From Alphaproteobacteria bacterium (GTDB lineage Bacteria > Pseudomonadota > Alphaproteobacteria > DSM-16000 > Inquilinaceae): a stretch of 64,000 nucleotides of DNA. Positions within the stretch are counted from its first letter, which is position 1, and every line of letters starts with the position of its first letter. Below, one piece after another: positions 1 to 64,000 of this stretch. The position numbers were made by a program, and so were the translations under genes. A model generated the notes under the pieces. The model was not told the DNA's origin, did no database searches, and saw only the letters and a program-made list of their open reading frames with translations. The stretch is from contig JANQIX010000001.1 in the NCBI GenBank assembly GCA_028281925.1, positions 62,001-126,000 of the forward strand, given 5' to 3'.

Positions 1-365
1 ACGATGCCCATTTCAAGCTTGCCGACACGCCGGACTCCGATGCGTTCGGCGGCTGGGTGATGGTCAAGGCGACAGCAAACGAGCCCGAGGCCTTGCTGGC
101 TGCGCTAAAGGCCGGGCACTTCTACGCCACCCAGGGGCCGGAATTCCGGGACCTCTCAATCGAAGGCGGCGCGCTGCACGTCACCTGCACGCCGGTGCAG
201 CGGGTCATAGCCGTCGGCCGCCCGCCGAAGTCGGAGCGCGTGGCCGGCGCCGCGCTGACGCGCGCCACCCTGCCGCTGGAGAAATTCAAGGGCTCCTGGG
301 TCCGGATCGTCCTTACCGATGCCGCGGGCAAGCGGGCCTGGAGCAACCCGATCCACCTGGGCTAA
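1..365 (+). CDS. PHP-domain metallohydrolase-like protein, C-terminal part
   Basis: The open frame enters from the left edge and stops at the TAA ending at 365, so only about 120 C-terminal residues are seen. The end has the pattern found at the C-terminus of bacterial PHP-domain proteins: an Asp-Ala-His start, then a GGWVMVKA segment, an AGHFYATQGPEF segment, and a beta-rich tail ending in WSNPIHLG. In that family the YATQGP segment follows the metal-binding PHP core and a small beta domain closes the protein. The catalytic half is outside the window, so substrate and start cannot be judged. The GTG at 57 is internal and not a credible start. Confidence 0.6.
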   Translation, partial: DAHFKLADTPDSDAFGGWVMVKATANEPEALLAALKAGHFYATQGPEFRDLSIEGGALHVTCTPVQRVIAVGRPPKSERVAGAALTRATLPLEKFKGSWVRIVLTDAAGKRAWSNPIHLG

Positions 366-537
366 ACGCCGCTCGGCGGCACAAGCACCTGTTCTCGATC
401 CCTATCTGCCGCCTTCCCGGATATCGACTCGCCATTGCCGGGGCGTCGGCTACCATGGCCGCGCCTGGGTTCGCAGGCGGGGAACCTCCGCCGACCGACT
501 GCAGGTGGACCAATGTCGAACTTCGGGGGCTTCAGAC

Positions 538-789
538 ATGGGTATCATTTCTTGGATCGTTCTTGGTCTTGTGGCGGGTCTGTTGGCAAAGCTGCTGGTG
601 CCCGGGCGCGACCCGGGCGGGCTGATCATCACCATCGTCATCGGCGTGGTCGGCGCCGTCGTCGGCGGATTCATCGCCAGCCTGATCGGGCTGGGGAGCG
701 TAACCGGCTTCAACCTCTACAGCATCCTGGTCGCCGTTGGCGGCGCGGTCCTGCTGCTGGTGGGGTATCGCTTCGTCAAGAGCCGCTGA
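538..789 (+). CDS. GlsB/YeaQ/YmgE-family small membrane protein
   Basis: An 83-residue, very hydrophobic protein starting MGIISWIVLGLVAGLLAKLL. It has three predicted membrane segments (about residues 3-20, 29-50 and 57-77), separated by a short basic/acidic loop with PGRDPGG. That loop and the Gly-rich second helix are the signature of the transglycosylase-associated / YeaQ-YmgE family. These are inner-membrane proteins often induced by stress, with no defined biochemical activity. The ATG at 538 is chosen because the family begins exactly here; the frame is open further upstream, but that extension is not membrane-like. It appears to be a single gene. Confidence 0.85.
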   Translation: MGIISWIVLGLVAGLLAKLLVPGRDPGGLIITIVIGVVGAVVGGFIASLIGLGSVTGFNLYSILVAVGGAVLLLVGYRFVKSR

Positions 790-915
790 TATGTGAGACC
801 GCGGGACTGCCGACGGCGGGCGCGGTCACGGACCTGGCGGCCGCAACCCCGCCGCTGTTCAGTCCAAGGCTCTCAGTCCCGAATGCCTGCCCCGCGCCCC
901 CAGGCCGTCTCGGCC

Positions 916-1416
916 TCATATGCCGCATCCGTACTGGTAGTATTCCTGAGGCCCATCATACGCGGTGATCTCAGCAACGATCTGATCGCGGGAATTTATC
1001 AGCAACAGCGTGTCGTCCAGGCTCCATTCCGCCAGGTTGCAGCCGAAATGCGCGCTTCCCGAAAACCAGGTGCCATTGATGCAGAGCCGACTGCCCCGGA
1101 CCGACCAACCGCCGACAAAGTCATCTTCCTCACCACTCCAATCAACCCAAAAAGATTCGTAAGATCCGTTCGCGTCAAAATATCCGCATTCGAAAGACCC
1201 ATCCCATTGAGTGCCCTCAAAATACTCGATCAACGCACTGCCGTTGCTCAGATACTGGTTAATCTCCCGAGCGTTCGCCACGGGTGACTGGCTGGCAGGG
1301 CCAACACCGCCCCCGCCGCCGGGCCCCGGACCGGTCTGCACACCACCGCCAGCCGGCACGCAGGCGCCCAAGGCTACGGTCACAACAGCAACTGCAGCGG
1401 ATTTACATTTCGTCAT
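916..1416 (-). CDS. Hypothetical exported lipoprotein
   Basis: A 166-residue protein with a lipoprotein signal: basic start MTKCKS, hydrophobic stretch AAVAVVTVA, then lipobox LGAC with the acylated Cys at residue 19. A Gly/Pro-rich linker (residues about 22-42) follows, then a globular domain rich in Trp, Tyr, Gly and acidic residues with Cys pairs near residues 77 and 112. I do not recognise the domain; the GSFECGYFDANGSYES and RLCINGTWF segments suggest a small beta fold of secreted type. It stands alone on this strand with its own promoter candidate and a GGGAGG ribosome-binding site. Confidence 0.7.
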   Translation of the reverse strand: MTKCKSAAVAVVTVALGACVPAGGGVQTGPGPGGGGGVGPASQSPVANAREINQYLSNGSALIEYFEGTQWDGSFECGYFDANGSYESFWVDWSGEEDDFVGGWSVRGSRLCINGTWFSGSAHFGCNLAEWSLDDTLLLINSRDQIVAEITAYDGPQEYYQYGCGI

Positions 1417-1446
1417 CGCCTACGCCCTCCCAATCTATTTCGTCGA

Positions 1447-1475
1447 ATACTAGCATTGTCTTGACGATCCGCCAA
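1447..1475 (-). promoter_or_regulatory. Sigma-70-type promoter for the lipoprotein gene
   Basis: Reading the minus strand, TTGGCG at 1475-1470 and TAGTAT at 1452-1447 are separated by 17 bases. The -10 box lies about 30 bases upstream of the ATG at 1416, and GGGAGG sits between them. The hexamers are 4/6 matches each, so this is a reasonable but unproven call. Confidence 0.45.
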
Positions 1476-1601
1476 TTCATCGCGGCGCGCGGCGCAGCAG
1501 GCACCGTTGGCGCCATCCGCCCTGTGGCAGCCTCCAGCCGAAAGGACTAGGGTCCCAGCATTGCCGGCCTGCACTGGGCCCAGGACACATGCGAGGCGGC
1601 C

Positions 1602-2024
1602 ATGTCACTCAACGTCTACCTGAACTTCGCCGGAAACTGCCGTGAAGCCTTCGAGTTCTACCGGGCTGCCTTCGGTGGCGAGTTCTCGCGCTTTTCGACC
1701 TACGCCGATGGGCCGCCCGGTATGACGGTGCCTGACGCCGAACGGGACTGGGTCATGCATGTCTCGCTGCCCGTGGGCGAGACTGTGCTGATGGGCAGCG
1801 ACGTCAGCTCCGCGTTCGGACCGCCGCCCACAGTCGGTGACAACGTGTCGATCTCGATCCTCGGCGAGAGCCGGGAGCACTGCGATGCGATGTTCGCCAA
1901 GCTCTCCGACGGCGGAACACCCAAGATGGCGCCGCAAGACATGTTCTGGGGCGCCTATTTCGGCATGTGGACCGACAGGTTCGGCATCCACTGGATGATC
2001 AATTACGAGCTGCCGCAAGCCTGA
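1602..2024 (+). CDS. VOC-family protein, PhnB/glyoxalase-like
   Basis: A 140-residue protein beginning MSLNVYLNFAGNCREAFEFY, the usual opening of PhnB-type proteins of the vicinal oxygen chelate superfamily. The paired beta-alpha-beta-beta-beta modules end with the WGAYFGMWTDRFGIHWMINYE segment typical of the family (WG..FG...D.FG..W). Members bind a metal or small ligand in a beta-barrel cleft, but individual substrates are rarely known. The length is normal and the start follows a GAGG box. It is not in an obvious operon. Enzymatic activity is not implied. Confidence 0.85.
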   Translation: MSLNVYLNFAGNCREAFEFYRAAFGGEFSRFSTYADGPPGMTVPDAERDWVMHVSLPVGETVLMGSDVSSAFGPPPTVGDNVSISILGESREHCDAMFAKLSDGGTPKMAPQDMFWGAYFGMWTDRFGIHWMINYELPQA

Positions 2025-2209
2025 CAACGCGATAGACGCGCTGCCTGCCCAAATGGCGGGCGCCGCTGGTCGCCTGGCCCCTGCCGCTGTCCGAAACGGA
2101 GCCCGCGCCGTTTCCGCGCAGGGTGCCGTTGCGATGCAGGATTTCGGTCCACGCCGCCCATATGCCTTTTGGCGACGGCCAACACGCACGTCACAAGAAG
2201 AGCATTTGG

Positions 2210-2908
2210 ATGCGCGCGAGATACGTTCCTTACTACGTCGGCGGCTTCATGCTGCTGCCTTATGCCATCTGGCTGGTCCTTTGGGCGACAGTCATTCCGG
2301 GCCCGAAGCATGGCTTCTACCAGCCGATGTCCATGGCCATGTTCGCGGTGTCCATTCCGCTGGTCGCGTGGTTCTTCCTCTCTAATCTGGGTTTCTTGTC
2401 GAACAGTATTGCCGGAGGCAACGCTTTCCGCCGTCCACAGGGCCGGTGGGTTCGCTGGACGCTGGATGGGCTTCCGTCCGCGGCGCTGCTGATCGGGTGT
2501 GCCTGCGTCCCCTACCTTTTGGCCGCGGGCGAACCGCTTGCTCTTGCGCCGCTGCCGGCCCTGATGGGGCTGGGCATCGCCTGGGCCATTCGCCGGGGCG
2601 AGGCCGCTCGCGCGCATGACGGCAGTCCACCCGATGCGGCCGGCGGCACACGGGCATTGGGGGCGCAGGCAGCCGGGCCTGGGCTGGGCCGGACGGCCAT
2701 GAACGCGGTCTTCTTGCTGCCGGTTGTCGGATGGATGCTGCGAGAGGCGGTCCGCGGAAGCGAAGAAGATCAGAAGTTCTTCGCCCTCAACCTCTCGCTC
2801 GGGGCCGTCCTCGTCGCCCTGTTGTTCGGCATCCAGGGCCTGTTTGTCGTCGCTCTGGCACTGACGCCCATCGCTCTGCTGATGATCGTGCTGATCACGC
2901 GGGGATAG
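2210..2908 (+). CDS. Hypothetical polytopic membrane protein
   Basis: From the ATG at 2210 the protein has 232 residues and opens directly with a membrane segment (about residues 9-30, YYVGGFMLLPYAIWLVLWA). Further segments lie near 41-62, 85-105 and 110-126, and a C-terminal group at about 162-180 and 190-230. A polar loop at about 128-160 is rich in Ala and Gly. I do not recognise a family. In-frame starts at 2123 and 2162 would add a basic, non-conserved-looking leader, so the shorter form is preferred with moderate certainty. A predicted hairpin follows the stop codon. Confidence 0.6.
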   Translation: MRARYVPYYVGGFMLLPYAIWLVLWATVIPGPKHGFYQPMSMAMFAVSIPLVAWFFLSNLGFLSNSIAGGNAFRRPQGRWVRWTLDGLPSAALLIGCACVPYLLAAGEPLALAPLPALMGLGIAWAIRRGEAARAHDGSPPDAAGGTRALGAQAAGPGLGRTAMNAVFLLPVVGWMLREAVRGSEEDQKFFALNLSLGAVLVALLFGIQGLFVVALALTPIALLMIVLITRG

Positions 2909-2920
2909 TGGTCGGGACTA

Positions 2921-2969
2921 TGGCCGAGGCGCGCTTCGCCGGTAACGGCGGCTGAAGTGGCCTCGGCCA
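2921..2969. terminator. Hairpin between convergent genes
   Basis: TGGCCGAGG at 2921-2929 pairs perfectly with CCTCGGCCA at 2961-2969. The loop holds a second small stem (GCCG-GTAA-CGGC flanked by CTTC/GAAG). It lies between a plus-strand gene ending at 2908 and a minus-strand gene ending at 2992, so it could terminate both. No U-run follows, so intrinsic termination is plausible but not certain. Confidence 0.5.
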
Positions 2970-2991
2970 AACTAGCGGGCAGAGGTGACCT

Positions 2992-4428
2992 CTAGGTCGG
3001 CCAGCCGCTGATCGCCTTGACCTCCAGGAACTCATCGATTCCCCAATGGCCGCCTTCCCGGCCGTTGCCGGATTGCTTGTAGCCCCCGAAGGGCAATCCC
3101 GAAGCCCTGGATTTGCGGTTCATCTGGACCATGCCGGTACGCAGCCGGCGGGCAACGCGCCGCGCCCGCTCAGGATCGCCCGTCTGCACGTAAGAGGTCA
3201 GACCATAGTCCGTATCGTTGGCCATCTCGATCGCCTCGTCCTCTCCGTCAAAGGGCGTCATGGCCAGGACCGGGCCGAAGATTTCCTCCCGCCAGATGGT
3301 CATCTCCGGCGTCACATCGGCGAAGACGGTCGGCCGGACGAACCAGCCGCGATTGACCCCGTCGGGACGCCCTAGCCCACCGGCCACCAGCCGCGCGCCT
3401 TCGGCCATGCCCGTCTCGATCAGGCCCTGCACCTTGGCGAACTGCTGCTCCGACACCAGCGGGCCGATGTGGTTGCCGGCACGCATCGGCAGATCCACCC
3501 GCGTGGCGCTGGCGGTCTCGGCTGCGATCTCAATGGCCTCGTCATACACGCCGCGTTCCACCAGCATGCGCGACGGGGCGTTGCAGGATTGTCCGGTGTT
3601 GTTGAAGCACAGTGCTGCGCCGTAACGGACGGATTTCGCCAGGTCACAATCCGCGAACACCAGGTTGGGCGATTTGCCGCCAAGCTCAAGCGACACACGC
3701 TTCACGGTGTCCGCGGCAACTTTGGAGATGGCAATGCCGGCCCGTGTGGAGCCGGTGAACGACACTACGTCCACGTCCTTGTGCGTGGTCAGCGCCGTGC
3801 CCGCCCCGGCGCCGTCGCCATGGATCAGGTTGAAGACACCGGCGGGCAGGCCCGCCTCGTCCAAGAACTCCGCGAACAGCACGGCGGACATCGGCGCAAT
3901 CTCGGACGGCTTCAGCACCATGGTGCAGCCGGCGGCAAGGGCGGCGCCGACCTTCAGGCTGATCTGGTTCATCGGCCAGTTCCACGGCGTGATCAGTGCT
4001 GCTACACCGACCGGCTCCAGCGCGATGTGGTGTTCCGGCATGTCGGGGCGGAAGGCGTGCTCCAACGACATGCCCTCTAGCGCATCCGCGAACGCCCGCA
4101 GGTGATCCACGCCGGCGGCCGCCTGGGCGTGCAGCGCCAGGTCCATGGGTGCGCCCATATCCTGCGAGATGACGGCCGCCATGTCGTCGATGCGCCGGTC
4201 ATAGACGGCGATCACGCGGCGCAGCGCATCCAGGCGCTCGTCCTTGGTGGTGGTCGCCCAGGCGGGGAAGGCGCGGCGCGCGGCGCCGACGGCCGCGTTC
4301 ACCTCTACCTCCGTCGCCCAGGCGATGTTGGTGAACGCCTCTTCCGTCGATGGATTGAAGACCGGGTGCGGCGTCGGCGCCATCGGCTGGCGCCACGCCC
4401 CATCGATGTAGAACTGCATACCTTTCAT
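2992..4428 (-). CDS. NAD(P)-dependent aldehyde dehydrogenase
   Basis: From the ATG at 4428 (preceded by AGGGGA at good spacing) the protein has 478 residues, the usual ALDH length. The Rossmann/catalytic landmarks are in place: PWNWP at 148-152 with the oxyanion Asn150, FTGSTRAG around 224-231 for cofactor binding, Glu248 in SLELGG as general base, Cys282 in NTGQSCNAPSR as nucleophile, and EEIFGPVL near the C-terminal third. It oxidises an aldehyde to the acid; the substrate cannot be read from sequence. An upstream in-frame extension to 4578 lacks ALDH similarity and is left out. The next gene upstream is the separate beta-lactamase-like gene on the same strand. Confidence 0.92.
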   Translation of the reverse strand: MKGMQFYIDGAWRQPMAPTPHPVFNPSTEEAFTNIAWATEVEVNAAVGAARRAFPAWATTTKDERLDALRRVIAVYDRRIDDMAAVISQDMGAPMDLALHAQAAAGVDHLRAFADALEGMSLEHAFRPDMPEHHIALEPVGVAALITPWNWPMNQISLKVGAALAAGCTMVLKPSEIAPMSAVLFAEFLDEAGLPAGVFNLIHGDGAGAGTALTTHKDVDVVSFTGSTRAGIAISKVAADTVKRVSLELGGKSPNLVFADCDLAKSVRYGAALCFNNTGQSCNAPSRMLVERGVYDEAIEIAAETASATRVDLPMRAGNHIGPLVSEQQFAKVQGLIETGMAEGARLVAGGLGRPDGVNRGWFVRPTVFADVTPEMTIWREEIFGPVLAMTPFDGEDEAIEMANDTDYGLTSYVQTGDPERARRVARRLRTGMVQMNRKSRASGLPFGGYKQSGNGREGGHWGIDEFLEVKAISGWPT

Positions 4429-4583
4429 GATTGTCCCCTGTTGACGACGCCCGGCCGCTCCCGGCCGCCCGGCGTGCATTCCGGTGTTGCCCTGCCGAAA
4501 CGGCACGGACCTGATCGATCCCTCGCAGGCTGCCCGGCCCATGCCCAAGAGACAGGGGCCGGCAACCCGCCTTCTCAACTCGC

Positions 4584-5465
4584 CTACGGCAGGGCGCCGA
4601 TGGCCGTCAATGCCGCCCGCGCCGTGCCACTTCGTCTTCTCAGGTCGTGTTCTGGATCCGCCATGTCCATGTTGAAAGCGAAGACATAGGTCTCCGCCTC
4701 ACCCCGAACCGTCGATTCCAGCCAGCCGACATGCCAGCCGATATCCATGAGCTCGCCGTCGCTGCGCCATCCGGTCTTGGCATAGAGTGTCCAGCCGTCC
4801 CCGCCATCGGCCCGCATGATCTGCGCTGCGGCCGCGTATGTCTGTTCCGACAGCGGCAGATCCTGCCGCGCCAGCCGTGCCAGAAAGTCCGTCTGCTCTC
4901 GTACGGAGATGGCAAGCGGCCCCGCCAGCCAGTAGGTCGTGAGATCCGCCGCGCCACCGACATCGTGGTTGCCGTAGTCGAAGCGCTCCAGCCAGTCGGC
5001 CATGGTGGCGCGGCCGAGGCTGGAGGTGATCTGCTGATACACCCACACGGCGGAACGGGCATAGGCCGTGGCCATGGTCTGGTCCTGGTTCCAGGCTGCG
5101 ATGCTGCGTTCCACACCGTCCCAGGCAAACGATGTCTCGGGGCCGTCGACAAGGCCCGTTTCCAGAGCGATCAGCGTATGGGGAATCTTAGAGGTCGACG
5201 CAGGTTCCAAGCGCTGGTCGACACGTGCGCCGCCCGAAGCCCACTCGGCACCATCCTCCAGCCGCACGACCAACAGCGCCGAGCGGGCGGGATCCACGCC
5301 CTCCGCCATCACGATGGCCGAAAGGTCGGTCGCCGCCTGTTGCGCCGGTGCCTCGGCGGTCATGGCTACGGCTGTAAATGTGCCTGCCGCCGTCAGCACG
5401 ACGCCCCTCACCGTCCTGTGCAACCGGGACCCGATCCCGGACTTGCGAAAGCCGATCACGAACAC
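4584..5465 (-). CDS. Class D (OXA-type) beta-lactamase-like protein
   Basis: A 293-residue protein with an N-terminal export signal (hydrophobic run at about 20-36, likely cleaved after APAQQA). The class D active-site motifs are present in order and spacing: S90-T-S-K93 (nucleophile Ser and the Lys that is carbamylated in this class), S138-A-V140, Y164-G-N166 and K230-T-G232. The surrounding WVYQ, LAISVREQTDFLARL and DIGWHVGW segments also fit OXA enzymes. Most class D enzymes have STFK, so the STSK variant is a small oddity. Expected to act in the periplasm on beta-lactams or as a penicillin-recognising protein. No regulator (BlaR/BlaI or BlrAB) is adjacent and there is no mobile element, which suggests an intrinsic chromosomal gene. 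Confidence 0.85.
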   Translation of the reverse strand: MFVIGFRKSGIGSRLHRTVRGVVLTAAGTFTAVAMTAEAPAQQAATDLSAIVMAEGVDPARSALLVVRLEDGAEWASGGARVDQRLEPASTSKIPHTLIALETGLVDGPETSFAWDGVERSIAAWNQDQTMATAYARSAVWVYQQITSSLGRATMADWLERFDYGNHDVGGAADLTTYWLAGPLAISVREQTDFLARLARQDLPLSEQTYAAAAQIMRADGGDGWTLYAKTGWRSDGELMDIGWHVGWLESTVRGEAETYVFAFNMDMADPEHDLRRRSGTARAALTAIGALP

Positions 5466-5566
5466 ACTCCATTGTTCTCGGAAGCCGAAACGATACGGGC
5501 GCCGGTCTGCGCGCCGATTGCGGCCCGATAGCGGCCCGATCGTGTCGAGAGGCTGCGGTTGGCGCC

Positions 5567-7291
5567 TCAGGCGGCGATCAGCTCGAACCGGTCGACGTCG
5601 ACCAGGCCGCGGTCGGTGATCTTCAGGTGCGGGATCACCGGCAGGGCCAGGAAGGCCAGGGCTATGAAGGGTTCGCCGAGAGGGCAGCCCAGGGCAGTAC
5701 TGGCATCGTGAAGGCGGACCAGCGTCCGGCAGACCTCCTCCACCGGGCGGTCGCTCATCAGCCCGGCGATCGGCAAGGCGAGTTCGGCCACCGCTTGTCC
5801 GCCGCGGGCGACGACGAACCCGCCCTCCAACTCGATCAGCCGGTTCACGGCGACGGCCATATCGGCATCGTTGTCGCCGACGACCACGACGTTGTGGCTG
5901 TCATGCCCGACGCTGGAGGCTAGGGCCCCGCCGCGCAGGCCGAACCCGTGCACGAACCCACGACCGATGCCGCCATTGATGCCGTGACGCTCCAGCACGC
6001 AGACCTTCAGCACGTCCCGTTCGGGATCCGCCAGCCAGAGGCCATCGCGTACGGACGGCGACATCGCCAGCCGATCCGTCACCAACGACCCCGGATTGAG
6101 GCCGATCACAGGTGCGGTGGTCCCGCGCGCCGGTACGGCAAAGGCCTCCGGCGTCACGCGGCCGAGATGGACGGAGCGCCGGCCGACAGGTGCAAGCAGA
6201 CGCCGCCCTGCAAACGTCGCATCGTCCACGGGCCGGCCGCCGGCGATCACCTGGCGCACGCCGCAGGCCTCCAGATCTTCCACCAGCACGATATCGGCGC
6301 GATAGCCGGGCGCGATCAGCCCGCGATCTGTCAGGCCGAAGGCGTTGGCCGGCGACCATGAGGCTGCCCGGTAGGCCGCGGTCATCGGCGCACCCGCGGC
6401 AATGGCTTTGCGGATGCAGTGGTCGATATGGCCTTCCTCGGCGATATCCAGCGGGCTTCGGTCGTCGGTGCAAAAGGCGGCAAAGGGCGAGGTGAAGTCC
6501 GTTAAGAGCGGTGCCAGAGTGTCGGCGTCCTTCGCCACGCTGCCCTCGCGCATGAAGATGCGCAGGCCGCGCTTCAGCTTGTCCGCCGCCTCCTCAGCCG
6601 ATGTGCTCTCATGGTCGTTGCAGATACCGGCCACGGCATAGGCGTTGAGGTCGCGCCCGCGCACCAGCGGGGCATGGCCGTCGATGATCCCGCCGGAAAA
6701 GCCGGCGAGCTTGTCCAACACCTCCGGGTCGCCGTTCAACACGCCGGGGAAGTCCATCATCTCCGCCAGGCCGATCACCTTCGGATGGTCCTTCAGCGGC
6801 AGCAGATCCGCCGCCGTCAGCCGTGCGCCGGAGGTCTCCAGCGCCGTGGAGGGCACGCAGCTCGGCAGCTGCACCCGCAGGTCGAGGGCGAGCCCGGCGG
6901 CGCTCTCCAGCACATAGCGCACGCCCTCAAGGCCCAGCACATTGCCGATCTCATGTGGATCACAGACGGCTGTCGTCGTGCCGCGGGGCAGGACGCAGCG
7001 GTCGTATTCGCCCGGCACCGTCAGGCTGCTTTCGATATGCACATGGGCGTCGATGAAGCCGGGCACGGCGACGAGGCCCCGGGCATCGATCTCGCGTTCG
7101 CCGGAATAACTCTCATAGACGCCGACGATCATCCCGTCGGCGATGGCGATGTCGCCCGCTTCCAGGCGGCCGCTGGCGACGTCCAGAATGCGAGCGCCCT
7201 TGATCACCAGGTCGGCCGGCCGGCGGCCGATCGCCTGATCGATTCGCCTGGCAAGCTGGGCTGCCGTGGCAGATTTCGTAGGGATGGTCAC
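5567..7291 (-). CDS. ade: Adenine deaminase
   Basis: Converts adenine to hypoxanthine plus ammonia in purine salvage. The 574-residue protein (GTG start at 7291) shows the amidohydrolase metal motif PGFIDAHVHIESS, the PHEIGN segment, GHAPL, and ICNDHESTSAEEA, followed by FCTDDRS. These are the expected landmarks of bacterial Ade, and the C-terminal domain with LNPGSLVT and SVGHDSHNVVVVG is also present. Length is normal for the family (about 570-600). A longer in-frame opening to 7393 gives a basic leader and is not preferred. The gene is divergent from the acyltransferase gene that starts at 7485. Confidence 0.93.
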   Translation of the reverse strand: MTIPTKSATAAQLARRIDQAIGRRPADLVIKGARILDVASGRLEAGDIAIADGMIVGVYESYSGEREIDARGLVAVPGFIDAHVHIESSLTVPGEYDRCVLPRGTTTAVCDPHEIGNVLGLEGVRYVLESAAGLALDLRVQLPSCVPSTALETSGARLTAADLLPLKDHPKVIGLAEMMDFPGVLNGDPEVLDKLAGFSGGIIDGHAPLVRGRDLNAYAVAGICNDHESTSAEEAADKLKRGLRIFMREGSVAKDADTLAPLLTDFTSPFAAFCTDDRSPLDIAEEGHIDHCIRKAIAAGAPMTAAYRAASWSPANAFGLTDRGLIAPGYRADIVLVEDLEACGVRQVIAGGRPVDDATFAGRRLLAPVGRRSVHLGRVTPEAFAVPARGTTAPVIGLNPGSLVTDRLAMSPSVRDGLWLADPERDVLKVCVLERHGINGGIGRGFVHGFGLRGGALASSVGHDSHNVVVVGDNDADMAVAVNRLIELEGGFVVARGGQAVAELALPIAGLMSDRPVEEVCRTLVRLHDASTALGCPLGEPFIALAFLALPVIPHLKITDRGLVDVDRFELIAA

Positions 7292-7484
7292 GAGGGCTCG
7301 CCTGTTTGTGCGGCGCCGACCATGCGACGCATACTGGCCCCCTACCATAGCACAGACGACCGACGGACGATTGCGCGCGACATCGCGTGCCACGTCCGCT
7401 CACCCTGTCGACGCGGATGTAGGGGTAGTGTGGAAGCGGCTCGCGCGATACGTGCCGACAACTCAGGAGAGGGACCTGAAGACC

Positions 7485-8630
7485 ATGGCCGCACGGCACC
7501 TTGCCCATGTCGACTCGCTGCGCGTGGCGCTGATCGTGCTGGTGCTGGCGCATCACGCGGCCCAGCCCTACGGCCCCACCGGTGGCGCTTGGCCAGTGAC
7601 CTATCCCGACCACAGCGCCTGGCTGGGGCCGTTCTTCACGGTCAACTCGTCGTTCTTCATGGGCCTGTTCTTCATGGTCGCGGGATACTTTTCCGCCGCC
7701 GGCTGCGCGCGTCGCGGGCCGTGGGGGTTCCTGCTGGCCCGTGCGATCCGGCTGGGCCTGCCGGCACTCTTGGTCGGCTTCATCCTGCTGCCCGTGGCGC
7801 TCTACCTGTTGTCGGGGGACCTGCCGGATTTCTGGACGTTCTATGCCGACGGCTATATCGGGCAATGGCAGGTCGACTTCGCCCATGCCTGGTTCCTGCT
7901 GCACTTGCTGGCCTATTCCGCCCTGCTCTGCCTCGCGGCTGTGATCAGTCCTGGGATTCTGCGTCCGATGGCGACGGCAAGCGTGCCCAACGCGCTGATC
8001 CTGGGGGTGATGGCGGCAATGGCCGTCGCCACCTACCTGATCCGCCTCGACTACCCGGTCGACCGCTGGGTGACATTGGGCTTCGTGCTGCCGGTGGAGC
8101 CGGCGCATTTTCCGCAATACGCCATCCTGTTCTTCGGCGGCGTGCTGGCCGGCCGCTCGCGGCTGATCGAACGTATGCCGACGGGTCAGGCCTTTGGTTG
8201 GCTGCGGGTGGGCCTGGCTCTCGCGGCGCTGCCCTATGCCATCCACGCCCTGGAGATTTTTGGCGTCGACGTGCCGCGCCTGATGGCCAGCGGTGGTGAG
8301 AGCTGGCAGGCCGCCGTGCGCGCCGTTTGGGAGGCTGCGCTGTCCGTCAGCCTCGCCATCGGCCTGCCTGTGCTGTTCCGGCAGTGGCTGGCTGCCCCTT
8401 CCCCGCTTAGCCGCTTGGCGCCGATGACGATGACGGTCTACATCGTCCACGTCTTCGTGGTCGTTGTGGTGCAGGTGTTGCTGGCGCCCACCGGCCTGCC
8501 GGCGCTGGCCATGTTCGCGCTCGTCACCGCGCTGGGCACAGCCGCCAGCTTCGCCATTGCGTTCGGCTGGCATCGGGTCTGCGCCACCGCCCTGCCCCCG
8601 CGACGATCGCGCGCGGACCGAACAGCATGA
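7485..8630 (+). CDS. Acyltransferase-3 family integral membrane protein
   Basis: A 381-residue protein with about ten membrane segments. It opens with HVDSLRVALIVLVLAHHAAQ, in which the conserved His of the acyltransferase-3 family (membrane acetyl/succinyl transferases such as OafA/OpgC types) is seen. FFMGLFFMVAGYFS, HAWFLLHLL and MTVYIVHVF further match the family layout. Members transfer acyl groups to periplasmic or surface glycans; the acceptor here is unknown. ATG at 7485 is chosen because AGGAGAGGG lies just upstream, whereas the frame is open much further upstream. It is probably monocistronic. Confidence 0.82.
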   Translation: MAARHLAHVDSLRVALIVLVLAHHAAQPYGPTGGAWPVTYPDHSAWLGPFFTVNSSFFMGLFFMVAGYFSAAGCARRGPWGFLLARAIRLGLPALLVGFILLPVALYLLSGDLPDFWTFYADGYIGQWQVDFAHAWFLLHLLAYSALLCLAAVISPGILRPMATASVPNALILGVMAAMAVATYLIRLDYPVDRWVTLGFVLPVEPAHFPQYAILFFGGVLAGRSRLIERMPTGQAFGWLRVGLALAALPYAIHALEIFGVDVPRLMASGGESWQAAVRAVWEAALSVSLAIGLPVLFRQWLAAPSPLSRLAPMTMTVYIVHVFVVVVVQVLLAPTGLPALAMFALVTALGTAASFAIAFGWHRVCATALPPRRSRADRTA

Positions 8631-8651
8631 CCAATTATGTCGGAGGTGTTA

Positions 8652-8680
8652 CTTGCAGGCTGCATTGCAAAGACTGCAAG
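8652..8680. promoter_or_regulatory. Inverted repeat upstream of korA
   Basis: CTTGCAG at 8652-8658 is matched perfectly by CTGCAAG at 8674-8680 across a 15-base spacer that itself contains TGCATTGCA. It lies about 70 bases before the korA start in an otherwise gene-free gap, so it is a candidate operator or mRNA leader stem. No regulator family can be assigned. Confidence 0.3.
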
Positions 8681-8748
8681 CTAACTGAGGCTAGAAAGAC
8701 CTATCTAACGATCACAACGGCCATGATCGCCCCCCACCAGGACCAACG

Positions 8749-10617
8749 ATGACTGACCTCTTGGACAAAGCGGGTTCCCAGACGCACGAGACGTCCACCA
8801 ACGACCGCATGGTCGTGCGCTTCGCCGGCGACAGTGGCGACGGCATTCAGTTGTTGGGATCCGAAACGGCCAAGGCGACCGCGCTTTCCGGCCATGACCT
8901 GATCACGCTGCCCGACTTTCCGGCGGAGATCCGGGCGCCCGTGGGCACGACCTATGGCGTGTCGGCCTATCAGATCCAGTTCGGCGGGCCGGAGATCCTG
9001 ACCTCGGGCGATGCGGCCGACGTGCTGGTGGCCTTCAACCCGGCGGCACTGAAGACCAACCTTAACACCGTGCGCCGCGGCGGCCTGTTGATCGTCGACA
9101 AGGGCAGCCTGACCAAGCGCGGGCTGGAAAAGGCCGGGTACGACGCCGACCCCACAGAAGACGGCAGCCTGGCCGGCTACCGCGTGATGCTGATCGACGT
9201 GACCGGCTTGACGGCCATCGCCGTCGCCGCCACGGGCGTCGGCAAGAAGCAGGCAGGCCGGGCCAAGAACTTCTGGGCGCTGGGCCTTGTGTTCTGGATG
9301 TTCGGGCATGACCGCACGGCCACGCGCAACTGGATCGAGGCGCGCTTCAAGGCCACGCCGGACATTGCTGCAGCCAACATCGCAGCCCTCGACGCCGGCC
9401 ACGCCTATGGCGAAACGGCGGAGATCGGGGCGGACATCGCCTTCCGCGCGGCCCCGGCCGTGCGCCCGCCCGGCCTCTACCGCACGGTCACGGGCACAGA
9501 CGCCATGGCGATCGGCCTTTCGGCCGTCGCCGCCTGTTCCGGCCTGAAGGTCACATACTGCACCTATCCGATCACCCCGGCCTCTGCCCTCTTGCACGCC
9601 CTCGCCAAGCTGCGCGGGCATGGCGTGGTGACCTTCCAGGCGGAGGATGAGATTGCGGCCGTCTGCGCCGCCGTCGGCGCGTCCTATGCCGGCGGCCTGG
9701 GCGTCACCGCATCGTCCGGCCCCGGCATCGCGCTGAAGGCCGAGGCTCTGGGCCTGGCCGTGGCGGCGGAGCTGCCGCTGATCGCCGTCGACGTGCAGCG
9801 GGCCGGCCCCTCAACCGGCATGCCCACCAAGGCCGAACAGGGCGACCTGACCATGGCCGTGCATGGCCGCCATGGCGAGGCGCCGGCCTGCGTGATGGCC
9901 CCGGCCACGCCGTCGGACTGCTTCGACACGGTGATCGAGGCCGCGCGCATCGCGACGACGCACATGACCCCGGTGATCATCCTGTCCGACGCCTACATCG
10001 CCAACGCCGCGGAACCCTGGCGGGTGCCGGACGCCGATGCCCTGCCCGACATCACCCCGGCCTTCCGCACCGACCCGGAGAACTTTCAGCCCTTCCTGCG
10101 CGACCCCGACACGCTCTCGCGCCCCTGGGTCCGCCCCGGCACGGAGGATATGATCCACCGCATCGGCGGGCTGGAGCGGTCGTCGGACACCGGCCACATC
10201 TCCTACGACCCCGCCAACCACCAGCAGATGACCGACCTGCGCCAGCGCAAGATCGAGCGCATTGCCGACGCCGTGGCGCCGGCCGCGATCGAGGAAGGGC
10301 CGGATGCCGGCGACATCCTGATCGTCGGCTGGGGATCGACCTATGGCCCGCTGAAATCGGCAGCACGGCGGGTGCGCCAGCGTGGGCATGCCGTCGCGCA
10401 CTTGCATCTGCGCCTGTTGTGGCCGCTGCCCCGAGGGCTTGAGGAGATCTTCAGCCGCTTCCGCCGCATCGTGGTGGCGGAGATGAATTCGGGCCAGCTG
10501 TTGGAGCTGATCCGCGCCCAGTTGCTGACCCCGGCGGAAGGCCTGAACCAGGTGACAGGCCAGCCCTTCCGCGCGGGCGATGTGGAAGCCCACCTGCTGC
10601 GGCTTCTGGAGGACTGA
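8749..10617 (+). CDS. korA: 2-oxoacid:ferredoxin oxidoreductase, fused gamma-alpha subunit
   Basis: A 622-residue large subunit of a two-subunit 2-oxoacid:ferredoxin oxidoreductase, which oxidatively decarboxylates a 2-oxoacid with CoA and reduces ferredoxin. Residues about 20-195 form the gamma domain (VVRFAGDSGDGIQLLG, then FPAEIRAPVGTTYG). From about 245 comes the alpha/PP-type domain with TYPITPASALL, FQAEDEIAAVC, GVTASSGPGIALKAEALGLA and AGPSTGMPTKAEQGDL. The C-terminal VGWGSTYGPLKSAARR region is the transketolase-C-like domain. No ferredoxin domain is present in either subunit. The fused KorA type is widespread, usually for 2-oxoglutarate, so the symbol is by family and not by proven substrate. 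The beta subunit follows after 5 bases. Confidence 0.9.
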   Translation: MTDLLDKAGSQTHETSTNDRMVVRFAGDSGDGIQLLGSETAKATALSGHDLITLPDFPAEIRAPVGTTYGVSAYQIQFGGPEILTSGDAADVLVAFNPAALKTNLNTVRRGGLLIVDKGSLTKRGLEKAGYDADPTEDGSLAGYRVMLIDVTGLTAIAVAATGVGKKQAGRAKNFWALGLVFWMFGHDRTATRNWIEARFKATPDIAAANIAALDAGHAYGETAEIGADIAFRAAPAVRPPGLYRTVTGTDAMAIGLSAVAACSGLKVTYCTYPITPASALLHALAKLRGHGVVTFQAEDEIAAVCAAVGASYAGGLGVTASSGPGIALKAEALGLAVAAELPLIAVDVQRAGPSTGMPTKAEQGDLTMAVHGRHGEAPACVMAPATPSDCFDTVIEAARIATTHMTPVIILSDAYIANAAEPWRVPDADALPDITPAFRTDPENFQPFLRDPDTLSRPWVRPGTEDMIHRIGGLERSSDTGHISYDPANHQQMTDLRQRKIERIADAVAPAAIEEGPDAGDILIVGWGSTYGPLKSAARRVRQRGHAVAHLHLRLLWPLPRGLEEIFSRFRRIVVAEMNSGQLLELIRAQLLTPAEGLNQVTGQPFRAGDVEAHLLRLLED

Positions 10618-10622
10618 AGACC

Positions 10623-11612
10623 ATGGACACCGTCACGCTGACCCCCGCCGACTTCACGACGGACCAGGAGGTCCGGTGGTGCCCCGGCTGCGGCGACTAC
10701 GCCATCCTGAAGGGCGTGCGCAAGGCGCTGGCCGAGCTGGGCCGGATGCCGAAAGACGTGGTCTTCGTCTCCGGCATCGGCTGTGCGGCGCGCTTTCCCT
10801 ATTACATGGACACTTATGGCTTCCACACCATCCACGGCCGGGCCGCGGCGGTGGGGACCGGCGTGAAGCTGGCGAACCCGGATCTGGACGTCTATGTGGT
10901 CGGCGGCGACGGCGACTTTCTCTCGATCGGCGGCAACCACCTGCTGCACGTCCTGCGCCGCAATGTGGACGTCAACCTGCTCTTGTTGAACAACGCCATC
11001 TACGGCCTGACCAAGGGCCAGGCCTCGCCGACCTCGATCATCGGCACGCGTTCCGCCTCCACGCCCGCCGGCTCCGCCGACCAGCCGGTGAACGCGGCCC
11101 TGTTGGCCCTGGGCTCCGGCGCCCGTTTCGTCGCCCGCACGGTCGACACGATGCAGGACCACCTGCCTGAGATGGTCAAGCGCGCGCACGCGCACAAAGG
11201 TGCGTCTCTGCTGGAGATCTACCAGAACTGCATCGTCTACAACGACGACGCCTGGGGCGGCCTGCACGAAAAGAAGAGCGCCCGCGAGATGACCATCCGC
11301 GCGGAACACGGCCAGCCCCTGACCTTCGGCCCGGACGGGGAACACGGCCTGCACTTCCTGCCCGAAACCGGCACCTTCGAGATCGTGGACACGGCCGAGG
11401 CCGCCGACCGCATCACCGTGCACAACGAGCGCAACTTCACCCTGGCCACGGCGCTCGCCCGCCTGCCCCACCCCATGGCGCTTGGCGTGCTCTACTGCGA
11501 CCCGGCGGAGGATTTCACGGCGGCCTGGGAGCACAGGACGCCGTATCGGCCGATGAACCGCGACGACCTGCAGACGCTGATGACGGGCGAGAATACGTGG
11601 GTGGTGGGGTAG
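10623..11612 (+). CDS. korB: 2-oxoacid:ferredoxin oxidoreductase, beta (TPP) subunit
   Basis: A 329-residue partner of KorA. It carries the cluster-ligand and cofactor motifs of the beta subunit: C20-P-G-C23-GDYAIL, the SGIGCAARFPYYM segment, and the thiamine-diphosphate motif GGDGDFLSIGGNH followed by NNAIYGLTKGQASPTS. The tail (LLEIYQNCIVYNDDAWGGLHEKK) is well preserved and is the part duplicated as a relic near 26.1-26.3 kb. The start lies 5 bases after korA, so the two are translated from one message. Downstream is a gene-free, less GC-rich stretch and then an operon of different composition, marking the left edge of the accessory block. Confidence 0.9.
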   Translation: MDTVTLTPADFTTDQEVRWCPGCGDYAILKGVRKALAELGRMPKDVVFVSGIGCAARFPYYMDTYGFHTIHGRAAAVGTGVKLANPDLDVYVVGGDGDFLSIGGNHLLHVLRRNVDVNLLLLNNAIYGLTKGQASPTSIIGTRSASTPAGSADQPVNAALLALGSGARFVARTVDTMQDHLPEMVKRAHAHKGASLLEIYQNCIVYNDDAWGGLHEKKSAREMTIRAEHGQPLTFGPDGEHGLHFLPETGTFEIVDTAEAADRITVHNERNFTLATALARLPHPMALGVLYCDPAEDFTAAWEHRTPYRPMNRDDLQTLMTGENTWVVG

Positions 11613-12202
11613 GACGGCCGGGCTAATTGCAGCAGTGCAGGACTGATTGCGCCAGCATGCTTCGGCCGCGATCATCAGGATTGGAACTCTGGGCCAATCG
11701 CGGTTCGACGAAGACATCAATCGTTCCAACGTCGCGCCAACGCGGAGGAACGACCGTCAACTTTCGGCCCTGTGCGGTCGAGCCGATGCCCGACGGGCAT
11801 GGTCCGCTTCAGGTGGTAGACCTGACGCAAACAGACGGCTCAAACAGACCGCCTTGTGCCTTAATTCGCACGCATCTGAACAGCTTTGCGATTGCAGCGA
11901 ACAGGCTCTCAAATGTGCCGTTGGGATGCTGTTGAAGAGTGGTTAATGGCTGCTTTTTTCGATCTGTTCATTGTCTTCAGACATCTAGAGGGCTGCAATG
12001 TTTGGCGCGCCAAGACCTGAAGAAATACCGACCTATCGCGCTGATTATAAAAGAATTACTGTGATGTTGTATGCCTCGACGTCTTTGGAGAGGTTCCATG
12101 AAGTCGTTGCGTTCAGTTGAAGCGCGTTGGTATATGGGTTGAGAATGAGAATTTGGAGACGGAGGTACTGATCAGCCGGACGCAACCTCCTGTTACTCGT
12201 GG
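11613..12202. other. Gene-free interval at the left edge of the accessory block
   Basis: About 590 bases with no convincing coding region. The first half is GC-rich like the chromosome; from about 11,930 onward the sequence becomes AT-richer (for example GATTATAAAAGAATTACTG near 12,043), matching the operon that follows. Weak -10-like boxes (TATAAA at 12,046, TATATG at about 12,130) could serve the methyltransferase operon, but no good -35 partner is visible. The short open frames here have no recognisable motifs. It may hold the promoter and the insertion junction. Confidence 0.5.
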
Positions 12203-13510
12203 ATGACGCAGACGGGATCGATGGTTGAACTATCTCTTACGTTCCCGGATTTTGTTTCTGGCGCAGAGAAATCAGTCATCGGCGAGTGCGAGCTTGAGGG
12301 GCGCTCCGTCGAAACCGAACCGCTCCTCAATGGAGTACCCTACAAAGTCCATCGGCAGAGTTTCGACCTCGAGCGTCGACAGGCTTCCGGTACATTCTTC
12401 ACAGGAAGCGCGAATGCTAGGCAGGTAGCGCACCAGCTACACGAGGTGCTTCCCGGCGGTGGTCTGGTGATGGATCCCACCTGCGGGATGGGTGACCTGC
12501 TTTTGGCCTATGCAGAGCATCTGCCGATTGAAGCGACGTTGCATCAAACCTTGGCCGCTTGGGGCAAGCAGTTGTCGGGCTTCGATCTTGATGCCGACCT
12601 CGTCCGGCTGGCGAAGGCGAGACTTGTTCTCCAGGCGCGGCTCAGGGGCGGTTTCGACGGCGAGATTGATCGTATCGACGGCGTTTTCCCTCACATCCGC
12701 GTAGGCGACATGATGCAGGCAAAGGATACGTTGGGAGAACCGAACGGATTTCTGTTCAATCCCCCGTTCGGCGTCGTGAGGGACGTCGGGGAATGCGCGT
12801 GGTCGGCCGGATCGATAAATGCTGCGGCGCTTTTCCTCGCCGAACTGGTCAGGCACAAGAAGGTTTCCGCACCAATTTCCGCGATCTTGCCGGAAGTGCT
12901 GCGTTGCGGCTCGCGTTACGCGGCCTTTAGGATTCATCTCGTGAACCAGGGCGTTTGGGGTAGCTACAAGTCGCTTGGCCGCTTCGATGCATGGGCGGAC
13001 GTTGACGTGTTTTCGACCCTTATCGTGCCATCTCCGGACGGAAAGATCTGGGACAGTGGAGTAGAGGCTCGAAACGACTTACGCGTCGGCGACAGGTTCC
13101 AAGTCCACGTAGGTGCGGTGGTTCCGCATCGCCATCCGAAAAAAGGGGCCTGGCACCGCTACATCTGCGCCAAGACAACACCCAGGTGGTGCGACGGATT
13201 CGAGCCGAAGGCTAGCCGGCGGTTCGGCGGGACGGTCTTCAAGCCGCCTTTCGTGGTCATCCGCCGCACGTCTAGTCCCAGTGACCGCAACCGCGCGGTC
13301 GCCACAGTCATCGTCGGAAACCGGAACGTCGCGGTCGAGAATCACCTGCTGGTACTGTTGCCGAAGGATGGGGAGGTCGAAAGCTGTCGGAGGCTGACTC
13401 AGGTCTTGGCTTCAGACGAGACGAACGACTACCTGAATGTCGGCATACGATGCCGCCATCTGACCACTGGGATCGTTGCGCAGATTCCATGGCTCGAGCC
13501 CGATGGCTGA
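12203..13510 (+). CDS. Adenine-type DNA methyltransferase-like protein, first gene of a four-gene operon
   Basis: A 435-residue protein with class I methyltransferase motifs. Residues 60-70 (QASGTFFTGSA) resemble motif X of Eco57I/HsdM-type enzymes. DPTCGMGD at 91-98 is motif I for S-adenosylmethionine binding, GFDLD at 126-130 fits motif II, and NPPFG at 186-190 is motif IV of N6-adenine methyltransferases. The C-terminal half (about 230-435) is unrecognised and may be a target-recognition or partner-binding part. No restriction endonuclease is adjacent. Its last 8 bases overlap the next gene, implying coupled translation with the kinase. Base composition is lower in GC than flanking genes. 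An alternative start is at 12221; neither has a strong ribosome-binding site. Confidence 0.75.
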   Translation: MTQTGSMVELSLTFPDFVSGAEKSVIGECELEGRSVETEPLLNGVPYKVHRQSFDLERRQASGTFFTGSANARQVAHQLHEVLPGGGLVMDPTCGMGDLLLAYAEHLPIEATLHQTLAAWGKQLSGFDLDADLVRLAKARLVLQARLRGGFDGEIDRIDGVFPHIRVGDMMQAKDTLGEPNGFLFNPPFGVVRDVGECAWSAGSINAAALFLAELVRHKKVSAPISAILPEVLRCGSRYAAFRIHLVNQGVWGSYKSLGRFDAWADVDVFSTLIVPSPDGKIWDSGVEARNDLRVGDRFQVHVGAVVPHRHPKKGAWHRYICAKTTPRWCDGFEPKASRRFGGTVFKPPFVVIRRTSSPSDRNRAVATVIVGNRNVAVENHLLVLLPKDGEVESCRRLTQVLASDETNDYLNVGIRCRHLTTGIVAQIPWLEPDG

Positions 13511-15599
13511 CTATCTTAAGTTCTCTCCGGACATCCTGCGACGGCTCGGCGAAGAACTCGTACCGGATGTCGACCAAGGTATCATCGAACTGGTCAAGAA
13601 CGGCTACGACGCCGATGCGACGAAGTGCGAGATTGCACTCGATGAATTGAAGTCGGGCAAAGGTTCCATCGCGATTGCGGATAACGGCGCGGGGATGACC
13701 GGCAGCCAGATCAGGAGGGGCTGGCTAGTCATTGGCCGGTCGGACAAGAAGAAGGATGCTCTTACACCAAAATACAAACGAGTTCCAGTCGGCGACAAAG
13801 GGTTGGGCCGCCTTGCTGCTCTTCGATTGGGGAACCGTGTCACGCTGACGACACGACCGGCCGCCGAGCCGGGCAAGGAGTACTCACTGGTCCTAGATTG
13901 GCTCGAATACGAGAAGGCCGATGTCGTCGAGGACGTATCGCTCGAGATCACTGAAGCCAAGACCGATCTCCCGCACGGGACGGAGATCCGGATTGAGGAC
14001 ATCGAAGCCAGATTAACGCGCTCCACAGTGACCAAGCTTGCCCGCAGCCTTCTTCTACTGTCCGATCCCTTCGCCCGGTTTGAAGAACAACTGATTACCG
14101 ATGAGCCGAAATCAAGAAATAGGCCCAATAAGAGCGATCCTGGCTTTTCCGCCAGCCTTCTGACCGCGGAATTTAAGGACCTGCAAGCGAAAGTCGGTCA
14201 ATCTTACTTCTCGGATGCCGAGTACCGAATTCAGGCCGAGCTTCATACGCAGGGTAACGCCACCTTCAGAATCCTGGATTGGAAAGGCGATATCCTGCAT
14301 GAAGATTTGGCGGGAGACACATTCCATGCCCCACCCTTCACTTTCGATCTCTGGGTCTACCTCCTCAGCAGCGAAAGCTTCTCGACACGCTCCTCGACCC
14401 TGTCGGAAGTCCGCAACTGGCTTAGCGAACTCGGCGGAGTGCATCTCTACGAGGATGGAATTCGCGTCCCACCCTACGGGGGTGCCGAGAACGACTGGCT
14501 GGGCCTAAACCTGCGCCGAGCACGCAGTCCTGAAGTAAGGCCCTCGACCAATACCTCCGTGGGCCGGGTAAAGGTGATCAACACTGATGGCGCGCTGATC
14601 CAGAAGACGGACAGGATCGGCTATGTGGAGAACTTCGCATTCGGCGAACTGAAGAGAGCCTGCGGCGAGGTCCTCGACTGGGCCGCGCGAATCCTGCTAA
14701 AGGAGCGCGACAAGAAGCGCGAAGTTGAAAAGCAGAGCAAGAAGGAAAAGGCCAAGAAGGCGACCACCAATCTGGAACTCGTGCTGAGCAAGACTGTCAA
14801 GCCGACCGAGCGCAAGAAGGTGGATAGCGCGATCCATAGGTATGTGAAGGAAACCGAGAAGGAAGCGGACTCGCTTCGGGAGGACCTTGAACTCTACCGC
14901 ACACTGGCAACCGCTGGCATGACTTCCGCAGTATTTGCGCACGAGATCGGCAGGCCGCTAAAGCTGATCGATAATGCGATCAAAGCACTGATCCGGCTCG
15001 TGCCGGACGAGGAGAAGGACAAGGCCAATGAACGTGTCGCACGCATCCAGACATCCAAGGAACGCCTCAGCTCATTTATAAGCATACCGCTTGGCCTACT
15101 AAGTAAACGTAAGCGCCGGACCGGCCGGGTCGATGTTAATGAATCGATCTGCGCCCTTGTTGAGATGCTGGAACCGATCACGGCTTATTATGAGACTGTG
15201 ATTGACTTCAATCCGAGCGTGACGGTACTTTTCGTCAACGGTACTGAGGCGTTGCTCGATGGAATAATGCTGAACCTGATCCTAAATTCTTTTAACGCGT
15301 TCCAACGGGAGAATTTCGAGCAGGACGAGCGGAAGATCAAAATTGATACGTTGACCGACACTACCAATATCCTTATCCGGATTGAAGACAATGCGGGAGG
15401 GATCGACGGTGTGTCAGTAGAGGATATCTGGCTCCCCGGCGTGACCACAGTCGCCGATGGAACGGGTTTCGGACTTACGATCGTCAGGGATTCGATCAAG
15501 GATCTCAACGGCACCATCCATGCCGATCCTCTGACGGACTTCGGTGGCGCACGCTTCACGATCGCACTGCGACCGATGAGAGAGTTGTTTCCGAGGTAG
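13503..15599 (+). CDS. Double-GHKL protein: HSP90/MORC-like ATPase plus histidine-kinase core
   Basis: The 698-residue protein carries two ATP-binding folds. The first (about 1-210) is HSP90/MutL/MORC-like: E29-LVKN33-GYDADA, D60-N-G-A-G64 and GDKGLGR at 97-103. A middle region (about 215-400) is unrecognised. A highly charged coiled stretch (about 400-465, many Lys/Glu) leads to a histidine-kinase core: H-box FAH480-EIGRP, N-box with N595 in LILNSFNAF, D629-NAGG and the GTGFGLTI loop at 653-660. No membrane segments, so it should be cytoplasmic. The ATG at 13503 overlaps the methyltransferase stop by 8 bases, and the receiver gene starts one base after its stop. GHKL ATPases of the MORC/MutL group are known beside restriction-modification genes; a signalling role here is inferred. 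Confidence 0.8.
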   Translation: MADYLKFSPDILRRLGEELVPDVDQGIIELVKNGYDADATKCEIALDELKSGKGSIAIADNGAGMTGSQIRRGWLVIGRSDKKKDALTPKYKRVPVGDKGLGRLAALRLGNRVTLTTRPAAEPGKEYSLVLDWLEYEKADVVEDVSLEITEAKTDLPHGTEIRIEDIEARLTRSTVTKLARSLLLLSDPFARFEEQLITDEPKSRNRPNKSDPGFSASLLTAEFKDLQAKVGQSYFSDAEYRIQAELHTQGNATFRILDWKGDILHEDLAGDTFHAPPFTFDLWVYLLSSESFSTRSSTLSEVRNWLSELGGVHLYEDGIRVPPYGGAENDWLGLNLRRARSPEVRPSTNTSVGRVKVINTDGALIQKTDRIGYVENFAFGELKRACGEVLDWAARILLKERDKKREVEKQSKKEKAKKATTNLELVLSKTVKPTERKKVDSAIHRYVKETEKEADSLREDLELYRTLATAGMTSAVFAHEIGRPLKLIDNAIKALIRLVPDEEKDKANERVARIQTSKERLSSFISIPLGLLSKRKRRTGRVDVNESICALVEMLEPITAYYETVIDFNPSVTVLFVNGTEALLDGIMLNLILNSFNAFQRENFEQDERKIKIDTLTDTTNILIRIEDNAGGIDGVSVEDIWLPGVTTVADGTGFGLTIVRDSIKDLNGTIHADPLTDFGGARFTIALRPMRELFPR

Positions 15600-15600
15600 C

Positions 15601-16311
15601 ATGCTAGGCACGATTAATTTCTCGGATGTCGAGCAGCCGCAGTCGGTCACGATCGTGGATGATGACCCCGACGATCGCGAAGACCTGATGGATCAGCTGC
15701 GCGATCACAAGATCGAACCAAGGGCCGTCGATGGGCGGTATGGGCAAGACATCGATCGGTTGGTCGCCGATGTTCTCGCAATCAACAGCCCCTTCGTGAT
15801 CTGCGATCACCGGCTGCAGGCCAAGAACCTGGCATCATTCAACGGATCAAAGGTGATCAAGGCGCTCGGCTCGTCGAAGCATCCAGCGATGCTGCTGACC
15901 ATGTACCAGAAAACCCACCGCCTGGAGTTGCGAGAAGCACGCGCCGAGGTCCCCGTCATCGTGGGTCGTCACGACTTCCAGATCAGCCAGCTAGGAGTCT
16001 ATGCCGAAATCTGCCGTCGGGAACTCGCGAACGACCCGGTGGACGAGCGGCGGGCGCATCGAACGCTTATCTGCATAAGGGAAATCGAGCGCGCGCACGG
16101 CACCAAGGAATTCTACGTGACTGTGACGAACTGGCGGCCCGACGAGGCCATCATTCTTCCGGCGGCCTGCATCGCAAGCGATCTCGTTCCGCAGTTGGAG
16201 GTCGGCGACTACTTGCTAGGCGATGTAAACGTCGGGGCGGCTGAAGAGGACGACCTTTTCTTCAAGAACGTGAACGAAATCGTGAAAGCCGACGAGAAAT
16301 CCGGACTATGA
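15601..16311 (+). CDS. Response-regulator receiver-like protein
   Basis: A 236-residue protein. Residues about 15-125 look like a receiver domain: VTIVDDDPDD (acidic pocket D20-D22), VICD69-HRL at the phospho-acceptor position, and LLT100 at the conserved Thr/Ser position. The Lys expected after strand 5 is not obvious; VIVGRHD stands there instead. So phosphorylation chemistry may be altered. The C-terminal part (about 130-236) has no DNA-binding motif I can name and contains an acidic tail (EEDDLFFKN). It follows the kinase gene by one base and overlaps the MBL gene by ATGA, so it is likely the kinase's partner and may link it to the MBL protein. Confidence 0.7.
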   Translation: MLGTINFSDVEQPQSVTIVDDDPDDREDLMDQLRDHKIEPRAVDGRYGQDIDRLVADVLAINSPFVICDHRLQAKNLASFNGSKVIKALGSSKHPAMLLTMYQKTHRLELREARAEVPVIVGRHDFQISQLGVYAEICRRELANDPVDERRAHRTLICIREIERAHGTKEFYVTVTNWRPDEAIILPAACIASDLVPQLEVGDYLLGDVNVGAAEEDDLFFKNVNEIVKADEKSGL

Positions 16312-17294
16312 GTGACATCGTCCTTTTCGATGTCGCGCACGGCAATTGCAGCCTCGTGAGATCTCAAGGCTCCTATTCTGTTATCGACGCGCCGCTCGGG
16401 GCAATGCTGCTCAACACGCTTGAGGACATGGGAATTTCCTGCGTCGACGTTGCGTTCATCTCCCATGCCGATAAGGATCATATCGCCGGCATAATTGGCC
16501 TGCTTACGAGCACAACGATCCAGCTGAAGAAGCTATATCTCAACCCCGACTCTCAGAAAAAAACAGGAATATGGCGTGCTTTGCTCGCCGCCGTCAGCGT
16601 GGCTGAACGCGAGGGCAACTGCGAGGTGGTCTCGACACTGACGACGACAACACCGGGGACCGTAACGGTCGGTGATGTCGCGGTCCACGTCGAAGCCCCA
16701 TCAACCTCCTTCGCCTTGGCTGGATCAGGCGGTACAGATGCGCAAGGTCGGCACATCACTTCAAATTCGATTTCAGCGCTCTTGCGACTGAAGCATGCCG
16801 ACAGGCCGGGCCTCCTGCTTGCCGGCGATATCGATGAAGTGGGCCTTGACGATGCGCTTCGTCATGATCGGGATCTGACAGCGCAAACGTTGGTCTTTCC
16901 CCACCATGGCGGCCTTCCTACCTCCTCTGATGCGGGGGCGTTCGTAGAGAGGATTTTGGGCGCCGTGAACCCGTCTCTGGTTATCTTCTCCAACGGAAGG
17001 GAAAAACACGACAACCCCCAGCCGGAAATCGTCTCGCAGGTTGTTCGGATCGGCTGCAAAGTTGCCTGTACTCAGCTTGCCAAGAGCTGCAGCAAATCGC
17101 CGATACTCGATGGCGGGCACCTGGAACCGCATAGGGCCCACGGCCGGCCCACCGGTGTCAGCTGCGCCGGGTCAATAACGATCGATCTGGCTGACCACGG
17201 ACGCCGCCCCGCCGCGATTGAACGCGCGCACCAGAAGTTCATCAATGATGCGGTTGAGACACCCATGTGCCGTGTTGCGCCAAATGATGAATGA
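16308..17294 (+). CDS. ComEC-type metallo-beta-lactamase-fold protein without membrane domain
   Basis: A 328-residue soluble MBL-fold protein. It opens DIVLFDVAHGNCSLV and has the HxDxDH metal motif at 53-58 (H-A-D-K-D-H), a second-ligand segment LLLAGDID, and FPHHGGLP. This matches the C-terminal nuclease-like domain of ComEC/Rec2 proteins, but the competence and membrane domains are absent. Such stand-alone domains are predicted hydrolases of phosphodiester-type substrates. Cysteines near the C-terminus (CKVACTQLAKSC, GVSCAG) are as in related stand-alone members. It is last in the operon, with a 4-base ATGA overlap with the receiver gene. By position it is the likely effector, which is an inference. 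The GC content rises again near its end. Confidence 0.75.
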   Translation: MSDIVLFDVAHGNCSLVRSQGSYSVIDAPLGAMLLNTLEDMGISCVDVAFISHADKDHIAGIIGLLTSTTIQLKKLYLNPDSQKKTGIWRALLAAVSVAEREGNCEVVSTLTTTTPGTVTVGDVAVHVEAPSTSFALAGSGGTDAQGRHITSNSISALLRLKHADRPGLLLAGDIDEVGLDDALRHDRDLTAQTLVFPHHGGLPTSSDAGAFVERILGAVNPSLVIFSNGREKHDNPQPEIVSQVVRIGCKVACTQLAKSCSKSPILDGGHLEPHRAHGRPTGVSCAGSITIDLADHGRRPAAIERAHQKFINDAVETPMCRVAPNDE

Positions 17295-17538
17295 ACGAGG
17301 GCTTCTGACAGCCATTCTCACCTGACGCAGCGAACGTTCGCTTCCCGCCCATCTCGGCCTTTTCCGGTGCCGTACCAAATGACCACGATGGGTCGCAAGC
17401 GGCAGAAGGGCGAGTATCCGAAGCTGAGAGATGAGCCGCTGTTCCACTCTGAACTCACAATCGACCGCAACGGGCCGATCTCGGACGCTATCGATGATCC
17501 GGCACCGTTCTGCGAATACGGTTAGGTTTCACCCCACG

Positions 17539-17806
17539 CTACCGCCCCGCCGCCATGCTCGATGGCAGCCAGGTGGCGATGTCCGGCACCGTCATCACGA
17601 CGGCCAAGCCCGCCAGCATGATCAGCACATAGGGCCACACACCGCGGATGATGGCGGCGAGGTGGGCCTGGGTGATGCCCTTGATGACGTAGAGGTTCAC
17701 GCCGACGGGCGGGGTGATCAGGGCGAGTTCCAGATTGATCATCAAGAGGATGCCGTACCAGATCAGGTCGATGTCCAGCGCCATACGCACCGGCAACACG
17801 ATCGGC
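17539..17806 (-). pseudogene. Relic of the 3' end of dctM (copy 1)
   Basis: The minus strand here encodes about 88 residues nearly identical to the C-terminus of the complete DctM at 31650-32936, with 4 amino-acid differences over about 84 compared by eye. DNA identity is about 92%, many changes being silent. Homology begins exactly at the stop codon (CTA at 17539-17541) and breaks off at about 17806, leaving no start or upstream half. The 245 bases before it (from 17295) and the 180 after it (to 17989) hold no gene that I recognise. The silent pattern says the sequence diverged as part of an intact gene before truncation, probably arriving from a related locus. Confidence 0.85.
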
Positions 17807-17989
17807 AGTCATTGGCGAAGCCAGCCCGAAAGCTGAAGCGGCGAAGTCTCTCGGGCCGCCTTGACCCTTCCCCTGCAATCCGCCGGAACAGACGCCTGTC
17901 AGGGTTCTTCACGGACGACTATCGACGTAGCTGCCGGATGAGACACGGATGGCCCGTAGCCGAACGCGGCGAGCCGGGCTGGCGTCACA

Positions 17990-20203
17990 TCAGTTGAAGG
18001 GCGCTGCCCGTTCAAGCAGTTCGGTCAGGTTCGGCTCATCGGGATCGCGCGGCTTGCCAGGGTGGATGATGCTCACCTGGCAGCTCTCTGCCGCCTCTAC
18101 CAATTGCCGGTAGGTTCCGGCATCGGGATCGGCGATGTAGGCCTGCCGATTGTCGTTGTAGGCGAACATCTTTTTGTTGATCTGCACGCACTCATTGCAG
18201 GTCGTGCAGCGCGGGGTCTCGATCCAAGGCGCGTCGCCGTCTGACGCGTCCGGTGCGGTTTTCCCGGCGCCGTTCGATGCCGCTGCCGGGGCCGAGGTCT
18301 CTTCCCGCTGCGGCGCTGCCGCGGGGGCCACGGGCTCCGCGGCACGGGCCGCCTCCTCCCGCTCGCGCCGCGCTTGCGCAAGCTGGCGAAGCGCATGGGA
18401 ATTGTTGATCCCGGCCAGCTCCTGCAGCCGGCGCCAGGCGTCGTTGCAGCGCCGCGAGGCTTCGGTGATCTTTGCGTCGACCACGACGCGCATCAACCGG
18501 TGCTCGTCATCCACGCCGAGCACATAGGGATCTTGAACCATCCCGGAGTCGTCCGGCAAGGCGAGCCATTCGGGTACGGGAACCATCCCGCCCCCCCAGT
18601 CGGAGCGCGCACGCGGATGCGTGAAGCGCACGTAGCGCGTGTCGCAGATGGCGAAGTCGGCGAAGGTGAAGCGAAGGGTCTCGAACTGGCGCTGACCCTC
18701 GCGATCCTCGAACTCGATCCGGTGTTCGGGCCAGTCGACCTCGGGCTGCGGGTTGTGTGAGAGGTCGAAACGCGCGGCCCAGTCCGGCCCCGCCGCGGGG
18801 TCGTACGAGAAGCTCGGGAAGGCGCGGGATTCGGTCGCCGCCGCCGCCAGGATGTACGCAGGCACCCCCGGGACGGTCGTCGTTGCCCCGGAATAGATGC
18901 TGATCAGCGCCGGCCCTTCATAGCGGTTCCCGCGCAGCAGCGCCTCGCGCATCCGGTAGAGGTCGGCGCTGGTGGCCTGGAACACGAAGGCGTTGTTGAG
19001 CCCCATGGCCATCGCGGCCAGCCGGGCCGTTCCCGCGCCGAAGGAATTGGGCGCCGGCCCGGCTGCGGTGGTGCCGAGGATGTCGTCGGTCTGGATCACA
19101 ATGGTGATCGGCAGGCCGCTTGCCAGCGCCTCGTAGGCGCGCGCGATCTCGGCGATTTCGGTCACGCCGTCGCGCAGGCAGATCAGGGCCGACGGCAGCA
19201 GAGCCAGTTGGTCCGCCGTCAGCTCGCTTTCGTCGAAGTGCTCGAAGATCGGGTCGTGCAGCTCAGGCCGGTACTTGTTCTGGACCTCAAGCTCGGCCAC
19301 GGTCAGCGCCTTGGTGAACTCCAGCACGTCGGGCAGACGATCACGGTGTGCGTCGAGCGCTTCCGAGCAGCTGTCGAACACATAGCTGTAGGGCGCGGCT
19401 CTGTCGGGGCTCGATTGCGATGCGCGTCCCGGGCCGAAGAACGATTGGCGTTGAAGCACCTCCAGGGCGCTCTTGATCCGGCGAAGGCGGTCATCGGGAA
19501 GCCTGTCTTCGGGCCTGACCCGGTGCAAGACCTCTGACAGCGCCTGAAAATCGATCGTCCCATCGTCGTTCGACGCCATCGATGAGGCCAATGCCGTCGG
19601 CCCATGCGCTTCGTCGGACTTCATATGGTCGGATTTCAGGATGTCGTTGAGCCGCAGGATGAGGCTTTCGACGGTCTTGCGGAACCGGCGCGCCTTGGCG
19701 TCGTGCTTCACCCGCCACGCATGGGTCAGGAGCTTGACCGGGGTCGTCTCGTCGCAGCCGATCACCCGACCGTCGACGCGAAGGCTGTGCCGCGCCTTGT
19801 CGAGATTGGCATCGACCGGGCCGAAACGGTCTTCGCCGCTTTCGCGGACGAGCTCGGCGGCACAGGTCTGCCATAGCTCGCTGAGACGGCCTTCCGTTCC
19901 AAGGGCGACGCGGCGCCGGATCTTGTCCTCGAGCCCGAGCACCTGCTGCCGGATCGCTTCGCCCGATGCGTCCGGCGGTGCGGCCGCCTTCAGCACGTCA
20001 TCGACGATCCGGGTGAGCGGCCGAATGAGCGTGTCTGCAGCCTCCTGCCCTTCGATCAGGACCAGCGGATAGTCGTATCGAAGGCTTTCGAGGTGCTGGT
20101 AGCGGGCAAAGAGCGCCGACCGCAGAGGCTCGCTGGCGGGAGCTGCGGAGGGGACGTCGGTTTCTTGGGGCAGGATGTCGGATACGACCTGGGCCTGTGA
20201 CAT
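17990..20203 (-). CDS. PFOR-like protein with C-terminal [4Fe-4S] ferredoxin domain
   Basis: A 737-residue protein, last gene of the five-gene redox cluster, starting 4 bases after korB2 ends. The N-terminal 300 residues are mostly helical and unrecognised. The middle (about 330-480) resembles the late TPP-domain part of pyruvate:ferredoxin oxidoreductase: MGLNNAFVFQATSADLY, YEGPALISIYSG and TESRAFPSFSYDP have close counterparts there. A Pro/Ala-rich linker (about 610-655) leads to a ferredoxin domain with C666, C669, C672 and C708 as likely ligands of one [4Fe-4S] cluster. No complete catalytic TPP motif is visible, so it may be an electron-transfer and scaffold subunit for the adjacent KorAB. 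Function is inferred from context. Confidence 0.65.
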   Translation of the reverse strand: MSQAQVVSDILPQETDVPSAAPASEPLRSALFARYQHLESLRYDYPLVLIEGQEAADTLIRPLTRIVDDVLKAAAPPDASGEAIRQQVLGLEDKIRRRVALGTEGRLSELWQTCAAELVRESGEDRFGPVDANLDKARHSLRVDGRVIGCDETTPVKLLTHAWRVKHDAKARRFRKTVESLILRLNDILKSDHMKSDEAHGPTALASSMASNDDGTIDFQALSEVLHRVRPEDRLPDDRLRRIKSALEVLQRQSFFGPGRASQSSPDRAAPYSYVFDSCSEALDAHRDRLPDVLEFTKALTVAELEVQNKYRPELHDPIFEHFDESELTADQLALLPSALICLRDGVTEIAEIARAYEALASGLPITIVIQTDDILGTTAAGPAPNSFGAGTARLAAMAMGLNNAFVFQATSADLYRMREALLRGNRYEGPALISIYSGATTTVPGVPAYILAAAATESRAFPSFSYDPAAGPDWAARFDLSHNPQPEVDWPEHRIEFEDREGQRQFETLRFTFADFAICDTRYVRFTHPRARSDWGGGMVPVPEWLALPDDSGMVQDPYVLGVDDEHRLMRVVVDAKITEASRRCNDAWRRLQELAGINNSHALRQLAQARREREEAARAAEPVAPAAAPQREETSAPAAASNGAGKTAPDASDGDAPWIETPRCTTCNECVQINKKMFAYNDNRQAYIADPDAGTYRQLVEAAESCQVSIIHPGKPRDPDEPNLTELLERAAPFN

Positions 20204-20207
20204 GGCG

Positions 20208-21200
20208 TTACGCCCCGCTGCCGGAGGCGGCCGCCGTCGCGGGCCAGATGCCGACCTTGTCGAACTCCTCGTTCAGCACCGTCTCCACCAAGGCCGGGGT
20301 GCTCGGCCGTTCGCCGGCGCGAAGCTCGTCGTAGCAGGGTACCGAGGGGTCGTTGTAGAGGATGCCCACGGGGATCTCGTCTTCCAGCCGCGCCAGCGTC
20401 AAGGCTTCGGCCAAGTCGAGCGGATCGTGGGTCTGCTGGTTCTTGTAGACCCGTGAGAGCTCCGGCTTCAGGCGCAGTCCGTTCCCATGGGTGAGGATCC
20501 GCGTGCTCGACGGGTCGCGCACGTAGTCGTCGAAGCGGTGCTCCATGAAGTTCGGGCACCGCTGGAGGATCCGGATGAAGGAGAACCCCTTATGATGATA
20601 GGCCTTCGACACGATGTCGTAGAGCAGGTCCGGGATCCAGTCGACCGCCTGGGCGACGAACGAGACGTTGGTGATGCCGAGCGTCACCGTCAGCGGGTTG
20701 AGCGCGTTCAGCGTGGCGCCGAAGGGTGTTGTGTTGCTCTTCAATCCCTTCGGCGAGGTCGGGGACGCCTGCTTCTTGGTCAGCCCGTAGACCTCATTGT
20801 CGTGCAGAAGCAGCGTCATGTTCATGTTGTAGCGCACGGCATGGATCCAGTGCGCAGCACCAATGCTGCAGCAGTCGCCGTCGCCGGTGGTGACGAAGAC
20901 CTGCAGGTCCGGGCGCCGGATCTTGATCCCTTCGGCGACGGGCAGCGCGCGGCCGTGAATCCCGTGGAAGCCGTACGCGTTCATGTAGTGGGGCAGCCGC
21001 GAGGCGCAGCCAATCCCGGAGACACAGACGGTCTTTTCGGGCGGCAGCTGTTCGTCGCGGCATAGCCGCTGCATGGCCGCGAGGATCGCGTTGTCCCCGC
21101 AGCCCGCGCACCAGCGTGGCGCGATCTCGCTCTGGTAATCGGACATCGTGTAGTCGGTCCGCACCATCTGCAGCAGGCATTGGCTCATAGACGCGGTCAT
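20208..21200 (-). CDS. Second 2-oxoacid:ferredoxin oxidoreductase, beta subunit
   Basis: A 330-residue KorB-type subunit. C31-A-G-C34-GDNAIL and SGIGCASRLPHYM provide cluster-ligand cysteines. TTGDGDCCSIGAAHWIH is the thiamine-diphosphate motif, followed by DNEVYGLTKKQASPTSPKG. It is clearly different from the KorB at 10.6 kb, so this is a second isoenzyme rather than a recent copy. A GGGGA box supports the ATG at 21200, although the family core starts at the internal Met at 21146. It sits 44 bases downstream of its alpha subunit. The 2-oxoacid used cannot be told. Confidence 0.87.
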   Translation of the reverse strand: MTASMSQCLLQMVRTDYTMSDYQSEIAPRWCAGCGDNAILAAMQRLCRDEQLPPEKTVCVSGIGCASRLPHYMNAYGFHGIHGRALPVAEGIKIRRPDLQVFVTTGDGDCCSIGAAHWIHAVRYNMNMTLLLHDNEVYGLTKKQASPTSPKGLKSNTTPFGATLNALNPLTVTLGITNVSFVAQAVDWIPDLLYDIVSKAYHHKGFSFIRILQRCPNFMEHRFDDYVRDPSSTRILTHGNGLRLKPELSRVYKNQQTHDPLDLAEALTLARLEDEIPVGILYNDPSVPCYDELRAGERPSTPALVETVLNEEFDKVGIWPATAAASGSGA

Positions 21201-21244
21201 TGGACGTTCCCCATTTCTTGCCTGGCCTCATATCCTGCCAGGCT

Positions 21245-23176
21245 TCATGCCTTGCCCAGTTTGGCCAGCGCGGCCGCCTTGATGGCGGCCGGTTTCAGCG
21301 GTTGTCCCCGCGCCGTGCCCCAGCAATCCACATCCACCAGCCAGCGGGCGCGCAGCATCGTCGCAAGGCTCGAATAGCGGCGGTTGTCCGGGGAGATCAG
21401 CGGATCGTCGGGCGGGTCGTTCCAGTTGTTCTCGATCGTCATGACCTTGTCGAAACGGCGCATCACCGTGTCGATTCCGGAGGCCATGGGCTGCAGGTAT
21501 TTCAGATGCAGCGAGGACACGCGGTGACCTTCGGCCCTCAGGCGGGTCACCGCTTCTTCGATGGCGCCCTTCGTGCTGCCCCAGCCGATCAGCAGCAGGT
21601 CACCGTCGTCGTCTCCGAACACCGGTGCCAGCCGCAGCGTGGTCTGCAGCGCCGCGAGCTTCCGGCTGCGGTTCAAGAGACCCTCTTCGTTGATCTCCGG
21701 GTCGTAGGCGACATGGCTGCCACGGTCGTGCGCCAGCCCGGTCAGGCAGTGCATCCCGTTGGGCTGGCCCGGGATGAACCGCGTCATGATCCCGGTGCGT
21801 TCATCCCAGTCATAGGGCAAGGCGTCTTCCGGCACGGTGCTCTGGTCAACCGGCGGCGCCAGCCAGTCGGCGTTGAACTGGGGCCGCGGATAGGGCTGCT
21901 GCGCGGTGGACAGCGCGGCATCGGAGAGGATCACAACGACCATGTTGAAGGTCTCAGCGATCTTGCGCGCCGTGATGACCGAATAGAAGCAATCCTCGAT
22001 CGAGGAGGCCGCCATCACCACCTTGGGCGCATCGCCGTGACTGCCGAAAACGGCGGACATCAGGTCGCCCTGCTCCACCTTGGTGGGAAGGCCGGTGCTC
22101 GGTCCGCCCCGCTGCACATCGATGACGACCAACGGTATCTCGGACATCACCGCCAGGCCGATCGCCTCCTGTTTCAGCGCGAGGCCCGGCCCTGAGGTGA
22201 TCGTCACCGCGCATTTCCCGGCATAGGAGGCGCCGATGGCGAAGGTGCAGGCGGCGATTTCGTCTTCCGCCTGATGAACGACGCAGCCGACTTTCTCAAA
22301 AACGGCGCTGAGATAGTGCGAGGCGGAGGTCGCCGGCGTGATCGGGTACATCGCGCAGACCTCCATGCCGGACGCGACAACCCCGAGCGCCAACGCCGCG
22401 TTGCCGTTCATCACGACCTGCGGTTCGGTCACCGGCGGTGCCGGGATCTTGTAGCGCAGATCGAGGTTGGCCTCGGCCCAAGCACGGCCGGCGTCCAGCA
22501 GCTCGATATTGGCGTCGATGATCTTCTGGTCCTTCTTGGCGAAGGTGAAGCGCACCTGGTCGCGCGCCAGCGCTGCGTCGAGGCTGTAGATCGCGCAGAG
22601 CATGCCCAGCACGAACATGTTCTTGCCGCGCCGGGGGTCGGGCACGAGTTTCTGGCACTCGGCCTCCATCGGCACTTCGTAGAGCCGGTATCCGCCCACC
22701 CGTATCTCGGCACGAACCTTCTCATAGGCCCTGGCGATCTCCGGATCGGGATCGTTCGCCCAGCAGTTGTCGATGATAATGGACGCGCCCGGCTTCACTT
22801 CGCCCGTACGCAGGCGGCTCAACAGGACCTGTTCGTTGAAGGCGACCACGAGATCCGCCTCGTCGCCCACATTGGTGACGCGGTCCGAGGCCATGCGAAC
22901 GCGGTTGCCGCTGGCGCCGGCGATCGAGCGGGGCGGCGGCTGGATTTCGGCGGGAATGATCTCAACCGTCCAGATCCCGTTTCCCGATCGCGCCGCTATG
23001 GCGGCAAGCGACTGGCCGCAGCGTTGTGCGCCCTCTCCGGAATCGCTGACGATCTCGACGATATGTTCCTGGAGTACCTCTGCGGGACGCGCCCTGGGGC
23101 CCGTTTCGCGTGCCTCGGCCGTCTCGCGTCGAAGCTCGAGGGCCTCGCCAAGGGGACTTGTACTGTCGGACGTCAT
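21245..23176 (-). CDS. Second 2-oxoacid:ferredoxin oxidoreductase, fused gamma-alpha subunit
   Basis: A 643-residue large subunit. The gamma-type domain (about 40-215) begins IVEIVSDSGEGAQRCGQSLA. The alpha domain from about 255 has MYPITPATSASHYL, HQAEDEIAACTFAIG, AVTITSGPGLALKQEAIGLA and GGPSTGLPTKVEQGDL. The C-terminal LLLIGWGSTKGAIEEA segment matches the transketolase-C-like domain. Compared with KorA at 8.7 kb, the gamma domain is more divergent: DSGEG replaces DSGDG and the segment after it is IPAEIQPPPRS. It lies between NfnB (18 bases upstream) and its beta subunit, suggesting a complex that links NADPH, ferredoxin and 2-oxoacid oxidation. Confidence 0.85.
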   Translation of the reverse strand: MTSDSTSPLGEALELRRETAEARETGPRARPAEVLQEHIVEIVSDSGEGAQRCGQSLAAIAARSGNGIWTVEIIPAEIQPPPRSIAGASGNRVRMASDRVTNVGDEADLVVAFNEQVLLSRLRTGEVKPGASIIIDNCWANDPDPEIARAYEKVRAEIRVGGYRLYEVPMEAECQKLVPDPRRGKNMFVLGMLCAIYSLDAALARDQVRFTFAKKDQKIIDANIELLDAGRAWAEANLDLRYKIPAPPVTEPQVVMNGNAALALGVVASGMEVCAMYPITPATSASHYLSAVFEKVGCVVHQAEDEIAACTFAIGASYAGKCAVTITSGPGLALKQEAIGLAVMSEIPLVVIDVQRGGPSTGLPTKVEQGDLMSAVFGSHGDAPKVVMAASSIEDCFYSVITARKIAETFNMVVVILSDAALSTAQQPYPRPQFNADWLAPPVDQSTVPEDALPYDWDERTGIMTRFIPGQPNGMHCLTGLAHDRGSHVAYDPEINEEGLLNRSRKLAALQTTLRLAPVFGDDDGDLLLIGWGSTKGAIEEAVTRLRAEGHRVSSLHLKYLQPMASGIDTVMRRFDKVMTIENNWNDPPDDPLISPDNRRYSSLATMLRARWLVDVDCWGTARGQPLKPAAIKAAALAKLGKA

Positions 23177-23194
23177 TGCCGTTGCCCCGCCATT

Positions 23195-24703
23195 CTACGC
23201 CAGCCGCACATGGGTGAAGTTCCTTTCGGAGAGGTCTATTCCGAACAGCGTGTTGTCGAAGCCCGCCCTCTCCGGCCCGTAGACGACCGCGGTGTCGCGG
23301 ATGCTCAGATGGCGCCGGATGCTGGCGGCAGCCTTGCGGCCCGCCCCCATGGCGAGGATCACCGTCGCCCCTCCGGTAACGATGTCGCCGCCCGCGTAGA
23401 CGCCTGCCAGTGACGTGGCCAGGTCCTCGTCGGTTTCGATATAGCCCCACTTGTTGAGCTTGAGCTTCGAGGTCTGGCCGAGAATGGGGTTCGGGTCGGT
23501 GCCGATCGCATAGACGACGGTGTCGGCGGCGAAATCGAACTCACTGCCTTCCATGGGCACCGGCCGCCGCCGGCCGGAGCTGTCCGGTTCGCCAAGCTCC
23601 ATGCGGATGCAGCGGATCTTAGCCACGTTGTTGTCGGCGTCGCCGATCAGTTCGACCGGTGCGGTCAGCCAATGGAACTGGATGCCTTCTTCCTGCGCGT
23701 GGTGCAGTTCCTCCACCCGTGCCGGGCATTCGGTATCGGTCCGGCGATAGACGCAATGGACCTCCTCGGCCCCGAGCCTGAGGGAGACGCGCATGGCGTC
23801 CATTGCCGTGTTGCCGGCCCCGATGACCGCCACCCGTTTGCCGATCCCCAGCGGCGTGTCGTAGTCCGGAAACTCGCCCGCGTGCATCAGGTTGCACCGG
23901 GTCAGAAGCTCGTTGGCCGAGAGCACACCGTTGAGGTTCTCGCCGGGGATGTCCATGAACCGCGGCGTGCCGGCGCCGACGCCGATGAACACGGCGTCAT
24001 ACCCCATCTCGCCCAGCATCTGCTCGATGGTGAACAGCCGACCGACCAGCGTGTTGCACTTGAACTCAACCCCAAGCGCTTCGAGGTTGGCGATCTCGGC
24101 ATCGATAACGCTGTTCGGCAGACGGAACTCCGGAATGCCGTAGCGCAGCACCCCGCCCGGCGCGTGCAGAGCCTCGTAGATGGTGACGCTGCAGCCGGCC
24201 TTGGCGAGATCCGCCGCGCAGGCCATGCTCGCGGGGCCGGAGCCGACAATCCCGACGCGGTAACGGTTCGGCTCGAAATAGCTGGACTTCTTCCAGCCCT
24301 CGGCAATTGCCTTGTCGCCCAGCCAGCGCTCCAGCCGGCCGATTGCAACCGGCTCCAGCGTGCCGTTGATGGCCACCGCACAGACGCCCTCGCACTGGTC
24401 TTCCTGAGGGCAGACCCGGCCGCAGACCGCCGGCAGCATGGTCGCGTCGGTCATCAGGTCATAGGCGCCGCGATAGTCCTTCCGGATGATCCCCGCGATG
24501 AAGCCGGGGATGTCGATCCTCACCGGGCAGCCGATCACACAGGCGGGCTCGGGGCACAGGAGGCAGCGCTCGGATTCCAACAGCGCATTCGCCTCGTCGA
24601 AGCCGAGCGCCACCTCGTCGAAGTTCTGCGCACGCTCCGCCGGGTCCTGCACCGGCATGAAGGCCCGCTCTTGCGGGATATTGCGGATCGTCTTGCGGGC
24701 CAT
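23195..24703 (-). CDS. NADPH-dependent ferredoxin reductase large subunit (NfnB/SudA type, GltD-like)
   Basis: A 502-residue flavoprotein of the glutamate-synthase-small-chain family. The N-terminus has two cysteine groups for [4Fe-4S] clusters (CLLCPEPACVIGCP and CGRVCPQEDQCEGVC). An FAD-binding GSGPASMACAADLA motif follows, then a second nucleotide site VIGAGNTAMDAM for NADPH and a C-terminal GGDIVTGGATVILAMGAGR. No gltB-type large subunit is nearby. Instead it is paired with an NfnA/SudB-like gene directly upstream (1-base gap), which is the hallmark of the NADH-dependent ferredoxin:NADP oxidoreductase arrangement. It probably exchanges electrons between NADPH and ferredoxin for the adjacent KorAB. 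Confidence 0.85.
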   Translation of the reverse strand: MARKTIRNIPQERAFMPVQDPAERAQNFDEVALGFDEANALLESERCLLCPEPACVIGCPVRIDIPGFIAGIIRKDYRGAYDLMTDATMLPAVCGRVCPQEDQCEGVCAVAINGTLEPVAIGRLERWLGDKAIAEGWKKSSYFEPNRYRVGIVGSGPASMACAADLAKAGCSVTIYEALHAPGGVLRYGIPEFRLPNSVIDAEIANLEALGVEFKCNTLVGRLFTIEQMLGEMGYDAVFIGVGAGTPRFMDIPGENLNGVLSANELLTRCNLMHAGEFPDYDTPLGIGKRVAVIGAGNTAMDAMRVSLRLGAEEVHCVYRRTDTECPARVEELHHAQEEGIQFHWLTAPVELIGDADNNVAKIRCIRMELGEPDSSGRRRPVPMEGSEFDFAADTVVYAIGTDPNPILGQTSKLKLNKWGYIETDEDLATSLAGVYAGGDIVTGGATVILAMGAGRKAAASIRRHLSIRDTAVVYGPERAGFDNTLFGIDLSERNFTHVRLA

Positions 24704-24704
24704 A

Positions 24705-25676
24705 TCAGATCGCCTCCTGCCCTGCGGTGCCGGCCGGCTCCATGTCCAGGCGCCGACAGCTCTCCGACCAACGCTCCATCGCTTCCTGCTCCTGCGGCCG
24801 GTAGCGCTTCAGCCGCGTCATCAGATCATCGAAATCCACCGCATGGCCGTCGAAGTCCGGCCCGTCCACGCAGGCGAACTTCACGCGCCCCCCGACCCTG
24901 ACCCGGCAGCCGCCGCACATGCCGGTACCGTCGACCATGATCGGGTTGAGGCTGACCATCGTCTTGATCCCGTGCGGCCGTGTCGCCTCGGCGCAGGCCT
25001 GCATCATCACCGGCGGGCCGATCGCGACGACCTCGTCGATATTCCCGTGCTCGGCGATCTTCGCCTCGATGCCGTCGGTCACCAGCCCCCGGATCCCGGC
25101 GGAACCGTCGTCGGTGCAGATCACGAACTCGTCGCAGACGTCGCGGAACTTCTCCTCCCAAAACACGAGATTGGCGCTGCGGAAGCCGACCACGCCGATG
25201 ACATGGGCGCCTGCCTGCTTGAAGGCGCGCGCCTGTGGATAGATCGGCGCGACGCCGAGCCCCCCGCCGACGCAGATGACCTTGCGCGCGTCGGAGATCT
25301 CGCTCGGCATGCCCATCGGCCCGACCATGCCCAAGAGCGTCTCGCCAACGCGGCACCGTGCCTGCATCTCGCGGCTGGACTTGCCGACCGCCTGCACCAC
25401 CAGCGTTACGGTACCTCTCTCGACATCGAAGTCGGCAATGGTCAGAGGAATCCGTTCGCCGTGGTCGTCCACCATCACGATGACAAACTGCCCAGGCCGC
25501 GCGGCCCGCGCCATCATCGGGTGATGGATATCCAACAGAAACGTCGTGTCCGAGAAATCCGCCCGCCCAAGAATGGGAAACCCGGTGCCCACCAATCCAT
25601 CGGTGCTGGTTTGTGGGATCTGAGACGGCTCGGCGGACACCGTCCCACTCTGGTCCCTGGAAGTTGCCATCCGCAT
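24705..25676 (-). CDS. Ferredoxin:NADP reductase small subunit (NfnA/SudB type)
   Basis: A 323-residue protein of the dihydroorotate-dehydrogenase electron-transfer (PyrK/HydG-like) family. It has a flavin-binding barrel (RPGQFVIVMVDDHGERIPLTI), an NAD-binding half starting ICVGGGLGVAPIYPQA, and a [2Fe-2S] motif GTGMCGGCRV followed by KFACVDGPDF. These are the expected parts of NfnA/SudB. It is the first gene of the five-gene cluster, with a GGGAGG box just upstream; the start may be the ATG at 25676 or the one at 25670, the latter having better spacing. A promoter with an FNR-type box is predicted about 65-115 bases upstream. Confidence 0.85.
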   Translation of the reverse strand: MRMATSRDQSGTVSAEPSQIPQTSTDGLVGTGFPILGRADFSDTTFLLDIHHPMMARAARPGQFVIVMVDDHGERIPLTIADFDVERGTVTLVVQAVGKSSREMQARCRVGETLLGMVGPMGMPSEISDARKVICVGGGLGVAPIYPQARAFKQAGAHVIGVVGFRSANLVFWEEKFRDVCDEFVICTDDGSAGIRGLVTDGIEAKIAEHGNIDEVVAIGPPVMMQACAEATRPHGIKTMVSLNPIMVDGTGMCGGCRVRVGGRVKFACVDGPDFDGHAVDFDDLMTRLKRYRPQEQEAMERWSESCRRLDMEPAGTAGQEAI

Positions 25677-25747
25677 GTTCCTCCCGGCGGCGCGATCCGA
25701 ACGCCCGCGTATGTGCGGCTTTCTCGGCGTTGGGAAAAGTCAGCGAG

Positions 25748-25790
25748 AATGTACCAAGAGATGGGTTACGCTTTCATTGACTCGGATCAG
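25748..25790 (-). promoter_or_regulatory. Candidate FNR/CRP-family-dependent promoter for the redox cluster
   Basis: TTGAC-TCGG-ATCAG at 25777-25790 matches the FNR consensus TTGAT-N4-ATCAA at 8 of 10 positions. On the minus strand, TACATT (25753-25748) is a fair -10 box. The implied start near 25741 puts the box centre at about -42, the usual position for a class II activator, about 65 bases before the first start codon. Oxygen-responsive control would suit oxygen-labile ferredoxin enzymes. Confidence 0.45.
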
Positions 25791-25878
25791 TCTAAGCCTG
25801 CCGATCGACCGGTGGCTCGAAGTTGCCGCCGGTCGTTGGATTGCAGACTGATGCCGGCCTTAATCCACAGTAAGACGA

Positions 25879-25893
25879 TCGATTGGCAATCGA
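25879..25893. promoter_or_regulatory. Perfect 7-1-7 palindrome in the gene-free gap
   Basis: TCGATTG-G-CAATCGA lies about 200 bases upstream of the NfnA-like gene. The gap from 25677 to 26062 has no recognisable coding region, so this could be a regulator site, though a chance palindrome is possible. Confidence 0.22.
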
Positions 25894-26062
25894 AATCTCG
25901 CAAGCGCACACACACTCCGAATGGCGCTCGCGGTGCGGCGAAAGATCGCTTTGGGCCGATACCGGAGCCTCAGAAGTACTTCGGCAACTAAGCACACTCT
26001 TACCGAGAATATGCGTTCCGCCGCCGGGATCATATGTTCCCTCTACAGCGACCGCGCCGCCG

Positions 26063-26325
26063 CCCGCCGGGTCGACACCACGCGGGAGTCCCCGCCCGAA
26101 ATGGTGAAGCGCACGCAAGAGGACAGAGGCGCGTCGCTCTTGGAGATCCACCCGAACTGCATCGTCTACAACGACGACGCCTGCGGCGACCTGCATGAGA
26201 AGAAAAGCTCCCGCGAAATGATCGTCCGCATGAAGCAAGGCCGGCCCCTGACCTCCGGCCCGGACGCTTAACATGGCCTCTGCTTCCTGGCCGAAAATCG
26301 AGCTAGTTCTCGAAGGTCATGTTCT
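26063..26325 (+). pseudogene. Relic of the 3' part of korB
   Basis: The plus strand encodes, in one frame, a decayed copy of KorB residues roughly 175-240. PEMVKR, GASLLEI, NCIVYNDDA, LHEKKS and REM are shared with the intact KorB at 10623-11612, with changes between them. A TAA at 26269-26271 interrupts the frame right after the GPD that matches GPDGEHGLHF in the real gene. DNA similarity continues past the stop to about 26325. No start, CxxC or TPP part is present. It lies 10 bases from the stop codon of the first solenoid gene and matches this window's first KorB, not the second. Confidence 0.85.
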
Positions 26326-26334
26326 GCTCTAAGG

Positions 26335-29300
26335 CTACTCCACGCTGGCTGCGGCTGCCGTTGCCTGGGCCGTAGCAACGTCCCTCAAGGTCGCCCACCG
26401 GATATCAAGCTTGGCGATCGCCCGGATGGTCGTCGGGGCGTCATCGAACGCGCTGGCCATCGCCTGGCCGATAGCAAGCTGCCGGAGCATCTCCGAACGG
26501 CTTTCACCGCCGAGGACCTCGCTGGCGGTCTCCAGCGCGTCGGCGAACTGCCCCAAGGAGACTTGTGCAATGACGGTGTCTTGGGACGTGCGTTCACCGG
26601 GCGGAAACTCCGACACAAGATCCATCGCATCGGCCCGCAACTCCGCGTCTCTCATCGCAGCCGTGATCGCGTCCAGCGCCCGTGACCGGACTGCGTCGCG
26701 GGCGATCGCGTGCGCCACGTTCACGGCGGCGACGAACGTCGACTGCGCCTCGGCCACCAGGCCCGAAGCCGCCTGAGTTCCCGCGATCATGGCGAGGGCC
26801 TTTGCCCGCTGTTCTTCGTCGCTGATCGAATGGGCCAGTTCCAAGGCATCGGCAAACAGCCCGGCCTCGGCCTGTCGGGTGGCGACGGCATTCAGAACCC
26901 AGGAGTGAAGCGGCTCCTGTCCGATCTGGCTCGCCGTGGCCAGTGCGTCGGGGAACAGGCCCGCTTCAGCTTGCGCCCGGGCGAGCGCTTCCAGGACAAA
27001 GGGTGCATCTGTGGAACCCTCGAATTCCGGGAGCGTGCGCTGTACGACTTCGATCGTGTGACGCGCCCCTGCGATGTCCCCTGCCGCGGCCTGGAGATCT
27101 GCCAAATTGGACAGCATCAACGCACGCGGACCGTCGTCGCCGATCGCCGAGGCGCGCGCCACCATCTCGGCGATCGCCGGTCGTGCCTCTTCCGCCAGAC
27201 CCGCGGCAATCTGTTGCCGAATGATCTCAAGAGCGTAAAGCCCGCCGCAGTCGCAGGCTGACGCAGCGGTATCAAGGGCATCGGAGAAGAGGCCGGCCGC
27301 CGTTTGAGCGCGCATGATCTCTATCCGGGACGTCCGGCGCGCGCCTGCGTCCGAACTCTGGTCGGCCACGGACAGCGCTTCGGCAAAGGTGCGGCGCGCG
27401 TCTTCGGTTAGGCCCGCCTCTGCCTGGAGAACGGCAATCCCGCGCAGCAGTTCGGCACGCGGCGGGGGGTTCGAGACTCCGTATGCACTGCTGATGGCCT
27501 GCGCGAAGGTCTGCCGCGCGTCTTCGACATCGCCGAGCGCCGCTTGCGCACTGGCTACCGCGCCCATTGCCTGCGAACGTCCTGCCCCGTCATCGATCGC
27601 GCGGGCGACCGCCATCGCTCTGGCGAGCGTCCCCTGCATCTCTTCCGTCAAGCCGGCCCGGGCTTGGACCAAAGCAATGTCGGCCAGCGCGCCGGAGCGG
27701 TGTCGTGCGTCCGGGATCTGGGCCGCAGTCGTCAGAGCGTCGGCAAAAAGCCGGCAGGCGGCGACGTTGTCCAAGCACCAGGGGGTTTCGGCCTGCGCAA
27801 TACTGTTATCGAGCCCGACAGCATCCAAGGTCCCGACCGTCTGGCCGGCGGCGATCCGCATGGCAAGCTGTGAGGCTGGGTAGTCTTGGACAATGCGATC
27901 GAGTGCGGCCCGCGCCCGTCTCAGCAGGCTGAGGCGCGCCATGGAGTCGCCCGTCTGCTCGGCGTCTGCGACGTCTTGCATGGCGGCGACGAGGAGTGCA
28001 TGGGCCGCCTCGTCTCCCGTTGCTGTCAGGTCCGAATCGTGCGGCGAGCCGCCGGTCGGTTCCGCGGTCATGGCCGCGGCGGCCTCGACCTGCGCGAGAA
28101 CGATGTCGCGGAGGGTATCTGACCTGTGAAAGCGGGAAGAGATTTCGCCGGCCGTTCTGACAGCGTCGGAGAACGTGCCATTTGCCGCTTGAGCAGCAGC
28201 GACCGCAGCGAGGACCTGGGAGCGCTCAAGATCGTCAGTGAGGCCGGAGGCGGCTCTTAATGCCGTGGCGATAGTCTGCGCGGCATCGTCGGATAAGCCT
28301 GCCACGCCTTGTTCATGGGCGATCCTGGCCAAGGCCAAGGCGCGGTAGCGGTCATCTTCAATATCACCGGCTGTCGTCTGCGCCTCAGGCCAGTAACCGG
28401 AAGCGGCCTGCGCGGCGGCGATCTCAACCGCCGCCAGCCACCGGTACGTGTCGTCAAGCGTTTCGGCTGCCGCGGCGAGTGCACCAGAGAACGTTCGCCG
28501 CGCCTCATCCCCCAGGCCCCCTGACGCCTGAGCGCTGGCGATCTCGCGCAACAGCGGCTCGCGGTAGGCGCCCTGGCGGTGCGCATCCGCCATCACGATC
28601 AAAAGGCCAAACGTGCGAAGGGCTTCGTCCACCAGGCCCATCCTTGCCTGAGCACTGGCGATGGCGGCTAGGGCCCGAAGGCGAACATGCTCCGCCGGGT
28701 CGGCGTGGGCCGTATCGTCCACAATCCTGCCGACCGTGTCATATGCGTCGGCGAACAGTCCGGCGGCAGCCTGGTGTTCTGCGATTTCCCGAAGGGCATC
28801 CCAGCGACCACGGTCGGACCCAATCTCATCGGCCATATCCAGGGCATCGGCGAAGTCCTCCGCCCCGGCCTGGGCAACAGCGATCTGCGAAAGGGCCGAA
28901 AAACGCAGGCTGTCGACTTCGACATCGCGCGCCACGTTACCGGCATCGGCGAAACGCCCAGCCCCTGCCAGAGCTATGGCGATCTGGGCCATCGCTGCGT
29001 TGCGACTGTCGTCATCCGCGATGCCGGCGGCGGTGTCCAGCGCTTCGGCAAACATCCCCGCGGCGGCTTGCGTGGCCGCGATGTCGATCAGCTCATGCGT
29101 GACCGCGCCGCGGGCCGCGATCTCGCCGGTCACACTCCGGGCAGCGTCGAAGGTCCGCCGTGAGTCATCCGTCAGGCCCGCTTCCGCCTGCGCGACCGCT
29201 ATCGCGCAAAGAACTTGCACTCGAGTTCGGGTCGGCGGCGTGTCAGATGCTGCGCTGATGGCGTCAGCGAACGTCAAGCGAGCCTGGTCTTCGAGACCCA

Positions 29301-29577
29301 ACGACGCCTGCACGCCGGCGATCACCGCCAAAGCCAGCGACCGGTCCTCTGGGTCTTCGATCGACTCTGCCGTCTGCCGAGCGTCGGCAAGAAGCGAGCA
29401 GACGTCGACATGGCCCGCACACCAATCGCGATCGTCCACCCGATCCTCGGCAAACGCTACGCCGGACGGCATTAGGGACGTGACCTTTGGCAGACCTTGC
29501 GATGCAGCCAGCGCCGCCAGGAGCGCGACTGCTATGGGGAGCCTTTGCATGGTTCTGTCTGAGGTCTTGCCTGCCAT
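26335..29577 (-). CDS. Large exported alpha-solenoid repeat protein
   Basis: A 1080-residue protein from the ATG at 29577, which has GGAAG at good spacing. A signal peptide is likely (hydrophobic LPIAVALLAALAA from about residue 12, cleavage near AFA-ED). The rest is at least 20 repeats of about 33-36 residues with the pattern ALxxIAxAQAxAGxFxDAL followed by TAxxIxDxxxR, forming helix pairs like TPR/HEAT solenoids. The protein is internally doubled: a Cys-containing cap (DWCAGHVDVCSLLADA) near the N-terminus recurs mid-protein as PWCLDNVAACRLFADA. The role is unknown; such folds usually bind proteins, here in the periplasm. It is flanked by a korB relic at its 3' side and a dctM relic at its 5' side. 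Confidence 0.75.
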   Translation of the reverse strand: MAGKTSDRTMQRLPIAVALLAALAASQGLPKVTSLMPSGVAFAEDRVDDRDWCAGHVDVCSLLADARQTAESIEDPEDRSLALAVIAGVQASLGLEDQARLTFADAISAASDTPPTRTRVQVLCAIAVAQAEAGLTDDSRRTFDAARSVTGEIAARGAVTHELIDIAATQAAAGMFAEALDTAAGIADDDSRNAAMAQIAIALAGAGRFADAGNVARDVEVDSLRFSALSQIAVAQAGAEDFADALDMADEIGSDRGRWDALREIAEHQAAAGLFADAYDTVGRIVDDTAHADPAEHVRLRALAAIASAQARMGLVDEALRTFGLLIVMADAHRQGAYREPLLREIASAQASGGLGDEARRTFSGALAAAAETLDDTYRWLAAVEIAAAQAASGYWPEAQTTAGDIEDDRYRALALARIAHEQGVAGLSDDAAQTIATALRAASGLTDDLERSQVLAAVAAAQAANGTFSDAVRTAGEISSRFHRSDTLRDIVLAQVEAAAAMTAEPTGGSPHDSDLTATGDEAAHALLVAAMQDVADAEQTGDSMARLSLLRRARAALDRIVQDYPASQLAMRIAAGQTVGTLDAVGLDNSIAQAETPWCLDNVAACRLFADALTTAAQIPDARHRSGALADIALVQARAGLTEEMQGTLARAMAVARAIDDGAGRSQAMGAVASAQAALGDVEDARQTFAQAISSAYGVSNPPPRAELLRGIAVLQAEAGLTEDARRTFAEALSVADQSSDAGARRTSRIEIMRAQTAAGLFSDALDTAASACDCGGLYALEIIRQQIAAGLAEEARPAIAEMVARASAIGDDGPRALMLSNLADLQAAAGDIAGARHTIEVVQRTLPEFEGSTDAPFVLEALARAQAEAGLFPDALATASQIGQEPLHSWVLNAVATRQAEAGLFADALELAHSISDEEQRAKALAMIAGTQAASGLVAEAQSTFVAAVNVAHAIARDAVRSRALDAITAAMRDAELRADAMDLVSEFPPGERTSQDTVIAQVSLGQFADALETASEVLGGESRSEMLRQLAIGQAMASAFDDAPTTIRAIAKLDIRWATLRDVATAQATAAAASVE

Positions 29578-29721
29578 CCCATCCACTTCCATCACGCAGC
29601 GAAAGCGGGACTGAACGATTATCTGAATTCTCGCTATTAAGATTCTACCAACGGGCGACTGATCCGTTCGTTACCGGCGTTCAAGCAACGGCCAAATCGC
29701 GAACCGCGAACTCTGGCGGCC

Positions 29722-29860
29722 CTACCGTCCTGACGCCATGCCGGGCGGCAACGAGGTGGCGATGTCCGGGCATCACCGCCACCGCCAGCCCCAGTGGCAT
29801 GATCAGCAAATGGCGCCCTACGCCGCGGATGATGGCGGAGACATGGGCACCGGTGGTGAT
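29722..29860 (-). pseudogene. Relic of the 3' end of dctM (copy 2)
   Basis: About 139 bases resemble the last part of dctM, starting at the same stop codon position (CTA at 29722-29724) and running to about 29860. Compared with copy 1 it is clearly more decayed, with small indels and roughly three-quarters identity by eye. The end of the homology coincides with the stop codon (TTA at 29860-29862) of the second solenoid gene. It lies 145 bases upstream of the first solenoid gene. Confidence 0.7.
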
Positions 29861-31485
29861 TACTGGTGTTCCAGGTACAAGGCGACTGCCGCCTCTGCCT
29901 GAGCGATGGAGATTTCTGCCAAGGCTAGCAACCGTGAACGGCCCACTGCCTCGGCCGCGGCAAGCGCATCGTCGAACGCCCCCGAGGAGGCCTGCGCACT
30001 GACAACCGCGAGCAGAGCCTCACGCCGATCTCCAGAGTTGTCTATTTCGTTAGCCGCCGCGCGGGCATCGGCAAACAGGCCTGCAGCGACCTGGGCCGCG
30101 ACGATGGCATTAAGAGCCTCCTCACGCCAATGACCACCGGGTATCTCGCCAGCGGTGTCAAGGGCATCGGCTGCAAGCCCTCCCAGTGCTTGATCGCCTG
30201 CGATGCGAGCTAGCGTGCGCGAACGGTCTCCGTCACCGGCGATCTCGCCCGCCGCGGCGATGGCTATGGAGAACACACTTCGGGCCACCTCCGGATAGCC
30301 CGCGACGGCTTGCGCACCGGCAATTGCACTGAAAGCCTCTGAGCGCAGGTGGATCACGTCGATTTCGGCGATGGCCCGGACACCGTCTGCAAACCAGCCG
30401 GCGGTTGCAAGCGCGGCGGCCACACTGGCGAAGGCCTGGGAACGAGGAATGTAGCGGCGTTCCTCCGTGAATCCTGGGGGAAGAGCCGCGCGCGCCTCTG
30501 CCGACGCGATTTCGAAGGTTCGCCGCGCATCGTCTTCCAGTCCGGCCAAAGCCTGCGCTGCGGCGATTCCTGCCAGTGCTTCGACGCGCATGATATCCCT
30601 GGCAATGTCGCCGGCGGTGGACATGGCATCCTCGAACAGCATCGCTTCCGCCTGGGCGATCGCGATCTCGCGCAACGTCCGATAGCGCTCGTCAGGAGCT
30701 TCGCTCCAACCTGCGCCCCAGGCGTTCTCGCTGAATTCGATTTGGTAGGCAGTGGATAGAGCCCCCGCAAACTGCCCCTCCGAGGACTGCGCAACGGCGA
30801 TTTCGTAGAGCACCCGGTTACGAAGTATCCGATCGTCGATGAGCGCTGCGGTTGCCAAGGCATCATCGTACAGCCCGTCAGACTCTTGGGCTTCGGCGAT
30901 CCCAAAAAGGATCCGCGCTTGGTCCAGTTCACGCCCTTCTTCCCCGGCAGCCGCCACCGCTTCGGCAAGAGTCTGCCTGGCTTCCTCCGACATGCCGGCA
31001 CGTGTCTGGGCTATCGCGACGATCGCAATAGGCAGCGCAGCATTGCCGTCGTACGTCCTGTCGCGCGCCGCCTCCAGCGCTAGGGCAAAGGTCAGCGTCG
31101 CCTGATCTACCATCCCGAGGACCGCCTGTGCCCGGGCGATCTCACTCAACGTCCGTGCGTACGTGATCGGCTGAACACCGGGCCGCCGTCTTGTGGCTTC
31201 CATCCGGATCGCCGTGTTCAACGCATCGACCAATAAGGCACATACATTAGGATGCTCAGTACAAAGTGGATCGTTCTCGGTCTCCTGAACTTGCTCGGCG
31301 AGAGTTGCCGGCTCAGGAATGCCGACACCTCCATGCGGGTCGGCAGCGAGACTCTGCCCCGCCTCCGCTCGTGACGGTCCAAAGGACGTGCCCCGTTCGC
31401 CCGTGAAGCCCGGCGTAACTGCCGCTGACAGACAGATCGCCAAGAAGGCAGAGGCCCTGTGCTGCCAGGAAGAAAGTGACGCCAT
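29860..31485 (-). CDS. Second exported alpha-solenoid repeat protein
   Basis: A 541-residue paralogue of the neighbouring 1080-residue protein. The ATG at 31485 is preceded by GGGGGG. A hydrophobic export signal covers about residues 10-25 (ASAFLAICLSAAV). A Cys-containing cap (DPLCTEHPNVCALLVDALNTA) precedes about a dozen helical repeats such as IAIVAIAQTRAGMSEEARQTLAEA and ALATAALIDD. Its size and single cap match half of the larger protein. This fits one domain unit here and two in the neighbour. The role is unknown. Its stop codon abuts a dctM relic, and 164 bases upstream of its start lies the stop codon of the intact dctM. The frame is open to 31518, but that extension is less likely. 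Confidence 0.75.
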   Translation of the reverse strand: MASLSSWQHRASAFLAICLSAAVTPGFTGERGTSFGPSRAEAGQSLAADPHGGVGIPEPATLAEQVQETENDPLCTEHPNVCALLVDALNTAIRMEATRRRPGVQPITYARTLSEIARAQAVLGMVDQATLTFALALEAARDRTYDGNAALPIAIVAIAQTRAGMSEEARQTLAEAVAAAGEEGRELDQARILFGIAEAQESDGLYDDALATAALIDDRILRNRVLYEIAVAQSSEGQFAGALSTAYQIEFSENAWGAGWSEAPDERYRTLREIAIAQAEAMLFEDAMSTAGDIARDIMRVEALAGIAAAQALAGLEDDARRTFEIASAEARAALPPGFTEERRYIPRSQAFASVAAALATAGWFADGVRAIAEIDVIHLRSEAFSAIAGAQAVAGYPEVARSVFSIAIAAAGEIAGDGDRSRTLARIAGDQALGGLAADALDTAGEIPGGHWREEALNAIVAAQVAAGLFADARAAANEIDNSGDRREALLAVVSAQASSGAFDDALAAAEAVGRSRLLALAEISIAQAEAAVALYLEHQ

Positions 31486-31649
31486 GCCGCCCCCCAAAGT
31501 CCGATGACTACGGACCATCCAGGCCCCCAGAAATGCGGCTGATAAATTGATCTTCTATTAACGACAGCAATCAGGGATTCCCGATATTCCAACCTTTTGA
31601 TAGATGGCTGAACCGCGGCTCGTAGGCTCTTCTGACGCTCTTGAGCCCC

Positions 31650-32936
31650 CTACCGCCCCGAAGCCATGCTCGACGGCAGCCACGTGGCGATGTCCGGCAC
31701 CATCATCACTACGGCCAAGCCCGCCAGCATGATCAGCACATAGGGCCACACACCGCGGATGATGGCGGCGAGATGGGCCTGGGTGATGCCCTTGATGACG
31801 TAGAGGTTCATGCCGACAGGCGGCGTGATCAGCGCCAGCTCAAGATTGATCATCAACAGGATGCCGTACCAGATCAGGTCGATATCGAGCGCCATCAGCA
31901 CGGGCAGCACGATCGGCGTGGTGATCAGGATGATCGAGATCGTCTCTAGGAACATGCCCAGGACGAAGATCACCGCCATGACAGCCAGCAGGAAGTGCCA
32001 GTCGGCGAGGCCCAGGGCCGTGATCGCCTCCACCAGCTCCGCCGGCAGGCGCAGGATGGTCAGCGCGTGGCCGAACATGGCGGCAGCGGCCAGGATCAGG
32101 AACAAGGCGGCCGTGGTCTTCACCGCATCCAACGCAGCTTCGGCAATGCCGCGCAGGCTCAGGGATCGGTAGGCGAGCGTGGCGATCATCAAAGCGGCGA
32201 TGGCGCCGGCGCCTGCGGCCTCGGTCGCCGTGAACACGCCGAAATACATGCCGCCCAGCACCAGCGGCGGCAGCATCAGCGGCCAGGCCGCGCGGCGGAT
32301 GGCGGCGAGCGCCTCTGCCACCCGCGCTGCCGGCAGGCGCTCGGTCGAGGGCGCGCGCCAGGCGGCGGCCAGGCAATAGAGGCTGAAGGCTGCGGCCAGC
32401 ATCAGGCCCGGCAGGATACCGGCGATAAAGAGCGCGCCGATCGAGGCGTTGGCGACCACAGCATAGAGCACCATGGGTCCCGAAGGCGGGATCAGGATGC
32501 CCAGCGTGCCGCCGGCCGCGACGGCGCCGTAGGCCAGCGGCGGCGGGTAGCCGTGACGCTGCATCTGCGGAATGGCGGAGGAACCGATGGTGAGCGCCGT
32601 GGCGACCGATGAGCCGGATATGGCGGCGAACAGGGTGCAGCTCAGGATCGTCGCCACGCCGAGGCCGCCCGGCCAGTGGCGTACCAGCGTGTAGGCGGCG
32701 TCGTAGAGGTCGTCGATCACCTTCGCCTTGATCAGCACATGGGCCATGAAGGCGAACAGCGGGATGGCGACCAAGAGGTAGTTGGAGAGCTTGGCGAAGA
32801 CGATCGGCCCCAGGCTGTCGATGGAGCCGGTGGCGATCTGCATGATGACGATCGCCGCCAGGCCCAGACCGGCGAACAGCGGCAGGCCCGTCAGCAGCAG
32901 GATGACGAGGCCGGCAAGGATCAGTGCCAGGGTCAT
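31650..32936 (-). CDS. dctM: TRAP transporter large permease
   Basis: A 428-residue polytopic membrane protein with about 12 helices, the ion/substrate-translocating subunit of a tripartite ATP-independent periplasmic transporter. Typical DctM features are seen: AIPLFAFMAHVLIKAKVIDDLYD, the SGSSVATALTIGSSAIPQM stretch, GILIPPSGPMVLYAV, and the C-terminal NLELALITPPVGMNLYVIKGI. It starts within the stop codon of dctQ (ATGA overlap). Its last 3' bases are the source sequence of the two relics at 17.5 and 29.7 kb. Confidence 0.93.
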   Translation of the reverse strand: MTLALILAGLVILLLTGLPLFAGLGLAAIVIMQIATGSIDSLGPIVFAKLSNYLLVAIPLFAFMAHVLIKAKVIDDLYDAAYTLVRHWPGGLGVATILSCTLFAAISGSSVATALTIGSSAIPQMQRHGYPPPLAYGAVAAGGTLGILIPPSGPMVLYAVVANASIGALFIAGILPGLMLAAAFSLYCLAAAWRAPSTERLPAARVAEALAAIRRAAWPLMLPPLVLGGMYFGVFTATEAAGAGAIAALMIATLAYRSLSLRGIAEAALDAVKTTAALFLILAAAAMFGHALTILRLPAELVEAITALGLADWHFLLAVMAVIFVLGMFLETISIILITTPIVLPVLMALDIDLIWYGILLMINLELALITPPVGMNLYVIKGITQAHLAAIIRGVWPYVLIMLAGLAVVMMVPDIATWLPSSMASGR

Positions 32937-33463
32937 GACCGCGGTCCGCCGCCCCCGAGATGACCGCCCCCGCCGCTTTTCCAGCCGGGCCTGAGCGCCT
33001 GCACCAGGCGGTAGAGGGCGGCGAGCGCGATCAGCGCGCCGCCCAGCGGGATGGCGAACTGCACCCAGGTCAGCGGCACCGCCAGATAGCCCTCGGAGAC
33101 CATGCGGATGCGCGCGGAAAACGCCACCATGTCCCAGCCGCTATAGATCCACACCGTGGCGACCACGATCACAGCCGCCATGCCCCAGATCTCCACCGCG
33201 CGCTGCCAGCGGGGGCCGAGGCGGGTGGTCAGCAGGTCCACCGTAATGCTGTCGCCGCGGCGGATCACCTCGGCCGCCCCCAGCATGACGACGTAGACCA
33301 GCAGATAGCTCACCAGCTCGTCCGTCCACGGCTCCGGCGCGCCCAGCACATAGCGCACGAACACGCCGTAGCCGACGACGCCGGCAATCGCCACCAGCAT
33401 GGCCGTGGCCACGCCGGCACAGGCGTAGGCCACCCAGCGGACGGCCCCGTCGATCAGGGACAT
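32933..33463 (-). CDS. dctQ: TRAP transporter small permease
   Basis: A 176-residue protein with four predicted membrane helices (about 12-35, 47-65, 84-106, 125-150). The segment EPWTDELVSYLLVYVVMLGAAEVIRRGDSI is typical of DctQ. It overlaps dctM by 4 bases. It forms the membrane complex with DctM and works with the periplasmic binding protein encoded 284 bases upstream. Confidence 0.9.
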   Translation of the reverse strand: MSLIDGAVRWVAYACAGVATAMLVAIAGVVGYGVFVRYVLGAPEPWTDELVSYLLVYVVMLGAAEVIRRGDSITVDLLTTRLGPRWQRAVEIWGMAAVIVVATVWIYSGWDMVAFSARIRMVSEGYLAVPLTWVQFAIPLGGALIALAALYRLVQALRPGWKSGGGGHLGGGGPRS

Positions 33464-33511
33464 GGGTCAGGGACTCTGCGGTACAGAACTGGGCCGTCGG
33501 GGTCTGTGTCA

Positions 33512-33605
33512 GGAGATCCCCGCCTTCGCGGGGGTGACGTTAACGGATTGATATTTAACATTTCAGGCCAACTGCATCGTCGTCCCCGCGGAAGCGGGGA
33601 CCTCC
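33512..33605. repeat. Inverted pair of REP-like palindromes (REPIN-type) between dctP and dctQ
   Basis: The element at 33512-33539 reads GGAGATCCCCGCC followed by TTCGCGGGGGTGACG. The element at 33578-33605 is close to its reverse complement (CGTCGTCCCCGCGG followed by AAGCGGGGACCTCC). Each forms its own C4-G4 hairpin and the two also pair with each other across a 38-base AT-richer spacer. This CCCCGC-hairpin type is common between genes in proteobacteria. Here it separates the binding-protein gene from the permease genes and could modulate relative expression. Confidence 0.75.
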
Positions 33606-33747
33606 TTGCGGCCAGGTACGGACTGCGTCACGCGATGCCGGTTTGCGCGGGCAAGACGGCTTGTGGCTGCGCAGGTGGCGTGCCGGCACCGGACCGTGGC
33701 CCGGTGCCGTTCCGAAGGCTGCATCCGTCGGCCGCCGACCGGCGCGC

Positions 33748-34743
33748 CTATAGCTGACCCAACAGGTCGATCATCTGCTGGCCGTCGTCGCCCGCGGCCT
33801 CAAGGAACGCGTCGACCACCGGCTGCACGATGACCTCGGCCCATTCCGCCTGCTCTTCGGCGGTCTGGGAATGCAGCGTCATGCCCTCTTCCTGCAGGCG
33901 GTCGAAGGCGGCGGCGGCCTCCTCCTCCGTCACGGTGATGGAGTCGGCTTCGGCCTGCGCCGAAGCCTCTTCGATCGCGGCGCGCTGGTCGTCCGTCAGC
34001 CCGTCCCACCAATCGGGGTTGACGTAGAGGTGGAAATAGACGCTGAACAACGGAGCAACGGTGCCGAAGTCCTGCACCTCGTAGTAACGACGGCTGTAGG
34101 CGGCGGAGACATCGGTCAGGCCGGCATCGATCACGCCTGTCTGCAGCGCCTGATAGACCTCCGAGCCCGGCATGGCCGTGGGCGCGGCCCCGGCGGCCAC
34201 CAGGCCGGCATCGGCGATGCGGTTGAGGCCGCGGATCTTCAGCCCCTCGAAATCGGCCAGCGACACGATCGGCCGGCCGTTCGAGGTGATGATTGACGTA
34301 CGCGTGGTGTAGAGCCAGGCGATGTTGCGTACGCCCACATCGGCCAGCAGCCCCTCAAGGTGCGCCGCGGCGTCGGAGCCGGGGAAGGCTTCGATCTGTG
34401 CAAGGTCCGTGAACAGATACGGCACCACGGTCACGTTCATGGCCGGTACGGAGCCCGCCCATTGGAAGTTGACCGAAATCGCGGCCTCCGCATCCCCGCC
34501 GGCCACGGCCGGGAAGTTGTCGCGCGGCCCGAAGAGCTGGTTGGCACCGAACACCTGCACGTCGATGCTGCCCTCGGACAGCGCCTCGACGTTTGCCGCA
34601 AAGTCGTCGACCAGACGGGCAATGTGGTGGGCCGGCGGCAGCTGGTGGCTGATGCGCATGACGGCCGCATCCTCGGCCGATGCCGTGCCGATGGCCGAGA
34701 TCGCGAGGCCGGTGGCGGAAGCTGCTGTAAGCAGACGGTTCAT
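33748..34743 (-). CDS. dctP: TRAP transporter periplasmic substrate-binding protein
   Basis: A 331-residue protein with a signal peptide (MNRLLTAASATGLAISAIG, cut near ASAE). It has the DctP fold, with HQLPPAHHIARLVDDFA at the start, VPYLFTDLAQIEAF, and the conserved region DFEGLKIRGLNRIADAGLVAAGAAPTAMPGSEVY that binds the ligand carboxylate. The substrate is probably an organic acid but is not determined. A GGGAGG box precedes the start. Downstream is a 284-base gap with the REP pair, then dctQM; the PEP-mutase-family gene lies 35 bases upstream on the same strand. Confidence 0.9.
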   Translation of the reverse strand: MNRLLTAASATGLAISAIGTASAEDAAVMRISHQLPPAHHIARLVDDFAANVEALSEGSIDVQVFGANQLFGPRDNFPAVAGGDAEAAISVNFQWAGSVPAMNVTVVPYLFTDLAQIEAFPGSDAAAHLEGLLADVGVRNIAWLYTTRTSIITSNGRPIVSLADFEGLKIRGLNRIADAGLVAAGAAPTAMPGSEVYQALQTGVIDAGLTDVSAAYSRRYYEVQDFGTVAPLFSVYFHLYVNPDWWDGLTDDQRAAIEEASAQAEADSITVTEEEAAAAFDRLQEEGMTLHSQTAEEQAEWAEVIVQPVVDAFLEAAGDDGQQMIDLLGQL

Positions 34744-34778
34744 TGACTTTACCTCCCTGTCCTCAAACGTACCGGTTT

Positions 34779-35666
34779 TCAGTCACCGCCCGTGTCGGCG
34801 GCGAAACGGGCGTAATCCTGCTCCAGCCGGCGCACCTCGGGCAAGCCGACGAGAGCATTGAACGTGTCGAAGGTGATCATCGAATCGTTCATGGGCACGG
34901 TCGTGCCCTGGCTCAGGATGGTGCGCATCAGCCGGTCGGCAGCGTGGGCGATGGCATAGCAGATGGCCACCGGATAGACCGTCACGGCGTATCCCATGCC
35001 CTGCAGCTCCGGCGCCGGGATGATCGGCGTCTGCCCGCCTTCCACATTGTTGGCCAGACATGGGGTCTTTAGTGCGGCAGGGATGCGCCGCATCTCTTCC
35101 AGCGAGGTCGGCGCCTCGACGAACAAGAGGTCGGCGCCGACCTCTTTGTAGGTCAGCGCGCGTTCGATGGCGCGGTCGATGCCCTCCACGGCATTGGCGT
35201 CGGTGCGCGCCATGATAACCATGTCCGGGTCCTGACGCGCATCCAGCGCCGCCTTCAGCTTGGCCACCATCTCTTCCACCGGCACCACGGCCTTGCCGGC
35301 CATGTGGCCACAGCGCTTGGGAAACACCTGGTCTTCGATGAAGAAGCCGGCGACCCCCGCGCGCTCGTACGCCCTTGTGGTACGGGCCACGTTGGTGACG
35401 TTGCCGAAACCGGTGTCGCCGTCGGCGAACAGCGGGATGTCGACGACATCGGCGATGCGGGCGTAGTGGTCAGCCAGCTCCGCCATGGTCAACAGCGAGG
35501 TGTCCGGCCTGCCCAGCAGCGAGGCCGTCGCGGCATAGCCGCCGCAGGTGATCGCCTGCGCCCCCGCCCGCTCCGCCACCTTGGCGGTCAGCGCATCGGC
35601 CACACCGGGCAGGATCAGGATCTCCGGCGCTTCGACCAAATGGCGGAACCGGGTGGTGCGTTTCAT
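34779..35666 (-). CDS. Isocitrate lyase/PEP mutase family enzyme
   Basis: A 295-residue TIM-barrel protein. It shows the family hallmarks: FADGDTGFGN at 80-89 (Mg-binding Asp82 region), FFIEDQVFPK and K117-R-C-G-H121, which is the catalytic loop of lyases in this family. The ATG at 35666 follows a GGAGCGAGAG box. Members include 2-methylisocitrate lyase, oxaloacetate decarboxylase and carboxy-PEP mutases; sequence alone does not separate these here. Its position directly upstream of the TRAP genes, on the same strand, suggests that it acts on, or derives from, the acid imported by them. Confidence 0.85.
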   Translation of the reverse strand: MKRTTRFRHLVEAPEILILPGVADALTAKVAERAGAQAITCGGYAATASLLGRPDTSLLTMAELADHYARIADVVDIPLFADGDTGFGNVTNVARTTRAYERAGVAGFFIEDQVFPKRCGHMAGKAVVPVEEMVAKLKAALDARQDPDMVIMARTDANAVEGIDRAIERALTYKEVGADLLFVEAPTSLEEMRRIPAALKTPCLANNVEGGQTPIIPAPELQGMGYAVTVYPVAICYAIAHAADRLMRTILSQGTTVPMNDSMITFDTFNALVGLPEVRRLEQDYARFAADTGGD

Positions 35667-35706
35667 GCTCTCGCTCCAGACGACACGTCGCGGATTTCGG
35701 GCCTGC

Positions 35707-36573
35707 TTAGCACAGCTGAGCCGCCTGCCCCATGGCGCCGGCAAGATGGTCCGCCAGCAGAGCCGCCGGGCGCGGGATATCCGGTGCGCGGTGCAGACGG
35801 ATCTCAGCCCCAGGAAGAGGCGGCAAGCCGTCGGCTTCCGTCAGACGGCACAGACGGGACGGGAAGGTTCTGGATTTGGCGACCGTCACCGCCAGCCCCT
35901 CTGCTGCAATCGCCTCCACCGCCGCCAGGCTGTGGCCGACGAAGGCCAGTCGCCAGGGCCGGCCGGCGGCATCCAGTGCCGCCATCGCCCAGGTACGGAA
36001 CAGGCAGCCTTGCGGGTAGAGGGCGACCGGCAGCGGATCGGCCTGCTCGACCGCGTGCGCCGGCCCCGCCGCCCACACGGGCTGTTCCCGGCACAGCAAC
36101 TGTCCGTGCCCATGCCCCTCGGCATGCATGGCGATCACCAGATCGAAGGCCTCACCCAGCCGGTCGACCATGGTCGAGGTCAGGCCCGTTTCCATCTCGA
36201 CATGGATGCGCGGATAGGCTGCGATGAAGCCGGCCAACAGCGGCGGCACGATCGCGGTGCCATAGTCGTCCATGACGCCGAGGCGGACGCACCCTTCCAG
36301 CTTCCGTTCGCGCAGCCGACCCACTGCCTCTTCATTCAGCACCAGAATGCGACGGGCGTAACCCAGCAGTCCCTCGCCCGCCGTGCTGAGATCGACCTGC
36401 GTCGTCGTGCGGCGGAACAGGTGCACGTCCAGCCGCTCCTCCAGGCGCTTGATCTGCATACTCACCGCCGACTGAGTACGGTTCAGGCTGGACGCAGCCC
36501 GCGTGAAGGACCGGTGGTCAGCCACGGCCACGAAGGCGCGCAGGAGATCGGGATCGAGGGTCGGCAAGCTCAT
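35707..36573 (-). CDS. LysR-family transcriptional regulator
   Basis: A 288-residue regulator. Residues about 5-65 are the winged helix (LLRAFVAVADHRSFTRAASSLNRTQSAVSMQIKRLEERL), and an effector-binding domain of periplasmic-binding-protein type follows (VRLGVMDDYG...). It is upstream of, and collinear with, the PEP-mutase/TRAP genes (40-base gap), and divergent from the DMT transporter gene. Two dyads between it and the DMT gene are candidate sites. It may control either neighbour. Confidence 0.9.
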   Translation of the reverse strand: MSLPTLDPDLLRAFVAVADHRSFTRAASSLNRTQSAVSMQIKRLEERLDVHLFRRTTTQVDLSTAGEGLLGYARRILVLNEEAVGRLRERKLEGCVRLGVMDDYGTAIVPPLLAGFIAAYPRIHVEMETGLTSTMVDRLGEAFDLVIAMHAEGHGHGQLLCREQPVWAAGPAHAVEQADPLPVALYPQGCLFRTWAMAALDAAGRPWRLAFVGHSLAAVEAIAAEGLAVTVAKSRTFPSRLCRLTEADGLPPLPGAEIRLHRAPDIPRPAALLADHLAGAMGQAAQLC

Positions 36574-36581
36574 GTCGAGTC

Positions 36582-36618
36582 TTGATGAGAGAGATCAAAG
36601 AAATTCGATTCCTTGAAT
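36582..36618. promoter_or_regulatory. Two LysR-type dyads in the divergent LysR/DMT gap
   Basis: TTGAT-N7-ATCAA occupies 36582-36598. ATTC-N8-GAAT occupies 36603-36618 and also fits a T-N11-A box. They lie 9 and 30 bases from the LysR start and before the DMT start. This is the position expected for autoregulation and control of the divergent gene. Confidence 0.45.
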
Positions 36619-36649
36619 AGTGGCCCACCCCCTACCGTCCGCGCAAGTC

Positions 36650-37552
36650 ATGACGATCGATGGGGGCAAGGTGGCGGAGATCCTGGGCGTACTGGCCGCG
36701 ATGCTGTCCAGCGGCCTCGGCGGCACGGCGGTGGGGGCGACCCGGTACGTGGTCGGCGCCACGGACCCGCTGACGCTCGGCGCATTCCGCTTCGGCATCG
36801 GAGTCTTGCTCCTGCTGCCCGTCACGATGCTGCGCGGCGGGCCTTGGCCGGCGAGGTCCGACTGGCCCGCCGTGGCCGGCCTCAGCCTCCTGTTCTTCTT
36901 TGGCTTCCCGATCCTGTTCAACGCCTCGCTCGCCCACACCACGGCCGCAAGGGGGGCGCTGGCGCTCTCCACCCTACCGCTCTTGACGATGGTCGCCGGC
37001 GCCGCGCTGGGCGTGGAAGCGCTGACGCTGCGCAAGTCGGGCGGCGTGCTGATCGCCATGGGCGGCGTAGCCGTGGCGCTGCTCACCGGCCTGGCCCATG
37101 CCCCGGCGGGCGCGTGGCGGGGCGACCTGCTGATGGTGGCAGCGGCCCAGACCATGGCACTCTACAGCGTCTGGTCTCGCCCGTTCATCCGGACGCTCGG
37201 CCCGATCGCCTTCACCACGCAGGCGATGGGCGTCGGCGCCGCTGCTCTTGTGATTGTGGCCGCAGCCCGAGGGGGATTTGCCGCCGTCGGCGGATTCGGC
37301 GTGCCGCAATGGCTGGCCGTCGGCTATCTCGGCATCTTCGGCAGTGCGCTGGTGTTCTTCCTCTGGGCCTTCGCACTCAGCCGCACGACGCCGACCCGCG
37401 TGGCCATCTCCGTCACCGTCAATCCGATCACGGCGTCGATCCTGGGCGCCGTGCTGCTGGACGAACCGATCCGCTGGAACGTGGTCGTCGGCCTTGTGGC
37501 CGTCTTCGCCGGCATCTGGCTGGCGACCACAGGGGCAAAGCAGCAACCCTAA
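36650..37552 (+). CDS. EamA/DMT-superfamily transporter
   Basis: A 300-residue inner-membrane protein with ten predicted helices arranged as two EamA halves. GALALSTLPLLTMVAGAALGVEALT ends the first half, and the second ends VNPITASILGAVLLDEPIRWNVVVGLVAVFAGIWLA, a stretch typical of the family. It probably exports a metabolite or amino acid. ATG at 36650 is preferred; a GTG at 36620 would add ten residues. The gene is divergent from the LysR gene, whose candidate boxes lie between. Confidence 0.87.
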   Translation: MTIDGGKVAEILGVLAAMLSSGLGGTAVGATRYVVGATDPLTLGAFRFGIGVLLLLPVTMLRGGPWPARSDWPAVAGLSLLFFFGFPILFNASLAHTTAARGALALSTLPLLTMVAGAALGVEALTLRKSGGVLIAMGGVAVALLTGLAHAPAGAWRGDLLMVAAAQTMALYSVWSRPFIRTLGPIAFTTQAMGVGAAALVIVAAARGGFAAVGGFGVPQWLAVGYLGIFGSALVFFLWAFALSRTTPTRVAISVTVNPITASILGAVLLDEPIRWNVVVGLVAVFAGIWLATTGAKQQP

Positions 37553-37645
37553 GTCAGAACACCGCCCCGCTTCGGTCGCATTGCCGCCCCTTTCCTGGGT
37601 CTAGGTGTCGCAGGGTTCACGACATCGTGAGGGCGGGTGAAGGTC

Positions 37646-38518
37646 ATGGCCGAGCTCGTTGCACACGCCGCCGGCGCCGGGCGCAGCGCCGTCGCGCGGT
37701 TCGCCACCGATCCGCGCCACCTGCAGATCCTCAGCCTCGTCTCGCTGCTGGCGGTCACCCAGATCTGGCTCGATTTCCAGGCCTCGGCCTGGCAGTGCGC
37801 GGCCGCCGTCACAGCCGCCCTTGCAACGCAGTGGGCCGGCGACCGGTGGCTGGCCCGCCGGCCGTTCGAACCGCGCAGCGCCCTGATCACCAGCCTGTCG
37901 CTGTGCATCCTGCTCAGGGCCGGCGATGTTTGGTTGTTCGCCCTGGCGGGCCTGATCGCCATCGGCTCGAAATACGTCGTCCGATGGCGGGGACGGCACA
38001 TCTTCAACCCCGCAAATCTGGCGATCGTCGTGCTGCTGTTGGCCGTGGCACCCGACGTCTGGATCTCGCCGGGACAGTGGGGCCGGCCGGTCTGGCTGAT
38101 CTTCCTGATGATCTGCCTTGCCGTCGGCGTCTTGGGCAGTGCGCGGCGGGCGGACATCTCCATTGCCTTTCTCGCGGCTTACGCCGGCGCGCTGGCGGTC
38201 CGCGCGCTCTGGCTGGGCGATCCGCTGGTGATCCCGCTGCACCACCTGCAGTCTGGTGCCGTCTTGGTGTTCGCGTTCTTCATGATCTCCGACCCCAAGA
38301 CCAGCCCGGCCGCCCGGACGGGGCGCATCCTGTTCGCTGCAGCCGTCGCAGCGCTTGCCGTGTGGCTGCAGTTCGGCCTGCAGATCCGCGAGGGGTTGCT
38401 CTACGCGCTCGTCCTGCTCTGCCCCGTCGTCCCGCTGATCGACCGCGTGTTTCGGGCCGAGGCTTTCCGGTGGACCTCGCCCGACACGCACCTGACCGTG
38501 AAGGAGGCCCGATCATGA
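37646..38518 (+). CDS. Stand-alone RnfD/NqrB-like membrane protein
   Basis: A 290-residue membrane protein with about nine helices, similar to the RnfD/NqrB subunit of Rnf and Na-NQR complexes. GSKYVVRWRGRHIFNPANLAIV and LQSGAVLVFAFFMISDPKTSP are the conserved regions. In true RnfD/NqrB the second carries a Thr (SGAT) to which FMN is covalently bound; here the motif is SGAV, so flavinylation at this site is not expected. No other rnf or nqr genes are adjacent. Its stop overlaps the start of the first DUF2330 gene (ATGA), which ties it functionally to those exported proteins. GTG at 37637 is an alternative start. Confidence 0.8.
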   Translation: MAELVAHAAGAGRSAVARFATDPRHLQILSLVSLLAVTQIWLDFQASAWQCAAAVTAALATQWAGDRWLARRPFEPRSALITSLSLCILLRAGDVWLFALAGLIAIGSKYVVRWRGRHIFNPANLAIVVLLLAVAPDVWISPGQWGRPVWLIFLMICLAVGVLGSARRADISIAFLAAYAGALAVRALWLGDPLVIPLHHLQSGAVLVFAFFMISDPKTSPAARTGRILFAAAVAALAVWLQFGLQIREGLLYALVLLCPVVPLIDRVFRAEAFRWTSPDTHLTVKEARS

Positions 38519-39843
38519 TCCGTCTCTTGACCGCCCTTGCCGCCATGGCGTTCGTCTGTCTGGCCGGCTCTTCGGCCATGGCATTTTGCGGCTTCTATGT
38601 CGCCAGTGCCGGCACCTCGCTGTTCAACCAGGCCTCAAAGGTCGTGCTGGCCCGCTCCGGCGACCGGACGGTCATCACCATGGCGAACGATTTCCAGGGC
38701 GATGTCGACGAGTTCGCGGTCGTCATCCCGGTGCCGACCTTCATCGAGCGCGAGCAGATCCACGTGACCGAAAACGCCATCGTCGATCACCTGGACGCCT
38801 ATACCGCGCCGCGTCTCGTTGAATACTTCGACCGGGACCCGTGCGAACCGATCCCCGTGCCCATGACGTCCGCGCCGGATCTGGTCGGCGCGGCGGGCGA
38901 GGTTGCCCGCGGGGCCGGCGCAGCGGCGCTGGGCGTGACGGTGGAGGCGAGCTACACCGTCGGCGAGTACGACATCCAGATCCTGTCGGCGACAGAGAGC
39001 GGCGGCCTTGCCACCTGGCTGACGCAGAACGGCTATCGCATTCCCGATGGCGCCGGGCCAGTACTGGAAAGCTACCTGCGCCAGGGTGTGCGCTTCTTCG
39101 TTGCCAAGGTGAACCTGCAGGAGCAGGCGCGGCTGGGCTACAGCTATCTCCGCCCGCTGCAGGTGGCGTACGAGACCGACCGGTTCATGCTGCCGATCCG
39201 GCTCGGCACCGTGAACGCCAACGGGCCGCAAGAGCTGTTCCTGTTCACGCTGACGGAGAACGGCCGGGTCGAAACCACCAACTATCGCACCGTGCGTCTG
39301 CCCACGGGCCAGTCGATCCCGCTGTTCGTCGAGGACGACTTCGCCGACTTCTACACGGCCATGTTCGACCGCCAGGTGGCGCAGACGGGCATGCGCGCCG
39401 TCTTCCTGGAATATGCCTGGGACATGGCGTGGTGCGACCCCTGTGCGGCCGACCCGCTGAGCCCCAGCCAGCTTCGGGAACTGGGCGCTTTCTGGGTACG
39501 CGATGACGGGACCCAGGCGCGCAACGCCTTCGTGACGCGTCTGCATGTGCGGTACGACGCCGCGACCTTCCCGGAAGATCTGATGCTGCAGGAAACCGGC
39601 GACCGCGAGAACTTCCAGGGCCGCTATGTCCTGAACCATCCCTGGACCGGCTCGGCCGACTGTCCCGCGGCGGAGGACTATCGCGCCGCCCTGCCGCAAC
39701 GGTTCGAGGCGGAGGCTCAGGCCCTTGCCAGCCTGACGGGCTGGGATATTGCCGACATCCGCGACCGCATGACGGAAGGGGGCCAGTCCCCGGCCGATTT
39801 CGGCGCCGACGGGGATTGGTGGGAACGGCTTTGGGACGACTGA
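38515..39843 (+). CDS. DUF2330 exported protein, copy 1
   Basis: A 442-residue protein. The signal peptide is clear (MIRLLTALAAMAFVCLAGSS, cut near AMA-F), and the mature protein begins FCGFYVASAGTSLFNQ. The DUF2330 core has VVLARSGDRTVITMANDFQGD, an EFAVVIPVPTFI strand, VEASYTVGEYDIQILSA, and the cysteine motif WCDPCAADPLS. Other cysteines occur in DPCEP and DCPAAE. The domain is of unknown function and predicted periplasmic. The frame is open far upstream to 36613 because that region is antisense-like GC-rich sequence; the ATG at 38515, overlapping the RnfD-like stop, is the real start. Two further copies follow. Confidence 0.85.
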   Translation: MIRLLTALAAMAFVCLAGSSAMAFCGFYVASAGTSLFNQASKVVLARSGDRTVITMANDFQGDVDEFAVVIPVPTFIEREQIHVTENAIVDHLDAYTAPRLVEYFDRDPCEPIPVPMTSAPDLVGAAGEVARGAGAAALGVTVEASYTVGEYDIQILSATESGGLATWLTQNGYRIPDGAGPVLESYLRQGVRFFVAKVNLQEQARLGYSYLRPLQVAYETDRFMLPIRLGTVNANGPQELFLFTLTENGRVETTNYRTVRLPTGQSIPLFVEDDFADFYTAMFDRQVAQTGMRAVFLEYAWDMAWCDPCAADPLSPSQLRELGAFWVRDDGTQARNAFVTRLHVRYDAATFPEDLMLQETGDRENFQGRYVLNHPWTGSADCPAAEDYRAALPQRFEAEAQALASLTGWDIADIRDRMTEGGQSPADFGADGDWWERLWDD

Positions 39844-39874
39844 GAAAGCGGATCTTCAGGCGGGAGAAATGGTC

Positions 39875-41197
39875 ATGAAGCGCTTCCTGGCAGCCTTAAC
39901 GGCACTGCTGGCGGTCAGCCTGACTGCGGCATCGGCCGAGGCTTTCTGCGGCTTCTACGTCGCCAGTGCCGACACGTCGCTGTTCAACCAGTCATCGAAG
40001 GTGGTGCTGGCGCGCTCCGGCGACCGCACGGTCATCACCATGGCCAACGACTATCAGGGCGACCTTGACGAATTCGCCATCGTCATCCCAGTGCCGACCT
40101 TCATCGAGCGCGAGCAGATCCATGTGACCGAGAACGCAATCGTGGATCATCTCGACGCCTACACCGCACCCCGGCTGGTCCAGTACTTCGACGACGACCC
40201 CTGCCGCCCGATTGTCATCTACGACGGACGGGTGGAGATGAGCGCCGGAGAGGTGCCGTCTGAAGGCGGCAGCCGCGCCCGCGGCGTGACGGTGGAGGCG
40301 AGCTATACGGTCGGCGAATACGACATTCAGATCCTCTCGGCCACCGAGAGCACCGGGCTCGCCGCCTGGCTGACGGAGAACGGCTACCGCATCCCCGATG
40401 GCGCGGAACCGGTGCTGGAAAGCTATCTGCGCCAGGGCGTACGCTTCTTCGTCGCCAAGGTGAACCTCGAAGAGCAGCAGCGGCTTGGCTACAACTATCT
40501 CCGCCCGTTGCAGGTGGCCTATGAGACCGACCGGTTCATGCTGCCGATCCGTCTCGGCACCGTAAACGCCAACGGGCCGCAGGAACTGTTCCTGTTCACG
40601 CTCACCCGCAACGGCCGGGTCGAGACCACCAACTACCGCACCGTGCGCATGCCCACCGGCCAGTCGATCCCGCTGTTCGTGGAGGACGACTTTGCCGACT
40701 TCTACACGGCCATGTTCGACCGCCAGGTGGACCAGACGGGCATGCGCGCGGTTTTCCTGGAATATGCCTGGGACATGGCGTGGTGCGACCCCTGTGCCGC
40801 CGACCCGCTGAGCCCCGCCCAGCTGCGCGAACTGGGCGCCTTCTGGGTGCAGGACGACGGCGACAGCCAGGCACGCGATGCGTTCGTGACCCGCCTGCAC
40901 GTGCGGTACGACGCGGAGACTTTCCCGGAAGATCTGATGCTGCACGAGACCGGCGACCGCGAGAACTTCCAGGGCCGATATGTGCTGACCAGGCCCTGGA
41001 CCGGCGCCGTCGACTGCCCGGCCGGCCGCGACTACGTAGCCGCCCTGCCGCGGCGCTTCGAGACAGAGGCCCAGACGCTCGCCAGTCTGACCGGCTGGGA
41101 CATTTCGGACATCCGCGCGCGCATGGAAGCCGGCGGCCAGCCCTTCACCGTCGACAACGACGACGCGGACTGGTGGGAACGGCTCTGGGACGATTGA
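39875..41197 (+). CDS. DUF2330 exported protein, copy 2
   Basis: A 440-residue paralogue, very similar to copy 1 over its full length. It has a signal peptide (KRFLAALTALLAVSLTAASA, mature start near FCGFYVASADTSLFNQ), the same WCDPCAADPLSPAQLRE motif, and the ending DWWERLWDD. The variable region is at about residues 105-130, where copy 1 has an Ala/Gly-rich insert and this one a shorter acidic segment (SAGEVPSEGGSRA). ATG at 39875 is preferred to 39869 because GGGAG is then at proper spacing. The 31-base gap after copy 1 suggests co-transcription. Confidence 0.85.
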   Translation: MKRFLAALTALLAVSLTAASAEAFCGFYVASADTSLFNQSSKVVLARSGDRTVITMANDYQGDLDEFAIVIPVPTFIEREQIHVTENAIVDHLDAYTAPRLVQYFDDDPCRPIVIYDGRVEMSAGEVPSEGGSRARGVTVEASYTVGEYDIQILSATESTGLAAWLTENGYRIPDGAEPVLESYLRQGVRFFVAKVNLEEQQRLGYNYLRPLQVAYETDRFMLPIRLGTVNANGPQELFLFTLTRNGRVETTNYRTVRMPTGQSIPLFVEDDFADFYTAMFDRQVDQTGMRAVFLEYAWDMAWCDPCAADPLSPAQLRELGAFWVQDDGDSQARDAFVTRLHVRYDAETFPEDLMLHETGDRENFQGRYVLTRPWTGAVDCPAGRDYVAALPRRFETEAQTLASLTGWDISDIRARMEAGGQPFTVDNDDADWWERLWDD

Positions 41198-41240
41198 GGC
41201 GGCAGACCAGAAACACAAAAGCCAGGCGGGAGATTGGATC

Positions 41241-42566
41241 ATGAAGCGCGTGTTGGCGGCCGTGGCGACGCTGTTGGCGGTCAGCTTGATGGCCCCATTG
41301 GCCGAAGCCTTCTGCGGCTTCTATGTCGCCGGCGCCGAGACCTCGCTGTTCAACCAGTCATCGAAGGTGGTGCTGGCGCGCTCGGGCGACCGCACGGTCA
41401 TAACGATGGCCAACGACTTTCAGGGCGATCCCGACGAATTCGCCATCGTCATTCCGGTGCCTACCTTTATCGAACGCGACCAGATCCGTGTCAGCGACAA
41501 TGCCGTCATCGACCACCTAGACGCCTTCACGGCACCGCGCCTGGTCGAATACTTCGACGGGGACCCGTGCCGGACATTCAGCGCCTTTACCGATCGGGGC
41601 ATCATGTACCTGGCGGGTCCGTCCCAGCCGATAGACAGGGGCGATACTTTCGGCGTTGAGGTGGAGGCCAGCTACGCCGTAGGCGAGTACGACATTCAGA
41701 TCCTCTCCGCGACGGAGAGCGACGGCCTCGCCAGCTGGTTGACCGAAAACGGCTACCGCATCCCCGAGGGCGCGGAGCCCGTTCTGGCGAGCTATCTGCG
41801 TCAAGGCGTGCGGTTCTTCGTCGCCAAGGTCAACCTGCAAGAACAGGCGCGGCTGGGATACAACTACCTGCGGCCGCTGCAGGTCGCCTATGAAACCAAC
41901 CGATTCATGCTGCCGATCCGCCTCGGCATGGTGAACGCGGATGGTCCCCAAGAACTCTTCCTGTTCACGCTCACCCGCGAGGGCCGGGTCGAGACCACCA
42001 ACTACCGCACCGTGCGCCTGCCGACGGGACAGTCGGTCCCGCTCTATGTGGAGGACACTTTCGCCGAGTTCTACAAGGCCATGTTCGATCGTCAGGTCGA
42101 ACAAACGGGCATGCAGGCGGTCTTTCTCGAATATGCCTGGGACATGGGGTGGTGCGACCCGTGCGCTGCCGATCCGTTGAGCCCCGCTCAACTGCGCGAA
42201 CTCGGCGCTTTCTGGGTGGAGGGTGACGATGGCAGCCAGGGGAGCGACGTGTTCGTTACCCGCCTGCACGCGCGCTATGACGCCGAACACTTTCCGGAAG
42301 ACCTGATGCTGCAGGAAACCGGCGACGACTCGCCGTTCCAGGGCCGCTATATCCTGAATCACCCCTGGATTGGTCTCCCGCTGTGCCAGGCGGCCTGGGA
42401 CTACCTCGCCCGCCTGCCGGAGCATTTCGACAGGGAGGCTGAAACCCTCGCCGACCTGACCGGCTGGGATGTCGTGGAAATCCGCGACCGGATGGACACC
42501 CAAGGCCAGGCCTGGCTGCTCAACTTGGGCAACGACGCGTTGTGGCCGGTGTTTCAGCGGCAGTGA
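41241..42566 (+). CDS. DUF2330 exported protein, copy 3
   Basis: A 441-residue paralogue, the most divergent of the three. It has the same signal peptide pattern (VLAAVATLLAVSLMAPLAEA, mature start FCGFYVAGAETSLF), WCDPCAADPLSPAQLRE, and QETGDDSPFQGRYILNHPW. It differs in the region after DPCRTF, and its tail ends NLGNDALWPVFQRQ instead of DWWERLWDD. GGGAG precedes the ATG at 8 bases, exactly as in copy 2, so the copies share a duplicated leader. The stop is 4 bases from the convergent TetR gene. Confidence 0.85.
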   Translation: MKRVLAAVATLLAVSLMAPLAEAFCGFYVAGAETSLFNQSSKVVLARSGDRTVITMANDFQGDPDEFAIVIPVPTFIERDQIRVSDNAVIDHLDAFTAPRLVEYFDGDPCRTFSAFTDRGIMYLAGPSQPIDRGDTFGVEVEASYAVGEYDIQILSATESDGLASWLTENGYRIPEGAEPVLASYLRQGVRFFVAKVNLQEQARLGYNYLRPLQVAYETNRFMLPIRLGMVNADGPQELFLFTLTREGRVETTNYRTVRLPTGQSVPLYVEDTFAEFYKAMFDRQVEQTGMQAVFLEYAWDMGWCDPCAADPLSPAQLRELGAFWVEGDDGSQGSDVFVTRLHARYDAEHFPEDLMLQETGDDSPFQGRYILNHPWIGLPLCQAAWDYLARLPEHFDREAETLADLTGWDVVEIRDRMDTQGQAWLLNLGNDALWPVFQRQ

Positions 42567-42570
42567 CAGA

Positions 42571-43203
42571 TCACCTGGGACCGTCCTGCTGTGCCGACTG
42601 AGCCCCGTAGAGGTGCATAAAAGCGGTCGCGGCGCGGTTCGCCCGGGCCGCAATCTCCACCTCTTGCGGGACTGGCAGCAATCCCAGAAGGCGCCTCACC
42701 TGCAGATCGCCGACCAAAAGGCCGAGAAACTGCTCGGCCGCCTCGTCGGCGGCCCCGAGGCTCAAGAGACCTCGTTCCCGCTGCCGCTCGAGAAATCCGA
42801 CGAAGGCCGGCAAGGTCGCCCCTCGCCCGGCTTGGGCCAGGCTGTCGGCCAGCGCTGGGTCTGACCGGGCTTCGGATATCGCGGCGCGATTGATGGCGAC
42901 GGCGCTGTCGCCTAAGAGAAGCGTCAGAAGCGCCCGCCCGAAGGCCGTCAGTACGCATTCGGTCGGCGCATCCGCAGCGAGCTGCTCCGCCAGCGCGCTC
43001 TGCACGGCCTCGGCATTGCGTCGGATCACCGCCTCGAACAGGCCCCGCTTGTTGCCGAACCAGGCATAGAGCGTCTCTTTCGAGGCCGAGGCCCGCTTGG
43101 CCACCTCCAGCATCGTGGTGTCGCGATAACCGCGATCCGCCAAGACCTCGACGGCAATGTCCATGATCGCGTCCCGGCGCCGGTCGCGTGTCGCGGCGGC
43201 CAT
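42571..43203 (-). CDS. TetR-family repressor
   Basis: A 210-residue regulator. The N-terminal helix-turn-helix reads RDAIMDIAVEVLADRGYRDTTMLEVAKRASASKETLYAWFGNKRGLFEAVI, and a C-terminal helical ligand domain (AEQFLGLLVGDLQVRRLLGLLP) follows. ATG at 43203 with GGGGAGG upstream is preferred; an in-frame start at 43269 would lie inside the operator region. It is divergent from the small membrane protein/LysE pair. Twin operators in the gap imply that it represses those genes, and probably itself. Confidence 0.88.
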   Translation of the reverse strand: MAAATRDRRRDAIMDIAVEVLADRGYRDTTMLEVAKRASASKETLYAWFGNKRGLFEAVIRRNAEAVQSALAEQLAADAPTECVLTAFGRALLTLLLGDSAVAINRAAISEARSDPALADSLAQAGRGATLPAFVGFLERQRERGLLSLGAADEAAEQFLGLLVGDLQVRRLLGLLPVPQEVEIAARANRAATAFMHLYGAQSAQQDGPR

Positions 43204-43231
43204 CCTCCACCTCCCCAGTTTGGCCGGTTTG

Positions 43232-43260
43232 TTGACAATAACCGTACCATCCGGTACGGT
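43232..43260 (+). promoter_or_regulatory. Sigma-70 promoter for the small membrane protein/LysE operon
   Basis: TTGACA at 43232-43237 is a perfect -35 box; TACGGT at 43255-43260 is the -10 with a 17-base spacer. The first TetR operator fills the spacer and -10. The downstream ATG at 43301 has GGAGG at good spacing. Confidence 0.65.
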
Positions 43261-43288
43261 CGTCCGCAACCGTACTCACCGGTACGCT
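43241..43288. promoter_or_regulatory. Twin TetR operators
   Basis: Site 1 (43241-43260) is a perfect dyad ACCGTACC-ATCC-GGTACGGT. Site 2 (43269-43288) repeats the pattern with the CGTAC/GTACG core and the same 6-base centre. The centres are 28 bases apart. Site 1 overlaps the -10 and spacer of the downstream promoter, so a bound repressor would block it. Confidence 0.7.
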
Positions 43289-43300
43289 CTCGGAGGAACC

Positions 43301-43693
43301 ATGCCGGATCAGACAAATCCGACGCGCCAGCCGGTCCCTGCCGTCTCGGCAGGCGTGATCGTGCTGCTGGTACTGACTGTGGTCATGCTGCTGGCACTTC
43401 TCACCCGCACGCCACCGCATCCGCCGCTTGAAGTCCCGCTGTTCGCGCTTGGGCCGTTTCTTGGGGCATCGCTGGCGGTCGGCGCTGCAGCGCTCTACCT
43501 GCTGGGCCAGGCCAGCCGCCATGGCGTGGCGGTGGCCATCCTGTTCGCGTTGACTGCTCTGGTGTCGTTCGGGCCCCAGAAATACCTCGACCCCAACCTC
43601 TCGCTCATCTGGCCGACTGTGGTCGCGGGCCAAGCCGCTGTGGCGGTGATCCTTGTCTGGAGTATCCTCGACCTCAGAGGAAGACGACGGTAG
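43301..43693 (+). CDS. Small four-helix membrane protein
   Basis: A 130-residue protein with four predicted membrane helices (about 15-37, 45-68, 73-92, 104-122) and a basic C-terminus (RGRRR). I do not recognise the family. The start is fixed by GGAGG and by the promoter upstream. It is immediately followed (12 bases) by the LysE-type exporter, and both lie under the twin TetR operators, so it is likely co-induced with, and may assist, the exporter. Confidence 0.7.
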   Translation: MPDQTNPTRQPVPAVSAGVIVLLVLTVVMLLALLTRTPPHPPLEVPLFALGPFLGASLAVGAAALYLLGQASRHGVAVAILFALTALVSFGPQKYLDPNLSLIWPTVVAGQAAVAVILVWSILDLRGRRR

Positions 43694-43705
43694 GGGACCC
43701 GGCCC

Positions 43706-44371
43706 ATGACGATCCCGTTCGATGCCATCGGCATGGACTTCTTGGCGACCGCCGTCGTGGTGGTGCTGGTGCCCGGAACCGGCGTGATCTACACGCTGTC
43801 GACCGGCGTGTTCCAGGGCGCACGCGCCAGCGTGGCCGCCGCCTTCGGCTGCACCCTGGGCATCGTCCCGCATCTCTTGGCCAGCATGCTGGGGCTGGCG
43901 GCCCTGCTGCATGCCAGCGCCGTCGCCTTCCAGGCCGTGAAGATCCTGGGCATCGCCTATCTGCTCTATCTTGCCTGGGGTCTGTGGCGGGCGCGCGGGT
44001 CGATGGGCCTGGACGAGCAAGAGGCCGAGACCGGAACGCGGCCCCGGCGACGGATGACTGCCGGACAACTCTGGACCATCGCAGCACGCGGTATCCTGAT
44101 CAACATCCTGAACCCGAAGCTCTCGATCTTCTTCCTGGCGTTCCTGCCGCAATTCGTTCCGGCATCGGCGCCGGACACGCTGGCGCGCATGGGCGTGCTG
44201 AGCGCCACCTTCATGGCGCTGACCTTCGTGATCTTCGTGGGCTACGGCTTCGCGGCGAACCTGGTTCGCAACGTGGTGCTGTCATCCACGCGGGCGACAC
44301 GCTGGATGAGGCGCGTCTTCGCGGCGGCGTTTGCCGGCTTTGCCGTCAGGCTGGCGCTGACCGATCGCTGA
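43706..44371 (+). CDS. LysE/RhtB-family amino-acid or metabolite exporter
   Basis: A 221-residue protein with about six helices, typical of the LysE superfamily. The VPGTGVIYTLSTGVFQGARASVAAAFGCTLG segment and RGILINILNPKLSIFFLAFLPQF are the family signatures. It exports amino acids or related small molecules; the substrate is unknown. A GGGGA box precedes the ATG. Co-transcription with the upstream membrane protein and repression by the divergent TetR protein are likely. Confidence 0.87.
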   Translation: MTIPFDAIGMDFLATAVVVVLVPGTGVIYTLSTGVFQGARASVAAAFGCTLGIVPHLLASMLGLAALLHASAVAFQAVKILGIAYLLYLAWGLWRARGSMGLDEQEAETGTRPRRRMTAGQLWTIAARGILINILNPKLSIFFLAFLPQFVPASAPDTLARMGVLSATFMALTFVIFVGYGFAANLVRNVVLSSTRATRWMRRVFAAAFAGFAVRLALTDR

Positions 44372-44416
44372 CGCTAGGCGCCACGCGCGTCCGCTGCCGC
44401 TCAGAACGCCGGCCGC

Positions 44417-45751
44417 CTATGCGGTCGGTGCCGTGCGGTCGCGGTGCTCATCCAGCAGCACGGGCGGCCGTTCGTCCCCTTCCGTTTGATCGACCGTCGC
44501 CTTGGATACCACCTCCGCCAGCGTGATCCCCATGATGCTGCGGTTGGTCTCCGTCACCCGCGACAGAACATTGGACAGCCGCGCGTACCATTCACCTTCC
44601 GTACCCGGCATGTCGCCGCAGGTGTCGGTGATACCGGCCTGAAGCGCGACCGACAGGTCGAACAGCGTCACCGAGGTCAGGTCGCGCGACAGCACCCATC
44701 GGTCACTGGCGGAACGCACCACATAGTTGGTCCGGCGCAGGTCCGACAGCATGGCATCGATCAGCGGCGGCCCCACCGGGATGCGGCGCACCAGCCGGCG
44801 GCGACGGACATCCACGCCCTCGCGGGCGCCCTTCGCCAACTCTTTCAGGATGGTGACGGCAAGTGACAGTCGCTGGGCATGGCTAAGCGTGTCGTAAGTG
44901 CCGCCCAAGAGCTTATCCGCCCGCCAGTCGGGCAGTGCTGCCGCCACGACGGCCCCGAACAGCACGATCGACCATGCCACGTAGAGCCACAAGAGGAAGA
45001 TCGGCACCGTGGACAGTGCGCCGTAGATGGTCTCATAGACCGGGAAGGCTGCGAGATAGAGCGCGAACAGCGATTTCGACAGCTCGAACAGGGCCGCAGC
45101 AACGAAGCCACCGATCAGCGCGTCGCGGCCGCGCACCGAACGATTCGGGATGATCCAGTAGAGCAGCGAAAACCCGACCCATTCGAAGAGCGCCGGCGCG
45201 ATACCGACCCATTGCCGTGTCAGTGGAATCTGCTCGCCCAGTTCTGACCCGCCAAGCAGCTGGTTGGTCACCGACAGGCTGGCGGCCAGCAGAATCGGCG
45301 TCAGCGTCAGAATCGCCCAGAAGGACAAGAGCCGGATCAACAGGGGCCGGGCCTCTCGCACCCGCCAGATCGCGTTGAAAGCGGCTTCGATCGTCCACAG
45401 CAGCATGACCGACGTGACGATCAGGCCCAGCAGGCCCACCGAGGTCAGGCGGCCGGCATTGACCGCAAAGCCCTCGAGGTAGTCCGCAACGGCCTCGCCC
45501 ACTTGCGGCACGAGGTTGTCGAAGATCAGGTCCTGCGCGTTCTGCTGTACGTTCTCAAAGGCAGGAAAGGCCGAGAACAGGGCGACGGCGATCGTTGTCA
45601 GCGGCACCAGCGCCAGAAGTGCGGTGTAGGTCAGCGCGGCGGCGGCCTGCGCACATCGGTCGTTGAAGAAGCGGCGGATGGCGAAGCGACTGAACCGGCC
45701 CACATCGATCGCGCGTTCCCCGACGTGGCTCCAACCGGGCTGGGGTGTCAT
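44417..45751 (-). CDS. YihY/BrkB-family inner-membrane protein
   Basis: A 444-residue protein. The first 290 residues contain six helices and the YihY landmarks: AAALTYTALLALVPLTTIAVALFSAFPAF, an LLRLLSFWAILTLTPILLA-like stretch and the loop FALYLAAFPVYETIYGALSTVPIFLLWLYVAWSIVLFGAVVAA. The C-terminal 150 residues are soluble and cytoplasmic, resembling a winged-helix-like extension. Once called ribonuclease BN in error, the family has no firm biochemical role. It is convergent with the LysE gene and divergent from fabI. Confidence 0.87.
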   Translation of the reverse strand: MTPQPGWSHVGERAIDVGRFSRFAIRRFFNDRCAQAAAALTYTALLALVPLTTIAVALFSAFPAFENVQQNAQDLIFDNLVPQVGEAVADYLEGFAVNAGRLTSVGLLGLIVTSVMLLWTIEAAFNAIWRVREARPLLIRLLSFWAILTLTPILLAASLSVTNQLLGGSELGEQIPLTRQWVGIAPALFEWVGFSLLYWIIPNRSVRGRDALIGGFVAAALFELSKSLFALYLAAFPVYETIYGALSTVPIFLLWLYVAWSIVLFGAVVAAALPDWRADKLLGGTYDTLSHAQRLSLAVTILKELAKGAREGVDVRRRRLVRRIPVGPPLIDAMLSDLRRTNYVVRSASDRWVLSRDLTSVTLFDLSVALQAGITDTCGDMPGTEGEWYARLSNVLSRVTETNRSIMGITLAEVVSKATVDQTEGDERPPVLLDEHRDRTAPTA

Positions 45752-45787
45752 TCGCGCCCCTCCGTCACCGAGGCCGCCGGCTTGGAT

Positions 45788-45815
45788 TTGACCGGTTGCA
45801 CCATTTGTGTAGGAT
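45788..45815 (+). promoter_or_regulatory. Promoter candidate for fabI
   Basis: TTGACC at 45788-45793 and TAGGAT at 45810-45815 are spaced by 16 bases, 45 bases before the fabI ATG. The hexamers match consensus at 5/6 and 4/6. Confidence 0.45.
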
Positions 45816-45860
45816 CACGGCGCTCCCCCGAGGCCCAAGGGCCCGATTTGAGGCGGTTTC

Positions 45861-46700
45861 ATGACTGGTCCCACAGCTTTGATGGCCGGCAAGCGTGGCC
45901 TGGTCATGGGCGTCGCCAACGACAGATCCATCGCCTGGGGAATTGCCAAGGTCTGTGCCGCACATGGAGCCGAGTTGGCGTTCACCTACCAGGGTGACGC
46001 ATTGGCCAAGCGTGTCAAGCCTTTAGCGGACAGTCTTGCGTCGACACATGTGCTTCCCTGCGACGTGACCGACGATGAGAGCGTCGATGCGGTCTTCCGC
46101 ACGCTGGAACAGGACTGGGGACGGCTCGACTTTCTGGTGCACGCCATAGCGTTTTCGGACAAGTCAGAACTGACGGGCGGCTACCTGCAGACGTCGCGGG
46201 ACAACTTCCTGCGGACCATGGACATCTCCTGCTACAGCTTCACCTCCGTCGCCCAGCGCGCCGTGCCGCTGATGGGCGAAGGCGGCAGCATCGTCACCCT
46301 CACCTATTACGGCGCGGAACGCGTGATGCCCCACTACAACGTGATGGGCGTCGCCAAGGCAGCGCTGGAGGCCAGCGTTCGCTATCTCGCCGCCGATCTG
46401 GGACCACATGGCATCCGCTGCAATGCGCTCTCGGCAGGGCCGATCAAGACGCTGGCGGCCGCGGGCATCGGCGATTTCCGCTTCATCCTGAAATGGAACG
46501 AGCTGAACGCGCCGCTGCATCGCAATGTCACGATCGAAGAGGTGGGCAATGCCGGGCTCTATCTGTTGAGCGATCTCGGCAGCGGCGTGACCGGTGAGGT
46601 CCATCATGTGGACTGCGGCTATCACACCGTGGGAATGGTCGCGGTCGACAACGCCCATGCCACGGCCGAACTGCTGCAGAGCTTGAAGCCGAAAGAGTAG
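45861..46700 (+). CDS. fabI: Enoyl-[acyl-carrier-protein] reductase (NADH)
   Basis: A 279-residue short-chain dehydrogenase catalysing the last step of fatty-acid elongation. It shows GVANDRSIAWGIA (cofactor loop), HAIAFSDKSELTGGY, SIVTLTYYGAERVMPHYNVMGVAKAALE with Tyr149, Tyr159 and Lys166 in the FabI Y-x6-K arrangement, and SAGPIKTLAAAGI. Ser99 and Asp100 lie in the substrate-binding region. Length and motifs are those of triclosan-type FabI. It stands 12 bases before aroC, as in many alphaproteobacteria. Confidence 0.95.
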   Translation: MTGPTALMAGKRGLVMGVANDRSIAWGIAKVCAAHGAELAFTYQGDALAKRVKPLADSLASTHVLPCDVTDDESVDAVFRTLEQDWGRLDFLVHAIAFSDKSELTGGYLQTSRDNFLRTMDISCYSFTSVAQRAVPLMGEGGSIVTLTYYGAERVMPHYNVMGVAKAALEASVRYLAADLGPHGIRCNALSAGPIKTLAAAGIGDFRFILKWNELNAPLHRNVTIEEVGNAGLYLLSDLGSGVTGEVHHVDCGYHTVGMVAVDNAHATAELLQSLKPKE

Positions 46701-46712
46701 GCTTGGCCGGAG

Positions 46713-47795
46713 ATGGCCGGAAACAGTCTGGGCACCCAATTCCGCTTCACCACTTGGGGGGAAAGCCACGGCCCGGCGATCGGAGTCGTGATCGACGGCG
46801 TGCCGCCGCGTCTGCCGCTGAGCGAAGCGGTGGTCCAGCACGATCTCGACAGACGCCGTCCGGGGCAGTCGCGCTTCACCACCCAGCGGAAAGAGCCCGA
46901 TGCGGTACGCATCCTCTCCGGGGTCTTCGAGGGTCTGACCACCGGCGCGCCGGTCTCCATGATGATCGAAAACCAGGATGCCCGGTCGCGCGACTACGGC
47001 GATATCGCTGAGAAGTTCCGCCCGGGCCATGCCGACTATACGTATTGGGCCAAGTACGGCATCCGTGACTATCGCGGCGGCGGCCGGTCCTCCGCCCGCG
47101 AGACGGCAGCCCGCGTGGCCGCCGGCGCCATCGCCCGCCTGATCCTCGGCAGCGAAGGGATCACGGTCCGTGGCGCAATGGTGCAGATGGGTGCACACGG
47201 CGTCGATCGCGGGCGCTGGGACTGGGCAGCCATCGATGCCAACCCGTTCTTCTGCCCCGATCGCGAAACGGCGGAAGCCTGGGCCAGCGAACTTGAAGCG
47301 CTACGCAAGGCCGGCTCCAGCATCGGCGCGGTGATCGAGGTGGTGGCTTCCGGCGTGCCGGTTGGTCTGGGCGAACCGATCTACGACAAGCTCGATGGCG
47401 ATCTGGCCCGCGCGATGATGACGATCAACGCGGTCAAGGGCGTGGAGATCGGCGACGGATTTGCCGCCGCGGCCCTGTCGGGCGAAGAGAACGCCGACGA
47501 GATGCGGGCGGGCCCGGACGGTCGACCGCGGTTCCTTTCCAACCATGCCGGCGGTATTCTAGGCGGCATCTCTACGGGTCAGGACATCGTTGTCCGATTC
47601 GCCGTCAAACCGACCAGTTCGATCCTCACGCCCAGGCAGACGATCGACGTCCATGGGCATGAGACGGAAATTCAGACGCGCGGCCGCCACGACCCGTGCG
47701 TCGGCATCCGCGCCGTGCCGGTCGGCGAAGCCATGATGGCGTGCGTGCTGGCGGACCATCTGCTGCGGCAGCAGGCTACGGTGATCGGCAACTGA
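46713..47795 (+). CDS. aroC: Chorismate synthase
   Basis: A 360-residue enzyme converting EPSP to chorismate with reduced FMN. The family signatures are [17 protein letters not shown], the [43 protein letters not shown] stretch, and a C-terminal [30 protein letters not shown]. Length is normal. It follows fabI closely and is probably translated from the same message, linking two essential pathways, although their functions are unrelated. Confidence 0.96.
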
Positions 47796-47867
47796 AGTGC
47801 GTCGAAGGCTTGCGCCGCTGGACCGGCGCGATAACGCTGCGGCGGAAATGCTGGGAGGAGGCGACCG

Positions 47868-48440
47868 ATGCCACAACCCGATCACGTCACGAAGCTGGCG
47901 GAGCCGGCGCTCGAGCTTCTCGACGACGACCTGAAGGACTACCTCGCCCTGTGCGAGGAGAAGCTGGGGTTGGTACCGAACGTGCTTAAGGCCTTCGCGC
48001 TCCGGCCCCAGAAACTGCGTAACTTCATCGCCACCTATGACGAGCTGATGCTGGGCGAAAGCGGGCTCAGCAAGCTGGAACGCGAGATGATCGCGGTCAT
48101 CGTCTCGTCGGCCAACCACTGCTACTACTGTCTAGTGGCGCATGGCCAAGCCGTGCGGCATCGGTCCGGCGACCCTGAACTGGGTGAGATGCTGGTGGCC
48201 AACTATCGTGTCGCCGATCTGGAACCCCGCCAGCGCACGATCCTGGATTTTGCCTGGAAGCTGACGACCACTCCGTGGCAGGCCGACGACACCGACCGAG
48301 CGCTCCTGCGCCAGCAGGGCTTGTCGGACGAAGACATCTTCGACATCTGCGAGATCGCCGGTTTCTTCAACATGACCAACCGGATTGCCTCCGGGGTCGA
48401 CATGATGCCGAACCGCGAGTACCACCGGATGAACCGATAG
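47868..48440 (+). CDS. Peroxidase-related carboxymuconolactone/AhpD-family protein
   Basis: A 190-residue all-helical protein. The redox motif is C85-Y-Y-C88 in SSANHCYYCLVAHGQAVR, with His82 three residues before Cys85 and His91 three after Cys88, as in AhpD-like enzymes. The tail DICEIAGFFNMTNRIASGVDMMPNREYH is typical of the "peroxidase-related" subgroup. It likely reduces peroxides or is a decarboxylase-like relative; the exact activity is not known. A GGGAGGAGG box precedes the start. Confidence 0.85.
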   Translation: MPQPDHVTKLAEPALELLDDDLKDYLALCEEKLGLVPNVLKAFALRPQKLRNFIATYDELMLGESGLSKLEREMIAVIVSSANHCYYCLVAHGQAVRHRSGDPELGEMLVANYRVADLEPRQRTILDFAWKLTTTPWQADDTDRALLRQQGLSDEDIFDICEIAGFFNMTNRIASGVDMMPNREYHRMNR

Positions 48441-48462
48441 GGGGTTCGTCGGAACGCGGCTC

Positions 48463-50229
48463 ATGTGGCGGTTCTTAGTCAATCTGTTCGCGATACTCGG
48501 GTTCCTTGGCGTCCTTGCCGCGGTGGGCATCGGCGTTCTTGTCTGGCAGGCCGTCATCGCCGGCGCCAGACAGGAGCCGCCGCCGCTCAACACAGTGCTT
48601 GAGCTTGACCTCCGCTACGGCACGCCACAAGGCCCGCCACGGGACTCGCTGCTGCCCTGGGGCGACGGCGAAGCCACCACCCTTCGCGATGCGATCGAGG
48701 CCATCGACCGGGCGGCGGCCGACCATCGGGTCGTTGCCCTGGTGGCGCATATCGGGGACGACACGATCAGCTTCTCCGCAGCGCAGGAGCTGCGCGGCGC
48801 TGTCGAGCGCTGGCAGGAGACAGGCAAGCCGGCACTGGCCTATTCAGACGGCTTCGGCGAGTTCGGACCGGGCAACTTCTCATACTATCTGGCCAGCGCA
48901 TTCGATGAGATCTGGCTGCGGCCACTCGGTCCGGTCGGCCTGACGGGCCTTCGCATGGAGGTGCCGTTTGCCAGGGATGCCCTCGACTCACTTGAGATCG
49001 AGGCGGATTTCAGCCGACGCGGCCCGTACAAGACGTTTCCCGAGATCTTCACGGGGCGGTCCTTCTCACCGGCCTATCGCGAGATGCTGACCAGCCTGAC
49101 GCGAGACCTCTACGGCCAACTGGTCACCGGTATTGCCGAGGGTCGCGGACTGAGTCCGTCGGCCGTACGGGCGCTGATCGATGACGGCCCCCTTCTGGCG
49201 GCAGAGGCCGAAAGCGGTGGCCTTGTCGACTCGCTCGACTCAGAAGCCGCGTTCCGCACCGCGATCAGCGAGCGCCTCGGCGAAACGATGACGGTCGATC
49301 CGGCCGAGTATCTTGCGGGCACCGAGGGTGAGCAGGCCGCCCCAGCGGCGCGCGTCGCCCTGATCCATGCCTTTGGGACCATCACGCAGGGCGAGAGCCA
49401 GGAAACCCCGGGGATCGGCACAGCGATGATGGGTGCTGACACGGTCGTCGCCGCGATCGAGGAGGCCATCGCCGACACCGACATCAGCGCGATCCTGCTC
49501 AGGGTCGACAGCGGCGGCGGTCAGGCGGTTGCCTCGGCGATGATCGGTGCGGCGGTGCAACGGGCCGTGGAAGCCGGCAAACCGGTCGTCGTATCGATGG
49601 GCGAGACAGCGGGTTCGGGCGGCTATTGGATCGCGACCCATGCCACCGCGATTGTCGCCACACCCGCCACGCTGACGGGATCGATCGGCGTCTTTGGCGG
49701 CAAGTTCGCGACGGGCGCGTTGTGGGAAGACCTGGGCATCCGCTGGGGCGCCATTCAGCTGGGCGACAACGCGGATATCTGGTCGGGGCTGGAACCTTAC
49801 AGCGAAAGCGGCCGTGAGCGCCTGGATACCGTGCTGGACGATATCTATAGCCGGTTCATAGCGCGCGTGGCGGAGGGCCGGAATCTGGATCGGGAGTCGG
49901 TGGAAGCCATCGCCGAGGGGCGCGTGTGGACCGGCGCACAGGCCGTCGGTCTCGGTCTGGTCGATACGCTGGGCGGGATGTCCGATGCCATGCAGACGAT
50001 CCGGCGTGAGCTTTTCCTGGACGAAGATGCCCATGTCCAGATCGTCGTCCTGCCGGAGCAGCCGGGTCCGCTGGACCTGCTGCTGTCCCTCGCGCGTGGT
50101 GAACCGCCGATCAGCAGTCGGATCGCTCTGCCCCCGCCGATCGAGGAAATGGCGGCGGTGCTCGCCCCGTTGATGACCGACGGCTCCTACCCCGTCTTGG
50201 CAATGCCGCCGATGATGATGGCCCGATAG
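48463..50229 (+). CDS. sppA: Signal peptide peptidase SppA, 67K type
   Basis: A 588-residue membrane-anchored serine protease that degrades released signal peptides. A single N-terminal helix (about 4-28) anchors it. The duplicated Clp/crotonase-like fold holds the Ser/Lys dyad: Lys190 in SRRGPYKTFPEIF and Ser385 in SMGETAGSGGYWIA. Both are in the positions expected for the long, two-domain SppA. It starts 22 bases after the AhpD-like gene and is convergent with tlyA. Confidence 0.9.
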   Translation: MWRFLVNLFAILGFLGVLAAVGIGVLVWQAVIAGARQEPPPLNTVLELDLRYGTPQGPPRDSLLPWGDGEATTLRDAIEAIDRAAADHRVVALVAHIGDDTISFSAAQELRGAVERWQETGKPALAYSDGFGEFGPGNFSYYLASAFDEIWLRPLGPVGLTGLRMEVPFARDALDSLEIEADFSRRGPYKTFPEIFTGRSFSPAYREMLTSLTRDLYGQLVTGIAEGRGLSPSAVRALIDDGPLLAAEAESGGLVDSLDSEAAFRTAISERLGETMTVDPAEYLAGTEGEQAAPAARVALIHAFGTITQGESQETPGIGTAMMGADTVVAAIEEAIADTDISAILLRVDSGGGQAVASAMIGAAVQRAVEAGKPVVVSMGETAGSGGYWIATHATAIVATPATLTGSIGVFGGKFATGALWEDLGIRWGAIQLGDNADIWSGLEPYSESGRERLDTVLDDIYSRFIARVAEGRNLDRESVEAIAEGRVWTGAQAVGLGLVDTLGGMSDAMQTIRRELFLDEDAHVQIVVLPEQPGPLDLLLSLARGEPPISSRIALPPPIEEMAAVLAPLMTDGSYPVLAMPPMMMAR

Positions 50230-50251
50230 CGCACAGCTTGGCGCCGGCGGC

Positions 50252-51010
50252 TCAAGACGCCGCGGGACCACGCTCCCGGCGGGCTGCGATCAGAAACTCG
50301 CGATTGCCTTCGGGCCCGACGATTGGGCTCTCCACAGTCCCATCCACCGTCCATCCGGCGGTGTCGCTGAGCCACTGAGCCACACGATCGCAGACCTGCC
50401 GGTGCAGTGCCGGGTCTCGCACCACCCCACCCTTGCCCACATTGCCGCGGCCGACCTCGAATTGTGGCTTGATCAGCGCGATCAGCCGGGCGCCCGGGAC
50501 CGTAAGAGCCAGTGGCGCCGGCAGCACTGTGGCAAGACCGATGAAGCTTGCATCGCAGGTGACGAAGTCGATCGGCTCGCCCACCAATTCGCGCGTCAGA
50601 TGGCGGGCGTTGCACCGCTCCAGGACCACGACTCGCGGATCCTGCCGCAGTGTCCAGGCAAGCTGCCCGTGACCAACATCAACGGCATAGACGCGCCGGG
50701 CGCCACGCGACAGAAGCACGTCCGTGAACCCGCCCGTGGACGCACCCACGTCGAGCGCAGCCGCACCTTCGGGGTCATAGCCGAAATGGTCCAGCGCTGA
50801 GGCTAGCTTTACACCGCCCCGGCTGACCCAGGGATGGTCCGGCTGCTTCAGGTCTAGGGTTGCATCTTCCGGCAGCAAATCCCCCGGCTTGGCGACCACC
50901 CGGTCGCCGACGGTGACCTTGCCGGCAAGAATCAGGGCCTGGGCACGACTGCGGGTGTCGACAAGGCCGCTTTCGACGAGGAGCTGATCGGCCCTGCGGC
51001 GCTTGCCCAC
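50252..51010 (-). CDS. tlyA: TlyA-family rRNA (cytidine-2'-O)-methyltransferase
   Basis: A 252-residue protein. An S4 RNA-binding domain (about 5-65, RRADQLLVESGLVDTRSRAQALILAGKVTVGDRVVAKPG) is followed by an FtsJ-like methyltransferase domain with ALDVGASTGGFTDVLLSRGARRVYAVDVGHGQL and ALIKPQFEVGRGNVGKGGVVRD. It methylates ribosomal RNA; some relatives were called haemolysin A. The start lies 14 bases after the dxs stop, in the same transcription unit. Confidence 0.92.
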   Translation of the reverse strand: MGKRRRADQLLVESGLVDTRSRAQALILAGKVTVGDRVVAKPGDLLPEDATLDLKQPDHPWVSRGGVKLASALDHFGYDPEGAAALDVGASTGGFTDVLLSRGARRVYAVDVGHGQLAWTLRQDPRVVVLERCNARHLTRELVGEPIDFVTCDASFIGLATVLPAPLALTVPGARLIALIKPQFEVGRGNVGKGGVVRDPALHRQVCDRVAQWLSDTAGWTVDGTVESPIVGPEGNREFLIAARRERGPAAS

Positions 51011-51024
51011 CGATCCCGGCGGCT

Positions 51025-52941
51025 TTACGCGCGGATGGAACCGTCGGCGATATGCTCCGTGCCCAGCGCGCGCAACGCCGTCTCAACGATCGCGCCAGCG
51101 TCGAGCTTAGCGCTGGCGTACTGTCGCTCGGGCTTGTCCTGATCGAGGAACAGATCCGGCAGGGTCATCGTCCGGATACGCAGTCCCTGGTCCAGCAGCC
51201 CCTGGCCTGCGAGGAAGTGCAGGACGAAGGCGCCGAAGCCGCCGACTGAGCCCTCTTCGACAGTGATGACCACTTCGTGATGCGCCACGAGCTGACGGAT
51301 CAAGCCCTCGTCCAGGGGCTTGGCGAAGCGCGCATCGGCGACGGTCGTCGACAGACCTCTGGCCGCAAGCTCATCGGCCGCTGTCAGGCACTCGGCCAGA
51401 CGCGTGCCGAAGTTCAGGAGCGCGATCTTGGATCCTTCCCGCAGCACCCGGCCACGGCCGATTTCCAGCGGTACGCCACGCTCCGGCATGTCGACGCCGA
51501 CGCCCTCGCCGCGAGGATAGCGGAAGGCGCTGGGGCGATCGTCGATGGCCACGGCCGTCGCCACCATGTGCACCAGTTCCGCTTCATCGGCCGCGGCCAT
51601 CAGCACCATGCCCGGAAGGCAGCCCAGGAACGACGTGTCGTAGGCCCCGGCATGTGTCTGCCCGTCGGCACCCACAAGACCGGCGCGGTCCATGGCGAAG
51701 CGCACCGGAAGCTGCTGGATCGCCACATCATGCACGACTTGGTCATACGCCCGCTGCAGGAAAGTGCTGTAGATCGCAGCGAACGGCTTGAAGCCTTCCG
51801 ACGCCAGCCCGGCGGCGAAGGTGACCGCATGCTGTTCGGCGATGCCGACATCGAAGCATCGATCCGGGAACCGGTCCTGGAACAGGTTCAGGCCCGTGCC
51901 CGCCGGCATGGCCGCGGTGATCGCGACGATCTTGTCGTCCCGCTCCGCCTCGGCGGTCAGCGACCGTGCGAAAACGGAGGTATAGCTGGGTGCGTTGGCC
52001 TTGGGCTTGGCCTGGGCGCCTGTCACAACGTCGAACTTGCTGACGCCGTGGTACTTGTCCGCCGACTGTTCCGCCGGCTCGTAGCCCTTGCCCTTCTGGG
52101 TCACGCAATGGACCAGGATGGGCCCTTCTGCAGCATCCCGGACATTGCTGAGCACCGGCAGCAGATGGTCCAAGTTGTGACCGTCGATCGGCCCGACATA
52201 GTAGAAGCCGAGTTCCTCGAACAGCGTACCGCCGGTGACCAAGCCGCGGGCATACTCCTCCGCCCGCATCGCCGCCCGCTTCAGTGGGCGCGGGAACTTC
52301 TCGGCCACGTCCTTCATCAAGTGGCGGATCGACATGTACGACCGCGACGAGATCAGGCGCGACAGGTACGCACTCATGGCGCCGACAGGCGGCGCAATGG
52401 ACATGTCGTTGTCGTTCAGCACGACGATCAGGCGGCTGTCCTGCGAGCCGGCATTGTTCATCGCCTCATAGGCCATGCCGGCGCTCATCGCACCGTCGCC
52501 GATCACCGCCACCACATTGTTCGCACCGCCAGACAGGTCGCGTGCCACAGCCATGCCGAGCCCGGCCGAGATCGACGTGGAGCTGTGGGCAGCGCCGAAA
52601 GGATCGTAGACGCTTTCCGACCGCTTGGTGAATCCCGACAGGCCGTTGCCCTGACGCAGAGTGCGGATGCGGTCCCGTCGGCCGGTCAGAATCTTGTGAG
52701 GATAGGCTTGGTGGCCCACATCCCAGATCAACCGGTCGCGCGGCGTATCGAACACATAGTGCAGCGCCACCGTCAGCTCGACGACACCAAGGCCCGCACC
52801 GAGATGCCCCCCGGTCACCGAAACGGCATCGATCGTCTCGGCCCGCAGTTCGTCGGCCAATTGTCTTAGCTGTTCCGGATTGAGCTGCCGCAGGTCTTCA
52901 GGATATTTGGCTTGATCCAGCAAAGGCGTATCAACAGACAT
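51025..52941 (-). CDS. dxs: 1-deoxy-D-xylulose-5-phosphate synthase
   Basis: A 638-residue thiamine-diphosphate enzyme starting the MEP isoprenoid pathway from pyruvate and glyceraldehyde-3-phosphate. The landmarks are [44 protein letters not shown], the TPP motif [28 protein letters not shown], and the transketolase-C part with [15 protein letters not shown]. Length is normal. It lies with ispA and tlyA, the other two being isoprenoid and rRNA-modification genes that travel together in this class. Confidence 0.96.
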
Positions 52942-53126
52942 CGATCAGCCCGTTCATTCCCCGTGGCTCAGGTGCGGTGCGCTTGCGGCTTCTTGTGGGC
53001 CCCCGTCCGCAATCACATCGTCACACTGGCGCTATTCATTTCATCTCTGCCGGGCAGTTTGAGCACGCGGGGCAGAACCACGCAATAGTAACTTGCTTGA
53101 TGCGCAGTACCGGCAAGGCTGCTTCG

Positions 53127-53759
53127 TCAAGGACGCCTGCGGTGCCTTCGCATCATTGTAGCGACGGCGACGCTGCCGGCGTCACCCCTGGCGTCAAGTC
53201 CGGCAAGGACTCCGTCGCGGTCGGCATCCCTTTTGTTTTGCGACAGTTTCCACTGTCCGTCGATCCCGTCGACCGTCATCTCGATGCCGACGATGGCTTT
53301 CAGCAGGCGCTCAAGGGCCGGCGGCGAAAGCTTATCCAGTGTCCAGGGCCGTTTCGGCAGCAGTCGCTGCTCCTGTTCTGAGCTTAAATCTGAGAGAAGA
53401 CTTACAACTTCTTGATCATAAATGATCTTTCCGGCACCAACACAGTGCACTGCGATATAGTTCCAGGTCGGCACCTGGTCCGCCGCGACATACCAGTCGG
53501 GCGAGACATAGGCGTCAGGCCCGGACACGCTGAGCAGCAGCCGCTGCCCCTCCTCCACCTGCCGCCAGAGGGCGTTGGCGCGTGCGACATGGAACCGCAG
53601 CCGCAGGTCACCGCCCGGGCCGGCGTCGACGACGAACGGAACATGGACCCCGAGCGGCCCCGCCCCACCGCAAACGACGACAAGGCCAAACGCCCGTTCG
53701 CGCAGGAAGTCCGCGACGTCACCGTGATTGTCGTTGCGATAGAGCGGCGGCACATACAT
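53127..53759 (-). CDS. PaiB-type FMN-binding regulator/flavoprotein
   Basis: A 210-residue protein with the PaiB pattern: MYVPPLYRNDNH at the start, GPLGVHVPFV, FHVARANALWRQVEEGQRLLLSVSGPDAYVSPDWY, and VPTWNYIAVHCVGAGKII. The split beta-barrel binds FMN or haem-like cofactors. In Bacillus PaiB affects sporulation and protease expression, but most members have no known role. It is inserted between dxs and ispA, in the same direction; these are usually adjacent in relatives. The last residues (RRHRRRP) are very basic. Confidence 0.85.
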   Translation of the reverse strand: MYVPPLYRNDNHGDVADFLRERAFGLVVVCGGAGPLGVHVPFVVDAGPGGDLRLRFHVARANALWRQVEEGQRLLLSVSGPDAYVSPDWYVAADQVPTWNYIAVHCVGAGKIIYDQEVVSLLSDLSSEQEQRLLPKRPWTLDKLSPPALERLLKAIVGIEMTVDGIDGQWKLSQNKRDADRDGVLAGLDARGDAGSVAVATMMRRHRRRP

Positions 53760-53778
53760 GGGCCGGACCTGCCAAGTG

Positions 53779-54666
53779 TCAGGATTTCCGGTGGACGACG
53801 AAATGCGCGACGCTGCTCAGCATCTCCGCCCGATCACCGAAGGGTTCGAGATGCTGGCTCGCCTGCTCCACCAGCATCTGCGCTTGGGCATGAGCACGTT
53901 CGACCCCAAGGATGCCGACGAAGGTCGCCTTGCCGGCACCACCATCCTTGCGCACGGCCTTGCCCAGATCCTCCGGCCGCCCCTCCACATCCAACAGGTC
54001 GTCGGCAATCTGGAAGGCCAGCCCCATGTCGTGAGCGTAAGCCTGTAAGGCATGGCGGCTCGGCTCATCCGCGCGGCCCAGAATCGCGCCGGACATGCAT
54101 GAGAAGGCGAACAGCTCCCCCGTCTTCAGCCGCTGCAGGCGAGTGACGGCGCCGATGTCGAATTCCTCGTTCTCTGCCAGCATGTCCAGCATCTGGCCCC
54201 CGACCATGCCCTGGCCGCCAGCCGCCTTCGCCAGGGCTGCGATCAGATTGCACCGCACCTGTGGGTCGGCGTGGGTATCGGGGCTGCTCAGAATCTCGAA
54301 AGCCACCGTCAGCAGTGCATCGCCCGCCAGGATGGCCGTCGCCTCGTCGAACCGCTTGTGCGTCGTCGGCCGGCCGCGGCGCAGGTCGTCATCGTCCATC
54401 GCCGGAAGATCGTCATGCACCAGCGAATAGCAGTGTACGCACTCCACCGCCGCCGCCGCGCGCAACGCGCAGCTTTCCGACACGCCGAACAGCCTGGAAC
54501 TCTCCAGCACCAGGAAGGGGCGGAGGCGCTTGCCGCCACCAAGGGCCGAATAGCGCATGGCGTCGAACAATAACGAATGATCGTCGACCGGTTTGGGCAG
54601 AAGGCGGTCCATTGTCTTCTCGACCTGGGCCGCCGCCTCGGACATGGCGTCGGTGAGCTTGCTCAA
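53779..54666 (-). CDS. ispA: Polyprenyl (farnesyl/geranyl) diphosphate synthase
   Basis: A 295-residue all-helical prenyltransferase that condenses IPP with DMAPP/GPP. The first aspartate-rich motif is D85-D86-LPAMDDDDLRRGRPTTHK, the second is FQIADDLLDVEG, and GGKRLRP near 44-50 binds IPP. Size and motifs fit short-chain IspA. It overlaps xseB by 4 bases (ATGA), the classic xseB-ispA arrangement. Confidence 0.94.
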   Translation of the reverse strand: MSKLTDAMSEAAAQVEKTMDRLLPKPVDDHSLLFDAMRYSALGGGKRLRPFLVLESSRLFGVSESCALRAAAAVECVHCYSLVHDDLPAMDDDDLRRGRPTTHKRFDEATAILAGDALLTVAFEILSSPDTHADPQVRCNLIAALAKAAGGQGMVGGQMLDMLAENEEFDIGAVTRLQRLKTGELFAFSCMSGAILGRADEPSRHALQAYAHDMGLAFQIADDLLDVEGRPEDLGKAVRKDGGAGKATFVGILGVERAHAQAQMLVEQASQHLEPFGDRAEMLSSVAHFVVHRKS

Positions 54667-54932
54667 GACTGCCCCCCGCCTACCAGGGATGGCTCGGGCA
54701 CCGTCTCGATCGTACCGTCCGTTGCCCTGGTGATCCGCTCAACGGTCAACTGGGCATCGCGCAGCTTCGCCTCGCAATGGGCCTTCAGATAGGCGCCGCG
54801 CTCATATGCCCGAATCGACTCGTCCAGCTTACCCTGACCGCCTTCAAGGGTTCGGACGATGCCCTCCAACTCCGCCATCGCGTCTTCGAAGCTCATCGCT
54901 GCGATGTCCGGAGGTATCGCGTGTTCCGTCAT
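54663..54932 (-). CDS. xseB: Exodeoxyribonuclease VII small subunit
   Basis: An 89-residue protein with the XseB core SFEDAMAELEGIVRTLEGGQGKLDESIRAYERGAYLKAHCEAKLRDAQ, a helical hairpin that binds the large subunit XseA. The large subunit is elsewhere. It overlaps ispA by 4 bases and is transcribed with it. The acidic C-terminus is not conserved, as usual. Confidence 0.93.
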   Translation of the reverse strand: MTEHAIPPDIAAMSFEDAMAELEGIVRTLEGGQGKLDESIRAYERGAYLKAHCEAKLRDAQLTVERITRATDGTIETVPEPSLVGGGQS

Positions 54933-55023
54933 TGTTCCTGCCTTATGCCGCTCCGCGCAATCTAGAACCGCGGTTGCCGCGGGAGCAAGCCCGCCGCGGG
55001 GCAGTACAGGCCCGTCAGATGCC

Positions 55024-55968
55024 CTAATCCGCCATCAAGGCGCGCACATGGGCCGTTACGCTCAATGACAGAGCGCGCAGGTCGTACCCACCTTCCAGCG
55101 CCGACACCAGACGGCCGCCGCAATGCTTGGCGGCAAGGGCGACCAGTTTCCTCGTCGCCCAAGCGAAATCGTCCTCCGTCAGGTGCAGGTTCGCCAGCGG
55201 ATCCTCGCTGTGGCCGTCGAATCCGGCGGAGATCATGATCAACTCGGGCGCAAAGGTGTCGACGGCCGGAAGGACCGTCCGGGTCATGGCCGCCCGGAAC
55301 TCCGGCGAGCCGGACATGGGCCGCAGCGGCGCATTGACGATGTTGTTCGAGGTTCCCGTCTCTTCCGGATAGCCGGTGCCGGGATAGAGCGGGCTCTGAT
55401 GCGTTGAGGCATAGAACAGGCCAGGCTCCATCCAGAAGATGTCCTGGGTGCCGTTGCCGTGATGCACATCGAAGTCCACTACGGCGACGCGTTCGATCCC
55501 ATAGGTCGCCCGGGCGTGCGCTGCCCCTACGGCGATGTTGTTGAAGATGCAGAAGCCCATGGGTCGGGTCGCTTCCGCATGATGTCCGGGCGGCCGCACC
55601 GCGCAGAAGGCATTGAGCCCGCTGTTGGATCCCGTAGTCTCGCTGAACACCGCGTCGACCGCGGCAATCAGGGCACCGGCAGCCCTGAGAGCCGCCTCCC
55701 GCGATCCGGGTGAGACACTGGTGTCCGGGTCGAACGCCACCTGCCCTTGCGCCGGCATGCTCTCCAGCACCCGCTCCACATACTCGCGCGGATGGCATTG
55801 GGCGATCTGCTCAACGGTTGCCAGCGGTGCCTCGCGCCTGTCGAGCAGATGAAACGCCTCGCCCTCCAGTGCCTGCTGAATCGCCTTCAGACGGGCCGGA
55901 CGCTCAGGGTGGTAAGGCCCCGGATCGTGCTCCAGGCATGCCGGGTGCGTGAACAGAATGGTATTCAT
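55024..55968 (-). CDS. Histone-deacetylase-family (acetoin utilisation-like) hydrolase
   Basis: A 314-residue zinc amidohydrolase from the ATG at 55968 (MNTILFTHPACLEHDPGPYHPERP). Family motifs are RPPGHHAEATRPMGFCIFNN, VAVVDFDVHHGNGTQDIF with Asp/His zinc ligands, and ISAGFDGHSEDPLANL. These bacterial relatives deacetylate acetylated small molecules (for example polyamines) or proteins; the substrate is not determined. It precedes xseB by 91 bases on the same strand, an arrangement seen in many alphaproteobacteria. The longer frame to 56151 is not supported. Confidence 0.9.
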   Translation of the reverse strand: MNTILFTHPACLEHDPGPYHPERPARLKAIQQALEGEAFHLLDRREAPLATVEQIAQCHPREYVERVLESMPAQGQVAFDPDTSVSPGSREAALRAAGALIAAVDAVFSETTGSNSGLNAFCAVRPPGHHAEATRPMGFCIFNNIAVGAAHARATYGIERVAVVDFDVHHGNGTQDIFWMEPGLFYASTHQSPLYPGTGYPEETGTSNNIVNAPLRPMSGSPEFRAAMTRTVLPAVDTFAPELIMISAGFDGHSEDPLANLHLTEDDFAWATRKLVALAAKHCGGRLVSALEGGYDLRALSLSVTAHVRALMAD

Positions 55969-56196
55969 CTGAGCGGCAATCCGATCCTCAATCAAAACAG
56001 ATGGCCCGAACTCCGCCATCTTTCTGTGATTGTTGCAAAGCTCCGTGGCCATTGCATGCGAAATGGTGACACGTCCAATTCCGACGAAGCACATTGACGC
56101 ACGCACGCGGCGGACAAATCTTAAGGGCATCCATTGGCAATGTGCCGGCAATCCCTACCGCCCCGGCACGGCAGGAACAAAACAGCGGTCTTAGGA

Positions 56197-57306
56197 ATGC
56201 GATCCCGTACGCTGACGGCTGCCGGCATTGCGCTGGTGGCCTGTGCATTGTTGTCCGTCTCGAACGCCGCGGCACAGCCGGCGGCGCTGGTCCATGTCGA
56301 TGCCGTGGTCGATGAGCCACTGGTGCAGACGGCGCCTGTCATCGGCCGCCTTATCCCGCAGGAGGTCAGTGTCGTTGCCGCCCGGATCAACGGCCCCGTG
56401 GACGAAGTGATGGTCGATGTCGGGGACCGTGTCGTGGAAGACCAGACGCTGGCCACGATCAATCCAACCCGGCTTGCGGCAGAAGTCGCTCTGAGGCGCG
56501 CGTCGGTCAGCGAATACGAAGCTGAGCTTCTGGCGGCACAGGCCCGCCTTGAGCTGGCACGGCAGGAGTTCGAGCGGCTGACCGGACTGCAGGGCAGTGC
56601 CGCCTTCTCGCAGGCGCGCTATGACGAGGCGGCGGAGTCGGTGAACCGCGATCGCAGCCTTGTGGCGGTGGCCGAAGCGCAGATACAGGCGGCCGGCGCG
56701 GCCCTGCAGCAGGCGGAGATCGACTTCTACAACGCCACTATCCGCGCCCCGATCCCCGGTGTCGTAAGCGAACGGCATGCCGATGCCGGCGAGTATCTGA
56801 GCGTCGGAGCTCCGATCGTGACCATCGTCGACGACACGGCGCTGGAGGTGGAGGCGGCCGTGCCGACGACTCGAGTCTCCGGCCTTGCGCCGGGCGTGCG
56901 GGTGCAGATCACCCTCGACGACGATACCGCGCACGAGGCGGTGGTCCGGGCGCTCGTGCCTCTGGAAGACAGCCTGACCCGTACGCGGATCGTCCGCTTC
57001 GAGCCGGAGTTTGGCGAGACCTCAAAGGCGCTGGCCGGCAATCAGAGCGTGACCGTCATGGTACCGATCGGCGAGGCCAGAATGGTTGTCACGGTTCACA
57101 AGGATGCCGTGCTGCCGTCTCCGAGCGGGCGGCTGGTCTATGTCGTCGTGGACGGCGCCGCGGAACCACGGCAGATCGAGATCGGCGAGTCCGTCGGCAA
57201 CCGGTTCGAAGTTCTGGAGGGCCTGAGCCCCGGCGACCTTGTGGTCGTCCGCGGCAACGAGCGGCTGCGGCCGGGCCAGGCTGTAACCGTGCAGACAAGC
57301 GGCTGA
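56197..57306 (+). CDS. RND efflux pump periplasmic adaptor
   Basis: A 369-residue membrane-fusion protein. A signal peptide (RTLTAAGIALVACALLSVSNAAAQ) is followed by a lipoyl-like half (VDEVMVDVGDRVVEDQTLATI), a coiled-coil hairpin (about 80-150, rich in Ala/Glu/Arg), the second lipoyl half (IRAPIPGVVSERHADAGEYLSVGAPIVTI), and a beta-barrel plus C-terminal domain. It bridges the permease to an outer-membrane channel that is not in the window. It is 6 bases before the permease gene. An in-frame start at 56134 is possible but less likely. Confidence 0.88.
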   Translation: MRSRTLTAAGIALVACALLSVSNAAAQPAALVHVDAVVDEPLVQTAPVIGRLIPQEVSVVAARINGPVDEVMVDVGDRVVEDQTLATINPTRLAAEVALRRASVSEYEAELLAAQARLELARQEFERLTGLQGSAAFSQARYDEAAESVNRDRSLVAVAEAQIQAAGAALQQAEIDFYNATIRAPIPGVVSERHADAGEYLSVGAPIVTIVDDTALEVEAAVPTTRVSGLAPGVRVQITLDDDTAHEAVVRALVPLEDSLTRTRIVRFEPEFGETSKALAGNQSVTVMVPIGEARMVVTVHKDAVLPSPSGRLVYVVVDGAAEPRQIEIGESVGNRFEVLEGLSPGDLVVVRGNERLRPGQAVTVQTSG

Positions 57307-57312
57307 CGCGTC

Positions 57313-60300
57313 ATGAACCTGATCCGCCTCGCCATCGAAAGACCGATCGCCGTGATGGCCATGGTCATCATGGTGGTCATGTTCGGCTATGTGGCGCTGC
57401 AGACGATCCCGATTCAGCTCACGCCGGACGTCAATCGGCCGGTAATCAGCATCAACACCGACTGGTTCGGCGCCGCGCCGGCCGAGGTCGAACGCGAGAT
57501 CGTCAACCGCCAGGAAGAGGTGCTGAAGGGCCTGGAAGGTCTGGAGGAGATGGTGTCGGCCTCCCGCAACGGCGAGGGGGAGGTCACCCTGACCTTCGCC
57601 ATCGGCACCAACATGGATCGGGCACTGCTGCTGGTGGCCAACCGGCTCGACCGCGTCGGCGACTATCCGGAAGAGGCCGAAGAGCCGACGCTCAGCACCT
57701 CCGACAGCAACGAGAACGCCATCGCCTGGTTCACGCTGACCCGGCTCGACGGCAACGATGCACCGATGCACACCTTCGGCGAATTCGCCGAAGACGTCAT
57801 CCGCGACCGCCTGGAACGCGTGCCCGGTGTCGCCCGCAGCAATGTCTATGGCGGCAGCGAGCGGGAGATGCAGGTGCTGGTCGATCCGTCGCTGATGGCC
57901 CGCTATGGCCTGACGGTGTCCGAAACCTTAGCGGCCCTGCGCAACGCCAATGTCTCCGTCTCCGCCGGCGATGTGGAGGAAGGCAAACGCCGCTGGCAGG
58001 TGCGGGTCGACGGGGAATTCGAGGCGCTGGACCAGGTGCGCGCCGTGCTGGTGCGCAGCAATGTCGATCCGGACACGGGCGCGATCAGCCGGGTCACCAT
58101 CGGCGACATCGCGGACGTCCGCTTTGCCTATAAGGAACCGACATCGCGAATCCGGCGCCTTGGCGAACCTGCGATCGCGATCAACGCCACGCGCGAGACC
58201 GGCGCCAACGTGATCGAGGTGATGGAGGGCATCCGCCAGGCGGTCGAAGAACTGAACGTCCGCGCGGTGCCCGAACAGCAGCTTCTGTTCCAGCAGCTAT
58301 ATGATGAAACGATATATATCGACTCGGCGATTCGCCTGGTTCAGCAGAATATCCTGATCGGCGGCCTTTTGGCCGGCTGCATCCTGCTCTTGTTCCTGCG
58401 GTCGTGGCGCCCCGCCTTGGTGGTCTCTCTGGCGATCCCGGTCTCGGTCATCGGGTCCTTCGTCGCCATGGCAGCGCTGGGTCGTTCGATCAACGTGATC
58501 TCGCTGGCTGGGCTGGCCTTTGCCGTCGGCATGGTGGTGGATGCCGCGATCGTGGTGCTGGAGAACATCTACCGCCTGCGCCAACAGGGCCTGTCGGCTG
58601 CCGAGGCCGCGCGTCAGGGGGCGAGCCAGGTGTGGGGCGCGGTACTGGTCTCGGCACTGACCACGGTAATGGTGTTCATCCCGATCCTGACCATGGAGCT
58701 GGAGGTCGGCCAGCTGTTCCGCGACATCGCGGTCGCCATCTCGGTCTCGGTTCTGCTGTCGCTGATCGTGGCGGTCACGCTGATTCCGGCCCTGTCTGCC
58801 CGCCTCTTGGCACGGCAGGGCGTAGGCCAAAGCGCGCGGTCGGTTCGCATTCCGGTGATCGATGCGCTGGCGCATCGCTTCGCGGCGGGTGCTCAGGCTT
58901 TCACCAATGGCGTGGTTCGAAGCCGCCTCTTTGCGTTAAGCGTTGTCGGCGTTGTTTCCGCCACAGCCGTGGTCGTGGCCGTCCTGTTCCTGCCCAAATT
59001 GGAATACCTGCCGGACGGCAACCGGAACTTCGTCTTCGGCGTGATCCTGCCGCCGCCGGGCTACAACCTTGAGACCAGTACGGAAATCGCGCGCACCATG
59101 GAAGACAGCGTGCGCCCGATGTGGGCGTCTGAGACCGGGCCGGAGAGCGAGCCCGGGCAGCCGCCGAAGATCGAGAACTTCTTCTTCGTCACGACGCGGG
59201 CCAATACCTTCGTCGGCGCCAGTGCCGTGGAAGAAACGCGTGCGGGCGAGCTGATCGGCCTGCTCAGGGCTCCAGTGTTCCGAGAACCGGGCACGTTCGG
59301 GTTCATCCGCCAGTCTTCGCTGTTCGGCCGCGGCATCGGTGGCACGCGCTCAATCGATCTGGACGTCTCAGGCGGTGATCTTGAGGTCGTGCTGGGCGTA
59401 GCGTTGCAGGCGACCGGCATCATCAGCCAAGTGCTGCCCAACGAAGCCGGCAACCAATTTCGGCCGGTTCCGGGCCTTGAGCTGGGATCGCCGGAGATCC
59501 GCGTGATCCCCGATCCGGTCCGGCTCAGCGATGCCGGCGTCACCGCAAGCGAGTTGGCGGCAACGGTCGACGCCTACAATGACGGATTGCGCGTGGCAGA
59601 AATCACGGTCGACGGCGAACGGATCGATTTGACGATGCTGGGGCCGATCGCAGGCATCGACCAGACGCAGGGCATCGGCGACATACCTGTGGTCACGCAA
59701 AATGGCACGATCGTGCCCACAACCACGCTGGCCGATGTGCTGGTGACCTCGGGCCCGACGGAGATCCGGCACCGCGAGCGGGTCCGCACGGTCACCTTGG
59801 AGATCGTCCCAGCGCCCAATCTGGCGCTGGAAGAGGCACTGGACATCGTCGAGAACCAAGTGATCGCGCCGCTGACCGAACAAGGGTTGCCGCCGGGCAT
59901 CACGCTCAACCTCTCCGGCACGGCCGACAAGCTGACCCAGACCTGGAATGCCATGGTGCTGGATCTGCTGATGGCGATCGTCATCGTCTATCTGGTGATG
60001 GCGATCCTTTTCGAGAGCTTCCTCTATCCGCTGATCATCCTGTTCTCGGTACCGCTTGCCGCGGCGGGCGGCGTTGCCGGGCTGGCGGTCTTGAACCTGT
60101 CCATCAACCAGCCACTGGATATGCTGACGCTGCTCGGCTTCGTCATTCTGATCGGCATTGTCGTCAACAACGCCATCTTGCTGGTGCACCAGAGCCTCTA
60201 TCACTTCCGCACCGACGGCATGGCGGCGGAGGCGGCGATTCTGCAGGCAACACGCAACCGCATGCGGCCGATCTTCATGTCGACGCTGACCAGCGTGTTC

Positions 60301-60531
60301 GGCATGCTGCCGCTGGTCCTGTTCCCGGGTGCGGGGTCGGAGCTCTATCGCGGGCTGGGTTCCGTGGTGGTCGGCGGCCTGATGCTGTCGGCGGTCCTGA
60401 CGCTGCTGATCATCCCGCCGCTGCTCACCGTGTTCATGGGCGTGATCGAGGGCCGCTCGGCACGTCAGCGCCAAGCCCTGGCCGCCCGCCCCGCCCAGGG
60501 GCCGGAGCCAGCACCCGAAGCCGCGGACTGA
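57313..60531 (+). CDS. RND-family efflux permease
   Basis: A 1072-residue proton-driven pump with 12 helices and two large periplasmic loops, of HAE/AcrB type. It opens MNLIRLAIERPIAVMAMVIMVVM; TM4 contains GMVVD410-AAIVVLENIYR and TM10 contains LIGIVVN952-NAILLVHQ. In AcrB these positions hold Asp407-Asp408 and Lys940, so the second Asp (here Ala) and the Lys (here Asn) are replaced. This is a recognised kind of variation outside AcrB itself. Substrates are unknown. It works with the adaptor upstream; no TolC gene or regulator is adjacent. Confidence 0.9.
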   Translation: MNLIRLAIERPIAVMAMVIMVVMFGYVALQTIPIQLTPDVNRPVISINTDWFGAAPAEVEREIVNRQEEVLKGLEGLEEMVSASRNGEGEVTLTFAIGTNMDRALLLVANRLDRVGDYPEEAEEPTLSTSDSNENAIAWFTLTRLDGNDAPMHTFGEFAEDVIRDRLERVPGVARSNVYGGSEREMQVLVDPSLMARYGLTVSETLAALRNANVSVSAGDVEEGKRRWQVRVDGEFEALDQVRAVLVRSNVDPDTGAISRVTIGDIADVRFAYKEPTSRIRRLGEPAIAINATRETGANVIEVMEGIRQAVEELNVRAVPEQQLLFQQLYDETIYIDSAIRLVQQNILIGGLLAGCILLLFLRSWRPALVVSLAIPVSVIGSFVAMAALGRSINVISLAGLAFAVGMVVDAAIVVLENIYRLRQQGLSAAEAARQGASQVWGAVLVSALTTVMVFIPILTMELEVGQLFRDIAVAISVSVLLSLIVAVTLIPALSARLLARQGVGQSARSVRIPVIDALAHRFAAGAQAFTNGVVRSRLFALSVVGVVSATAVVVAVLFLPKLEYLPDGNRNFVFGVILPPPGYNLETSTEIARTMEDSVRPMWASETGPESEPGQPPKIENFFFVTTRANTFVGASAVEETRAGELIGLLRAPVFREPGTFGFIRQSSLFGRGIGGTRSIDLDVSGGDLEVVLGVALQATGIISQVLPNEAGNQFRPVPGLELGSPEIRVIPDPVRLSDAGVTASELAATVDAYNDGLRVAEITVDGERIDLTMLGPIAGIDQTQGIGDIPVVTQNGTIVPTTTLADVLVTSGPTEIRHRERVRTVTLEIVPAPNLALEEALDIVENQVIAPLTEQGLPPGITLNLSGTADKLTQTWNAMVLDLLMAIVIVYLVMAILFESFLYPLIILFSVPLAAAGGVAGLAVLNLSINQPLDMLTLLGFVILIGIVVNNAILLVHQSLYHFRTDGMAAEAAILQATRNRMRPIFMSTLTSVFGMLPLVLFPGAGSELYRGLGSVVVGGLMLSAVLTLLIIPPLLTVFMGVIEGRSARQRQALAARPAQGPEPAPEAAD

Positions 60532-60555
60532 CGCCAGCGCACGTCGTCGCCAACG

Positions 60556-60789
60556 TCAGCCGCCCGCGCGCTCGATCCGGAAGCTTGTGGCGCCGTCGGG
60601 CAGGGTTTCGGTGGCCAGCAGCCGATGGCCGGTTGCTTCGCAGAACGCCTGGAAATCGGCCTCGGCCGCCGGATCGGTGGCTTGCACGTCCAACACGGCG
60701 CCCGGCGGAAGGCCCATCAGGATCTTGCGCGCACGCAGCACCGGAAGCGGGCAGATCAGGCCGCGGGCATCCAACACGCGCTCATCCAT
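60556..60789 (-). CDS. TusA/SirA-family sulfur-carrier protein
   Basis: A 77-residue protein with the CPLP motif (LDARGLICPLPVLRARKIL), the Cys carrying persulfide sulfur in this family. The two-layer alpha/beta fold is seen in the rest (GAVLDVQATDPAAEADFQAFCEATGHRLL). Likely a sulfur relay protein for tRNA thiolation or other sulfur transfer, or a TusA-like relative of unknown partner. ATG at 60789 is preferred to an in-frame TTG at 60801. It is a small single gene between the RND permease and DUF423. Confidence 0.85.
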   Translation of the reverse strand: MDERVLDARGLICPLPVLRARKILMGLPPGAVLDVQATDPAAEADFQAFCEATGHRLLATETLPDGATSFRIERAGG

Positions 60790-60852
60790 GATTGTGTCCA
60801 AACCTCTTCGTCGTTGCCGTTAACCGCTTCCTGACGAAGATAGCCCGCCGTC

Positions 60853-61317
60853 TCACAGGCCACCATCCTTCGCTTGGCCCTCGCGCCCGTCCATAAGGGC
60901 AAACGTGCCCGCCGCCGCCAACGCCAACCAGCCGCAAATCAGCAATAAGCCGCCGATGGGCGCTACCGCGCCGAACGATCCCCAACCGGTGTAGGTCACG
61001 CCGTAGAGCGCGCCGCTGAACAGCAGGGCGCCGACGCCATGGGCAAAGATGGCGAAGGCGACCGATCTGCCCGCCCTTCGGGAACCGCAGCCAAGAGCCA
61101 CGGCGGCCGCCCCAACCAAGGCTGCGGCGTGGACAAGCTGGAAGGCGCTTGCGGTCTCTACCCGCGCGATCGCCTCGGCGGTGAACTCCGTCGCCACGCC
61201 GTGCGCGGCATAGGCGCCGAGGGCGACCGCGATCGCGCCGTGCAGTCCGGCCATGACAAGTGCGGCTGCGGAGAGCCGGATGCATTGCTGCGATGCGGGC
61301 ACGGTGACTGAAACCAC
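60853..61317 (-). CDS. DUF423 (YgdD-like) membrane protein
   Basis: A 154-residue membrane protein with four helices. GLHGAIAVALGAYAAHGVAT and IFAHGVGALLFSGALYGVTYTG, followed by APIGGLLLICGWLALA, are the DUF423 signature. The function is unknown and it is expected in the inner membrane. The start is a GTG at 61317; an internal start would cut into the first helix. Confidence 0.85.
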   Translation of the reverse strand: MVSVTVPASQQCIRLSAAALVMAGLHGAIAVALGAYAAHGVATEFTAEAIARVETASAFQLVHAAALVGAAAVALGCGSRRAGRSVAFAIFAHGVGALLFSGALYGVTYTGWGSFGAVAPIGGLLLICGWLALAAAGTFALMDGREGQAKDGGL

Positions 61318-61375
61318 CCGATACGACTGGACGGTCGCAAGCGACCTTGGGCCAGGCCCTTAGCCCCCCACGGGC

Positions 61376-62095
61376 CTAGTCGTCAAACAGAGCGTCGATT
61401 GCCGCCTGGTCCAGCGCCTGACCTTCCAGTTGCGGGCCGTTCAGCAGGTGACTCTCGTCATCCTCCTCAGCCTCATCTGCGGGCTCGGGCAGCACAACCT
61501 CTTCGGCACTCCAGATCGTCTCGAGCCGCGCGATGCGTTCGTCCACGAACCGCAGGGCGGAGACGACCTTGGTGATGCGCTGGCCGGTGATGTCCTGGAA
61601 GCTGGATGCTTCGTAGATGCCGCCGAGCGCCTGTTGGGCCTCGTTCAGAAGCTCGTTCAGCATGGGATTGGTGGCAGAATGCACCTGAAGATCGTCGATG
61701 ACCCGCTCGATCACCTCCGATGCGAAGAGGATGGCGTTGGTCGCCGCTTCGGTTGCATCGACTACGGCGTCAAGCTCCCTACCCGCCGCGCTCAGCCGAT
61801 CAAGACCGTCGGTACCGCTCTGACGCAGCACCGCGATCTCTGCAAGCGTCCCATCGATCCGTTCGCGATCGTTGACGAGAACGACGATCTCCTCATTCCC
61901 CTGATCGTCGGGCCCCTGATCGTTGGGCATGTCCGCTTCGCGTTCGGCTGCCACCGGCATCTCTGCGAGTCGGGCCTCGATACTATCCAGCCGCCGATGG
62001 ATCGCTTGCAGGTCCGAAGCGTTTGCGCCCGAGTCGAAGCGGGCAGAGCCGTTGATGATACCTTGTCGCTCCGCCGTGAAGACCCGTTGCCGCAT
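61376..62095 (-). CDS. cheZ: Chemotaxis phosphatase CheZ
   Basis: A 239-residue cytoplasmic protein that dephosphorylates CheY-P. The conserved catalytic region reads EASSFQDITGQRITKVVSAL; Asp and Gln of FQDITGQ are the catalytic pair in CheZ. The long helical hairpin lies at about 110-200. The C-terminal end is acidic and finishes DQAAIDALFDD, as expected for the CheY-binding tail. A variable N-terminal 70 residues precede it. No other chemotaxis genes lie in the window. Confidence 0.88.
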   Translation of the reverse strand: MRQRVFTAERQGIINGSARFDSGANASDLQAIHRRLDSIEARLAEMPVAAEREADMPNDQGPDDQGNEEIVVLVNDRERIDGTLAEIAVLRQSGTDGLDRLSAAGRELDAVVDATEAATNAILFASEVIERVIDDLQVHSATNPMLNELLNEAQQALGGIYEASSFQDITGQRITKVVSALRFVDERIARLETIWSAEEVVLPEPADEAEEDDESHLLNGPQLEGQALDQAAIDALFDD

Positions 62096-62248
62096 GGCCC
62101 GCCCCTGCGCCGATTGTCACTTAAATGCAGTTTAGATTCCGCCATACCCTAGCGGTGCGCGATTGACGATCCCTTAATGGCAGCGCTTCCCCGGCGGGTC
62201 TGGGCCGCAAGCCGGCGTCTTGGCGTGACGACGGCACTCGCCGACCGG

Positions 62249-63112
62249 TCATTCGAAAACCTGGACGACGCCAGAAATGTTGTCGCCTCCATAACCACAG
62301 GCCAGTGCGCGGGCAAACACGTCGCGGACAGCGCGCGTGGTCGGCAAGTCAGCGCCGACCCGATCCGCGCCTGCAAGAGCATAGCCGAGATCCTTTTCCA
62401 CCAACGCCATCGGGAACATTGGCGCAAAGCTGCGCGCGACCATCATCTTGGCCAGCCCGGCCGCAGCGGGGCTGACGACCGGCATGCCCGCAAGAATGCC
62501 CATGGACCGCGCCGGGTCCAGTCCCGACCGTGTGAGGAACGCCAGCAGTTCGGCGACAGCCGAGGCCTGGACGCTCAACAGGGCGTTCACGGCAAGCTTA
62601 ACGGCGGCGCCGCTGCCGGAAGGTCCGGCGTGGTGGATCGCCCCGCCCATGGCTTCCATCAGCGGTAAGGCCTGTGCAACCGCCTCGCCATCGCCCCCGA
62701 CCAAGAAGATGAGCTGTCCGGCCTCCGCCTGCGGCCGCGAGCCCACGACCGGTGCATCGAGCAGCGCGCTGCTCCGCCCCTGGATCGCCGACGCCAGTTC
62801 AGCCACCCAAGCGGGCGTCACCGTGCTGCACTCAATGGCAAGTGCGTCGGGGTGCAGTCCTCCAAGGGCGCCGCTTGCGTCGTCCAGCCAGACGGCGCGC
62901 GACGCCGCATCGTCGCGCACCATGGAGATGACGAAATCCGCCTCCTCAGCCGCCGTCCGGGGGGTGGCGGCGACCCTCGCCCCGGACGCACGCAGTTTCG
63001 CAACCGGGCCGGGCGACCGGTTCCAGACGACCAGATCATGGCCAGCCTTCGTCAGATTGGCAGCCATACGTACGCCCATGGCGCCAAGGCCGAGAATTGC
63101 AATCCTGTGCAT
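62249..63112 (-). CDS. Beta-hydroxyacid dehydrogenase (3-hydroxyisobutyrate-dehydrogenase type)
   Basis: A 287-residue NAD(P)-dependent dehydrogenase. The start MHRIAILGLGAMGVRMAANL is the Rossmann glycine motif, and NRSP downstream is typical for NADP preference. LDAPVVGSRPQAEAGQLIFLVGGD is the substrate-binding signature, and the catalytic Lys lies in GSGAAVKLAVN. Exact substrate unknown (tartronate-semialdehyde or hydroxyisobutyrate types are close). It is divergent from the LysR gene, whose box lies in the gap, so the LysR protein probably controls it. Confidence 0.88.
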   Translation of the reverse strand: MHRIAILGLGAMGVRMAANLTKAGHDLVVWNRSPGPVAKLRASGARVAATPRTAAEEADFVISMVRDDAASRAVWLDDASGALGGLHPDALAIECSTVTPAWVAELASAIQGRSSALLDAPVVGSRPQAEAGQLIFLVGGDGEAVAQALPLMEAMGGAIHHAGPSGSGAAVKLAVNALLSVQASAVAELLAFLTRSGLDPARSMGILAGMPVVSPAAAGLAKMMVARSFAPMFPMALVEKDLGYALAGADRVGADLPTTRAVRDVFARALACGYGGDNISGVVQVFE

Positions 63113-63226
63113 GTTTGACGTCCCGAGTTCCGTTGTGGTCGACGGCCCGTCCCCGCTGGACGGCGTCGTGTGAACGAAACTCTAAGGCTCGCATATCCAG
63201 CAATAAACTATCGACTACGCAAATCT

Positions 63227-63247
63227 TTCGTGCGTATCTTGCACGAA
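63227..63247. promoter_or_regulatory. LysR-type operator abutting the LysR start codon
   Basis: TTCGTGC (63227-63233) and GCACGAA (63241-63247) form a perfect 7-7-7 dyad that fits T-N11-A. The last base is the A of the LysR ATG at 63247. It sits in the divergent gap with the dehydrogenase gene, consistent with autorepression and control of the neighbour. Confidence 0.6.
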
Positions 63248-64000
63248 TGGACACGGACCATCTGACTGTCTTCGTCGCCGTCTACCGCGCCGGTGGTTTC
63301 GCACCGGTCGCTCGGGATCTCGGCTTGGCGCCGTCGTCGATCTCCCGCGCCGTTGCCGGCCTGGAAGAGGCGTTGCAGGTGAGGCTCTTTCAGCGAACCA
63401 CCAGGAAGCTGGAGCCGACGGAAGCCGGCACGGCCTTCTTCCAGCGTGTCCAACCGCTGGTGGAAGAACTGGAAGCCGCCTGCGCCGACGCGCGGGATAC
63501 GGCAGGGGAACCGGCAGGCCGCTTGCGCGTGACTGCATCTGTCTCATACGGGCAGATCTGCCTTGTGCCCCGCCTGAAGCCGTTTCGCGCCCTTTTTCCG
63601 CGCATCGCGCTCGACCTGATCCTCTCCGACGCAGCCTTGGATCTTCTATCCGAACGGATCGACCTCGCCATCCGCCACGGGCCGCTGGCCGACAGCAGCC
63701 TGATCGCAAGCCGGCTTGCACCGGTCCGGTATCATGTTGTGGCAAGCCCCGAATACCTGGCAGCCGCCGAACCGATCCGCCGCCCGGCGGACATCAGCAG
63801 CCATCCCTGCGTTGCCTTTTCCTATGAAGGATTTCGGTCCTGCTGGCAGTTCCGACGCGGCCGCACGACCGCGGCCATCGACATCACGCCGGCAGTAACC
63901 GTCTCGAACGCTGCGGCCATTCGCCAATGCGCGGTGAATGGGCTGGGTCTGGCCCTGCTCGCCGACTGGACGATCGCGGCAGATATGGATGCGGGCCGGT
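63247..64000 (+). CDS. LysR-family transcriptional regulator, truncated by the window edge
   Basis: The frame opens at the ATG at 63247 and runs without a stop to the right edge, about 251 residues of a normal 290-300. The helix-turn-helix is MDTDHLTVFVAVYRAGGFAPVARDLGLAPSSISRAVAGLEEAL, followed by the linker and effector-binding domain with RLRVTASVSYGQICLVPRL and DLAIRHGPLADSSLIASRL (the latter typical of the CrgA/DsdC-like subgroup). The gene is divergent from the beta-hydroxyacid dehydrogenase with a dyad between them. Confidence 0.88.
   Translation, partial: MDTDHLTVFVAVYRAGGFAPVARDLGLAPSSISRAVAGLEEALQVRLFQRTTRKLEPTEAGTAFFQRVQPLVEELEAACADARDTAGEPAGRLRVTASVSYGQICLVPRLKPFRALFPRIALDLILSDAALDLLSERIDLAIRHGPLADSSLIASRLAPVRYHVVASPEYLAAAEPIRRPADISSHPCVAFSYEGFRSCWQFRRGRTTAAIDITPAVTVSNAAAIRQCAVNGLGLALLADWTIAADMDAGR

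Follow-up and report, generated by a model that had tools for sequence, protein, structure and literature searches.

A short RnfD-like membrane protein genetically coupled to exported DUF2330 proteins of the WCDPC type

Why should a gene for a short RnfD-like integral membrane protein stand directly ahead of three tandem genes for exported DUF2330 proteins, and do the two kinds of protein belong together? The locus lies in a 64,000-nucleotide stretch of alphaproteobacterial DNA (the window), and its features are listed in Table 1. The membrane protein scores 80.6 bits with PF03116 (cut-off 27.7), and the three DUF2330 copies (d1, d2 and d3) score 279–299 bits with PF10092 (cut-off 24.7). The ORF coordinates confirm the three-copy array described in the first-pass annotation: the TGA of the RnfD-like gene (38516–38518) overlaps the ATG of d1 (start 38515) as ATGA, and gaps of 31 and 43 bases separate d1 from d2 and d2 from d3. 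Also as described there, all three predicted exported proteins keep WCDPC and other cysteines, with exactly five in each mature protein. A GTG in frame is present at 37637, ahead of the RnfD-like ATG, and d2 has an alternative ATG at 39869. Genome-wide, the DUF2330 copies are exactly these three, and the RnfD-like gene is the one PF03116 gene in total, with no other RnfD or NqrB. No ApbE was found in the source genome, using a search whose control run detected the family in 7 of 14 known genomes.

Table 1. Features of the locus, in window coordinates
Feature	Coordinates	Strand	Evidence or remarks
Short RnfD-like integral membrane protein, PF03116, 290 aa	37646..38518	+	ORF, ATG start, Pfam
HIFNPAN motif	37997..38017	+	H118 and N121 occupy the places of N200 and N203, riboflavin ligands in NqrB
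WISPGQWG, conserved segment	38060..38083	+	Sits where true RnfD has the ~70-residue flavinylation loop
SGAV	38252..38263	+	Aligns with the C-terminal SGAT (LLSGAT279, T279) of E. coli RsxD, not with T187
FFMISDP	38276..38296	+	F212 and D216 at NqrB riboflavin positions F342 and D346
DUF2330 copy 1 (d1), exported, 442 aa	38515..39843	+	WCDPC 39430–39444
DUF2330 copy 2 (d2), exported, 440 aa	39875..41197	+	WCDPC 40781–40795
DUF2330 copy 3 (d3), exported, 441 aa	41241..42566	+	WCDPC 42150–42164; C-terminus divergent

One same-genus genome with DUF2330 (G523) was found, and there the gene order is RnfD-d1-dX-d2. The RnfD-like protein, d1 and d2 are ∼94–95% identical between that genome and the window; dX has no one-to-one counterpart in the window, and the window's d3 has no one-to-one ortholog in G523. 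Ka/Ks values of ∼0.1 (0.09–0.11 for the three proteins, 0.10 for the RnfD-like protein) indicate purifying selection on these genes, even though the array as such turns over, and this selection, together with the conservation, excludes chance ORFs. Related genomes mostly have a single DUF2330 copy, with two-copy loci at L083 and L089. Three tandem copies are therefore a trait of this genus, and the module usually has one copy.

The frequency of the pair was assessed in three samples. Among the 80 closest DUF2330 loci in named genomes, a sample biased to near relatives, an RnfD-like gene stands beside DUF2330 on the same strand at 79 (and ∼0.8 kb further off in L112). These loci span Alpha- and Gammaproteobacteria, Myxococcota, Acidobacteriota, Nitrospirota, Verrucomicrobiota, Rokuibacteriota and Krumholzibacteriota. 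For the second sample, 297 genomes were drawn evenly from the phylum of an acidobacterial locus. Strong DUF2330 matches occur in 14 of them, and exactly these 14 also have a strong short-RnfD match; by our own arithmetic, which ignores relatedness, two sets would coincide in this way by chance with a probability of ∼1 in 10^23. The genes are adjacent, with the RnfD-like gene upstream, in 13 of these 14 genomes and lie on separate contigs in the other (G879). The third sample, 289 genomes drawn evenly from the window's class, contained eight genomes (the window's included) with a full-length WCDPC-type DUF2330, three with an adjacent RnfD-like gene and five without any in the genome. Considering these five of eight genomes, and that the partner state changes at least three times on the DUF2330 tree, the strong coupling holds in one direction more than in the other, DUF2330 being able to persist once the membrane gene is gone. 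Close RnfD-like proteins were seen solely in genomes that also have DUF2330, among the genomes sampled. In a phylum-wide sample of Pseudomonadota and in one further phylum, genomes with DUF2330 were too few for pair counts.

The two proteins also occur as a single chain. At six loci (L078, L096, L097, L102, L105 and L109) they share one stop-free frame, with both domains detected by Pfam in the L109 and L102 fusions, and three further open frames of 751–895 aa (G870, G746 and G831) bring the natural fusions to at least nine. Distance matrices of the two families are correlated (Mantel r 0.64, with 0 of 2000 permutations as high). We conclude with high confidence that the pairing is well supported and constitutes a conserved two-gene module. 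Since the genes are adjacent, and sometimes fused, in many unrelated bacteria, their products very probably function together in the cell envelope as a single unit. Beyond the pair, no neighbour is conserved across phyla; the remaining neighbours are clade-specific, and a wider conserved operon was rejected.

The first-pass annotation had proposed a dedicated partnership and suggested counting the pair across genomes; the counts among near relatives and in the 297-genome draw, the fusions and the partner-specific clades described below bear the proposal out. It had also named an observation that would speak against it, DUF2330 genes occurring mostly without the RnfD-like gene. This is the case for five of the eight alphaproteobacterial genomes and for all the distant DUF2330 proteins examined, but not for the majority of the WCDPC subfamily over all samples. 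The distant members share the Pfam family PF10092 but have neither WCDPC nor the five-cysteine pattern, and no short RnfD-like gene was found near theirs within the 1.5-kb flanks examined. At the level of genome comparison, we have thus shown genetic coupling between a short RnfD-type protein and a predicted exported DUF2330 protein of the WCDPC subfamily.

The RnfD-like protein is not a full-length RnfD, scoring 60.5 bits with TIGR01946 (the full-length rnfD subfamily) against a cut-off of 207. Alignment to E. coli RsxD showed that it is missing the flavinylation loop (∼70 residues in true RnfD), which lies in the periplasm after FNPA and ahead of the protein's second half and bears T187, taken here to be the flavinylated threonine. 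The corresponding flavinylated residue of Clostridium tetanomorphum RnfD is Thr153 (PMC9588780). The first-pass annotation had placed SGAV at the flavinylated SGAT position, which is the wrong motif (Table 1). Its description of the protein as non-flavinylated nevertheless survives for another reason: the protein lacks the Thr-bearing loop and the genome lacks ApbE, grounds on which covalent flavin was rejected. ApbE is weakly enriched among the pair genomes of the 297-genome draw (13 of 14 versus 191 of 297 overall); G000 and G746 are without it, and flavinylation is therefore not required.

In NqrB, riboflavin is contacted by G198, N200, T162, D346, A205, F342 and N203 (PMC10643135). Among 53 relatives of the RnfD-like protein, the N200 position is H and the N203 position N in all 53, as are S/T at T162 and D at D346; the F342 position is F in 52 and Y in one, the A205 position is A/T in 51 and the G198 position is G in 34. 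Nearly all of these positions are thus kept, from which we infer that the protein may bind riboflavin non-covalently. The same 53 sequences have 23 invariant columns, among them intramembrane Lys, His, Asn and Asp positions, and no invariant Cys. The likeness to RnfD/NqrB consists of the PF03116 family, the fold of a fusion model (below) and the kept riboflavin-site Asn and Asp, whereas the RnfD-like protein is ∼60–70 residues shorter and has neither the flavinylation loop nor its Thr. Two-subunit Nqr/Rnf-like flavinylation systems are known (PMC8238504, PMC10979944) and likewise combine an RnfD-like subunit lacking the flavinylation Thr with one extracytosolic partner. The present pair differs from them in having no C-terminal NAD-binding domain (PF00175 was not found on the RnfD-like protein, where PF03116 is the sole Pfam domain), no ApbE in the genome, and DUF2330 rather than an NqrC/RnfG-type FMN_bind protein as partner. 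No other Rnf/Nqr gene is conserved near the RnfD-like gene at the loci compared.

For DUF2330, a search of 5.39 million full texts by name and accession found no paper, in keeping with the earlier remark that no function has been described for it. In d1–d3, an AxA-type signal-peptide end is followed by FCGFYV, each copy has the WCDPC motif, and the cysteines of d1 are C25, C110, C307, C310 and C383. Across the WCDPC subfamily, exactly five mature cysteines occur in 106 of 107 proteins, WCDPC in 105 and CDPC in the other two; usually the signal peptide ends in AxA and Cys is mature residue 2. The residue after WCDPC in the aligned sequences is Ala, not His, and a c-type haem was rejected because there is no CxxCH and no following His. 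Lineages that no longer have the RnfD-like gene still keep the cysteines, which may therefore form structural disulfides.

In an AlphaFold model of d1 (pLDDT 83.6, pTM 0.81), WCDPC lies in a loop with a strand before it and a short helix after it. A thioredoxin-like role suggested by the motif was rejected as a claim for the family, the fold not being matched and no thioredoxin match being found. The top Foldseek matches of the DUF2330 model in both libraries were baculovirus/entomopoxvirus P35/P49 proteins (E ∼1e-3, prob 0.9–1.0), the one kind of match to recur, but TM-scores of 0.22–0.43 with rmsd ∼8–14 Å fall short of TM >0.5, and no sequence similarity to P35/P49 was found; we treat this modelled fold likeness as a lead only. 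A DUF2330 sequence search of the PDB gave nothing relevant. The model of the L109 fusion has pLDDT 83.3 and pTM 0.77 over 699 residues, a pTM above what we would expect for two independently placed domains, as judged from the overall score. The best fold matches of its membrane part are RnfD/NqrB structures (9eri_D, 8rbq_D, 7zc6_D and 7xk3_B), followed by a urea transporter (E 0.016, prob 0.97).

Short RnfD-like proteins also have other partners. A second tier of the short-RnfD profile search (136–166 bits) comprised 13 genomes without strong DUF2330, and in all 13 the gene adjoins one for an FG-GAP/UnbV_ASPIC protein (Pfam was run on five). Further examples are L022, a fusion, L023 and L031, so that the FG-GAP/UnbV pairs of this analysis are L188–L200, L022, L023 and L031. 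They resemble the DUF2330 pairs in their short, loop-less RnfD-like protein, the RH-[IL]-[FYW]-NP motif and a large partner that is adjacent or fused; the His at the NqrB N200 position is common to both groups. They differ in that their RnfD-like proteins form a separate clade and the partner is FG-GAP/UnbV, not DUF2330. More distant still is a third tier, whose members include L201, next to an FMN_bind gene, and L202, next to an ApbE gene. On the RnfD tree, whose long branches leave the exact branching uncertain, partner labels need just four changes, the minimum, compared with a shuffled mean of 25.9; the RnfD-like proteins group by type of partner. No literature linking UnbU/UnbV with enediynes or RnfD was found in the full texts searched.

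What might such a module do? The mechanism that we favour, tentatively, is that a riboflavin-containing membrane subunit passes electrons to periplasmic DUF2330 cysteines. The pair would form a dedicated inner-membrane/periplasm module, in which the RnfD-like protein would have the ten-helix RnfD fold and hold a non-covalent flavin near the cytoplasmic side, with DUF2330 docked on its periplasmic face. DUF2330 is placed outside because the RnfD termini are cytoplasmic (PMC9588780) and a DUF2330 signal sequence comes next. A cytosolic donor or the quinol pool would supply electrons, which would move by way of the flavin to the conserved cysteines, and DUF2330 would be the periplasmic acceptor, in the role that a flavinylated RnfG/NqrC-type protein has in known Rnf-like systems. 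With three tandem copies, a single membrane subunit may have a choice of periplasmic partners. The fold, the kept flavin site and the FMN_bind and ApbE neighbours of distant short RnfD-like genes are our reasons for favouring electron transfer. Several points speak against it. Loss of the FMN leaves a gap on the way from a riboflavin on the cytoplasmic side to the periplasm, and no domain for electron input (NAD-binding or Fe-S) is fused to the pair or adjacent to it. The RnfD-like family has no invariant Cys, WCDPC is neither in a thioredoxin fold in the model nor followed by His, the cysteines may be structural, and no redox role is known for the FG-GAP/UnbV partners of the sister class.

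The FMN gap, the missing input domain and the persistence of the cysteines without the partner keep two other readings as serious rivals. It is rather unlikely, in our estimate, that the RnfD-like protein moves an ion or small solute with DUF2330 as a periplasmic gate, receptor or substrate-binding partner and no electron transfer takes place. RnfD/NqrB do resemble urea and ammonium transporters (PMC9588780, PMC10643135), the urea transporter match of the fusion model points the same way, and loss of the FMN site, a conserved Asp with a proposed role for Na+ in addition to riboflavin, and the use of one membrane type with different periplasmic partners (DUF2330, FG-GAP/UnbV) are all consistent with transport. 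However, the riboflavin-contact positions are conserved as a set, the urea transporter match is far weaker than those to RnfD/NqrB, and the neighbourhoods give no clue to a transport partner or substrate. The RnfD-like protein may instead tether DUF2330 to the inner membrane or aid its folding, disulfide formation or export, DUF2330 being an effector able to act alone. The persistence of DUF2330 after loss of the RnfD-like gene (at least three partner-state changes), the restriction of close RnfD-like proteins to genomes with DUF2330, the fusions and the several DUF2330 copies per RnfD-like gene argue for such a role, yet a plain anchor would not need invariant intramembrane Lys, His, Asn and Asp, and a DsbB/DsbD-like function finds no conserved Cys; we consider this reading rather unlikely, too. 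That the RnfD-like gene is merely the decaying remnant of one for an Rnf subunit, with no relation to the gene beside it, could be read from the lost flavinylation loop and from a genome without other RnfD/NqrB or ApbE, but its Ka/Ks of 0.10, the 23 invariant columns in 53 sequences, the fusions and a pairing conserved over many phyla contradict this reading, to which we give almost no credence.

Returning to electron transfer, short RnfD-type proteins could serve generally as a flavin-carrying platform in the membrane, each clade having its own kind of envelope partner (FMN_bind-type, FG-GAP/UnbV or cysteine-bearing DUF2330). The pairs would then be minimal modules for electron transfer across the membrane that lack covalent flavin, cytochromes and quinone-reductase subunits, a class not described before, and DUF2330 would be a new type of periplasmic redox protein; taken as a whole, we find this somewhat doubtful. 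The uncharacterised DUF2330 gains a specific membrane partner, a defined subfamily (five Cys, WCDPC) and residues to mutate, and a second use is suggested for the RnfD fold, as the membrane partner in small envelope modules of two proteins. One cultured bacterium with the module is Amphiplicatus metriothermophilus (L041). Carriers of the module are widespread soil and marine diderms, for example Nitrospira, Acidobacteriota and Woeseiaceae.

In the same-genus genome G523, the array of tandem DUF2330 genes (locus L120) has the composition d1–dX–d2, where dX is a copy without a one-to-one counterpart in the window, as compared with d1–d2–d3 in the window, indicating from gene content that DUF2330 copies turn over within the genus. 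Gene order can also differ: at L014 (genome G186) it is inverted, with DUF2330 upstream of the RnfD-like gene, in contrast to nearly all other pairs seen, and at L077 the RnfD-like gene likewise lies downstream.

When the AlphaFold model of DUF2330 copy 1 (m92373b36ba6d; window 38515–39843) was searched with Foldseek, the best fold matches in both structure libraries were to the viral P35/P49 family (E about 1e-3, TM 0.22–0.43). This predicted likeness gives a weak lead on the DUF2330 fold. Under the name DUF2330, Pfam (PF10092) appears to group two or more distinct types of protein; the WCDPC motif is missing from its distant members L151, L152, L166–L170 and L011.

Short RnfD-like genes of a sister clade lie next to FG-GAP/UnbV_ASPIC genes or are fused to them (L188–L200, L022, L023 and L031), a pairing for which the literature collection searched yielded no paper. 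A third, remoter short RnfD-like group has nearby genes for FMN_bind (L201), ApbE (L202) and, on the opposite strand, cytochrome c (L203).
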